A DNA stretch of 40,513 bases from Actinomycetota bacterium (GTDB taxonomy: Bacteria > Actinomycetota > Rubrobacteria > Rubrobacterales > Rubrobacteraceae). The DNA is taken from NCBI GenBank assembly GCA_902810695.1, contig CADDYV010000031.1:1-40513 (forward strand), read 5' to 3'. Shown one piece after another: positions 1 through 40,513 of this stretch (positions are counted from its first letter, which is position 1; the number at the start of each line of letters is the position of its first letter). Position numbers and translations under genes: made by a program. The notes beneath the pieces were generated by a model. It was not told the origin of the DNA, ran no database searches, and saw only the letters and a program-made list of their open reading frames with translations.

Positions 1-56
1 GCCACCTTCGCGGCCAGGGATTCAAGCTCTCTCTCGTCCAGGTTCTCCCACTCCAT
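1..56 (-). CDS. Unknown protein, N-terminal 18 residues only
   Basis: An ATG at 56-54 opens a frame that runs off the left edge. The visible residues are acidic and begin MEWENLDERELESL. It starts 19 bases after the stop of the uracil-DNA glycosylase gene on the same strand, and a short AAAGG-type ribosome binding sequence sits just before the ATG. It is therefore probably the next gene of the same operon. Too little is visible to name a family, and no function is proposed. Confidence 0.5.
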   Translation of the reverse strand, partial: MEWENLDERELESLAAKV

Positions 57-75
57 CGCCTTTTGAGGAAGAAAA

Positions 76-708
76 CTACCAGAGGCCGGGTTGTATCGGC
101 TCGCGTTCTGCGGCAGGAGAGCCAGGGATGTTCAGGGTCTCATAGGTACTCGGGCGCTCGGCGGCGAGCAGCTCCGGCAGGCGGGAGAAGTCCGAGATCA
201 AAAGTCCCCTGTCAGCCGGGACGTAGAGCGCCCGCTGCAGAGAGAGTGTCGGAAAGACATACCGCCTATCGAGCGGCACGGCGCGGCCCCGGATGCGCGA
301 GAGAGGCTCCTTGCGTCCGGTCAGAACCCGGCTCGCCATCTCTCCCAGTGCCACCACGACCTTCGGGTCCACCGCAGCGAGCTGGCTCATAAGATATGGC
401 CTGCAACTGCTCACCTCCGAGGGCCTCGGAGAACGAGGCGGCGAGCCCGGAGGACGGCACTTGACCAGGATCGTCAGATAGACCCTCTCGCGGCTGAGAT
501 CCAGAGACCCGAGCAACCTGTCGAGCAGCATCCCGGACGCGCCCTGGAAAGGCTTCCCCGCCCGGTCCTCGTTGAAGCCTGGCGCCTCGCCCACGATAAA
601 AAGCTCGGCGTTCAACGGTCCCTCGCCGAAGACGACTTGCGTGCGCGAGTGGCACAGGCCGCACTTCGTGCAACCCAGGGCTTCCTTCTGAGCCTCCGCG
701 AAATCCAA
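76..708 (-). CDS. Uracil-DNA glycosylase, family 4/5-like, with altered C-terminal motif
   Basis: A 210-residue protein of the iron-sulfur uracil-DNA glycosylase superfamily, which removes uracil from DNA to start base excision repair. Cysteines at 13, 16, 84 and 102 fit the four ligands of the [4Fe-4S] cluster. Motif GEAPG is at 40-44, followed by NED (46-48), and VKCRPP lies around residue 84. The C-terminal active-site motif, normally TYHPA-like in family 4, reads TLSLQRALY here, so the expected His is missing. The start is TTG at 708, chosen because an AGGAG lies about 12 bases upstream. It follows the PspC gene by four bases, which implies one transcript. The fold assignment is firm. Catalytic activity is uncertain because of the missing His. 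Confidence 0.85.
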   Translation of the reverse strand: MDFAEAQKEALGCTKCGLCHSRTQVVFGEGPLNAELFIVGEAPGFNEDRAGKPFQGASGMLLDRLLGSLDLSRERVYLTILVKCRPPGSPPRSPRPSEVSSCRPYLMSQLAAVDPKVVVALGEMASRVLTGRKEPLSRIRGRAVPLDRRYVFPTLSLQRALYVPADRGLLISDFSRLPELLAAERPSTYETLNIPGSPAAEREPIQPGLW

Positions 709-712
709 GCCG

Positions 713-913
713 CTAGAACTCCTGGCTCTCCGGCAAGAGGTATCCGAGGATTATGTAGAGGATGGCGACCGGGATCAGGCTGAACCCAGGGATAAATATC
801 GCCAGAAGGGCCACCGCGAGCCGAACCGCCAGCGAGTTCCAGCCGTACGTGTGCGCGATGCCGCCGCACACCCCCAGTATCCACCGGTCTCTTGTCGCCC
901 GTCTTATGCCCAT
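713..913 (-). CDS. PspC-domain small membrane protein
   Basis: A 66-residue protein consisting almost entirely of one PspC domain: an N-terminal RDRWILGVCGG motif, then hydrophobic helices ending in a GYLLPE motif. PspC proteins are membrane-associated and linked to envelope-stress (phage-shock) responses. In actinobacteria they often occur as tiny stand-alone proteins like this one. The ATG at 913 has a GGGAG ribosome binding site. The gene lies 71 bases after the HD-domain gene and 4 bases before the glycosylase gene, so it probably shares their transcript. Its biochemical role is not shown by the sequence. Confidence 0.85.
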   Translation of the reverse strand: MGIRRATRDRWILGVCGGIAHTYGWNSLAVRLAVALLAIFIPGFSLIPVAILYIILGYLLPESQEF

Positions 914-984
914 GCTACGCTCCCAACGCTCCTCTGCCCCGGTCTCCCGGAGCCATCATTTTCTCTTTAACGTGGATAATATCT

Positions 985-1758
985 TTAAGCGTCTCCTTTG
1001 TGAAGCTCCTTAATAATTTTTGCTACGTAACCTCTGGCTTCCCCCTCGTCCACACCCTGAGCCGTGAGCAGTCGCAACCGGCTCGCCGCATACCCGGCGT
1101 CGGCGGCTTCGGAGAGAGGCGTGAGCTTTGCGAGGCGTTCGTAGTCCGGTTCGGGATAGGGACCGAGTTTGCGGCTTACGCGCAGGAAATCACCGCACAG
1201 ACGGCGGTGACGTTTGACGTGCTCGGGTTTGAGGCGGGGCCCCTGGGCGGCGAGGCGGTCGGCCCAGGAGAGCACGGCCAGCTCTTCTCCGAAAGGACCT
1301 GCGGCGCGGGCGACTCTCTCCGGCGGATAGTCCGAGAATTCGCTCTCCATAAAGCCTATCTTGAGATGTAGCGCGGTGAGGGTTACCGCAAGGTCTGTAA
1401 GGAGCGCGCAGGTGTTGAGGCGCAGGCAGATCCGGTGCACGAGCCGGGCGCCGAGAGAATCATGGGCGACGAAGAGCACCTTTCCCTCGACCTCACCGCG
1501 GGTTACGGGCTTGGCGACGTCGTGGAGCAGGGCGGCGAAGCGTAGCCCTGGGAGGCTGTTTCGCTCGACGCGGGCGCCGAGTTGCTTCTCGGAAAGCTCG
1601 CGCTCGACGCCCCGGATCACCTCCAGGACGTGATCGAAGGTGTCCAGGTGGTGATAAGGGCTCTGCTCCAGGTCTCTGGCGAGAGAGAACTCGGGGATCA
1701 AGCGCCGGACCTCACCCGCATCTACGGGAGGATCCAGCGCCCGGTGAATATTAGACAC
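985..1758 (-). CDS. HD-domain phosphohydrolase
   Basis: About 257 residues with a HD metal-dependent phosphohydrolase domain. A YHHLDTFDHVLEVI segment is followed by the HD doublet in LLHDVAKP and a later FVAHDSLGA segment. This spacing resembles the HD part of tRNA nucleotidyltransferases and poly(A) polymerases, but no nucleotidyltransferase domain is attached. The open frame extends much further upstream, but those residues are a shadow of the neighbouring small membrane gene. GTG at 1758, eight bases after that gene's stop, is the sensible start, although its ribosome binding site is weak. The substrate, probably a nucleotide or phosphoester, cannot be read from the sequence. Confidence 0.75.
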   Translation of the reverse strand: MSNIHRALDPPVDAGEVRRLIPEFSLARDLEQSPYHHLDTFDHVLEVIRGVERELSEKQLGARVERNSLPGLRFAALLHDVAKPVTRGEVEGKVLFVAHDSLGARLVHRICLRLNTCALLTDLAVTLTALHLKIGFMESEFSDYPPERVARAAGPFGEELAVLSWADRLAAQGPRLKPEHVKRHRRLCGDFLRVSRKLGPYPEPDYERLAKLTPLSEAADAGYAASRLRLLTAQGVDEGEARGYVAKIIKELHKGDA

Positions 1759-1766
1759 CAGTTTCT

Positions 1767-2117
1767 CTAGCGCCGCCTTCTGGCTTTCCTGCGGCTGGTG
1801 TTCGGATTGAACCGGCCTTTTAGTTCGCTCTCGGGGTCTTCTTCGGAACCGTTCTGGCTCTGAGCACCCCTGCTCTTTCCATCCTTCTTCCTCGCCGTGC
1901 CGGCCTGCCTCCTGCGCCGGTCGGAGAAGGCGAACATGACGGCGTAGAGGAAAAAGAAGAGGACCGCGTAACCGGCCAGTATGAAGATCTGCTGTCCGCC
2001 CTGGATCTTGAACGCGTGCGGCCAGATCTGCTGCGTCAGGTAGATCAGGGCGATCCAGATGAAGGTGAAGATCGCCGCCCGCTTGAAGGCGGTCTTCCAT
2101 TTGAGATCCTTAAACAC
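1767..2117 (-). CDS. Small two-helix membrane protein with basic tail
   Basis: A 116-residue protein I do not recognise. Two hydrophobic segments (about residues 13-29 and 44-64) are separated by a short polar stretch. They are followed by a long charged, basic C-terminal tail ending RRKARRRR. The GTG start overlaps the end of alr by eight bases, so translation is probably coupled to alanine racemase. The tail is presumably cytoplasmic. The gene sits between alr and the HD gene in one minus-strand operon. A role in the envelope is possible, but this rests on context only. Confidence 0.7.
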   Translation of the reverse strand: MFKDLKWKTAFKRAAIFTFIWIALIYLTQQIWPHAFKIQGGQQIFILAGYAVLFFFLYAVMFAFSDRRRRQAGTARKKDGKSRGAQSQNGSEEDPESELKGRFNPNTSRRKARRRR

Positions 2118-3225
2118 CTGTATAACTCCTCTCGACCCGCCGGGGGTTTATGCCGGTCGTTATCTCATAGTTTATAGTACCGGCCCACTTCCCGAGATCT
2201 TCGGCTCTGATTTTTTCTTTTCCCTGCTCCCCAAGCAGCACGACCTCATCCCCCACCTCGACCTCACCATCCACGCCGAAGACGCAGGCATCCATCGTAA
2301 CCCGTCCCAGAAGAGGACGTCTCCTGCCCCGGATCAGGGCCTGCGCCCTGCCCGAAAGAGCCCGCCGGTAACCCTCGGCGTACCCTACCGGAACCGTGGC
2401 CGTGAACATTGGCTCCCGCGCCCGGAAAGTGAGCCCGTAGGAGACGCCGTCTCCAGGCTCTAGACGGCGCACGCTCGCGACGTAGCTCTTGAGGGTCATT
2501 ACAGGGCGCAAACCTTCATCGCCCGGGTCTCCAGAATCCCCTGCCGGGTGCAGCCCGTAGAGCGCCACCCCGGGCCTCACGCAGTCGTAATGAGCGCGTG
2601 GATACCACAGCGTTGCGGCAGAGTTCGCCGCGTGCACCATAACGCCGCCGAACGGATGAGCGGCGAGGACTTTCTCGAAGCGTTGGATCTGCTGCCGCGT
2701 TGCCTCCGGGTCAACATCGGCGGAGGCGAAGTGCGTGTAGACGCCCGCAAGCTGCTCACCCAGTATTTTCCGCGCTTCGCTTACCTCGCCGGGTTCAACC
2801 CCCCAGCGGTTCATGCCGGTGTTCACCTTCAGGTGTGCCCGGAGCGAGCGGCGTGCGATGCGCTCTGCGCTCTCGACCGAGTGCGCCGTAACCGTGAGGC
2901 CGTACTCCTCGGCGATATCCAGCTTATCCGGCAGAAGGTCGGTAAAAACCAGGATCGGAGCCCCGATGCCGCCCCCGCGAAGCTCCGTCCCTTCCTCGGC
3001 GGTAACCACGGCCAGCCAGTCGGCTCCCGCTTCGAGAGCAGCGCGGGCAACAGGAAGCGCACCGTGCCCGTAGGCGTCGGCCTTTACCACAGCCATAAGA
3101 GAGGCGCCGCGTGCCCGGCGCCGGAGAGCGCGGACGTTGTGGCGCACGGCTCCGATATCCACCTCGGCCCAGGTCCGGCCCGGCGCGTGAACGTCTGAGA
3201 AGCTCGTACCCACCCTTTCGCCCAC
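2110..3225 (-). CDS. alr: Alanine racemase
   Basis: A 371-residue PLP enzyme that interconverts L- and D-alanine for peptidoglycan synthesis in the cytoplasm. The PLP-binding lysine lies in the signature AVVKADAYGHG (Lys48 by this start). The second catalytic base is the Tyr in the C-terminal VPVGYAEGYRR segment, and RPGVALYG is another family block. Length is normal for the family. The start is GTG at 3225, which has little ribosome binding sequence. An in-frame GTG four codons later is preceded directly by GAAAGG, so the first residues are uncertain. The small membrane gene overlaps its 3' end. Confidence 0.95.
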   Translation of the reverse strand: MGERVGTSFSDVHAPGRTWAEVDIGAVRHNVRALRRRARGASLMAVVKADAYGHGALPVARAALEAGADWLAVVTAEEGTELRGGGIGAPILVFTDLLPDKLDIAEEYGLTVTAHSVESAERIARRSLRAHLKVNTGMNRWGVEPGEVSEARKILGEQLAGVYTHFASADVDPEATRQQIQRFEKVLAAHPFGGVMVHAANSAATLWYPRAHYDCVRPGVALYGLHPAGDSGDPGDEGLRPVMTLKSYVASVRRLEPGDGVSYGLTFRAREPMFTATVPVGYAEGYRRALSGRAQALIRGRRRPLLGRVTMDACVFGVDGEVEVGDEVVLLGEQGKEKIRAEDLGKWAGTINYEITTGINPRRVERSYTGV

Positions 3226-3292
3226 TTATGAGCGGCGGGTCTTTAGAACACAAAGAAGGATATCCATAGAGGCTATGATACTGCGTAGCTCC

Positions 3293-4489
3293 CTAGCTAT
3301 GGTTACTCTGCTCATCTCTCCTTCCCGGTTCCACCGGGGCGATGCGGGCGTTCCGGGCGGCACCGAGACCGGAGAAGAACAGGGCCACGATCACGGCGAA
3401 CAGGAGCGCGAGCGGAGCGGTCCAGGAATGGGTGACGTCGTAGAGGTATCCGAACAGAACCGGCCCCGCCGCGGCGAGCAAGTATCCGAAGAACTGCGCC
3501 ATGCCGGAGAGGGCAGCTACGCTCTGGGTATCAGGAGCACGCAGCGTGAAGAAGGTGTAAGCCAGGCTGATAAAAGACCCTCCGCCGATCCCCATGAGCA
3601 AAACCCACACGACAGGGACGGTTGTACCGGCAAAGAGCAATCCCAGCGTGCCGATCCCGGAGAGCCCCACGGTAACCGCAACGAAGCCGCGCTGGCCCGG
3701 TCGGCGGGCCGCGAGAGCCGGGACCAGGAAGGTCGCCGGAAGCCCGACGAATTGAAACAGCGAAAGCATCCACCCGGCGGAGGCCGCACCTATCCCCTCG
3801 GAACGCAGTATCGCAGGCAGCCAGGTCACCATCACGTAGAACACCACCGACTGGAGCCCCATAAAGAGCGTTACCTGCCAGGCCAGCGGCGAGCGTAGCA
3901 GGCTGCGGATGCTCCGCGAGCGGCTGGTCCTCGCCGCTCCGGTACGTTTGCTCCGGGCCTGTGGCAGCCACACCAGCACGGCGATCACGACCAGTATGAT
4001 CCAGCAGCCGAGCGCACCCCGCCAGCCCAACTCTGCCTGGTGGGCGACCGGTACGCTAATCCCCGAGGAGAGTGCGCCCATGAAGCTCATCGTTGCGGAG
4101 TAGGCCCCCGTCATGACCCCGACGCTCCGGGCAAAGTCCTGTTTGATCAGGCTAGGCAAGAGCACGTTTATGACTGCTATGGCGACCCCCACGATCACAG
4201 TACCGAAGAACAGGGCCGCCAGCGTCGGGGCGGAGCGGAGCAGGAGCCCGGCTCCGAGGACGAGGAGTGCCGCAAGCAGGGATCTCTCAAGGCCGATCCT
4301 GCGGGCGATCCCCGGAGAGGCCAGCGAGAGAACCGAGAAAGCGAGGAGCGGCAGCGTGGTCAGCCACCCGGCAGTCCCGCTGGAGAGGCCGGTGGCCGCG
4401 CGGATCGAGCCGATAAGCGAGCCAACCCCCGTGATGGGAGCGCGCATGTTGGCTGCGATCAGCAAAATCCCGGCCACCAGTAGCAGCAA
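3293..4489 (-). CDS. MFS transporter, CynX/NimT-like
   Basis: A 398-residue integral membrane protein with about twelve hydrophobic helices. The N-terminal segment AANMRAPITGVGSLIG matches the CynX/NimT branch (cyanate or 2-nitroimidazole transport type) of the major facilitator superfamily. The substrate cannot be predicted. The start is unclear. TTG at 4489 is only one base from an AGGAGG, a GTG four codons on is 13 bases from it, and a second AGGAGG about 60 bases upstream has no canonical in-frame start behind it. It is divergent from the PD40 gene. The intervening region holds tandem 18-base repeats that could be operators. Confidence 0.85.
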   Translation of the reverse strand: MLLLVAGILLIAANMRAPITGVGSLIGSIRAATGLSSGTAGWLTTLPLLAFSVLSLASPGIARRIGLERSLLAALLVLGAGLLLRSAPTLAALFFGTVIVGVAIAVINVLLPSLIKQDFARSVGVMTGAYSATMSFMGALSSGISVPVAHQAELGWRGALGCWIILVVIAVLVWLPQARSKRTGAARTSRSRSIRSLLRSPLAWQVTLFMGLQSVVFYVMVTWLPAILRSEGIGAASAGWMLSLFQFVGLPATFLVPALAARRPGQRGFVAVTVGLSGIGTLGLLFAGTTVPVVWVLLMGIGGGSFISLAYTFFTLRAPDTQSVAALSGMAQFFGYLLAAAGPVLFGYLYDVTHSWTAPLALLFAVIVALFFSGLGAARNARIAPVEPGRRDEQSNHS

Positions 4490-4563
4490 GCCTCCTGCCC
4501 TGGCTGGCAGGTTCTCTCGCCCGGTAGGTTTGGGCCTCGCTACAGCAACCTCCTCTCAAAAAG

Positions 4564-4604
4564 ACTGGCCACCCGACTAATTAAAAACTAGCCATCCGGC
4601 TGAT
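4564..4604. repeat. Tandem imperfect 18-base repeats in a divergent promoter region
   Basis: ACTGGCCACCCGACTAAT (4564-4581) is repeated as ACTAGCCATCCGGCTGAT (4587-4604), with 4 mismatches in 18 and starts 23 bases apart. The repeats lie between the divergent MFS and PD40 genes. Two-turn spacing in such a place suggests a regulator binding site, but no regulator gene is adjacent. Confidence 0.4.
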
Positions 4605-4687
4605 GCGCAACCCGAGGAATAAAAACTATCTTGCTTGGTAGCGAGGCAGCAACTCTTCTTGCCCACCATGGATAGGAGCTGGTAGCT

Positions 4688-5977
4688 TTGAGACGGACGA
4701 TACTCTTTCCAACGATCCTGGTAGCTACGCTCTTCGCTGTGAGCTGGGGTGTACTCTTTCTATCGGCCAAGCCCGCGAGAGCGGCGTTTCCCGGCCACAA
4801 CGGCAAGATAGTCTTCGTCGGTGCCACTAGTGGCTACCCATACAGCGGGATCTACACCGTAAACCCTGATGGCTCAGATCTGAGCCACCTCACCCATGAT
4901 GGCTACGATGACAACCCTGTTTGGTCCCCCGACGGAACCAGGATAGCGTTTGAAAGAGCCCATGCAGACAGTTCTCGTGTTGACATTTACGTGATGAACG
5001 CTGACGGCTCCGACAAGACGAACCTAACCCCCGGTCCTATGAACACCGCGCAACCGTCCTGGTCCCCGTCCTGGTCCCCGGATGGCAAGAAAATAGCCTT
5101 CGTTAGCCATACGGGAGGCGCGTCTCCTCATGGGAACAACGACATCTACGTCATGAACGCCGATGGTTCCAACAAGACCGACATCACCAACACCCCCAAG
5201 GTCAACGAAAACGATCCCGCCTGGTCTCCAGACGGTTCTAAGATAGCCTACTGGGTGCCTTTAAGCCAGGAGTTTGAGCAGATTTACACGGTCAACCCCG
5301 ACGGCTCCGACAGGACGAACCTCACCCACGGGCTAGAGGGCTTAAATCCAAGCTGGTCTCCGAATGGCAAAGAGATAGTCTTCCAAAGCAACCGTCACGA
5401 GGCCATCGCCGGTGATCCGGACTACGACATCTACGTGATGAAGGCTGATGGCTCAAACGTAAGGGCTCTGACTCACGACCAGAACAATTTGGGCTACGGT
5501 AACGATATCTCACCCGCCTTCTCCCCCAATGGCAAGAAGATCGTCTACACCAATAACCCCCCAAATATCAATCACGAGTACATGTACATGATGAACGCCG
5601 ATGGCTCCGGGAAAACCAGGCTGCTCATCCAGAACGAGCCCTACCTGGACGTTTATTCTCCTGACTGGCAACCCAACTCACCTCCTACCATAATTCCCAG
5701 GCGGCCCTCTCCAGGCTCTACCACCACTGACCGTACTCCCCCCATAGTCGCCAGGGTCTCAGATCTTCAGAGCAACCTCTCCAAGTCCGACCTGACGTTG
5801 CGTATAGACGGACAGGTAGTAGGCAGAAGGCATTACTCCTATGAGCAGTCCACCGACCGGTTGAGGTATGTGCCTTCGGCCAATCTCTCCTTGGGCACCC
5901 ACGAGGTGAGAGTGGTTGCCGTAGACGGAGGGGGCCTGGCTACGCGCCAGAGCTGGAGTTTCAAGATAGTTCGCTAA
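4688..5977 (+). CDS. Secreted PD40/TolB-like beta-propeller protein with C-terminal Ig-like domain
   Basis: A 429-residue protein. Residues 1-33 form a signal peptide: two Arg, a hydrophobic core, then an ARA-A cleavage-like site. Six PD40 (WD40-like) repeats follow, each with an NPDGS or NADGS turn and a WSPDG or FSPNG motif, giving a six-bladed propeller as in TolB. After a Pro/Ser/Thr-rich linker (about residues 335-355), the last 80 residues look like a bacterial Ig-like beta domain starting TPPIVARVSD. TTG at 4688 is chosen because an AGGAG lies nine bases upstream. It is a single gene, divergent from the transporter. It is likely an extracellular or wall-associated protein, and its ligand is unknown. 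Third-position GC looks lower than in its neighbours, so it may be a transferred gene. Confidence 0.85.
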   Translation: MRRTILFPTILVATLFAVSWGVLFLSAKPARAAFPGHNGKIVFVGATSGYPYSGIYTVNPDGSDLSHLTHDGYDDNPVWSPDGTRIAFERAHADSSRVDIYVMNADGSDKTNLTPGPMNTAQPSWSPSWSPDGKKIAFVSHTGGASPHGNNDIYVMNADGSNKTDITNTPKVNENDPAWSPDGSKIAYWVPLSQEFEQIYTVNPDGSDRTNLTHGLEGLNPSWSPNGKEIVFQSNRHEAIAGDPDYDIYVMKADGSNVRALTHDQNNLGYGNDISPAFSPNGKKIVYTNNPPNINHEYMYMMNADGSGKTRLLIQNEPYLDVYSPDWQPNSPPTIIPRRPSPGSTTTDRTPPIVARVSDLQSNLSKSDLTLRIDGQVVGRRHYSYEQSTDRLRYVPSANLSLGTHEVRVVAVDGGGLATRQSWSFKIVR

Positions 5978-6042
5978 AGCAAGCCGCCGTTAAGGCTTCC
6001 TTGGGCAAGTACGGCTACAGCAAAGACCTTCCCACCTGGGGT

Positions 6043-6059
6043 GAGGCGACACCCGCCTC
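6043..6059 (+). terminator. Possible hairpin terminator after the PD40 gene
   Basis: GAGGCG and CGCCTC form a 6-bp stem around ACACC, 65 bases after the PD40 stop. No T-run follows. The rest of 5978-6183, between the two convergent genes, shows nothing recognisable. Confidence 0.3.
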
Positions 6060-6183
6060 GTGATGAATACCAGGAAGCTGTTTTGTGCAAGACTTTGGTG
6101 CCGGGAGGAAGAGCGGCAGGGATCCTGGTATCGAGTTGCTGGTGCTCAAGAGCATAAAGCGCGAACTCCCTCGAAAAAGGCTG

Positions 6184-6666
6184 TTAGCTCCCGCTTCTCA
6201 AGTGTAAGTGGCGAACCAGGATATCCATGCGGGTTATGACGCCGCGCAGTTCCCTCTCCATAGCGACAGGGAGAAGCTTTATCCTCCGCCCGGCCATGAT
6301 GGTTGCGGCCTCGGAGAGGCTGGCGTCGGGAGAGACCGTAACCGGGTGATGAGTCATCACCTCGCCGACGGCGACGCCTGCGCTCTTCATGGCCTCCCGC
6401 CGGTACTCTTCCCAGCTTCCCAGGGGGATCATGCCGCCCAGGATGTCGAGGAATCCGGGAGATTTGATCTCCGCGTCCTGAAAGATTAGGTCTCCTTCGG
6501 TAACGATCCCGACCAGCTCTCCGTCATCAACGACCGGAGCCCCGGAGATACGAGACTCCGCAAACAGCCTTATCGTCTCTTCGATGGTCGCATCCGAGCT
6601 TACGGTGGGCCAGTCGGTATGCATGATGTCCGACACCTTCATCTCCCTGATGTCCCGCTGCTCCAT
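6184..6666 (-). CDS. CBS-domain pair protein
   Basis: A 160-residue protein made of two CBS domains: VSDIMHTDWPTVSSDATIEE opens the first and VGEVMTHHPVTVSPDASLSE the second. Each ends in a GIVTEGDLI or GVITRMDIL motif. CBS pairs bind adenine nucleotides and act as energy sensors, here without any attached catalytic domain. The start is ATG at 6666, placed after a strong AAGGAGGAG site. The frame extends upstream, but that part overlaps the coding sequence of the NAD(P)HX repair gene and is a shadow. It is the third gene of the acpS-nnr-CBS minus-strand cluster, 34 bases after the repair gene. Ligand and partner are not evident. Confidence 0.9.
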   Translation of the reverse strand: MEQRDIREMKVSDIMHTDWPTVSSDATIEETIRLFAESRISGAPVVDDGELVGIVTEGDLIFQDAEIKSPGFLDILGGMIPLGSWEEYRREAMKSAGVAVGEVMTHHPVTVSPDASLSEAATIMAGRRIKLLPVAMERELRGVITRMDILVRHLHLRSGS

Positions 6667-6700
6667 ACCCGCTCCTCCTTCGCTGTGGATCAGCCGCAGC

Positions 6701-8206
6701 CTACAGAATCTCTTTGATAGCTTGCGGCACGTGCACGAGCAGGTCCGTGGCAATGAGGCTCTCGCCGGGCCAGCCGGTCTCTTCGAGCCACAGCTCCGCC
6801 GCCCGGCCGTGCGCCCAGGCCCCGGTCCGCGCCGCATCGAAGACGCTCATCCCGCGCGAGAGCAGCGCGCCTATGATGCCGGAGAGCACATCCCCCGTAC
6901 CCGCGGTGGCGAGCGCGACGTTCCCGGTCGAGTTCACCGCCGCCCGCTCTCTCTGGGCGACGATCGTGTCGTTGCCTTTCAGCAGGACGCAACAGCCATA
7001 GTCCTCCGAGGCCCTTCGCGCGTGATGGAGTCTCCGGGCGGATATTTCCTTCGTCCCCACACCCGTAAGCCGCCCCAGCTCCCCCGCGTGCGGCGTGATG
7101 AGGGTCGGCGCTTCCCGCTGCACCAGAGCCTTCGAGTCGGCGAGGTTCGTGATCGCATCCGCATCCAGCAGCACTGGCACCTCCACCCCGGCGAGTATCC
7201 CTTCCAGGAGCCGGCGGCTTCCATCTCCGGTTCCCAGGGCCGGTCCGACCACCAGCGCCGACGCCCTCCCGGCACGTTCGAGAACGGAATCGAGCGCATC
7301 CTCCGAGAGGTGCCTCTCCTCGTTCTCAGCCGCGCCGGAGACGATGGTCTCTGTTAGCTGGAGATCCACCGCTTCGGCGGCGCTCTCAGCGGTTACGAGG
7401 AAGACGATGCCGCAACCGGCCCTCTGAGCGCCGCTGACGCTCATCACCGCAGCTCCGGTCATCTGGCCGGAGCCCGCGACGACGAGCAGGGTTCCGGCAG
7501 AATACTTGTGCGCCGGGTCTCTGGTTCTCGGAACCAGGCCGTGCAGGGCCTCAGCATCGGTCCACTCCAGCGAGGGCTCCACGTCTACCTCTGGAGGGAT
7601 GCCGATGTCCACCGCAACGACCTCCCCCGCGTGCTCACGACCGGGGGAGATCACACACCCCACCTTCGCCGCGTGAGCGCAGGCGGTGAGATCCGCCCTC
7701 ATGGCCTCTCCCTGAACCTCGCCCGTCGAGCCGTCAACCCCGGAGGGTACGTCCACGGAGAGAACCCGCGCGGACGAACCGTTTATCTTCTCGATCAAGG
7801 CGGCGACATCCTCGCGCACCTGGCCGCTAAAGCCTGTTCCGAGCAGAGCATCTACTATGAGATCCACGCGCCCAAGCTCTGCGTCGAACGCTTCCCTGCC
7901 GATGAACTCCACGTCCAGGTTCCGCAGAATCTCCAGGTTTGCCTTCGGGTCCCCGCGATACTCGCCCCTGGTCGGAAAGACCACGACTTCAACTCCGGCG
8001 CGGTGCAACTCACGGGCGACGACGAATCCATCCCCGCCGTTGTTACCACCCCCCGCGACGACGAGCGCCCGTTCCGGCGCGAAGCGTTCCAGGGCTATCC
8101 GGGCCATCGCGGCCCCCGCCCGCTCCATCAGGATGCCACCTGCGATTCCCAGGTTCTGCGCGCCTTCGTCGGCGCGGGACATCTCAGCGGCAGTGTAGAG
8201 CTTCAT
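6701..8206 (-). CDS. nnr: Bifunctional NAD(P)H-hydrate epimerase / ADP-dependent dehydratase
   Basis: A 501-residue fusion that repairs hydrated NAD(P)H. The N-terminal YjeF_N part (about 1-210) epimerises S- and R-forms and shows the GGGNNGGDG nucleotide-binding loop. The C-terminal ribokinase-like part (about 230-495) dehydrates the S-form using ADP and shows LITPHAGELGRLTG and the NVALATAGTGDVLSG catalytic block. ATG at 8206 is chosen over the upstream frame because it begins the conserved MKLYTAAEM start of the family and follows an AAGGGG site. It begins five bases after the acpS stop codon, and the two neighbour each other in many actinobacteria. Confidence 0.95.
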   Translation of the reverse strand: MKLYTAAEMSRADEGAQNLGIAGGILMERAGAAMARIALERFAPERALVVAGGGNNGGDGFVVARELHRAGVEVVVFPTRGEYRGDPKANLEILRNLDVEFIGREAFDAELGRVDLIVDALLGTGFSGQVREDVAALIEKINGSSARVLSVDVPSGVDGSTGEVQGEAMRADLTACAHAAKVGCVISPGREHAGEVVAVDIGIPPEVDVEPSLEWTDAEALHGLVPRTRDPAHKYSAGTLLVVAGSGQMTGAAVMSVSGAQRAGCGIVFLVTAESAAEAVDLQLTETIVSGAAENEERHLSEDALDSVLERAGRASALVVGPALGTGDGSRRLLEGILAGVEVPVLLDADAITNLADSKALVQREAPTLITPHAGELGRLTGVGTKEISARRLHHARRASEDYGCCVLLKGNDTIVAQRERAAVNSTGNVALATAGTGDVLSGIIGALLSRGMSVFDAARTGAWAHGRAAELWLEETGWPGESLIATDLLVHVPQAIKEIL

Positions 8207-8210
8207 CTGC

Positions 8211-8618
8211 TTACCCCTTACGACGCACGATGCATACGGCAACGGCAGAAAGCTCCGAGTGGGTGATGGAGATGGAGAGGTCTTCGTCGCGGATGCCTAT
8301 ACGTTCGGCGAAACTCTTTATCTTGCCGGAGAGACGCACCGAGGGCGCCTGCCGCGGCTTGCGGATGACCTCGACGCCGTTCCACTGGATCAGACCGCAC
8401 CCCAGAGCCTTGGTCACGGCTTCCTTGGCGGCCCAGCGCCCGGCATAGTGCCGCTCAGCGAAGCGGAACTTCTCGCAGTAGGAGATCTCCGCCTCGGTGA
8501 ACAGGCGCCGCCGGATCCTGGGCGTCCGTTCCAGCGCGAACTTCATACGATTCACGTCTACCACGTCCACCCCGATCTCCGGCGCGACGAACCTGTCTGT
8601 AAAAGCTTCTTTTTCCAC
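8211..8618 (-). CDS. acpS: Holo-[acyl-carrier-protein] synthase
   Basis: A 135-residue phosphopantetheinyl transferase that moves 4'-phosphopantetheine from CoA to the serine of acyl carrier protein, activating fatty acid synthesis. The Mg-binding Asp lies in EIGVDVVDVNRM (Asp18), and the second metal ligand in the YAGRWAAKEAVTKALG block. A C-terminal SISITHSELSAVAV motif is also present. The start is GTG at 8618 with a weak ribosome binding site. A nearby ATG is out of frame. It is the first gene of acpS-nnr-CBS and divergent from the lipid kinase gene, 52 bases away. Confidence 0.95.
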   Translation of the reverse strand: MEKEAFTDRFVAPEIGVDVVDVNRMKFALERTPRIRRRLFTEAEISYCEKFRFAERHYAGRWAAKEAVTKALGCGLIQWNGVEVIRKPRQAPSVRLSGKIKSFAERIGIRDEDLSISITHSELSAVAVCIVRRKG

Positions 8619-8661
8619 GGCTCATATGTTAAGTCAGATACCCCGTTAGCAAAAGGGCTAC

Positions 8662-8667
8662 TATAGT
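8662..8667 (+). promoter_or_regulatory. -10 element for the lipid kinase gene, probably leaderless
   Basis: TATAGT ends nine bases before the ATG at 8677 and three before the GTG at 8671. No ribosome binding sequence fits between. Transcription would begin at or within a few bases of the start codon, favouring the ATG. No clear -35 hexamer is visible. Confidence 0.45.
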
Positions 8668-8670
8668 AGT

Positions 8671-9543
8671 GTGGCAATGGAAGCGGTGATCATCGGCAAC
8701 CCGAACTCAGGGCGCGCAGGCGACCTGGAACGCTTGAAGCGTTGCGCGGAGATCCTGAGTGAGCGGTGGCGTGGGATCGAGGTCTGGCCCACCGAACGTC
8801 CGGGCCACGCCACCGAGCTTGCGGCGCTGGCCGGGGATCGGGTGGTGATCGCAGCCGGTGGGGACGGCACGATCAACGAGGTCATTAACGGGCTCTCCGG
8901 CGGTGCTACCCTGGGCATCCTGCCGCTAGGTACGGCGAATGTCCTGGCTCACGAACTGGACCTGCCTCTGGAACCAGAAAAAGCCTGCCAGCGCATCTTG
9001 GAAGGACGCAGAATCCGCGCGGACCTCGGGGTCGCGACGAACAGGGAAGGCGCGGAGCGGCGCTTCGCGTGCATGGCGGGGATCGGATTCGACGCGAAGG
9101 TGGTCCAGGCGGTGAAGCCGCACATCAAAGGCCTGCTGCGAGAGCTGGCCTTCGTCCTGGCGGCTGTGGAAGTCTACGCCAGAGAAGACCTTCCGACGGC
9201 GTTCCTGACCCAGGCGGGCAAGACCTACGAAGCGCAACTCGCCGTCGTCGCCAACAGCCACCGCTACGGCGGTAGCTTTCGGATGGCCTCCGAAGGTCTC
9301 TTCACGAGCAGAGAGCTCGAAGTGGTATTCATCGAGCGGGTGAGCAGCCTCTTCAGGCCCGATGTCATACCGCGCTTTCTGGCGCGAGAACCCCTGGCCC
9401 ACACCACGAAGTCCTTCCGCGCCACGGAGCTTCACGCCTCCGCCCCGGGAGCCGAGGTCCCCGTTCAGCTAGACGGCGAGATCTGGGGCCGCCTGCCGAT
9501 GTCCTTCCGCGTCGAGCCGGAAGCCCTGGAAGTCATCTGCTAA
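8671..9543 (+). CDS. Diacylglycerol kinase-family lipid kinase
   Basis: A 290-residue (or 288 from the ATG at 8677) DAGK-catalytic-domain protein. It carries the nucleotide-binding signature AAGGDGTINEVINGLSGG and the GILPLGTANVLAHEL block, and its C-terminal half has a VQLDGEIWG motif of the YegS/DgkB type. It probably phosphorylates diacylglycerol or a related lipid to recycle it into phospholipid synthesis. The substrate cannot be fixed from sequence. The start is GTG 8671 or, more likely given the -10 position, ATG 8677. It converges with glmS, leaving six bases between the two genes. Confidence 0.9.
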   Translation: MAMEAVIIGNPNSGRAGDLERLKRCAEILSERWRGIEVWPTERPGHATELAALAGDRVVIAAGGDGTINEVINGLSGGATLGILPLGTANVLAHELDLPLEPEKACQRILEGRRIRADLGVATNREGAERRFACMAGIGFDAKVVQAVKPHIKGLLRELAFVLAAVEVYAREDLPTAFLTQAGKTYEAQLAVVANSHRYGGSFRMASEGLFTSRELEVVFIERVSSLFRPDVIPRFLAREPLAHTTKSFRATELHASAPGAEVPVQLDGEIWGRLPMSFRVEPEALEVIC

Positions 9544-9549
9544 CGCACG

Positions 9550-11385
9550 CTACTCTACGGTAACGCTCTTGGCGAGGTTTCGCGGCTTGTCCACATCGAG
9601 CCCGCGTTCCTTGGCGACGTGGTAGGCGAGTAGCTGCAGCGGGACCGTTGCTACCAGGGAAGCGAGTATCTCGGGAACCTTCGGAACCGGCAGAACCACC
9701 TCGGCTATCTTCCTGGCTTCGGCGTCTCCTTCATCCGCAACCGCGATTATCTTCGCGCCGCGGGCGACGGTCTCCTGGATGTTGGAGAGGGTCTTCTCCC
9801 GCAGCACCCCTTCACCGAGGATGGCGACCACGGGACAGCTCTCGTCAATGAGGGCTATGGGGCCATGCTTCATCTCTCCTGCGGGGTACCCTTCGGCCGG
9901 GAGGTAGGAGATCTCCTTGAGCTTCAAGGCTCCTTCGAGCGCCACCGGATGAGCTACGCCCCGCCCCAGGAAGAGCGCGCAACGGGCGTCCTCGAATACA
10001 TCAACCGCACCCTCCATACAAACCTCAGAAAGTGCTATCGCCTCCTGGATCTTTTCCGGGGCCAGGCGCAGGCTCTTTCCAATCTCTTGCAGCTCATCTT
10101 CCAGCAGGCTCTTTTTCAGCCGGGCAAGCTCCAGGGCCAGGAGATCGAGAACAGCAACCTGGGTGAGAAAAGCCTTGGTAGAAGCGACGCAGATCTCTGG
10201 TCCGGCTTTGGTGAGCAGGACCGAGTCGGCTTCGCGGGTGATGAGTGAGCCTCGGGTGTTGGTGATGGCGAGCACATGCCCCCCGAAACCGTGCGCGGTC
10301 TCTATCGCAGCGAGAGTGTCCGTCGTCTCTCCACTCTGGGAGATGGCGATAACGAGTGTTTTTTCGTCTCCGATGGGATCGGAGTAGCGGTACTCGCTCG
10401 CTATTGCGACCTCCACGGGGATGCGGGCGAGGCGCTCTATTGTGTTTTTGCCCAGGAGCCCCGCGTGATAGGCGGTCCCGCAGGCGACGATGACGATCCG
10501 CTCGACATTCGAGAGATCCAGATCCACCTCCGAGAGATCCACATCCCCCTCCGCACCGAGCCTTCCGGCCAGGGTGGCCTGCAGAGCGGCGGGCTGCTCG
10601 TGGATCTCCTTGAGCATATAGTCCTCGTATCCCCCGAGCTCGACCGCCTCCGCATCCCACTCCACCCCGAAAGGCTCTCGCCTGACTTCCTTGCCATCGG
10701 GGCCGAAGATCTCGACCGAGGAGCTAGTTAGAACGGCGATCTCACCGTTCTCCACAAGGATAAACTTTCTCGTCTCACCCAAAAGAGCCTGCACCGCGCT
10801 GGCCAGGAAGTTCTCGCCGTCTCCGAGCCCGACGACCAGCGGACTCTGGTTGCGGGCTGCGACTATCGTGCCCGGTTCTTTCGCGCTCACCGCCGCTACC
10901 GCGAACGAACCTTCAAGCCTCTCCAGCGCCGCTCCAAGCGCCTCGCGCAGAGTATCTCCTTCCTCGACGCGTTCGGCGAGCAGGTGCGCTATCACTTCCG
11001 TGTCCGTCTCGGAGTTGAACGAGAATCCGCGCTCTTCGAGCTCTTCTCGGAGCTCCGCGTGGTTCTCGATGATGCCGTTGTGTACGACCGCAACCTTTTT
11101 ATCACCACCGAGATGGGGGTGGGCGTTTTCCTCGCTCGGCCGGCCGTGGGTCGCCCATCGGGTGTGGCCTATTCCGGTTCCGACCCGCTCGAATCTTCCG
11201 TTCGCCTCGCCAATGGCCTTGGAGAGCTCCCGTAGAGGGCCTACGCGCCTGATCGTCTCTATCTCCCCGCCAATCTGCAGAGCGAGCCCTGCGGAGTCAT
11301 ACCCCCGGTACTCCAGGTGCTTCAGCCCCTCCATCAGGACCTCTACGCACCTCTCTCTTCCTGCATACCCCACTATGCCGCACAT
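9550..11385 (-). CDS. glmS: Glutamine--fructose-6-phosphate aminotransferase (isomerizing)
   Basis: A 611-residue enzyme that makes glucosamine-6-phosphate from fructose-6-phosphate and glutamine, the first step toward UDP-GlcNAc and peptidoglycan. Cys2 in MCGIVGYAGRE becomes the N-terminal nucleophile after Met removal, which fixes the start at ATG 11385 rather than the upstream in-frame TTG. The glutaminase domain covers about 1-230. Two SIS sugar-isomerase domains follow, with SQSGETTDTLAAI and STKAFLTQ motifs, and the C-terminus ends DKPRNLAKSVTVE. A GGAGG lies 12 bases upstream. Its 5' leader carries a glmS ribozyme, so expression is very likely feedback-controlled by glucosamine-6-phosphate. 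Confidence 0.98.
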   Translation of the reverse strand: MCGIVGYAGRERCVEVLMEGLKHLEYRGYDSAGLALQIGGEIETIRRVGPLRELSKAIGEANGRFERVGTGIGHTRWATHGRPSEENAHPHLGGDKKVAVVHNGIIENHAELREELEERGFSFNSETDTEVIAHLLAERVEEGDTLREALGAALERLEGSFAVAAVSAKEPGTIVAARNQSPLVVGLGDGENFLASAVQALLGETRKFILVENGEIAVLTSSSVEIFGPDGKEVRREPFGVEWDAEAVELGGYEDYMLKEIHEQPAALQATLAGRLGAEGDVDLSEVDLDLSNVERIVIVACGTAYHAGLLGKNTIERLARIPVEVAIASEYRYSDPIGDEKTLVIAISQSGETTDTLAAIETAHGFGGHVLAITNTRGSLITREADSVLLTKAGPEICVASTKAFLTQVAVLDLLALELARLKKSLLEDELQEIGKSLRLAPEKIQEAIALSEVCMEGAVDVFEDARCALFLGRGVAHPVALEGALKLKEISYLPAEGYPAGEMKHGPIALIDESCPVVAILGEGVLREKTLSNIQETVARGAKIIAVADEGDAEARKIAEVVLPVPKVPEILASLVATVPLQLLAYHVAKERGLDVDKPRNLAKSVTVE

Positions 11386-11458
11386 GAGAACGTGCAACCT
11401 CCAATCTCTGGTTTCTTACGAGCAGAACCGGAGGGTTTTTGGAGAGAGGTTAACCTTT

Positions 11459-11603
11459 GAAGACCTGGACGATACTTTGTCTCCGGCGTCACCACCGGGA
11501 TTTGTTATCGCCCTGACGACCGTCTAGGAGCCGGGACGCACCCGCCGAATACCTCGATGAACGTCCACCTCGTCAACTCCCGAAGTTCAGGAGTCCTGGC
11601 GCT
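11459..11603 (-). promoter_or_regulatory. glmS ribozyme (glucosamine-6-phosphate-activated self-cleaving riboswitch)
   Basis: On the minus strand the leader reads AAGCGCCAGGACT, a short hairpin, GTTGACGAGG, and later ATCGAGGTATTCGGCGG followed by CGTCCCGGCT. These are the conserved blocks of the glmS ribozyme core. P1 is ACTCC/GGAGT (11594-11590 with 11580-11576). P2.1 has GGACG and CGTCC arms. P4 pairs GGGCGATA with TATCGTCC (11467-11474), enclosing ACAAATC and GACAAAG internal-loop strands and a small CCGG hairpin. By analogy, cleavage falls between A11603 and G11602. It lies 73 bases upstream of the glmS ATG. Glucosamine-6-phosphate would trigger cleavage and lower glmS mRNA. The rest of 11386-11779 holds the glmS ribosome binding site and about 176 bases of upstream leader with no other clear feature. 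Confidence 0.95.
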
Positions 11604-11779
11604 TGTTTTTGCTTTTCTCTCTGCCGAACCCTGCGACCTTGCGGTTCTGCATATCTGTTATCGGCTACAAGAGGCTTTTTCTTGAGACACCCTCCCCTTT
11701 TAGTCTCTCTATACAGTATCTGGATGCCGCCAACTGTAGCGTAAAAACTTCTCCGGCACAAGAGAGCCGCCGAAGCTTT

Positions 11780-12544
11780 CTACAAGGCCCAGAGGTTTAT
11801 GACGCCAAACGCGACGAGGATGGCGATCATAACCGGCTGGTGGACGAAGTAGATGAGCAGCGAGTGCCTGCCCATGAACGCCAGAGGTCTTGCCGCACGC
11901 GGGGCAGGCTTGACACCGCGTGCCCCCTTCTTCCCGCTCCCGTAAATGATATTCCCGACGAACAGGCCGAGGAGCACCACGCCGAACCAGGGGAGCAGGG
12001 GCCGGTAGTCGGCCATAAAAAAGTGGGGTTCGATGCCGAAAGGCAAAAGCCACGGGTTTCCCGAGGAGAAGTGGTGGATCTGTATGTACGCCCCGACGAG
12101 GATGACGAGAACGCCCGCGATCAAGGTCGGAAGCCGGTACCTCAAAAAAGGATAAGCCAGGATTATGGAGACCCCGATCAGGTGCAGGATGCCAAACAGG
12201 ATCCAACCCGTATGCAAAGCCCAGCTCACCACCGTCAAGATCATCGCGTAGCCGAGTATTCTGAGCCCCCTCTTGAGATATTTGCCGAAGAGCTCCTGAT
12301 CTGGCGACTTCTCGCTAGCCCTGGAGAAGCTGATAGCCAGCGACACCCCCACCAGAAGCAGAAACGCGCTAGCCGTCGCGTCGGCGAAATGGCGCCAGAA
12401 ACCCCCTACCGCGTTGATCTTGTACCCGCCGAAGGTTTCGAGGTCGTACATGCAGTGGTAGAGGGCCATCATCAGGATGGCTACCCCGCGGGCGGCGTCA
12501 ACCCCCCAGAATCTGTAACCGCCGCGAGCGGCGCTGCGCTCCGT
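11780..12544 (-). CDS. DUF1624 / heparan-glucosaminide acetyltransferase-like membrane protein, start codon apparently lost
   Basis: A multi-helix membrane protein of the acyltransferase-type DUF1624 family. The family's N-terminal signature is read as RFWGVDAARGVAILMMALYH, with the conserved His in the first helix. It lies mostly upstream of the first canonical in-frame start (ATG 12472). Between the in-frame TGA at 12563-12565 and that ATG there is no ATG, GTG or TTG. An ACG at 12544 sits six bases after a GGAGAGGAG site and would give 254 residues, so it may be a mutated ATG or a rare start. The C-terminal part ends in an LLIYFVHQPVMI helix. The gene is upstream of the glmS ribozyme, and the acyl acceptor is unknown. 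Confidence 0.7.
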   Translation of the reverse strand, partial: TERSAARGGYRFWGVDAARGVAILMMALYHCMYDLETFGGYKINAVGGFWRHFADATASAFLLLVGVSLAISFSRASEKSPDQELFGKYLKRGLRILGYAMILTVVSWALHTGWILFGILHLIGVSIILAYPFLRYRLPTLIAGVLVILVGAYIQIHHFSSGNPWLLPFGIEPHFFMADYRPLLPWFGVVLLGLFVGNIIYGSGKKGARGVKPAPRAARPLAFMGRHSLLIYFVHQPVMIAILVAFGVINLWAL

Positions 12545-12637
12545 AACAGGCTCCTCTCCGACTCAAGAGAACAAAGAAATCATAAACCAACTTCTCGATT
12601 TCGAGCCTTACGCACCGCTCGCTGCTAGGATTAGGGC

Positions 12638-13132
12638 GTGGCCGGTAGAGATTTCACCATCCGCGCAGCGAAGAGAGACGACGCCGCAGCCGCCGCCCGG
12701 CTCTGGATGCAGAGCGCCAGAGAACACGCCGCCTACGACCCGATCTACGCCACCTCTCCAGACGCCGAGAAGACGATGCGCCGCTTCTTGATGGACCTCG
12801 CCTCCAGCAGCCACTCCTTCCTTCTGGTAGCAGTCCCGGCTGAAGACCCAGAGAAAGGAGAAGTCATCGGCTTCGTCTCGGGTGAGCTGAGAGAGGGTTC
12901 GCCAACGTTCAGCCCCAGGACCTGGGCCTCGATTGACGACATCTTCGTAGCAGAAGGTTACCGGAGCCTCGGCGTGGGACGCGCGCTTCTGGAGAGCGCC
13001 CAATCGTGGGCCAGGGAGAGAGGAGCAAGCGGTATCTCCCTGCAGGTCGCCGTCGCCAACGAGAGAGGGCGCAAGTTCTACGAGATGCTTGGCTTCCGCG
13101 AAGTCTCTGTCTACGCGGTGCTGGAGTTCTAG
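12638..13132 (+). CDS. GNAT-family N-acetyltransferase
   Basis: A 164-residue protein with one GNAT fold. The acetyl-CoA-binding motif A is seen as DDIFVAEGYRSLGVGRALLE (about residues 104-123), followed by the C-terminal NERGRKFYEMLGFREV strand-helix of motif B. The start is GTG at 12638, preceded by AGGATTAGG. It is a monocistronic gene convergent with a second, unrelated GNAT gene. The acceptor substrate is not identifiable. Confidence 0.85.
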   Translation: MAGRDFTIRAAKRDDAAAAARLWMQSAREHAAYDPIYATSPDAEKTMRRFLMDLASSSHSFLLVAVPAEDPEKGEVIGFVSGELREGSPTFSPRTWASIDDIFVAEGYRSLGVGRALLESAQSWARERGASGISLQVAVANERGRKFYEMLGFREVSVYAVLEF

Positions 13133-13148
13133 GAACACCCAGTTTGCG

Positions 13149-13610
13149 CTAGAAGGCGTACGAGCGCGAGAGTACGCTCACCCCAGGCTCCATCTCGTAC
13201 CCCAGCGCCGTATAGAACACCTCGGAATCATCGTCTGATTGAACCTCAATGTAAGATATACCCTGGGTCTTACACTGTTCTTCGACGGTTTCGAGCAGTG
13301 CTCTCCCGACACTTTTTCGGCGCGCTTTGGGGCACACGTAGAGGTCTTCGATGCTCGCAAATCGGCTTCCGGCGGCGATGTTCAGCCTGTAGGAGATCAC
13401 GGCGACTCCGACCGTCTCTCCCTGAAGGCTGGCGTCGAGTATCTCCGTGTTACCACTCTCCACCGATTCGCGGAGTCGTTCGATGAAGGCTGCAGGCAGA
13501 GGCTCGCCATCTCTCAAGAACTCCTCGAGGAGCCGCAAGGGCTCTCGCATATCTTCCGCTGACACCGGTTGCACCTCGACCGGCACTTTACTGTTTGAGA
13601 GTCTCGACAC
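13149..13610 (-). CDS. GNAT-family N-acetyltransferase
   Basis: A 153-residue GNAT protein. The acetyl-CoA loop is seen in [20 protein letters not shown] and the C-terminal part in [16 protein letters not shown]. The GTG at 13610 overlaps the end of the threonine aldolase gene by 23 bases and has a GGGA six bases upstream. A GTG at 13586, just after the aldolase stop, is an alternative with no ribosome binding site. Overlap implies translational coupling with the aldolase. The substrate is unknown. Confidence 0.8.
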
Positions 13611-14607
13611 TGATTTTCCCGGCTGCCTCGATAGCCGCTTCTATCTCTTCATCGCCTACATCGAGGTGCGTGCAGAAGCGCACCGCCGAGGCGCTGCGAG
13701 GCGTGACGAGCACTCCTTCGGCGGCGAGGGCTTTCAAGAAACCCTCCGCGTCGCCGACCTCGACGAGCACGATGTTGGTCTCGGGCGGCTCGACGGTGTA
13801 TCCGGCTTCGGTCAGCCCTTCGGCCAGTCTTTTGGCTCGCCTGTGATCCTCGGCGAGCCTCTCGATGTTATTCTCAAAGGCGTACAGAGAGGCGGCGGCG
13901 ATCACACCCGCCTGCCGCATTCCGCCTCCGAACGCCTTGCGCGCCCTGCGAGCCTCCCGGATCGTCTCTGCATCACCGGCGAGCAGCGAACCTACCGGCG
14001 CACCGAGCCCCTTGGACGAGCAAACCGAGACGGTATCGGCGAGGTCAGCCCACTCCCGAGCCGGGACGCCGGTAGCCACCTGCGCGTTGAAGAGCCTCGC
14101 GCCGTCGAGGTGTACCCTCAACCCCAGTTCGCGGGCTTCTGCCGCTACCGCCGCAAAGTCTTCCAGCGGAAATATCTTGCCCCCGGCCCCGTTGTGAGTA
14201 TTTTCGAGACACAGCAGGCTCGGGTGCGGGAAGTGTACGTTCTCCGGCCGGACGGCAGCGCGGAGCGTCTCCGGGAGAATAACGCCACCCGCACCGGGGA
14301 GGGTGCGGACCTGGACGCTTGATATCAGGGCCGGAGCTCCAGCCTCGTAGTTGAAGATGTGCGCCCCCTCGTGCACGAACACCTCATCGCCGCGCCGGGT
14401 GTTTACGAAAACCCCGATCTGGTTGGTCATCGTCCCCGAAGGCGCGTATATCGCGGCCTCTTTGCCGAGCAACTCCGCCACATACTCTTCAAGCCGGTTG
14501 ATCGTGGGGTCCTCACCGAAGACGTCATCCCCGACCGGCGCCTCGAACATGGCCTGGCGCATGGCTTCCGTGGGCCTCGTTACCGTATCGCTGCGGAGAT
14601 CTATCAC
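13588..14607 (-). CDS. Low-specificity L-threonine aldolase
   Basis: A 339-residue PLP enzyme of the beta-eliminating lyase/threonine aldolase family, which splits threonine or allo-threonine to glycine and acetaldehyde. The N-terminus [16 protein letters not shown] is diagnostic. [10 protein letters not shown] (166-175) holds the PLP-contact Asp, and Lys199 in [14 protein letters not shown] is the Schiff-base lysine. The start is GTG at 14607, with an AAGGAGGT site ten bases upstream. It lies in a minus-strand run acyP-rnhC-aldolase-GNAT with small gaps, so co-transcription is likely. Confidence 0.93.
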
Positions 14608-14636
14608 TATCTCTCTACCTCCTTCTGACCAACCTT

Positions 14637-15530
14637 CTAGTTTCCAAGCACCTGCCCCGTGGTCGCGAAGCTGATCTTGGCCACTTCGGCGAGCCCTCCT
14701 TCTCCTCTTTCTTTTACTACCTGCCGTGCAGCTTCGACCACGTCTGTGGCCCCGCGAGGTAGCTCGAATCCGACTCGCCCGGAGAGTGTCTCCATCTCCT
14801 CCAGTTGTCGCGCGCGGGCAAGGATCGAAGCCGCCGCCACCGCCGCATCATCCTCAGCCCTCTTCCGCACCTCCAGACGCACCCCCTCCGGCACGAACGT
14901 CTCCAGGTAGGAATACGCGCTCCTCGCGAACTCATCCACCACAATTTTCTCAACGTTATCCTTGAGTTTAGAGATGATCTCTGCATCAAGTTCACCGAGC
15001 AAACGGTTGACGTTGCCCGCAGCTTCCCGCCTCGTCTCGTACTCGATAGGCGAGAGCACTACCAGGCACGCATTTTCCGGTCCCACGCTTTCCAGAATAT
15101 CTCCGGCGAATCGCAAGGCCTGGGCGGTGCTCAAGTCCTTGGAGTCCCGCACTCCTATCTCCTGCAACCTCCACGCGACCTTTTCGCCCGAAACCTTCAC
15201 CCCTGCCACGACCAGGGGGCCAAAGTAGTCGCCTTTCCCCGCCTCGTCTATCCCGATCCTGGGCGTGGCGTCCAGCGCGGGCCTCGTCAACTTCGGTTCT
15301 GTGCTGGCTCTGGAACCAGAGTGGGCGACCCGCCAGCCGCGCAGCAGTTCCCGCAATCGGGGAGATTCGCCACCCTCTGAAATTTTCCCGGTGCGGTAGA
15401 CGTTCAGGGTTGCCTTCTCTGGTCCCCGGATGAGGTGGTACTGGGTGGCGTGTTCGATCTCCCGCTGGCCCGCGATTTCCACGCCGTGCTCGGTGAGCAG
15501 GCGGCTGAGGTCTTCGGGGATGGCGTTCAA
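14637..15530 (-). CDS. rnhC: Ribonuclease HIII
   Basis: A 297-residue type 2 RNase H that degrades RNA in RNA-DNA hybrids. Residues 1-85 form the TBP-like substrate-binding domain typical of HIII. The catalytic domain opens with [15 protein letters not shown]. The GKG after DEA distinguishes HIII from HII (DEAGRG). Later acidic residues lie in KIVVDEF and [16 protein letters not shown]. The TTG start at 15530 overlaps the acylphosphatase TGA as TTGA, a strong sign of coupling. HIII is most familiar from Firmicutes and some thermophiles, so its presence here is notable. Confidence 0.93.
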
Positions 15531-15811
15531 CGGACCTCGAACCCGCTGAGGTCTCCGCGAGCAGGTTCGTAGTCAGCCTCCACATCCTCGACCCCGGCGT
15601 GCGGCGGTCCATCATTGCACCACTGCACCATCTGGTGAACTTTATCGGAGGGACCTTCAAAAAGAGCCTCGACCCGACCATCAGGGAGGTTTCTTACCCA
15701 TCCGGCGAGGTCGAGACTCTCGGCTTGCTGGCGCGTGGAGTCTCGAAAGAAGACGCCCTGAACCATCCCGGAGATGTAAACGTGGGCCCGCTTGTGGTCT
15801 CCGTTTGTCAT
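15527..15811 (-). CDS. acyP: Acylphosphatase
   Basis: A 94-residue enzyme that hydrolyses acyl phosphates. The catalytic Arg lies in VQGVFFRDSTRQQA (Arg23) and the catalytic Asn in GWVRNLPDGRVEALFEG (Asn41). Length matches the family. ATG 15811 is preceded by a strong GGGAGG. The open frame continues upstream on the opposite side of the promoter region, but that part is antisense to the glycosyltransferase gene. It is the first gene of the acyP-rnhC-aldolase-GNAT run. Confidence 0.95.
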   Translation of the reverse strand: MTNGDHKRAHVYISGMVQGVFFRDSTRQQAESLDLAGWVRNLPDGRVEALFEGPSDKVHQMVQWCNDGPPHAGVEDVEADYEPARGDLSGFEVR

Positions 15812-15898
15812 GCTCTTACCTCCCTTACTCCACAACATCCATAACAGTTTATTCCCGTTCTTGGGGGCACCCATGCGATATGCTAGCCTAGAGCGGCT

Positions 15899-17440
15899 AT
15901 GGGAGTGGAAGGTCAGATCACAACCGGCGTCTGGGCGCACAAGAAGGCGCTCTTGACGCTCGTGATCCCCACCCGCAACGAAGCGGATAACATCTTGAAG
16001 CTCGCGCGAGAGCTGGAGGAAAGCCTCACCGGGGTTGATTACAGGCTGGTCTTCGTTGACGATTCTACGGACGAAACACCGAACATCATCGAAAAACTCG
16101 AAAAGGAAAACAGACGCATCACCCTGATCCGGCGCGAAAAAGGCGAGCAGGCTGGCGGGCTCTCGACGGCGGTCACAACCGGAATAGAAACGGTCTCCGG
16201 CGAGAGTGTCTATATCTGCGTGATGGACGCTGACCTTCAGCATCCTCCAGATAAGGTACGCGAGATGCTGGAGGTCGCCCGGGAATCGGAGGCGGATGTG
16301 GTGGTAGCGAGCCGTTATGCTCCGGGGGGCAGCTACTCGGGCCTCCGCGGTCTGGCGCGCCGCGGGGTTTCCCTGGGGAGCAAGTTCCTGGCGCAGATTG
16401 TCTTCAAGGAATCCCGCAAAACCAGCGATCCGATGACGGGCTTCTTTCTGGTCAAAAACGAGGCGATCTCCGGCATCCAGTTCCGCCCGACGGGTTTCAA
16501 GGTGCTCCTGGAGATACTTGTTTGCGCGCCGGAGTTGAAGGTGGTCGAGGTCCCATTCGATTTTGAAGTGCGCAACTCTGGCGTCTCGAAGGCGAACATG
16601 AAGCAGGGCCTGGAATATCTGGCGCACATCGCGAGCCTGTTCTGGTATGTCCCTTCGGCGGGGCGCTTCTGGAAGTTCGCCATGGTCGGGGCCTCGGGAG
16701 TGCTGGTAAACATGCTCACCCTGATCGTGCTGGCCGAGATCTTACACGCCGATAAGGTCATAGCCTGGATGTTCGCCGTCGGAGTGAGCATCCTGAGTAA
16801 CTTCCTCCTGAACAACGCATTCACCTGGCGTGATGTCAGACACTCCAGCCGCATCCACTTCCTAATGCGCGGCGTTCTGGCCTACCCGGTCGCAATAATC
16901 GGCATCGGGGCAAACTTCGCCGTCTACTACCCCCTGATCAAATACGTAACCGACGCGTTCCCCTACTACCTGATCTTCAACTTTCTCGGGATAGTCGCGG
17001 CCACAAGTGTGAACTTCATTCTTAGCTCCAGGCTTGTTTTCAGGCCCTCTGCTCCGAAAACGCTCGATACGAAGGCTCCTGCGGAACGGATAGCAGAGGA
17101 GATCCGGAGCGAGCTAAAAGCCGATCGGGTGAGTCTCATCCAGGTTCCCGAGTTGACGCCTTTGCAGAAAACCGCTGCTGGCAAGCTCTCCGACCTGGAT
17201 CTGGGCGTCGTGGAGTTCGTGGTCAGGAGTGCGCATCCAACTCTCACCGTGGTTGGCCCGCCACGCCCGCAAGCGCGCACCAATACCCGCTGGACCAACT
17301 TCCTGGCCGTACCGGTGCTGAGCGGCGGCCAGACGGTGGGCGTAATTTACGCTAGCCGTAACTCGACAGAACCCTTTAACGAAGAAGATCTCCGCTGGCT
17401 CACCGACTACGCCAGCACCGCTGCTCCAATTTTTGCCTGA
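15899..17440 (+). CDS. GT2 polyprenyl-phosphate glycosyltransferase fused to GtrA and a GAF-like domain
   Basis: A 513-residue three-part protein. Residues 18-245 form a GT2 glycosyltransferase of the dolichol-phosphate-mannose synthase type (VIPTRNEADN, VFVDDSTDET, DADLQHPP at 110-117). Residues 257-382 form a GtrA-type four-helix membrane domain (FWKFAMVGASGVLVNML onward), which is thought to help move the lipid-linked sugar across the membrane. Residues 395-513 look like a GAF domain (FLAVPV, GVIYASR, F-x-EEDLRWL). GT2-GtrA fusions are known. The added GAF suggests ligand- or redox-controlled activity. The start is ATG 15899, with a poor ribosome binding site and a TATGCT 14 bases upstream. 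It is divergent from acyP. Confidence 0.88.
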   Translation: MGVEGQITTGVWAHKKALLTLVIPTRNEADNILKLARELEESLTGVDYRLVFVDDSTDETPNIIEKLEKENRRITLIRREKGEQAGGLSTAVTTGIETVSGESVYICVMDADLQHPPDKVREMLEVARESEADVVVASRYAPGGSYSGLRGLARRGVSLGSKFLAQIVFKESRKTSDPMTGFFLVKNEAISGIQFRPTGFKVLLEILVCAPELKVVEVPFDFEVRNSGVSKANMKQGLEYLAHIASLFWYVPSAGRFWKFAMVGASGVLVNMLTLIVLAEILHADKVIAWMFAVGVSILSNFLLNNAFTWRDVRHSSRIHFLMRGVLAYPVAIIGIGANFAVYYPLIKYVTDAFPYYLIFNFLGIVAATSVNFILSSRLVFRPSAPKTLDTKAPAERIAEEIRSELKADRVSLIQVPELTPLQKTAAGKLSDLDLGVVEFVVRSAHPTLTVVGPPRPQARTNTRWTNFLAVPVLSGGQTVGVIYASRNSTEPFNEEDLRWLTDYASTAAPIFA

Positions 17441-17492
17441 AATGGACTCTCGCCAACATTAGATAGAGACGCTTCACATCATCCTCACCCTC

Positions 17493-17640
17493 TAAAGAGA
17501 CGAGCCCGGAAGCCAGCTGGCTTCCGGGCTCGCGGTCCTAAATGGACCTTTCGGACTCCACCTTACCCCTCCCAATCGGTGGAGACCATGAGGCGTTCCC
17601 CGTAGCTCTTGAACCGAGCCCCAAAATCCAGGGAACGCGT
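17493..17640 (-). ncRNA. Candidate structured RNA: four consecutive hairpins
   Basis: No gene lies between 17441 and 17997. Within it are four perfect hairpins in 138 bases: a 32-base palindrome (17501-17532), GGTCC/GGACC (17534-17548), CTCCACC/GGTGGAG (17556-17584) and GCGTTCCC/GGGAACGC (17593-17638). The last encloses a GCTC/GAGC hairpin (17605-17619). Read on the minus strand, the palindrome comes last and is followed by TCTCTTTA, as for a small RNA ending in an intrinsic terminator. Read on the plus strand, it would be a leader of pilT. It matches no riboswitch consensus I know. The strand is a guess. 17750-17880 is strikingly AT-rich and probably holds the pilT promoter. Confidence 0.4.
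17501..17532. terminator. Perfect 32-base palindrome, likely transcription terminator
   Basis: CGAGCCCGGAAGCCAG is followed directly by its exact reverse complement, giving a GC-rich stem of 14 bp with a four-base loop. It begins 61 bases after the stop of the glycosyltransferase fusion. The minus-strand flank is TCTCTTTA. The plus-strand flank has no T-run. Confidence 0.55.
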
Positions 17641-17997
17641 CGTCCGGCAAACTAGCACCATCACACTCACCCCGCAACCTTACATCCAGTATTCAACCGG
17701 ATCCCGCAGCATATCTACCCCCTCTAACTACACAACATATACGTCACAGCTTATCCATGCCACACAGCTTCTTGAGTTTTAACCAGAAATTTAAAGTTTA
17801 TGCAGGATTTAAATAATTCTAAGCTTTAAGTTTAGATATATTTATGGTTTAGCTTAACAGATTTCTTTCCACAAAGATCACTGGTGGAAAGTGAGGCTCT
17901 TCCGAGGGTGTTTCACTTGGGGCTAAAGTATTGCCTTCCCTCTTTCGATAAAGATAGCGGAGACATGTTTGACGAAGTTCACGGTCAGGAGATCTGG

Positions 17998-19089
17998 ATG
18001 AGCGGGAAAAAGATAGACGTTCTGGCGCAAAAGCTGATAGGTCTGGAGGGAAGTGACCTACACCTCAAGGTTGGTGCTCCCCCGACGGTCCGGATACACG
18101 GGAAACTGGAGAGACTTGAAGGATATGAGGTCCTACGCCCGGCTGATACAGAGGAGATACTGCGGGAGATCATCCCGGAAGGGCTGCCCTCGGAGTTCGA
18201 GGAAGAAGGAGAAACGGATTTCTCCTACTCTGTCTCCGGGGTAGGGCGGTTCCGGGTGAACGCTTTCCGGCAGCGGGGTTCGATCTCCATAGTCATGCGC
18301 TTCATACCGTTTGGTGTGCCGAGGTTCGAGGACCTGAATTTGCCAGAAGCCATACGCAAGCTCGCCCTCGAAGAGCGCGGGATCATCCTGGTAACCGGAA
18401 CCACCGGCAGCGGAAAGTCAACGACGCTCGCGGCGATGCTGAATCTGGTGAACCGCTCCACCGCAAAGCACATCGTTACCATAGAGGACCCGATAGAGTT
18501 CTTGCACCGGGATCACATGAGCATCATAAACCAGCGTCAGGTTGGTTCTGATACGGCTTCGTTCGCGCGAGCGTTAAGGCGCGTTTTGAGGCAAGATCCG
18601 GACATAATCCTCATCGGTGAGATCCGGGACACCGAGACCGCCCAGATAGCACTCTCGGCGGCGGAGACCGGGCATCTGGTTCTCTCGACGCTTCACACCG
18701 TGGATGCCACCGAAACCATAAACCGGATGATAGATCTCTTCCCGCCGCATGAGCGCGGACAGGTGAGGGCCATGCTCGCAGGCACCCTCAAGGGCATTAT
18801 CGGGCAGAGGCTCATACGAACCAAAGACGGCGAAGGAAGGGCGGCTGCGTGCGAGGTCATGGTAATGACTGGGCGTATCAGGGACTTTATCCTGGACCCC
18901 AACCAGACCGGACAGATCCAGCAGGCCATCGCCGAAGGTGAATACTACGGAATGCAGACCTTTGATCAGGCCCTGCTGAAGCTCGTCGAGGAAGGCCGTG
19001 TTGATTACGAGGAAGCTCTCAAGGTTTCGAGCCGTCCGCAGGACTTCCGCCTGATGGTACAGTCCATAGGTCTCGGCGTCTCCCGTTGA
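17998..19089 (+). CDS. pilT: PilT-type twitching-motility/retraction ATPase
   Basis: A 363-residue hexameric secretion-type ATPase. It has an N-terminal PAS-like domain with the family phrase GSDLHLKVGAPPTVRIHGKL. Walker A GTTGSGKST is at 134-142, the Asp box is in IVTIEDPIEF, Walker B is in DIILIGEIRDTET, and the His box is in TGHLVLSTLHTVDATETI. ATG 17998 is preferred over ATG 17965 and the frame start at 17884 because an AGGAG lies six bases before it and it gives the usual PilT length. No other pilus gene is visible within 20 kb on either side. It powers pilus retraction if pili exist elsewhere. The long 5' region may be regulatory. Confidence 0.92.
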   Translation: MSGKKIDVLAQKLIGLEGSDLHLKVGAPPTVRIHGKLERLEGYEVLRPADTEEILREIIPEGLPSEFEEEGETDFSYSVSGVGRFRVNAFRQRGSISIVMRFIPFGVPRFEDLNLPEAIRKLALEERGIILVTGTTGSGKSTTLAAMLNLVNRSTAKHIVTIEDPIEFLHRDHMSIINQRQVGSDTASFARALRRVLRQDPDIILIGEIRDTETAQIALSAAETGHLVLSTLHTVDATETINRMIDLFPPHERGQVRAMLAGTLKGIIGQRLIRTKDGEGRAAACEVMVMTGRIRDFILDPNQTGQIQQAIAEGEYYGMQTFDQALLKLVEEGRVDYEEALKVSSRPQDFRLMVQSIGLGVSR

Positions 19090-19174
19090 TAAAGTTCCAG
19101 CCTTCCAGGATAATCTCGTCCGCATGAGGTAAAACCCGTCTTCTGGGTGCTCTATACTTGCGCGGGCTTGCATA

Positions 19175-20206
19175 GTGCGGGAGGTTTGGCACATCCTTCA
19201 GGAAATTTCAGAGCAGCGGTTGTGGAACGAAGAGGTCAAGAAGCTCGGGGGAACCGTGTTCCAGTCCTGGGAATGGGGAGAATTCCGGCTCCGCCACGGC
19301 TGGAAACCCCTGAGAATCCTCGACCAGGAGCGCGGGATCGCAGCTCAGGTCTTGCTCCGGAGCCTGCCAGGGCTCGGCTCTTTCGCCTACGTGCCGGGCG
19401 GTCCTCTCTTTGGAGCTTCCTCGGGTCTTGAGGAAGCTGCCGAGTCCATTGCTGCCCGGGCCAAAAAAAGCGGTGCGAGCTTAATCGAGGTAGAACCGCG
19501 GGTAGAAGAGAAACAAGGCTTCAAAGCCAGCGGGTTTGTCAGGAGCAAGAGCCCGGTCCAGCCTCGATGCACGTTCATGGTTCCATTGCTCAAAGATCCG
19601 GATGAGCAGCTCGCGGCCTTCCCCAAAGATGCCCGCTACTCTGTTCGGCGGGCTCACCGTGACGGGATAGAAGCTTACGCTTCGACGACGAGCGTCTCGC
19701 AGGATCTGGAAGAGTTTCTGGATCTTCTCGAGGAAACCGCCGGTAGGCAAAAGTTTGCCCTCCGGTCTCGCGAATATTACCGCCAGTTCGTAAGGGACCT
19801 GCCAGCTACCCTGGTGTGCGCACGTCCCGGCGGCGACGGGCCGCTTCTGGTCGGCGCGATAATCCTCGTATTTGGGGATGAGGCCCACTACCTGCACGGC
19901 GCCTCTGGCAGAGGCGAGAACCCCTACGCCTCCTATCTCGTGCAGTTCGAGGCAATGCGCGCCGCCCGGAGAGCAGGGGCAAAATGGTACGACATGGGGG
20001 GTATTCCATGCGCTCCGCACGAAGAAGATCCCCTCTGGGGCGTCTACAAGTTCAAGAAGAAGTTTGGCGGGGAAGAGAGGCGTTTTGTCGGAGCCTACGA
20101 AAAGAACCTCGACCCCGCTCGCTCGCGGTTGGCGCGGGCCGGACTCCGAGGCTACTATGCGCTCCAGAAGTTGCGCGGAAAGAGCGCAGGCCCGATAAGC
20201 GATTAG
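19175..20206 (+). CDS. FemAB-family peptidoglycan-bridge aminoacyltransferase-like protein
   Basis: A 343-residue protein with the duplicated GNAT-like fold of FemX/FemA/BacA enzymes, which add amino acids from aminoacyl-tRNA to lipid II stem peptides. Family marks are FQSWEWGEFRLRHGW near the N-terminus, the KDARYSVRRAHRDGI block, and the C-terminal YASYLVQFEAMRAARRAGAKWYDMGGI and YKFKKKFGGE segments. GTG 19175 is the first in-frame start. A GGGAGG lies inside the first codons, so the start is uncertain. A TATACT -10 element sits at about 19152. It could instead act on another acceptor, because FemAB-like proteins are diverse. Confidence 0.85.
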   Translation: MREVWHILQEISEQRLWNEEVKKLGGTVFQSWEWGEFRLRHGWKPLRILDQERGIAAQVLLRSLPGLGSFAYVPGGPLFGASSGLEEAAESIAARAKKSGASLIEVEPRVEEKQGFKASGFVRSKSPVQPRCTFMVPLLKDPDEQLAAFPKDARYSVRRAHRDGIEAYASTTSVSQDLEEFLDLLEETAGRQKFALRSREYYRQFVRDLPATLVCARPGGDGPLLVGAIILVFGDEAHYLHGASGRGENPYASYLVQFEAMRAARRAGAKWYDMGGIPCAPHEEDPLWGVYKFKKKFGGEERRFVGAYEKNLDPARSRLARAGLRGYYALQKLRGKSAGPISD

Positions 20207-20239
20207 GAAACGCCTTGGGTCATGGATTCCACCGCGTTT

Positions 20240-20252
20240 TATACTCTTCTGT
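20240..20252 (+). promoter_or_regulatory. -10 element and seven-base spacer of a leaderless promoter
   Basis: TATACT (20240-20245) ends seven bases before the ATG at 20253, with no ribosome binding sequence between. Transcription would therefore begin at the start codon. A weak TTGGGT lies 19 bases upstream of the -10. Confidence 0.5.
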
Positions 20253-21080
20253 ATGAGACCGATCTGCTTTCTATCGGATTTCGGGCTTGCCGACGACTTC
20301 GTCGGTTCCTGCAAGGGAGTGATCGCGAAAATAGCGCCAGGCGCCCGGGTAATAGACCTGACCCACGAGGTTTCGAGCTTCGAGATACAGGCCGGAGCGG
20401 AGATGCTCCAACACGCCACCCGCTATATGCCCCCGGATACCATCTACCTGGCGGTCGTGGACCCGGGAGTAGGTACAGAACGCAGGGAGATCGCGCTGCA
20501 AACCGAAAGCGGGGCCTTCATGGTAGGCCCCGACAACGGGCTCCTGATCCCGGCGTCCGACTCCCTGGGTGGCGTCTCTGAAGCAGTGTCGCTGACCGAC
20601 AGCCGCTACCATCTCCACCCGGTTTCCAGCACATTTCACGGTCGCGACATCTTTGCACCAGCGGCGGCACATCTTGCCGTGGGCGTAAAACTCGAAGCCC
20701 TGGGAGAGCCGATTACCCCCGATTCTCTAACGCGTACCCACTTTCCGGAAAGCAGAAAGACAGATGCCGGTAAAGACATCGAAACCAGGATCATCTCCGT
20801 AGATCGTTTTGGCAACGCCCGGCTCTCCATCATGCAAGAGGAGATCAAAGTCGGCTACGGTTCTCCGCTGATCGTTGATACGGGAGATGGCGGCATGAAA
20901 GTCCGCTACGTCAAGACCTTCGGGGCGGCAAAAGCCGGGGAGTTGATCCTGATCCCCGACTCCCACTGGCGCCTGAGCCTCGCTATAAACAAAGGCAATG
21001 CATCCCGCGCCCTCTCCCTGAAACCGGGCGACTCTGTACACCTGAAGCTTCTTGAAAACACCACCGATGAATACTCCTGA
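20253..21080 (+). CDS. SAM hydroxide adenosyltransferase (DUF62, SAM hydrolase)
   Basis: A 275-residue member of the fluorinase/chlorinase superfamily, DUF62 branch, which splits S-adenosylmethionine to adenosine and methionine using water. Seen blocks are LSDFGLADDFVG, VIDLTHEV, VVDPGVGTERR, VGPDNGLL and STFHGRDIFAPAAAHLA, the last containing the His-Arg-Asp cluster of hydrolases. A C-terminal DRFGNARLS plus INKGNASRAL barrel is also present. The ATG at 20253 has no ribosome binding site and appears leaderless. Its last 14 bases overlap the next gene. The physiological role is not settled for this family. Confidence 0.93.
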   Translation: MRPICFLSDFGLADDFVGSCKGVIAKIAPGARVIDLTHEVSSFEIQAGAEMLQHATRYMPPDTIYLAVVDPGVGTERREIALQTESGAFMVGPDNGLLIPASDSLGGVSEAVSLTDSRYHLHPVSSTFHGRDIFAPAAAHLAVGVKLEALGEPITPDSLTRTHFPESRKTDAGKDIETRIISVDRFGNARLSIMQEEIKVGYGSPLIVDTGDGGMKVRYVKTFGAAKAGELILIPDSHWRLSLAINKGNASRALSLKPGDSVHLKLLENTTDEYS

Positions 21081-21864
21081 GCGACAGGACGATTCGGATC
21101 ACCACGCCCTCTCGCCGGCTGAACGCCGCCGGGTGGTAAGCGCCGCGCTCCTGCGCCCCGTAAACCTGTTGATGCTGGTGGTCGGGGGGGTTATCTTCGC
21201 CACCACGCTGACAGCAAGCTCGCTGGCGTGGGTAATACTGTTTCTGACCCTTCTCACATACGCCTCCCTCGCCACCCTAGCTGCAAAAGATCCCGTCTTC
21301 AAACGCCGCGTTTTACAAGGGCGAGATGCGGCTCCACCCGGCGCTACACCCCGAAAAACTCCCGATATATCACCGGAACGCAGGGCTCACTGGCTCCCGC
21401 GAGGCGAGACCCGCGAGAAAGTCGAGGACGCACTGGCGAACTACCGGAAGGTCGTAACCGCCATCGAGCAGGCGAATGAGGTAACCCGGGCCGTACTCAG
21501 CGACTCGGTTCCCAAGTTACACGCGGCGGCGGACAGACTCGTTGATGTCGCCCACAAAAAGGAAAAAGCAGCGGAAGCTATTCGGAATCTACGTTCCTCA
21601 GCCGAATTTTCCGGGTCTGATGAGGGACGTAAGCGAGAGATCCAGGGTTTAGAAAACGAGATACAGGCGGCGGATACGGAAATTTCCAGGATGTCGGAGC
21701 GGTTTCTCGAACTTCGAGCCCGGATCGTTCGCATCTCCATCGAGGATGGAAGCGAGGCCCGGGCATCGGCCGCAGAGCTGGATTTTTCTCTGGATAGTCT
21801 AAATGCCCGGCTCGATGCCCTTGGGGAAACCCTGTCTCCGCCAGACCAGTCCCCCGAGCACTAG
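21067..21864 (+). CDS. Membrane-anchored coiled-coil protein
   Basis: About 265 residues, family not recognised. A basic N-terminal segment (PAERRRVVSAALLRPVN) leads into two adjacent hydrophobic helices (about residues 32-68). From about 115 to the C-terminus the protein is a long charged helix/coiled coil rich in Ala, Glu, Arg and Lys. This layout resembles many actinobacterial envelope proteins associated with cell division or shape. ATG 21067 overlaps the SAM hydrolase stop by 14 bases, pointing to coupling. The in-frame TTG at 21052 is a less likely start. It converges with the SepIVA-like gene, which is also coiled-coil. Confidence 0.75.
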   Translation: MNTPERQDDSDHHALSPAERRRVVSAALLRPVNLLMLVVGGVIFATTLTASSLAWVILFLTLLTYASLATLAAKDPVFKRRVLQGRDAAPPGATPRKTPDISPERRAHWLPRGETREKVEDALANYRKVVTAIEQANEVTRAVLSDSVPKLHAAADRLVDVAHKKEKAAEAIRNLRSSAEFSGSDEGRKREIQGLENEIQAADTEISRMSERFLELRARIVRISIEDGSEARASAAELDFSLDSLNARLDALGETLSPPDQSPEH

Positions 21865-21882
21865 TGCCGGAACTTCAAGGCC

Positions 21883-21900
21883 GCTCTGGTTAAGCAGAGC
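21883..21900. terminator. Small hairpin between convergent coiled-coil genes
   Basis: GCTCTG-GTTAAG-CAGAGC, a 6-bp stem with a six-base loop, covers the stop codon of the minus-strand gene and lies just after the plus-strand stop. It may act in both directions. There is no T-run. Confidence 0.35.
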
Positions 21901-22429
21901 TCGCTCGCCATCCCTCCCCTGTATCCTCGTCTGACGATGGATCGTAGCGCACTGGCTGGCGCAAAGCGGCGTTGTTCAACTCCCGGCGAGACTCGTCGAT
22001 CGAAGCCAGGGAATCTTGAAACCAGTCCTCCAACTGTCCCAGGATACGATCACGGTACGCCTCCGCGCCTCCAGCAACCTCCTCCGCATATCGCTCCGCG
22101 CGTTCGACGACCTCTTCCGCATCCTGCTGCGCTCGCCGGTACGGCTCTGTACTCAATACGAGAGACTCCGCCCGCTCGCGCGCATTCTCGACGATACGCC
22201 GGGCTTCCTCCTCAGCCCCGGCTATCACGGCACCACACTCCCGGTGGACGGATTCTGCCTCCGTAAGCTCCGCAGGCAGCATCCCCCTCAACTCATCCAA
22301 CAGCACCAGCATGTCAGTCCGGTCAACAACCGCCCTGCTCCTGCGCATAGGCACGCCGGATGCTTCCTGACAGATCGCCTCCAACTCATCCAACACTTCG
22401 CTTATGTGCGTTACCTCTCCTCTCATCAT
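21890..22429 (-). CDS. SepIVA/DivIVA-like cell-division coiled-coil protein
   Basis: About 179 residues. The N-terminal pattern EVLDELEAICQEASGVPM, then RTDMLVLLDELRGMLPAEL, matches the start of mycobacterial SepIVA and related actinobacterial DivIVA-like proteins. An Ala/Glu/Arg coiled coil follows, and the C-terminal GQLEDWFQDSLASIDESRREL also resembles the end of SepIVA. It is about 60-70 residues shorter, with a shorter coiled coil. SepIVA acts at the septum and in intracellular membrane domain organisation. ATG 22429 is used. A GTG at 22447 is in frame, and a strong AGGAGAGG lies inside the first codons, followed by ATA eight bases on, so the start is unclear. 22448-22711 upstream is AT-rich, with no gene seen. 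Confidence 0.8.
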   Translation of the reverse strand: MMRGEVTHISEVLDELEAICQEASGVPMRRSRAVVDRTDMLVLLDELRGMLPAELTEAESVHRECGAVIAGAEEEARRIVENARERAESLVLSTEPYRRAQQDAEEVVERAERYAEEVAGGAEAYRDRILGQLEDWFQDSLASIDESRRELNNAALRQPVRYDPSSDEDTGEGWRASSA

Positions 22430-22711
22430 GGATACCAACCCTAGCACGCATTTTGAGGCTATGCCAGCATTTCTAAAAGTTTTTTTTGCAGCTTTATCTG
22501 AACTTTAGATGCAATTTAACCTGGAAATTAAGTGTAGTTGTTCCTCTAAATCAACTGGACGTTTTTTGTCTCCAGATCGCGAAGTTTTTGGCTTGGTAAT
22601 GGGGTTTTCTCGAAATACCCAGACGTGAACCGTTACACCAAAGATTCAACTGATGGTTTAGATAGTTCGACCTGCACAGTTATTGAACAAAGGGTTACTT
22701 TCTCACGTCGG

Positions 22712-23203
22712 CTAGCGGTTGCTGGCAACAACCGCGGAGATAATAGCGATAGCGGCGGAGATGAGCATGAAAGTGGGGAGGTTTCCAGCTCCGGTCAGGA
22801 TCGGCAGAACCAGGAAGGGTACGTAGGCTATGAACACCGCGATGCCGGAGATGACCATCGCGACCCAACCCCCGTTGCGTCCGCCTGCACGGTTGATGAA
22901 GGTTCCGGCGGCGGAACCGGCGATAATGGAGATGATGATGCTCGCGAAGTGAATCCGCGACAAGAAGTAGACCACCGCAAGGCCGATAAGCGCGACCGCG
23001 ACTCCGGCCAGAAGGCTTTTGATGACCTGGCTGGATTTCATCGCGCCGACGCGGGCTCTTCGGGGGAGCCGGGCGTCCTCGGGGCACTTTATTCCAACGT
23101 CAGTGGGAACCATGCAGTCTGTGCAGATCGGTCGCCCACAGGTGGCGCAGGTAACCCGCGTCTCCCTTTTAGGGTGGCGGTAGCAATGCATTATCTCGGC
23201 CAT
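22712..23203 (-). CDS. B-box-type zinc-finger membrane protein
   Basis: A 163-residue protein. Residues 6-43 carry a B-box-like zinc ribbon (Cys/His pattern C-H-C-C-C-C-C: CYRHPKRE, CATCGRPICTDC, KCPED). Such ribbons are found at the N-terminus of some actinobacterial rhomboid proteases. The remaining 110 residues are three or four transmembrane helices without rhomboid catalytic residues. It starts immediately after the hspR TAA stop, so it is the last gene of the dnaK operon and probably co-induced by heat. A membrane quality-control role would fit the setting but is not shown. Confidence 0.8.
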   Translation of the reverse strand: MAEIMHCYRHPKRETRVTCATCGRPICTDCMVPTDVGIKCPEDARLPRRARVGAMKSSQVIKSLLAGVAVALIGLAVVYFLSRIHFASIIISIIAGSAAGTFINRAGGRNGGWVAMVISGIAVFIAYVPFLVLPILTGAGNLPTFMLISAAIAIISAVVASNR

Positions 23204-23596
23204 TTACATGCTCCGCTTGATAATTTCGCCACGCGGCATAACGACGAGCTCTCGTTTGTAGCTGCGATGCACCTCTCGGATGGCCCGACTATGCTCCAGC
23301 TTCTGTCTCTCGAGTTCCTCGCGCAGCTTCAGGTTCTCGGCATTCAACTCCATTATCTGCCGCTCGAGATCCAGGATTTTCCTCACCCCCGCCAGGTTCA
23401 TGCCCATCTCCTGGGTAAGCTTCTGTATGTAACGCCCGAGCTCCACATCTTCCTGGGAGTAGAGACGGGTGTTCTTTATGCTCTTGCGGGGACGCAGCAA
23501 GCCCTTTTGCTCGTACATTCTCAAGGTCTGCGGATGCACCCCGATAAGCTCCGCAGCTACCCCGATCATGAATACCGGCCGCTTTCGCATATTCAC
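23204..23596 (-). CDS. hspR: HspR heat-shock repressor (MerR family)
   Basis: A 130-residue MerR-type regulator. PVFMIGVAAELIGVHPQT is the helix-turn-helix start and LRMYEQKGLLRPRKSIKNTR the wing. YSQEDVELGRYIQKLTQEMG and NLAGVRKILDLE are HspR hallmarks, followed by a coiled coil. HspR uses DnaK as co-repressor to shut off the dnaK operon through HAIR sites, and one such candidate is seen upstream of dnaK. The start is GTG 23596 or ATG 23590. A GAGG eight bases before the ATG slightly favours the latter. It follows dnaJ by 20 bases and abuts the B-box gene. Confidence 0.95.
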   Translation of the reverse strand: MNMRKRPVFMIGVAAELIGVHPQTLRMYEQKGLLRPRKSIKNTRLYSQEDVELGRYIQKLTQEMGMNLAGVRKILDLERQIMELNAENLKLREELERQKLEHSRAIREVHRSYKRELVVMPRGEIIKRSM

Positions 23597-23616
23597 GACC
23601 TCGTACCTTCTTCCCG

Positions 23617-24723
23617 CTACAATCTCCTCGTCTTCCTGAACAGTTCTGCGCGCACGTCCTCGTTTCTCTCCTCCGCAAGCGCCTCCAGTATCTCACGCTC
23701 CCGCCGGGTGAGTTTGTCGGGAACCACAAGCGAGACCTGGACGATCAGATCTCCAGGCTTCCCCCCCTTGGGTTTCGGGGCTCCGGCTCCACGCACCCTG
23801 AACTGCTTGCCATCCTGGGTTCCGGCAGGCAGACGCAGTTTTACCGTTCCTCCATCTGGACGCGGCACCTCTATACGCGCCCCCAGTGCCGCTTCCACGA
23901 AGCTAACGGGCACATCTACCACGAAATCATCCCCCCGCCGCTTGAAGACGGGGTGCTCCTCGACCCGCGTTACCACGTAGAGGTCTCCGGCGGGACCGCC
24001 CTGCTTTCCGACGCTTCCCCTGCCAGGAACCCGTATCTTCATGCCGTCCCTTGCGCCAGCCGGTATTCTCACCGTAACCTGCCGGGCTCGGCGCACGCGG
24101 CCGCTTCCCCCACATCCAGCGCACGGTCTCTCTATTACCTTGCCTGTTCCTCCGCACCTCGAACAGACCGAGGAAAATGCGAAAAATCCCTGGTCCTGGC
24201 TGCGGGTCCCCCGCCCGCCGCACTCCGAGCACGTCTTCGGAAACGTCCCCGGCGCGGCCCCCGTTCCACGACACTGCCCACATTCCTCCTCCACCGGCAC
24301 GCCGACCCGCGTAGTAACCCCCTTGAGCGCGTCACTAAACTTCAAGTTCACGCTCACGGTTACGTCTTCTCCGCGCAACGAGGTACTCGCACGTTGTTGG
24401 GTAGACCTTCCGAATATATCTCCGAAGTTGCCGAACAGGTCCGAGAGGTTCGAGAAATCTCCGAAGTCGCGGCGATTACCGCCAAAATCTTGAGAACCTC
24501 CGAAGAAAGTTTGGGGACCCTGATCGTACTGGCGGCGGCGTTCGGGGTTGGAGAGGATTTCGTAGGCGTGCTGGATCTCCTTAAACCGCTCCTCGGCCTT
24601 GGGATCTCCGGGGTTAGCGTCGGGGTGATATTTGCGCGCTAGCTTGCGGTACGCGCGCCGGACCTCCTCCTGCGAGGCTCCCTTCGATACGCCGAGGATT
24701 TGGTAGAGATCCTTGGTTTCCAT
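23617..24723 (-). CDS. dnaJ: Chaperone protein DnaJ
   Basis: A 368-residue type I Hsp40. The J domain is at 1-70 with the HPD tripeptide ([10 protein letters not shown]). A Gly/Phe-rich region (about 73-105) follows. Four CxxCxGxG zinc repeats come next ([32 protein letters not shown]), then the C-terminal substrate domain with [21 protein letters not shown]. It stimulates DnaK ATPase activity and hands over unfolded clients. ATG 24723 follows grpE by seven bases. Position and order match the actinobacterial dnaK-grpE-dnaJ-hspR operon. Confidence 0.97.
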
Positions 24724-24730
24724 TGCCTCT

Positions 24731-25387
24731 TTACACTTTCCTTGCGACCACTACCTTCGCCGGGCGTATAGGCTTGCCGTTGAGGACGTATCCGCGCTGG
24801 AAAGTCTGCACTATGGTGCCTTCCTCGTGCTCCTCAGAAGGCTGGCTCATGACAGCCTCATGCACAGTCGGATCGAAGTGTTGACCGTCGGATGCAACAG
24901 AGATAAGCCCTTCCTTTTCGAGCACGCTGACGAGTTGATCCCTGGTCGCCCGCACACCCTCACGGATGTCCCCCTCAGACTCCAGCGCCCGCTCCAGGTT
25001 GTCGAGTACGGGTAAAAGCTCCTTTACCAACTCCTCGGAAGCCATCTGGAGGATGCGCCCCTTCTCACGCTCCTGACGCTTGCGCGAGTTCTCGAACTCG
25101 GCTTTCAGCCGCCTGAGAGAATCCAGATACTCGCCACGTTCTTTTCGCGCGAGTTCCAATTCCTCCTCGACAGCTTCCAGCTTCTGTCTCGTGGTTTCCT
25201 CTTCCGAGGATTCTTCGGCTTCTGGGGGAACTTCTTCTATGGAAGCCGGATCTCCGGGCGAACCCTGGGCCTCCTCGACAGGTTCGATCTGCTCTTCCGC
25301 TTTTTCTTCTCCGCGATTTGGCGTTTCCCCGAGGTCTTCAATCTCCGGTTCCTCGCCTGGATTGCGGTTCTTTTCTTCGTCGCTCAA
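24731..25387 (-). CDS. grpE: Nucleotide exchange factor GrpE
   Basis: A 218-residue protein: an acidic disordered N-terminus (about 1-65), a long coiled coil with [14 protein letters not shown], then the beta domain with [23 protein letters not shown] (split by a Q-rich loop) and [17 protein letters not shown] at the end. It releases ADP from DnaK. The start is TTG 25387. The AGGAGG is about 13 bases upstream, slightly far. It is separated from dnaK by 74 bases that hold a strong hairpin. Confidence 0.95.
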
Positions 25388-25420
25388 AGCTCTACATCAC
25401 CCTCCTGCCGCGCAACCGAT

Positions 25421-25450
25421 GGGGCCCGGGAAAGTAGCACACCCGGCCCC
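25421..25450 (-). promoter_or_regulatory. Intercistronic hairpin between dnaK and grpE
   Basis: On the minus strand GGGGCCGGG and CCCGGGCCCC form a 9-bp GC stem with one bulged base around an 11-base loop. It starts 11 bases after the dnaK stop. No T-run follows. It probably stabilises dnaK mRNA or partly terminates, giving more DnaK than GrpE/DnaJ. Confidence 0.5.
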
Positions 25451-25461
25451 TATCCAGGATC

Positions 25462-27375
<1,914 letters not shown>

Positions 27376-27418
27376 TGAAACCTCCCACGGTTCTTACTAA
27401 TTAATCTAAATCGCGATA

Positions 27419-27448
27419 AGTATAAAATCTCAGTGCACTGCATTCAAG
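27419..27448 (-). promoter_or_regulatory. dnaK promoter with overlapping HAIR-like HspR operator
   Basis: On the minus strand, TTGAAT (27447-27442), exactly 17 bases, then TATACT (27424-27419) makes a sigma70-type promoter 44 bases before the ATG. Overlapping it at 27428-27448 is TCTCAGT-N7-ATTCAAG in plus orientation. This matches the HAIR consensus CTTGAGT-N7-ACTCAAG at 10 of 14 positions, with correct 7-base spacing. HspR bound here would cover the -35 and spacer. Confidence 0.65.
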
Positions 27449-27469
27449 TTTATCCCGGATGAGTCTATA

Positions 27470-27475
27470 TATAAT
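27470..27475 (+). promoter_or_regulatory. Consensus -10 (TATAAT) upstream of the response regulator
   Basis: A perfect TATAAT lies 78 bases before the TTG start of the response regulator, back to back with the dnaK promoter. The -35 region is poor. A second AT-rich TATATAAAG lies about 25-30 bases before the gene. Confidence 0.35.
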
Positions 27476-27553
27476 GAGGGTTGGTGGATTCTCTGGCACC
27501 GTGTGAGGAGATAGGCTCTCAATATATAAAGATAAAGAGGGTTTCGAGAGGCA

Positions 27554-28252
27554 TTGCAAGAGAAAATCCTGATAGTGGATGATGATGAGGCGTTACTCGA
27601 GGTAATGTCCATAGTCCTCTCGTCCGAGGGTTACAAGGTGCTTACGGCCAAGGATGGGGCAGGGGCTCTGGAAGTTGTTGGCCGGGAGGGGTTGGATCTG
27701 GTTATCCTGGATGTCATGTTGCCGCGGGTGAGCGGGTTCGAGGTGTTGAGGAAGTTGCGCAGGCAGAGTGATGTGCCCGTGATCATGCTGACCGCCAAGA
27801 GCCAGTCGGTTGATAAGGTGGTGGGATTGGAGCTAGGGGCAGACGATTACATAACCAAACCGTTCGATACCAAAGAGCTTCTGGCCAGGATCAGGGCTAT
27901 CCTGCGGCGGTTCGGGCGGCAGGAGGGCAGGGGGCGCGAGGGTGTTTTGAAGCACGGCTCGCTGGAGTTGGATCTCGACGGCTACATCGTCACCAAAAAC
28001 GGCAAGCCGGTAGATCTCACGCCCACGGAGTTCAAGATACTGGCGCTCCTGATCAGGCGTCCGGGGCAGGCGTTTACGCGGACCCAGATATCGGGCGCCG
28101 TCTCCACCAGCTCGCATTACCTGGCGAGCCGTTACATAGACGTTCATATCTCCAGGCTGCGCTCCAAGATCGAGGACGACCCATCCAACCCCCGGATCAT
28201 CCAGACCGTCCCGAGTGTGGGCTACCGGGCCGCCAAAGCTCCAGGACGGTAA
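27554..28252 (+). CDS. OmpR-family response regulator
   Basis: A 232-residue two-component regulator. The receiver domain (1-120) has the acidic pocket IVDDDE (Asp9-11), the phospho-acceptor Asp53 in VILDVMLP, the Thr of MLTAKS and the Lys of DDYITKPFD. The C-terminal winged-helix (about 135-228) carries LTPTEFKILALLIRRPGQAFTR (in two halves) and RYIDVHISRLRSKIEDD. The start is TTG 27554. It is followed by its sensor kinase after 12 bases. The target genes are unknown, and the pair is of the PhoB/WalR type. Confidence 0.93.
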   Translation: MQEKILIVDDDEALLEVMSIVLSSEGYKVLTAKDGAGALEVVGREGLDLVILDVMLPRVSGFEVLRKLRRQSDVPVIMLTAKSQSVDKVVGLELGADDYITKPFDTKELLARIRAILRRFGRQEGRGREGVLKHGSLELDLDGYIVTKNGKPVDLTPTEFKILALLIRRPGQAFTRTQISGAVSTSSHYLASRYIDVHISRLRSKIEDDPSNPRIIQTVPSVGYRAAKAPGR

Positions 28253-28264
28253 GATTGGAGCGAG

Positions 28265-30094
28265 ATGAACCGCATGAAAAAGACGAGAGCATTCCCGGTT
28301 TCGTCGTTTCGGGCACGGATCTTCCTCGCCCTGGTGGGCATCTCCGCCGCCGCCAGCTTGCTCATCGGGCTGGCCTTCTACTACTCCGCCAAAAGCCGGT
28401 TGATCTCCATCGAGAACCATCTCCTTATCCAGCGTTCCAGGGCAGCGAACGAAGAAGCGAAAAACTTCCTCGAAAACCTCCACGGTTCATCCAATAAAAA
28501 GTTCCCATCTCCCCGCTCTTACGCCGCCAGGATGGTCAATTCCGTGTCGGAGACAACGGGGCTCGGCCTACTCTACATCGCTCCCGATGGCACGCCTCTG
28601 GCGGCGAGGAGCGACTCCGGTGCTACATTGGATCCCAGGGCCGTCTATCGAAAGCTCAACCTGAGCAACAACCTGCTCCAGAAAGCCGGCAAATCCTCGA
28701 CGCGAGCAAAGATCCTGGAGCGTAGCCGTGTTGCGGTCTGGCCGCTCGCAGCAGACGGAAAAGTACGAGGAACCATGATCTACGAGGCTCCATGGGACGA
28801 GCTAAACCAGACGCTCTCTTACCTGCGCTACGGAATAATTGGTGCTGTAGTGGCGAGCGTGCTCTTCGCTGGCGGCGCGAGTCTGCTCCTGACGCGCCGG
28901 ATCACGCGACCCCTCTCCGAAGCCCGCGACGCAGCGATAAGGTTTGCCTCAGGCGATTATGCCCCCGTCCCCGTAGAGCGTAAGGACGAGTTGGGAGAGA
29001 TGATCCGGGCCTTCAACTACATGGCAGAGGAGATAAAGCAATACGTAGGGGAGATCCAGGGTCAAAAAAGCCTTCTTGAGGCGGTATTGGAAGCTTCTCC
29101 CGAAGCAGTCATCGCTACCGATCTGGAAGGCCGCGTGAAGGTGGCAAACCACGTTGCAGCAAGTACGCTCGGCATCGGCAAAGCGGATTCTGGCCGCACC
29201 CTGGAGGAGCTAGGCGCGCCAGCGGAAATCTTGTGGTGCCTGGGCGAAGCCTCAAAGAACGGAGCCGCCACCCGCGAGATTCTTTTTGGAGAAAGGATCT
29301 ACGCGACCTACGCGGCACGCATGGGAGGCGAAGATTTCTCCAATTCCGGCATTATCTTCGCCGCCCGGGACATTACCGAGAGACGGCTTCTGGAGAGGAC
29401 GAAAACCGACTTCGTCTCCGACGTCTCCCACGAGCTCAGGACGCCGCTCACAACCATCCAGAGCGCGGCGGATCTGATCGGGGGTGCCGGAGAAAGGCTC
29501 ACCCCAATGGAGCACCGGGCCCTGGAGCTGGCGCAGGGAGAGCTAAAACGCATCCGGGAGATGGTAGAAGAACTCCTCTCCCTGGCTCAGATGGACTCCT
29601 GGCAATACTCGCTGGAGATCGGACCAGCGGACCTCGGGGCGATCATCCGCAACTCCATAGACAGCGTGAGCACCAAAGCAGAGAGGTTCGGCATAGATAT
29701 CCACTTCGAGGAGCGTTCCGAGCACCGCTGCGTCTGCGACGCCCAAAAGCTCTACCAGGTATTCCTCAACCTTCTCGACAACGCGATCAAATACTCCGAT
29801 TCTGGAGCCAGGGTGGATATTTTTATAGAGGAAGACGACTCCTCTATAACCGTGCGGGTTCGAGACACGGGGGTAGGTATTCCGGAAGAGGATCTCTCAC
29901 GACTCTTCGAGCGTTTCTACAAGGTAGACAAGTCTCGCTCCAGAACTACCGGAGGGACCGGCCTGGGCCTCGCCATCAGCAAGAAGATCGTAGAGTTGCA
30001 TGGAGGCAAGATCTCCGTGGAGAGCGAGGTCGGAGCGGGTTCGACGTTCGTCGTCCGGCTTCCCAAATCCCCTCTCCCCCGCTCCGCGACGTGA
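28265..30094 (+). CDS. Membrane sensor histidine kinase (HAMP-PAS-HisKA-HATPase)
   Basis: A 609-residue kinase. Transmembrane helix 1 is at about 19-40, an extracytoplasmic sensor domain at 41-185, and helix 2 at about 188-209. HAMP follows at 210-262 and PAS at 270-375. HisKA has its phospho-acceptor His389 in VSDVSHELRTPLTTIQS. The HATPase N box is NLLDNAIKYS, with later DTGVGIPEEDLSRLFERFYK and TGGTGLGLAISKKIVELHGG (G boxes). ATG 28265 has GGAGCGAG before it. Architecture matches WalK/PhoR-like kinases sensing the envelope. It converges with the next gene, one base apart. Confidence 0.95.
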   Translation: MNRMKKTRAFPVSSFRARIFLALVGISAAASLLIGLAFYYSAKSRLISIENHLLIQRSRAANEEAKNFLENLHGSSNKKFPSPRSYAARMVNSVSETTGLGLLYIAPDGTPLAARSDSGATLDPRAVYRKLNLSNNLLQKAGKSSTRAKILERSRVAVWPLAADGKVRGTMIYEAPWDELNQTLSYLRYGIIGAVVASVLFAGGASLLLTRRITRPLSEARDAAIRFASGDYAPVPVERKDELGEMIRAFNYMAEEIKQYVGEIQGQKSLLEAVLEASPEAVIATDLEGRVKVANHVAASTLGIGKADSGRTLEELGAPAEILWCLGEASKNGAATREILFGERIYATYAARMGGEDFSNSGIIFAARDITERRLLERTKTDFVSDVSHELRTPLTTIQSAADLIGGAGERLTPMEHRALELAQGELKRIREMVEELLSLAQMDSWQYSLEIGPADLGAIIRNSIDSVSTKAERFGIDIHFEERSEHRCVCDAQKLYQVFLNLLDNAIKYSDSGARVDIFIEEDDSSITVRVRDTGVGIPEEDLSRLFERFYKVDKSRSRTTGGTGLGLAISKKIVELHGGKISVESEVGAGSTFVVRLPKSPLPRSAT

Positions 30095-30095
30095 A

Positions 30096-30758
30096 CTAGG
30101 GTCGGGAGTCCGCCTCTCCAAGGCGCTTCCCGGCGGGCTTGCCCTGGACAAGGGTTCCGGGAACGAAACCCCGAGGCTTCAAAGCAGGCAGCCTTACCCG
30201 CCCGAACAAACCACGCGCCAGCTCTCCCACCTCGACGGTGCTCCCTAAATCGGTGCGTAACAGGGTGTAGAGCATGCCCCGCTTCCAACCCTGGCGCACC
30301 GGCTTCCAGCCACATTCCAGGAGGAATCGGGTAGGGATGTGCTTCGGCAGGCCGAGGTCGCTCGCGATCGCCTCAACGCTCCCGATGTTCCTGGATCTAA
30401 GGTCTCTCAGCATCCGAACCAGGAGATGGCGCCGGGTGCGCGTATCCCCCCCGACATACGCCAGGAGCACGACGTCCTCATCCAGGGCTCCGAACGGGTA
30501 GCTCCTGGCACGGGGCAGATATTCCTGCGGACCATAGATCACGAAGCCCTGAACTTCGCCACCCCGCCACAGCGCGAACCCCGCCGTTCCCCAGTGCTCG
30601 TTCAGCTCACAGAACCATTCTTTGGCCGGGTAAGCGCCTTCGGTCCAGTACGAGAGTATCGCCTCAAGGTTCGGCACTTTTTCAACGCCGCCCGGCAGGA
30701 TCTCCTTTACCGACGGCACGAACGAGTCGGGCTTTCTTATCAGCTTGCGTCCGCTCAA
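30096..30758 (-). CDS. GNAT-like acetyltransferase of unknown substrate
   Basis: A 220-residue protein with a divergent GNAT-like fold. GFALWRGGEVQGFVIYGPQEYLPRA fits the central beta strands. LLAYVGGDTRTRRHLLVRMLRDL occupies the acetyl-CoA loop position, but its Arg/Thr-rich loop is not a textbook RxxGxG/A. A basic C-terminal extension of about 50 residues follows. TTG 30758 has an AGGAG with good spacing. It lies downstream of the YtxH gene by 21 bases. The family assignment is moderate. Confidence 0.6.
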   Translation of the reverse strand: MSGRKLIRKPDSFVPSVKEILPGGVEKVPNLEAILSYWTEGAYPAKEWFCELNEHWGTAGFALWRGGEVQGFVIYGPQEYLPRARSYPFGALDEDVVLLAYVGGDTRTRRHLLVRMLRDLRSRNIGSVEAIASDLGLPKHIPTRFLLECGWKPVRQGWKRGMLYTLLRTDLGSTVEVGELARGLFGRVRLPALKPRGFVPGTLVQGKPAGKRLGEADSRP

Positions 30759-30779
30759 AATATCTCCTGAACTGCAGGT

Positions 30780-31208
30780 TCAATCACGGTTAGACGGGCC
30801 ACCTTCCAGCCGGGCCCTTATACGAGCGCGGGTCTCCTGGACTTTTTTGCGTAACTCCTCCGTCCTCGCATCCTGCGCATCACGCTGGTCTCCTGCCGAA
30901 ACATCCCGTAGATGCGGGACTCCACGCGGCGATGAACCTTCAGAGCCATCTACAACTCCGGCATCCGGTCCAACATCGGCTTCATCTGCGGCTGAATGCC
31001 TCCGAAAATTGCGAGCGTCCGCGAGGCGATCCTGCAGGCGCTCCCGAGCCTCGAAGTAGCTCTCGTTTCCTCTCTCGCGAAACTCCTCAGCCCGGTTGGC
31101 GATCGTGTTCCTGATCTCACGCCCACTCCGGGGAGCGAGGAGCACACCGGCCACGGCGCCCGCAGCGCCGCCGAGCAAGAAGGTCTTCAGCCGCTGCTTG
31201 TCCAGCAT
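30780..31208 (-). CDS. YtxH-domain small protein
   Basis: A 142-residue protein. The N-terminal FLLGGAAGAVAGVLLAPRSGREIR is the YtxH-type Gly/Ala-rich hydrophobic hairpin. It is followed by a highly charged helical tail with many Arg, Glu and Asp residues. Such proteins are membrane-associated and linked to general stress in Bacillus. ATG 31208 has a strong AGGAGG. It is likely co-transcribed with the GNAT-like gene downstream and separated from the 2-phosphoglycerate-kinase-like gene by 65 bases. Confidence 0.8.
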   Translation of the reverse strand: MLDKQRLKTFLLGGAAGAVAGVLLAPRSGREIRNTIANRAEEFRERGNESYFEARERLQDRLADARNFRRHSAADEADVGPDAGVVDGSEGSSPRGVPHLRDVSAGDQRDAQDARTEELRKKVQETRARIRARLEGGPSNRD

Positions 31209-31273
31209 TTCAGGTTACCTCCTGAAAATTTCTTCTGTGTATTCTAACCGCTTCTGGCGTGCTAGTTTGCCTT

Positions 31274-32224
31274 TCAGGACCGGTTGCTGGAATCCAGAAG
31301 GAGAGAAGACTGCTTGCCGCGGGCCTTCTCGGCTATCCCGGAAACTCGGTTCGCAACGAAGGCGACTACAGCATCCGAGGTTGCCTCTATGGAGAGATTT
31401 TCGACCGCGTGGATGCCGCTACTGACAGCGCTATCGTAGATGTAGTCATGGATCTGACGTATCTTATCGAAGTGCGAGATGTACTCCTCCGCCGGACGGC
31501 GCATCGAGGTTCCCAGAGCGCGCATGTGGAAGCGGTCCTTGTGAGCATCCGGGTCGGAGAGGTAGACGACCAGCGAGCAGACATTCGGGTGGTCGCGGTA
31601 CTTGTCGAGGATGATCTCCGGCGCCAGGTGCACCCCCTCTATGACCATGTTGGTTCCCTCTTTGAGCCCTCGCTCCACCAGCGCCTGAACCCCGACCGAG
31701 ACCTGAGAAGCCTGCGCCCGGTAGCCGTAGAGAACCAGGTCTTCCTCGTCAACCGGCACCCGGATATCCTCCCGGCTGACCATGTAGGAACTTTTGTGCA
31801 GCATCGGCAACAGCGCCGGGCTTATGGCCTGGCGCAGAATCTCTCGCACCGAGTCTGTCCCTATTACGCTCTGGATGTTGAGGCGGCGGGCGATGTCCGC
31901 CGCGAGCGTACTCGTCCCCACCCCGGTCGCCCCGCCTATGAGCACCACCACGGGCTCGGTCGTCTCGCGCAGGATGCGCCACTTGTCCAACCGGCTGACC
32001 ACCAGGGCGTCGTAGATCTGCAGCTTGGCCCTAGCGCGCGCAAGGACCTCCTCTTCTTCCACCACGTATCGCTCTTCCGCGAGAAGCTCGGCGCGCACCT
32101 CGCTTGCGATCCGGTGCGCCATCTGCAGACGAGCCCCCGCCTGCGCCAGAGTCTGCGCCAGGATTCCACGGGAGAAGGGGGCTTCTCTCCCCCCTTTGAC
32201 TATGGTGATCTCCCGCTCTTCCAT
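31274..32224 (-). CDS. 2-phosphoglycerate kinase-like protein with N-terminal ATP-cone
   Basis: A 316-residue protein. Residues 1-90 resemble an ATP-cone (ITIVKGGREAPFSRGILAQTL). Residues 92-300 form a P-loop kinase domain of the type annotated as 2-phosphoglycerate kinase in archaea and thermophiles, where it makes 2,3-bisphosphoglycerate for the solute cyclic 2,3-diphosphoglycerate. The P-loop (97-106) reads GGATGVGTST, with Thr where Walker A has Lys. Further marks are VIGTDSVREILRQ and EGVHLAPEIILD. ATG 32224 lies 32 bases after the DUF4126 gene. The substrate is inferred, and no cyclic-diphosphoglycerate synthetase gene is visible in the window. Confidence 0.75.
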   Translation of the reverse strand: MEEREITIVKGGREAPFSRGILAQTLAQAGARLQMAHRIASEVRAELLAEERYVVEEEEVLARARAKLQIYDALVVSRLDKWRILRETTEPVVVLIGGATGVGTSTLAADIARRLNIQSVIGTDSVREILRQAISPALLPMLHKSSYMVSREDIRVPVDEEDLVLYGYRAQASQVSVGVQALVERGLKEGTNMVIEGVHLAPEIILDKYRDHPNVCSLVVYLSDPDAHKDRFHMRALGTSMRRPAEEYISHFDKIRQIHDYIYDSAVSSGIHAVENLSIEATSDAVVAFVANRVSGIAEKARGKQSSLLLDSSNRS

Positions 32225-32256
32225 AAGAACCCCCAGAGGCGTTCAGAGTATTTGCC

Positions 32257-32835
32257 TCAGTCGCTGAGGATGCGCAGGCCCTGGTATTTCCTCCCGCGCC
32301 GGCGCCGGACCCGGTAGAAGAAGAATAGCAAGAACGCCACCAGAATTAGCGACACGAACGGCACGAACAAGGCCACGATCCCGCCAACCAACCCCGTCAC
32401 GTCCTCGCACGAGCTGAGAAATTTCGGCGAAACCCCGCCCGATGTCTCGCTCGCAGACGGACGCAAGATCAGCTTGAGCACCGCGGCGGCCCCCGCAATA
32501 ACGCCTCCAGCCACCAGCTCCGGCACGGCCTGGGCGTCCAACCCGGCTTTGAGTGCAATCGCGAAGAGAATCGCCCCCGCAGCGATCCTGACGGGCGTCT
32601 GCAGAACGTTTACCCTGCCGCTCAACGAGCGGAACTTGTCGAAACCAATTTCGAGAACAGCGAGCACCGCCAGAACGATAATAGCCACCCTGTCATCGAG
32701 GACACCAAACGGCGCTACCAGGCCGAAGATCCCAACCAGCGCCGCAAGTCCCACGAGCAACACCGGCAGATAAGCTCGAATCCCAGCGACCGAAGAAAGC
32801 CCGATCCCGATTCCCACCGCTACAAGCGTTTCCAT
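32257..32835 (-). CDS. DUF4126 membrane protein
   Basis: A 192-residue integral membrane protein with about five hydrophobic segments. The opening VGIGIGLSSVAGIRAYLPVLLVGL is the DUF4126 signature. The C-terminus is strongly basic (RVRRRRGRKYQG). ATG 32835 is chosen over the longer frame because TATAAT ends exactly seven bases upstream, implying a leaderless mRNA. Function unknown. It is divergent from the XRE-cupin regulator. Confidence 0.8.
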   Translation of the reverse strand: METLVAVGIGIGLSSVAGIRAYLPVLLVGLAALVGIFGLVAPFGVLDDRVAIIVLAVLAVLEIGFDKFRSLSGRVNVLQTPVRIAAGAILFAIALKAGLDAQAVPELVAGGVIAGAAAVLKLILRPSASETSGGVSPKFLSSCEDVTGLVGGIVALFVPFVSLILVAFLLFFFYRVRRRRGRKYQGLRILSD

Positions 32836-32842
32836 GCGGGCA

Positions 32843-32848
32843 ATTATA
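32843..32848 (-). promoter_or_regulatory. -10 element of a leaderless promoter for the DUF4126 gene
   Basis: A perfect TATAAT on the minus strand is followed by seven bases and then the ATG at 32835. No ribosome binding site and no clear -35 are seen. Confidence 0.5.
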
Positions 32849-32926
32849 ACCTGTATAGCTTCCCGCCTCTGCACCAAACCATAATCCGGTCACAATCCAC
32901 CCAGTACCGCCAGACATCACAATTTT

Positions 32927-32941
32927 CTATCATGGTAGACT
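32927..32941 (+). promoter_or_regulatory. Near-palindrome overlapping the -10 of the XRE-cupin gene
   Basis: CTATCATGGTAG (32927-32938) matches its own reverse complement at 10 of 12 positions. It overlaps TAGACT (32936-32941), which lies 11 bases before the ATG at 32953. It could be an autoregulatory operator. No Shine-Dalgarno sequence precedes the gene. Confidence 0.35.
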
Positions 32942-32952
32942 AATTTCTAACA

Positions 32953-33555
32953 ATGAGCGATGACGGTACAAGAAAAAATTCCGCTATGGTGGAAGCTGTT
33001 TCAGCTGCGAGGCTGGGAGCGCGGGTGCGAGAGCTCCGGAAAGAGCGGAGGATGACGCTGGAGGAGTTAGCGGAGCTCTCGGGGGTAAGCCGGGCGATGC
33101 TCTCCAAGGTGGAGCGTGGCGAGAAGAACCCCACGCTGGTGGTGGCAGCCAGGGTCGCGGAAGGGTTCGGGCTGACCCTCTCACAGCTCGTGGGCGTGGA
33201 AGAGCGGCGCGAAGTGGTAGTGGTCCCCAAAGAGAGAAGAATGGTGATGCGCGACCCCGATACGGGTTTCGAGCGGCAACTCCTCTCACCCGCATTCGCC
33301 AAAAGAGGGGTGGAGTTCATCCGCAGCGTCATCCCCGAAGGTTCTACTTCGGGAGAATTTCCTCCTTATGAAAAGGGGGTTGAGGAGTACATCGTGGTGG
33401 AGCAGGGGATTCTTAAAGCTATACTTGATGGTAAGGAGTATACCCTCGAAGAGGGGGATGTGATCTTCTTCGAGGCCGACCTTCCGCACCGCTTCGACAA
33501 CGCGGGCCAGGGAGAATGCAGCTACTACCTGATTATAGATTCCAGCAAATCCTGA
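32953..33555 (+). CDS. XRE-family transcriptional regulator with C-terminal cupin
   Basis: A 200-residue regulator. A helix-turn-helix (about 18-80) includes LGARVRELRKERRMTLEELA and GVSRAMLSKVERGEKNPTL. A C-terminal cupin barrel (about 125-195) includes EEYIVVEQGILKAILDGKEY, LEEGDVIFFEADLPHRFDN and YYLIID. Such proteins sense small molecules through the cupin and repress nearby metabolic or transport genes. It is divergent from the DUF4126 gene and 223 bases ahead of glyS. The ligand is unknown. The transcript appears nearly leaderless. Confidence 0.9.
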   Translation: MSDDGTRKNSAMVEAVSAARLGARVRELRKERRMTLEELAELSGVSRAMLSKVERGEKNPTLVVAARVAEGFGLTLSQLVGVEERREVVVVPKERRMVMRDPDTGFERQLLSPAFAKRGVEFIRSVIPEGSTSGEFPPYEKGVEEYIVVEQGILKAILDGKEYTLEEGDVIFFEADLPHRFDNAGQGECSYYLIIDSSKS

Positions 33556-33778
33556 ACTTCAAGTAAAAGTAAATGTATAGTACAGGTTTATTTTGGCTGA
33601 TCTATCCAATCAGAGCAAAAGGCCGTCGAAGATCACTGCGGACACCCGAACACAGTCAGTGAAGCTGCCAACGCCACCAGCAAAGCCGGAAATGGTTAGT
33701 TCAGCCCCCGATCCCCTGGTCTCTCTGAGCTATACTGGCCTGCAGGATTCGCAGTCTCGCAAATTCGGAGGTTTCTGG

Positions 33779-35158
33779 ATGTCGCAGGTGAGCATGGAGA
33801 AGATCGTCGCGTTTTGCAAGAGGCGAGGATTCGTCTACCAGAGCTCGGAGATCTACGGCGGCATCCGTTCCTCCTACGACTACGGCCCTCTGGGTGTCGA
33901 GATGAAGCGGAACATCAAGGACGAGTGGTGGCGCAGCATGGTCCACGCCCGCGACGACGTGGTGGGCATAGACGCCGCCATCATCATGCACCCCAGGGTG
34001 TGGGCGGCCTCCGGGCATCTCGACACCTTCAACGACATGCTCGTCGAGAGCCGTACGAGCGGGCGCCGCTACCGGGCAGACCACCTTATCGAAGAGGCCA
34101 CCGGCATAGACGCCGAGGGCATGAGCGCCGAGGAGATGACGAGGATCATCGAGGAGGACGAGCGGGTAAAGGACCCGGTAGACGGTGGGCGGGATTTCGC
34201 CCCGGTCCGCCCGTTCAACCTCATGTTCGAGACCTATACCGGCCCGGTCAAAAGCCCGGAGAACATCGCCTATCTGCGGCCCGAGACGGCGCAGGGAATT
34301 TTCACCAACTTCAAGAACGTGCTGGACACCAGCCGGGTAAAAGTCCCGTTCGGGATAGCCCAGATCGGCAAGTCATTCAGGAATGAGATCACACCGGGCA
34401 ACTTCATCTTCCGCACCCGCGAGTTCGAGCAGATGGAGATGGAGTTCTTCGTCGAGCCGGGAACCGACGAGGAGTGGCACGAGAGGTGGATCGAGGAGCG
34501 CTGGCGCTGGTACCTGGGCCTCGGTCTGAAAGAGGAGAACCTGCGCCGCTACGAGCATCCCAAAGAGAAGCTCTCTCACTACTCCAAGCGCACGGTGGAC
34601 ATCGAGTACAACTTTCCGTTCGCCGGTTGGTCGGAGCTGGAGGGCATCGCCAACCGCACCGACTATGACCTGCGGAGGCACGCGGAGTTCTCCGGCGCGA
34701 ACCTCACCTACTTCGACACGGCGAAGAACGAGAGCTACGTCCCTTACGTCGTAGAGCCCGCGGCGGGGCCGGACAGGATCATGCTCGCCCTTCTAGTAGA
34801 CGCCTACCACGAGGAAGAGGTGCGCGGCGAGCAGCGGGTGGTCCTCAAGCTCCATCCCAGGGTCGCGCCCACCAAGGCCGCCGTCTTCCCGCTTACCCGC
34901 AAGGAGCCGGTGGCGAAGGTCGCCCGCGAACTCTACGAGGACCTGAAAGGCGACTACCGCATCTTCTACGACGAATCGGGAGCCATCGGGCGGCGTTACA
35001 GGCGCCAGGATGAGGCCGGGACCCCATTCTGCATCACGGTGGATTTCGACACTTTAGACGACAGGCAGGTCACCATCCGCGACCGGGACTCGATGGAGCA
35101 GGAGCGCATCCCGATAAAAGCCGTGCGGGACAGGCTGAAAGACTTGATCTCCAGCTAG
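33779..35158 (+). CDS. glyS: Glycyl-tRNA synthetase, class II dimeric type
   Basis: A 459-residue enzyme charging tRNA-Gly. RGFVYQSSEIYGGIRSSYDY and YLRPETAQGIFTNFKNV are family blocks. Motif 2 is SFRNEITPGNFIFRTREFEQ, motif 3 is AAGPDRIMLALLVDAY, and the C-terminal anticodon domain follows. ATG 33779 is preceded by a near-perfect GGAGG at seven bases and gives the normal length. The open frame back to 33593 would add an unrelated Ser/Pro-rich 62 residues and is rejected. The 223-base leader (33556-33778) holds TATAGT and TATACT elements, but I see no T-box. Confidence 0.96.
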   Translation: MSQVSMEKIVAFCKRRGFVYQSSEIYGGIRSSYDYGPLGVEMKRNIKDEWWRSMVHARDDVVGIDAAIIMHPRVWAASGHLDTFNDMLVESRTSGRRYRADHLIEEATGIDAEGMSAEEMTRIIEEDERVKDPVDGGRDFAPVRPFNLMFETYTGPVKSPENIAYLRPETAQGIFTNFKNVLDTSRVKVPFGIAQIGKSFRNEITPGNFIFRTREFEQMEMEFFVEPGTDEEWHERWIEERWRWYLGLGLKEENLRRYEHPKEKLSHYSKRTVDIEYNFPFAGWSELEGIANRTDYDLRRHAEFSGANLTYFDTAKNESYVPYVVEPAAGPDRIMLALLVDAYHEEEVRGEQRVVLKLHPRVAPTKAAVFPLTRKEPVAKVARELYEDLKGDYRIFYDESGAIGRRYRRQDEAGTPFCITVDFDTLDDRQVTIRDRDSMEQERIPIKAVRDRLKDLISS

Positions 35159-35167
35159 AACGAAGGG

Positions 35168-35578
35168 CTACGGCAGCAGCGAGATACGCCCTTCGCCGGA
35201 CACAACGTCGAAGTGGCGCCGGTCGAGGGTGAGCACTATGCCGCCGTTGCGCTCGGCGCAGGATATGACGCTTGCATCTGCGAAGCCGAGAGGAAGGTCA
35301 GCGTAGCGCGTGATGAGTTCCCTGATCCTGCCGAAATCTTCCTCCCCGCATTCGAGAACAAAACCTCCCGACTCCAGGTCCGAGAGCAACGCGTCTAAAA
35401 CTTCCGCTCCCAGCCTACGTTCGGTCAGATATGCAATCTCCGCCAGGATACCCGCCGGAACCAGATACGGCCCTCCGTCTTCCAGAAAGGCTGCCCTGGT
35501 CCGGTTGTGGTCTTTGTCTTTGCGGTTTAGAAGCGCGAAGAGCCCCGAGGTGTCCAGCGTGATCAGTCGCGCCCCCAT
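35168..35578 (-). CDS. vapC: VapC-type PIN-domain toxin
   Basis: A 136-residue PIN nuclease. The four acidic metal ligands are in place: Asp9 (ITLDTSGLFALL), Glu47 (ILAEIAYL), Asp101 (GFADASVISCA) and Asp119 (VLTLDRRHF). PIN toxins cut RNA, often tRNA or rRNA. Its ATG overlaps the end of the antitoxin gene by 16 bases in another frame, the usual coupled layout. It converges with glyS, nine bases apart. Confidence 0.9.
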   Translation of the reverse strand: MGARLITLDTSGLFALLNRKDKDHNRTRAAFLEDGGPYLVPAGILAEIAYLTERRLGAEVLDALLSDLESGGFVLECGEEDFGRIRELITRYADLPLGFADASVISCAERNGGIVLTLDRRHFDVVSGEGRISLLP

Positions 35579-35787
35579 TCAGTGGCTAGCCAGTCCTCAG
35601 AATCTGCCGCCGAGAGATCTCTATCCTCCCCGAGCCCCAACGAACGTAGCGGCGGATTCTCTCTTCGAGACAAATACTCTTCGAGCGCCTGCCTGATCAG
35701 AACCGCTTCAGGTTGCTTCTGGACCTTCGCCGCTTCCTTGAGAGCCCGCCGAAGCTCCGGGGTCAGGTAAACCGTTGTCTTTTCCAT
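35563..35787 (-). CDS. vapB: VapB-type ribbon-helix-helix antitoxin
   Basis: A 74-residue protein. EKTTVYLTPELRRALKEAAK is a ribbon-helix-helix DNA-binding start, and the C-terminal acidic tail ending DWLATEWGRD would wrap the toxin. It neutralises the PIN toxin and binds its own promoter. The AT-rich upstream region (35788-35830) has ATATA and TATAT arms around TGACGTATGG and a repeated TATGG, plausible operator half-sites. ATG 35787 is within an AT-rich stretch with only a GGTAAG-like ribosome binding site. Confidence 0.88.
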   Translation of the reverse strand: MEKTTVYLTPELRRALKEAAKVQKQPEAVLIRQALEEYLSRRENPPLRSLGLGEDRDLSAADSEDWLATEWGRD

Positions 35788-35835
35788 TTCATATAAATCT
35801 TACCATATACCATACGTCATATATTTCTATGGAAG

Positions 35836-36355
35836 CTATCGGATCTCACCCTCCAGGCGCTTCATCCCCTGTGCGATGTGTCCGGCTAGAGACGCCATCT
35901 CTGCCTGCGGGATCTTGAGCACACCCTTCTTCCAGCTCACCCACGCGCCCTGCTGTTCCTCGTAGGGCACGCCGGGCGGCAGGGGAACGACGTGCCAGTT
36001 GACGTGTGAGTTCCCTGGTTGCTGCCGAACGTGAAAATGTACATCCATTCGGCGCCAAGCTCTTGTCGCACGGCCTCCGTAACCCGGTAGACCAGCCGCT
36101 GGAGTTCCAGATATTCCTCGACGGTAAAATCTTCCGTTACCTGCTCGCGGTGCTCCTTCGGCGCAACCAGAGTGTAGCCGTACACCCGGGGATAGCCGTC
36201 GAGGAAGGCGATGAATCTGTCGTCTTCGTGGATTATGTTCTCGGAAGACCAAGTGCCGTGCCTCACCATCTCGCAGATGAAGCACGGCTTCGTCCGGAAC
36301 CTGTGGTGCAGGGCTTCTCCAGGTCGGGGTGGTAGCGCCCGAAGCGTTCCTCCAG
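35836..36355 (-). pseudogene. HIT-family hydrolase, two apparent single-base deletions
   Basis: A HIT-superfamily (nucleotide hydrolase/transferase) gene can be read only by changing frame. The middle frame has KPCFICEMV, a CxxC, through EWMYIFTFGSNQG. The next frame resumes with NSHVNWHVVPLPPGVPYEEQQ, the HIT catalytic block, and runs to the stop. One missing G in the GGG run at 36013-36015 explains this. The likely N-terminus (LEERFGRYHPDLEKP) is in a third frame, restored by one missing base in the run at 36311-36313. It would start at a CTG (36355) seven bases after a GGAGGA. The histidine motif also has Asn for the middle His. It lies directly after the permease stop. Confidence 0.75.
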
Positions 36356-36358
36356 GCT

Positions 36359-37975
36359 CTAATCCTCCGGGATTTCGTCGTAGACCATCTTGAGGTCCAT
36401 GCCCTGCGAGCGGCGCAGGATCCTGAATCCGATGTACAGCGCGAGCGCTATGCCGTAGAGGATCAGCATGTAGACGATCGAGGACGTAGCGTTCACCGCG
36501 TATACCGGGCGGATGATCCACTCGTAGAGGCAGAACAACAGGAAGATGGCGAAGGCGCTCGCCGCAACGGTGATGAGCGGGATGCCGAAGATCCTGTAGC
36601 CCGCGATGGGCGAGGCGTTGTAGATCTGGGGCTTGCGCCACGGCAGGACCGCCGCTGCTATCGCCGAGCCGAGGAAGGTTATCGAGATCACCAGCGTGGC
36701 GTCCAGAGTGTAGGTAGCGAAGCTCTTGCCGAAGGCGTAGAAGTAGCTGATCGGGATAGAGGGGATCAGCATGAGCATGAGCGCGACGTAGGGCACGCCG
36801 TTGCGCGAGGTCTTGGCGACGGCCTCCGGGAGCATCCGGTCGAAAGCCGTGGCGAAGACGACCCTCGTGGAGGAGAGGAACACCGTCCCGACCCAGCCGA
36901 AGAACCACAGCGACAGGAGTGCGATCAGGATGAACTGGAGCACCGGGTTGTTGAAGAAGAACGCCGCGAGCATCCCCGGATATGGCCAGGAGGAGATCGG
37001 CCCCTTCCCACCCCAGTAGGCGCTGTTGGATGCGTAGTAGAAGCCCCAGCCGAAAGTCTTGGCGAAGAGGAGCAGCAGGATGACGGCTGCGACGGTGGTG
37101 GCGATGAGTGCGCCGCCCATCGCGTAGATGTTCTTGCGGAAGTCAGAGGCCCCGCGCACCTCGCCATAGAGGGTGGCTCCCCAGTTGGACCACAGGTTGA
37201 AGAAGACGACCATCGGAATCAAAAGCAACGTCGGGGCGAACGCCGACCCGCCGGGGCTGGCTCCCGGGACTTTTCCGGCGGAGACGGTCTTCTGGTAGGC
37301 GTTACCGCTCGCGCCGTAAAGTTCCTTCGCCTGCGAGTTGAAAGCCGAGATGAAGTCAGCGTGCGAGTGGAAGAGCAGGAGAAGGATCATGACCACGAGC
37401 CCTACCAGTCCGCCGTAGAAGCAGAACTTCTGGATGCGTGCGTAGGCCCGCATCCCCAGAGAGATGTAGAGCGAGGCCAGGAAGGCCACGATCATCGAGG
37501 AGACGAAAAGCCCGGTGTGGTTGCTGAAGAACCCGGCGACGCCATTGAGCTTCAGGATGGTCGCCAGCGGCACGAAGACCTCGATGTTGAGGATGTTCGC
37601 GTAGATGGGGACCCAGTGCCACAGGATGAACCACCATCCGGTTACCGCCAGGACGAATCCCGGCAAGCCTCCTAATACACGGCTGGTCCACACGTAGTCG
37701 CCGCCCGCGCGCGGCATCACCGCGATCAGCGAGGCGTACGTTATGGCCTGGAAGACCAAATATAGACCCGAGAGGATGATCGCCCAGATAAGCGACCCCT
37801 TCGGGAGGAAGGGAGCCGAGGAGAAGATATATAGCCCCAGCGTAATGAGGTTGATCGAAAACGCCGAGTAGATAAACGCATCTCTTACCGACCACCCGCG
37901 CAGGAGGCCGGTAGCCCTTCTCTGGAAGAGATCCCCGGCAGAAGTGCCGGAAGTTGCTGTCTGGTCGCTAGCCAT
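36359..37975 (-). CDS. APC-superfamily amino acid permease
   Basis: A 538-residue integral membrane transporter with about 12 helices. The first helix region SVRDAFIYSAFSINLI and MPRAGGDYVWTSRVLGG, the conserved helix-2/3 loop, mark the amino acid-polyamine-organocation superfamily. An enlarged external loop is seen around residues 220-245 (Gly/Ser-rich). The substrate is not predictable. ATG 37975 follows the metallophosphoesterase stop by 18 bases, so it belongs to the nucleotidyltransferase-phosphoesterase-permease-HIT operon. Confidence 0.9.
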   Translation of the reverse strand: MASDQTATSGTSAGDLFQRRATGLLRGWSVRDAFIYSAFSINLITLGLYIFSSAPFLPKGSLIWAIILSGLYLVFQAITYASLIAVMPRAGGDYVWTSRVLGGLPGFVLAVTGWWFILWHWVPIYANILNIEVFVPLATILKLNGVAGFFSNHTGLFVSSMIVAFLASLYISLGMRAYARIQKFCFYGGLVGLVVMILLLLFHSHADFISAFNSQAKELYGASGNAYQKTVSAGKVPGASPGGSAFAPTLLLIPMVVFFNLWSNWGATLYGEVRGASDFRKNIYAMGGALIATTVAAVILLLLFAKTFGWGFYYASNSAYWGGKGPISSWPYPGMLAAFFFNNPVLQFILIALLSLWFFGWVGTVFLSSTRVVFATAFDRMLPEAVAKTSRNGVPYVALMLMLIPSIPISYFYAFGKSFATYTLDATLVISITFLGSAIAAAVLPWRKPQIYNASPIAGYRIFGIPLITVAASAFAIFLLFCLYEWIIRPVYAVNATSSIVYMLILYGIALALYIGFRILRRSQGMDLKMVYDEIPED

Positions 37976-37993
37976 TCTCTTTTTCCTTCCTGA

Positions 37994-38968
37994 TTATCCG
38001 CTGGTCAGCAGGAAACGCTTAACCTTTTTTCCACCTTCCAGGTCCACCATCGCCCCCAGAAGCTGGCCCTGCTCGTAGGAGCTTCCGGGGTTGATGCACA
38101 GCGTGCGCCCGATGCGCGTGTTGCCCCTCGCTTCGTGTATGTGCCCGTGCAGCGAGAGGGTGGGCTGGCCTTCCTCTATCGCTTCCCTTACCGCTTTCGA
38201 GCCTACGGGCACGGTCGAGCGCCCGGCGTCCTTGGGGCGCATGTCCGCGGTCAGCTCCGGAGCGTCGTCGAGGCCCGAATGGTAGGGCGGGCAGTGGAAG
38301 TTGTAGATCGTGCGCTCCGGCGGGACCGTTACCTGCGCGGTCATCTTCTTGAGCCGTTCGCCTAAAGCGTCTTCGTCCTCCTCGCGGTAGGTGTCCCACG
38401 GAGTGCGATTCGACCAGCCGGTCGAGACCATCTGGAAGTCTCCGAACTCCACGATCCGCCCCTCGGCAAGCCTGACGCGCTTGGAAGAGGAGATGATATC
38501 ATCCACCTCGAACTGGTCGTCGTTGCCGGGGCACACGAAGCACTCGATGTCGCTGTCTCCCAGCCGCTCGTCGGCCATCTGCATCCAGCGCTCGATGGTC
38601 CCGAGCATCTCTTTGTGGAAGAGCTTGTCCCGCAGCGCTTCGTCGGATTCCAGCTCGGCCATCTCGTCCGGGGTGGTACGGAACGGGTAGTAGCCGCGCC
38701 GCCGCACCCTCTCCTCGAACTCCTTGACCTCATCCTCGCTTTCAAAGTCGTGCCTGTTCTCCAGGAGCGTCGCCCGCCAGCGTCCCGAGCCCTCCTTCAC
38801 TATCGGCACGAGCGCCTTGCCCGTCATGTCGCCGCCGAGGACCATTACATCGGCCTCGTAGTGCTTACCGCTGTTCAGGAATTTCTTCCAGCAGGTCTCC
38901 GAACCGTGAATGTCGGTTGCGAAGAACAGGCGCGTCGTGGGGCTTTTGGAGAATAGCTTGGAGATCAT
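37994..38968 (-). CDS. Calcineurin-like metallophosphoesterase
   Basis: A 324-residue enzyme with the metal-binding motifs in order: ATDIHGS (Asp19, His21), LGGDMTGK (Asp47), CPGNDDQ, FHCPPYHSG and LHGHIHEARG. A helical insertion (about 60-135) between the second and third motifs is unusually charged. The substrate could be a phosphodiester or phosphomonoester and cannot be inferred. ATG 38968 starts three bases after the upstream nucleotidyltransferase-fold gene, so the two are almost certainly translated from one mRNA. Confidence 0.9.
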   Translation of the reverse strand: MISKLFSKSPTTRLFFATDIHGSETCWKKFLNSGKHYEADVMVLGGDMTGKALVPIVKEGSGRWRATLLENRHDFESEDEVKEFEERVRRRGYYPFRTTPDEMAELESDEALRDKLFHKEMLGTIERWMQMADERLGDSDIECFVCPGNDDQFEVDDIISSSKRVRLAEGRIVEFGDFQMVSTGWSNRTPWDTYREEDEDALGERLKKMTAQVTVPPERTIYNFHCPPYHSGLDDAPELTADMRPKDAGRSTVPVGSKAVREAIEEGQPTLSLHGHIHEARGNTRIGRTLCINPGSSYEQGQLLGAMVDLEGGKKVKRFLLTSG

Positions 38969-38971
38969 ATC

Positions 38972-39733
38972 TTACGGTCCTCCTGCGACTTCTTCGGGTA
39001 GCTCGTACCAGCGTTTGCGGTCACCTATCTTGGCGCGCATCTTCCACCCAAATGTCTTGGGCTCTTGCTCGATGCGCTCTTGCAGTTCCTGTATGCGCCC
39101 GGTTATGCGCTGCTTGCTCTCCTCCGGCAGTTCGTAGCGCCCGATATGCCCGCCTAAAGAGTCGAGGTTGGCGGTGAAGGTGCGCCACAACCCCCAGTCC
39201 GCAGCGCAAAGCCCGGCGATCCGCCCGCCGTTGATCGAGTCCCCATCCTCATCCCCAACGGGATGGTTGTGCAACAGCGCCAGGGAGTCTTTGACGTCTT
39301 TTTCGTTCAACTCGACGATCTGGAGCTTGGTCAAAAGAAGTTCCGCCAGCGGAATGGTGAGCGGTTCTAAAGCCAGCCGGTCTCCGATCCGGATCTCATG
39401 ACACATCCTGAAGGTCCCGACCAGCACATCCACCTGCCGGTCGTGCCCCTCATCGAAGAACAGCAGCCTCTCTTTGCCGTAGATGGTGTTGAAGCGCTTC
39501 TGGGGCACGTACCCCAGATTCTCGAAGAACTTCTGCGCCTTCGCCGAGGTTCCTTTGGCCGTGATGCAGTCGAGGTCGGCGTATTCGCGCTCGAAAGCGG
39601 GGTTGAAACGCTCTCCGGCACGCAGCCTCACCGCCACCCCGCCCAGGATGCGGAGCTTCAAGCCTTCCCGCTCCGCTTCCTCGGCGACGCGGCGGGCTTC
39701 CTCGACTACATCGGCCCGTATTGCGTTGTTCAT
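38972..39733 (-). CDS. Nucleotidyltransferase-fold protein
   Basis: A 253-residue protein with a minimal nucleotidyltransferase pattern: LRILGGVAVRL (Gly31-Gly32), YADLDCITAKG (Asp53, Asp55) and RQVDVLVG (Asp102) give the GG plus three carboxylates of Pol-beta-like enzymes. The C-terminal half is helical with a charged IQELQERIEQEPK segment. It resembles stand-alone nucleotidyltransferases of the AbiEii/MNT kind but is not adjacent to a matching partner. ATG 39733 is the first gene of the operon. A TATAAT (39885-39880) upstream could be its promoter. Confidence 0.7.
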   Translation of the reverse strand: MNNAIRADVVEEARRVAEEAEREGLKLRILGGVAVRLRAGERFNPAFEREYADLDCITAKGTSAKAQKFFENLGYVPQKRFNTIYGKERLLFFDEGHDRQVDVLVGTFRMCHEIRIGDRLALEPLTIPLAELLLTKLQIVELNEKDVKDSLALLHNHPVGDEDGDSINGGRIAGLCAADWGLWRTFTANLDSLGGHIGRYELPEESKQRITGRIQELQERIEQEPKTFGWKMRAKIGDRKRWYELPEEVAGGP

Positions 39734-39812
39734 GTCGTAGCTGCTGGAGATGCCGACTCAGCATCCCTGTCCGCAGTACTCTCCTGCCCTTTCCAGTGAT
39801 CTAATTTGCTCG

Positions 39813-39829
39813 CATTGTACAATACAATG
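39813..39829. promoter_or_regulatory. Palindrome CATTGTA-CAA-TACAATG, candidate operator
   Basis: A perfect 7-base inverted repeat with a 3-base spacer. It contains the 10-base palindrome ATTGTACAAT. It lies about 80 bases upstream of the nucleotidyltransferase gene, in a divergent intergenic region, and shares TTGTA/TACAA half-sites with 39934-39945. Confidence 0.5.
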
Positions 39830-39933
39830 ACCTTTAACAGCGCAACCACCTCCGTGGCAGAGCTAGCACAAGGCTTTTAATTATACCCACTGCGCTAGTC
39901 AGGTTCTGGCAATCTACTTAATGTGCGGGCAAA

Positions 39934-39945
39934 TACAAAATTGTA
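39934..39945. promoter_or_regulatory. Palindrome TACAA-AA-TTGTA, second candidate operator
   Basis: A perfect 12-base inverted repeat with the same half-sites as 39813-39829, about 110 bases away. It resembles MarR/OhrR-type operators in general form. Apart from the two palindromes and the TATAAT, nothing else was recognised in 39734-40009. Confidence 0.4.
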
Positions 39946-40009
39946 CTCTAGAGGATTGCATCTGCGGGCACGCTGTGATAGATGTTGTGCTTGAGGAGAC
40001 GTTTTTACT

Positions 40010-40315
40010 ATGCGCAACACTCCTGATAGAAGAAGGCGAGGCTGGAGCGGAATTTTCCGGGGCGCTCCGGATCGCTGGGGCGCGAATTCCACGATTCACT
40101 ACAAGGGACGGAGCACCGCCCTCGGCCAGCTCCGCCAGTTCCTGCGCATCTTTCTGCGCGCCGTTGACGAGCTTTGTGCTCTGAGGCGCTTCATCCTGGA
40201 GCTCTCCGGACACTTGCGCTGGTGGTCATTCGGGGCCTTCGGCAGCAAAGGCCGACTGGAAGGCGGGCAGTACCTCGCCGGCCGCCGCGCACCGCCTCTT
40301 AACCCGCATCAGTAG
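40010..40315 (+). CDS. Small basic hypothetical protein
   Basis: A 101-residue ORF with no recognised family. The N-terminus is Arg-rich (MRNTPDRRRRGWSGIFRG), followed by an amphipathic helix-like stretch GQLRQFLRIFLRAVDELC and a Trp pair. Third codon positions are mostly G or C, as in the real genes nearby. GAGGAG lies about 12 bases before the ATG. It ends 35 bases before the sulfatase-like gene, which has its own strong ribosome binding site. An antisense ORF (39914-40213) competes but has a less coding-like composition. It could be non-coding. Confidence 0.4.
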   Translation: MRNTPDRRRRGWSGIFRGAPDRWGANSTIHYKGRSTALGQLRQFLRIFLRAVDELCALRRFILELSGHLRWWSFGAFGSKGRLEGGQYLAGRRAPPLNPHQ

Positions 40316-40350
40316 CGAGCCCTAAAAACCTCTGGTGCAGGAGGATTATC

Positions 40351-40513
40351 ATGCAAGCCTACCCTAACTTCATAGTTATCGTCTCGGATACATTCCGTCG
40401 GGATCACCTGGGAGCATACGGCAACCCCTGGATACATACCCCCCACCTTGATGAGTTCGCCCAATCAGCTGTTCTCTTTGAGAATCATCTGCTCTCTTCC
40501 TTTCCTACCATGC
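40351..40513 (+). CDS. Sulfatase/alkaline-phosphatase-superfamily protein, N-terminal fragment
   Basis: The first 54 residues are visible and the gene runs off the right edge. NFIVIVSDTFRRDHLGAYGN gives the metal-binding Asp of the superfamily, then HTPHLDEFAQSAVLFEN. The fragment ends SSFPTM, which falls where sulfatases have the C/S-x-P-x-R nucleophile motif. If the next residues are P-x-R, Thr would be the nucleophile, as in phosphodiesterase members. ATG 40351 has a perfect AGGAGG seven bases upstream. Confidence 0.85.
   Translation, partial: MQAYPNFIVIVSDTFRRDHLGAYGNPWIHTPHLDEFAQSAVLFENHLLSSFPTM

Follow-up and report, generated by a model that had tools for sequence, protein, structure and literature searches.

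A glmS ribozyme in the leader of glmS

The glmS ribozyme is best known from Firmicutes, and the locus described here raises the question of whether such a ribozyme also precedes glmS, the gene for the first step of amino-sugar synthesis, in an actinobacterium. A preliminary description of the 40,513-nt stretch of DNA under study (the window) had named a glmS ribozyme on the minus strand and proposed an Infernal search with RF00234. When the window was searched against all of Rfam, RF00234 (glmS ribozyme) was the sole match, located on the minus strand at 11614-11457 with 108.9 bits (E 8.1e-25; gathering score 37 bits) and covering the full model, positions 1-167 of 167. It was also the only RF00234 match in the entire genome. 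The identity proposed for the element is therefore upheld: it is a well-conserved glmS ribozyme, of a known kind and with an ordinary function, in a little-noticed lineage.

The partner gene had likewise been named correctly, with the ORF at 9550-11385 (minus strand) encoding a glutamine--fructose-6-phosphate transaminase of 611 aa (TIGR01135, 787 bits; NF001484, 810 bits). The 3' end of the ribozyme lies 71 nt from the glmS ATG (11385), rather than the 73 bases given earlier, which places it in the 5' leader of this gene, and a ribosome binding site (GGAGG, 11398-11402) is found 12 nt 5' of the ATG. No promoter was recognised in a sigma-70 promoter scan upstream of the ribozyme. It should also be noted that the product of the gene upstream of the ribozyme (11780-12472, minus strand) is a membrane protein resembling heparan-alpha-glucosaminide N-acetyltransferase (PF07786, 205 bits), which makes this gene an amino-sugar-linked neighbour.

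Structure of the ribozyme

All coordinates in this section refer to the minus strand, and the core is numbered as in PMC7125110, in which conserved core positions were found to be important for the glmS ribozyme. The conserved blocks that had been reported were located at 11603-11598 (A(-1)GCGCC), 11574-11568 (GACGAGG), 11558-11542 (ATCGA..TTCGGCGG) and 11513-11467 (P4/P4a). The predicted cleavage point falls between A(-1) at 11603 and G1 at 11602, the position expected previously, by homology and in agreement with the RF00234 alignment; AGCGCCAG is invariant in the 37 same-family ribozymes. Immediately downstream, the 5' strand of P2.2 (11596-11601) consists of C2 G3 C4 C5, a bulged A6 and G7, and pairs with CGGCG at 11547-11543 through five pairs that are invariant in all 36 distinct rows of the family alignment. 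The P1 hairpin of 8 bp (11575-11595), with double-sided changes at three pairs within the family, is followed by the core block GACGAGG (11568-11574), in which CGA (11572-11570) represents the 5' strand of P2.1 and forms three invariant pairs with 11557-11555. The P2 helix (11534-11566; 11566-11562 with 11538-11534) is built around AUCGA and UUCGGCGG. With the core blocks A(-1)GCGCC, GACGAGG, AUCGA and CGGCGG present, the double pseudoknot P2.1/P2.2 is formed in the window by eight pairs.

The peripheral elements P3, the P3.1 pseudoknot and P4/P4a with its GNRA loop are all present as well. P3 (11517-11533) is shortened to 4 bp (11533-11530 with 11520-11517), as had been suspected, with its loop free for P3.1. 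This pseudoknot joins the loop-3 strand AGAC (11525-11522) to GUCU in the 3' tail (11461-11464), and shows double-sided changes at three of its four pairs with 86.8% of cells paired. P3.1 is mostly G+C-rich in the relatives, and the window has A-U in place of G-C at two positions, a compensatory change since both sides were altered. P4 and P4a (11467-11513) are formed by 11513-11507 with 11473-11467 and by 11498-11493 with 11488-11483, respectively, with an internal loop ACAAA/ACAAAG and a P4a loop of GUGA. Plain MFE folding of the window ribozyme, which excludes pseudoknots, did not recover the core and gave a z-score of only -1.5.

Support for this structure, pseudoknots included, was counted in an alignment of 37 same-family ribozymes (36 distinct rows). 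The stated positions were paired in 96.5% of cells as against 35-51% when partners were slid by 1-3 columns, a control which keeps the relatedness among rows but somewhat favours the stated structure because this was read from one aligned sequence. In the 36 distinct rows, double-sided changes were detected at 14 pairs (shuffle mean 7.1) and in 55 cells (shuffle mean 16.0), with a covariation score of 0.185 (shuffle 0.116); none of 500 shuffles, a control that takes no account of relatedness among rows, reached the pair, cell or covariation-score values of the real alignment. Compensating variation was seen in P1, P2, P3.1, P4 and P4a, while the eight core pairs of P2.1 and P2.2 showed no variation and the core blocks were invariant in the 37 genomes. 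Between a quarter and a third of rows lacked pairing at the top of P1 and at one pair of P4 (alignment columns 129-170).

Distribution in the Rubrobacteria and beyond

The actinobacterial host suggested earlier was confirmed and narrowed to the class Rubrobacteria, as contigs of the same family with the same ribozyme match have been deposited as Rubrobacter sp. or Rubrobacteraceae (contig and genome pairs matched by their ribozymes: L087=G259:C162, L115=G248:C231, L121=G394:C45, L133=G354:C336, L155=G130:C582). Contig L128, deposited as an uncultured actinobacterium of the class Actinomycetes, has its ribozyme in the same position as G173:C103 and an identical GlmS. Judged from its sequence, L128 belongs to the Rubrobacteria and its taxonomic label is too broad or wrong.

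In an even draw of the phylum, RF00234 was carried by 75 of 396 genomes, with most of the sampled Actinomycetota genomes having no match. In the Rubrobacteria the ribozyme was detected in 37 of 39 genomes, representing 13 genera, and in all 22 of the better assemblies, two of which are single contigs. The two remaining genomes also had no GlmS match, so that every sampled Rubrobacteria genome with a detected glmS has the ribozyme, and in all 37 carriers a GlmS start follows it at a distance of 62-233 nt. Across the phylum 71 of the 75 matches directly precede glmS, the other four all belonging to one family (f24, see below). Further ribozymes before glmS were found in named contigs of Thermoleophilia (L116, L126, L159) and Acidimicrobiia (L100, L189), in unclassified Actinomycetota contigs (L094, L132, L140, L175, L193) and, outside the phylum, in Caldisericota (L098), Armatimonadota (L080, 42.8 bits) and Chloroflexota (L119). 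Of the genomes included as search controls, Bacillus subtilis and Deinobacterium chartae had RF00234 matches. Pattern matches in Streptomyces, Actinomadura and others are probably due to chance, and no RF00234 match was obtained when the doubtful pattern matches L106, L112 and L136 were scanned.

With the ribozyme present in Rubrobacteria, other Actinomycetota and other phyla, its earlier description as characteristic of Firmicutes proves too narrow. The suggested extension to an actinobacterial lineage holds as to presence, but the surprise attached to it was overstated because the ribozyme is class-wide in Rubrobacteria, occurs in other phyla and scores far above the existing Rfam cut-off. 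Barrick and Breaker (2007; PMC2258182) noted GlcN6P riboswitches in a few groups of bacteria. A literature search combining the glmS ribozyme with Rubrobacter, Acidimicrobi or glnA returned nothing relevant, and earlier reports may exist.

Proposed mechanism and origin

Glucosamine-6-phosphate (GlcN6P) is the product of GlmS. The Rubrobacteria glmS leader almost certainly holds a canonical glmS ribozyme, by which GlcN6P-triggered self-cleavage and RNase J decay would lower GlmS, with the GlcN6P dependence and the decay step being inferred from the characterised Bacillus system. As it accumulates, GlcN6P would bind a preformed pocket as catalytic cofactor and the RNA would cleave itself between A(-1) (11603) and G1 (11602). 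The cleaved mRNA would be left with a 5'-hydroxyl and be degraded 5' to 3' by RNase J, upon which GlmS synthesis should fall. In B. subtilis, ribozyme cleavage has been linked to decay by RNase J1 (PMC3997798), and the genome of the window was found to encode a full-length RNase J (TIGR00649, 613 bits).

It is conceivable that the element is a degenerate relic in which the fold is kept and GlcN6P-responsive cleavage is lost, and some pairs of P1 and P4 do vary within the family. However, all core blocks are unchanged in the 37 genomes (13 genera) even as P1, P3.1 and P4a co-vary, a pattern that a relic would not be expected to keep, and this reading is very improbable. It is at least as hard to credit that the RNA serves as a GlcN6P aptamer with another expression platform, for instance one hiding the ribosome binding site, and with no cleavage or decay; this we regard as extremely improbable. 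Inspection of the sequence showed a possible pairing of AACCUC, near 11452, with the GGAGGUU stretch at the ribosome binding site, and the SD is paired in the predicted leader fold of many members. Yet the leaders (62-233 nt) differ between members in both length and sequence, and in most of them the predicted fold does not surpass that of shuffles (z -2.6 to +1.5), so that a second, translational platform is unsupported. An RNA acting purely as an aptamer would, moreover, have no use for A(-1)G1 and the catalytic core, both of which are retained. A conserved hairpin hiding the ribosome binding site 3' of the ribozyme was tested as a candidate and found to be unsupported.

The association of this ribozyme chiefly with Firmicutes in the literature would also fit a recent acquisition of glmS together with its ribozyme from that group, or contamination. 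The ribozyme is class-wide, however, single-contig assemblies included, and a quick tree of 72 GlmS proteins with an arbitrary root placed the window GlmS among those of actinobacteria, in a Rubrobacteria clade with 100% support. This clade adjoins GlmS of the Thermoleophilia type (91% SH-aLRT) and is separate from the Bacillota rows. As GlmS groups with that of other actinobacteria, it is unlikely to have been imported recently from Firmicutes, and acquisition or contamination is overall a very poor prospect beside a canonical ribozyme resident in the class. Ribozyme presence requires at least six changes on the GlmS tree, which thus does not distinguish an ancient ribozyme lost in some lineages from one gained repeatedly.

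Ribozymes upstream of glnA

The four phylum matches that do not directly precede glmS come from the f24 family (G034, G059, G179 and G391), AT-rich Actinomycetota genomes of approximately 1.0-1.4 Mb; within the class of f24 the ribozyme was detected in 4 of 40 genomes, all of them f24. The gene order in this family is glmM - ribozyme - glnA - glmS, complete in contig L074 (2611-7702) with 46 nt between glnA and glmS, and the genes score 517 bits (glmM, TIGR01455), 533 bits (glnA, TIGR00653) and 773 bits (glmS, TIGR01135). Besides L074, the f24 arrangement was noted from contigs L069, L070, L075, L076-L079 and L213-L216. In G391 the ribozyme and the start of glnA lie on one contig and the glnA-glmS part on another. 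In none of the four genomes was a GlnA detected other than the ribozyme-linked one.

The f24 core carries matched changes, with C5A and A6U being accompanied by G53A on the opposite strand, as seen in L069 (4537-4790), L070 (4153-4402) and L074 (4129-4383), where the core GCGCA-U-G faces the partner CAGCGG. Such a core would form U6-A53 with A5 bulged, replacing C5-G53 with A6 bulged, and a similar bulge rearrangement has been seen among rescue mutants (PMC7125110). These three variants also have roughly 50 nt inserted at the periphery, between P2 and P2.1. The ribozyme of L075 (4574-4818) shows the further core changes C4A and G26T (GACGAGG to TACGAGG), and may be failing or inactive, or contain a sequence error.

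A canonical ribozyme (101.3 bits) was also found before glnA (578 bits) in the MAG CSSed165cm_413 (G398) on contig L114 (2418-862, minus strand), this being the only glnA detected in that MAG, and a second canonical ribozyme precedes glmS on L134 from 1664 onward. The MAG is labelled Sumerlaeota, a label that is doubtful as its GlmS is Bacillota-like and adjoins Sporomusa in the GlmS tree. It is apparently a second case of a glnA-ribozyme, independent of f24.

Glutamine synthetase makes the amino donor for GlmS. We consider the chances about even that an old, class-wide actinobacterial regulator was moved in f24 to a place before glnA-glmS, putting the sole detected glutamine synthetase under amino-sugar feedback through a core with a shifted bulge, with G398 as the second case. 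If confirmed, the arrangement would add a further target gene for the glmS ribozyme.

Comparison with known glmS ribozymes

The predicted GlcN6P-responsive ribozyme is the standard glmS leader across a whole actinobacterial class, though most sampled members of the phylum are without it, and GC-rich ribozymes, possibly from heat-tolerant hosts, thereby become usable for biochemistry. The prototypes of RF00234 are those of Bacillus subtilis, B. anthracis and Thermoanaerobacter tengcongensis. The window ribozyme shares with these the fold of P1, P2, P2.1, P2.2, P3, P3.1, P4 and P4a, the core blocks, the A(-1)/G1 site and the position relative to the gene. It differs from them in its high GC content, a P1 of variable length and a P3 of only 4 bp, and in its host, which belongs to the Rubrobacteria whereas those of the prototypes are Bacillota. 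As in Thermoleophilia, Acidimicrobiia and other Actinomycetota (L116, L126, L159, L100, L189, L094, L132, L140), it lies directly before glmS and scores above the Rfam cut-off. Some of these other actinobacterial ribozymes have lower scores (69-103 bits, compared with 94-115 in Rubrobacteria), and some contain insertions in the P2.1-P2.2 loop.
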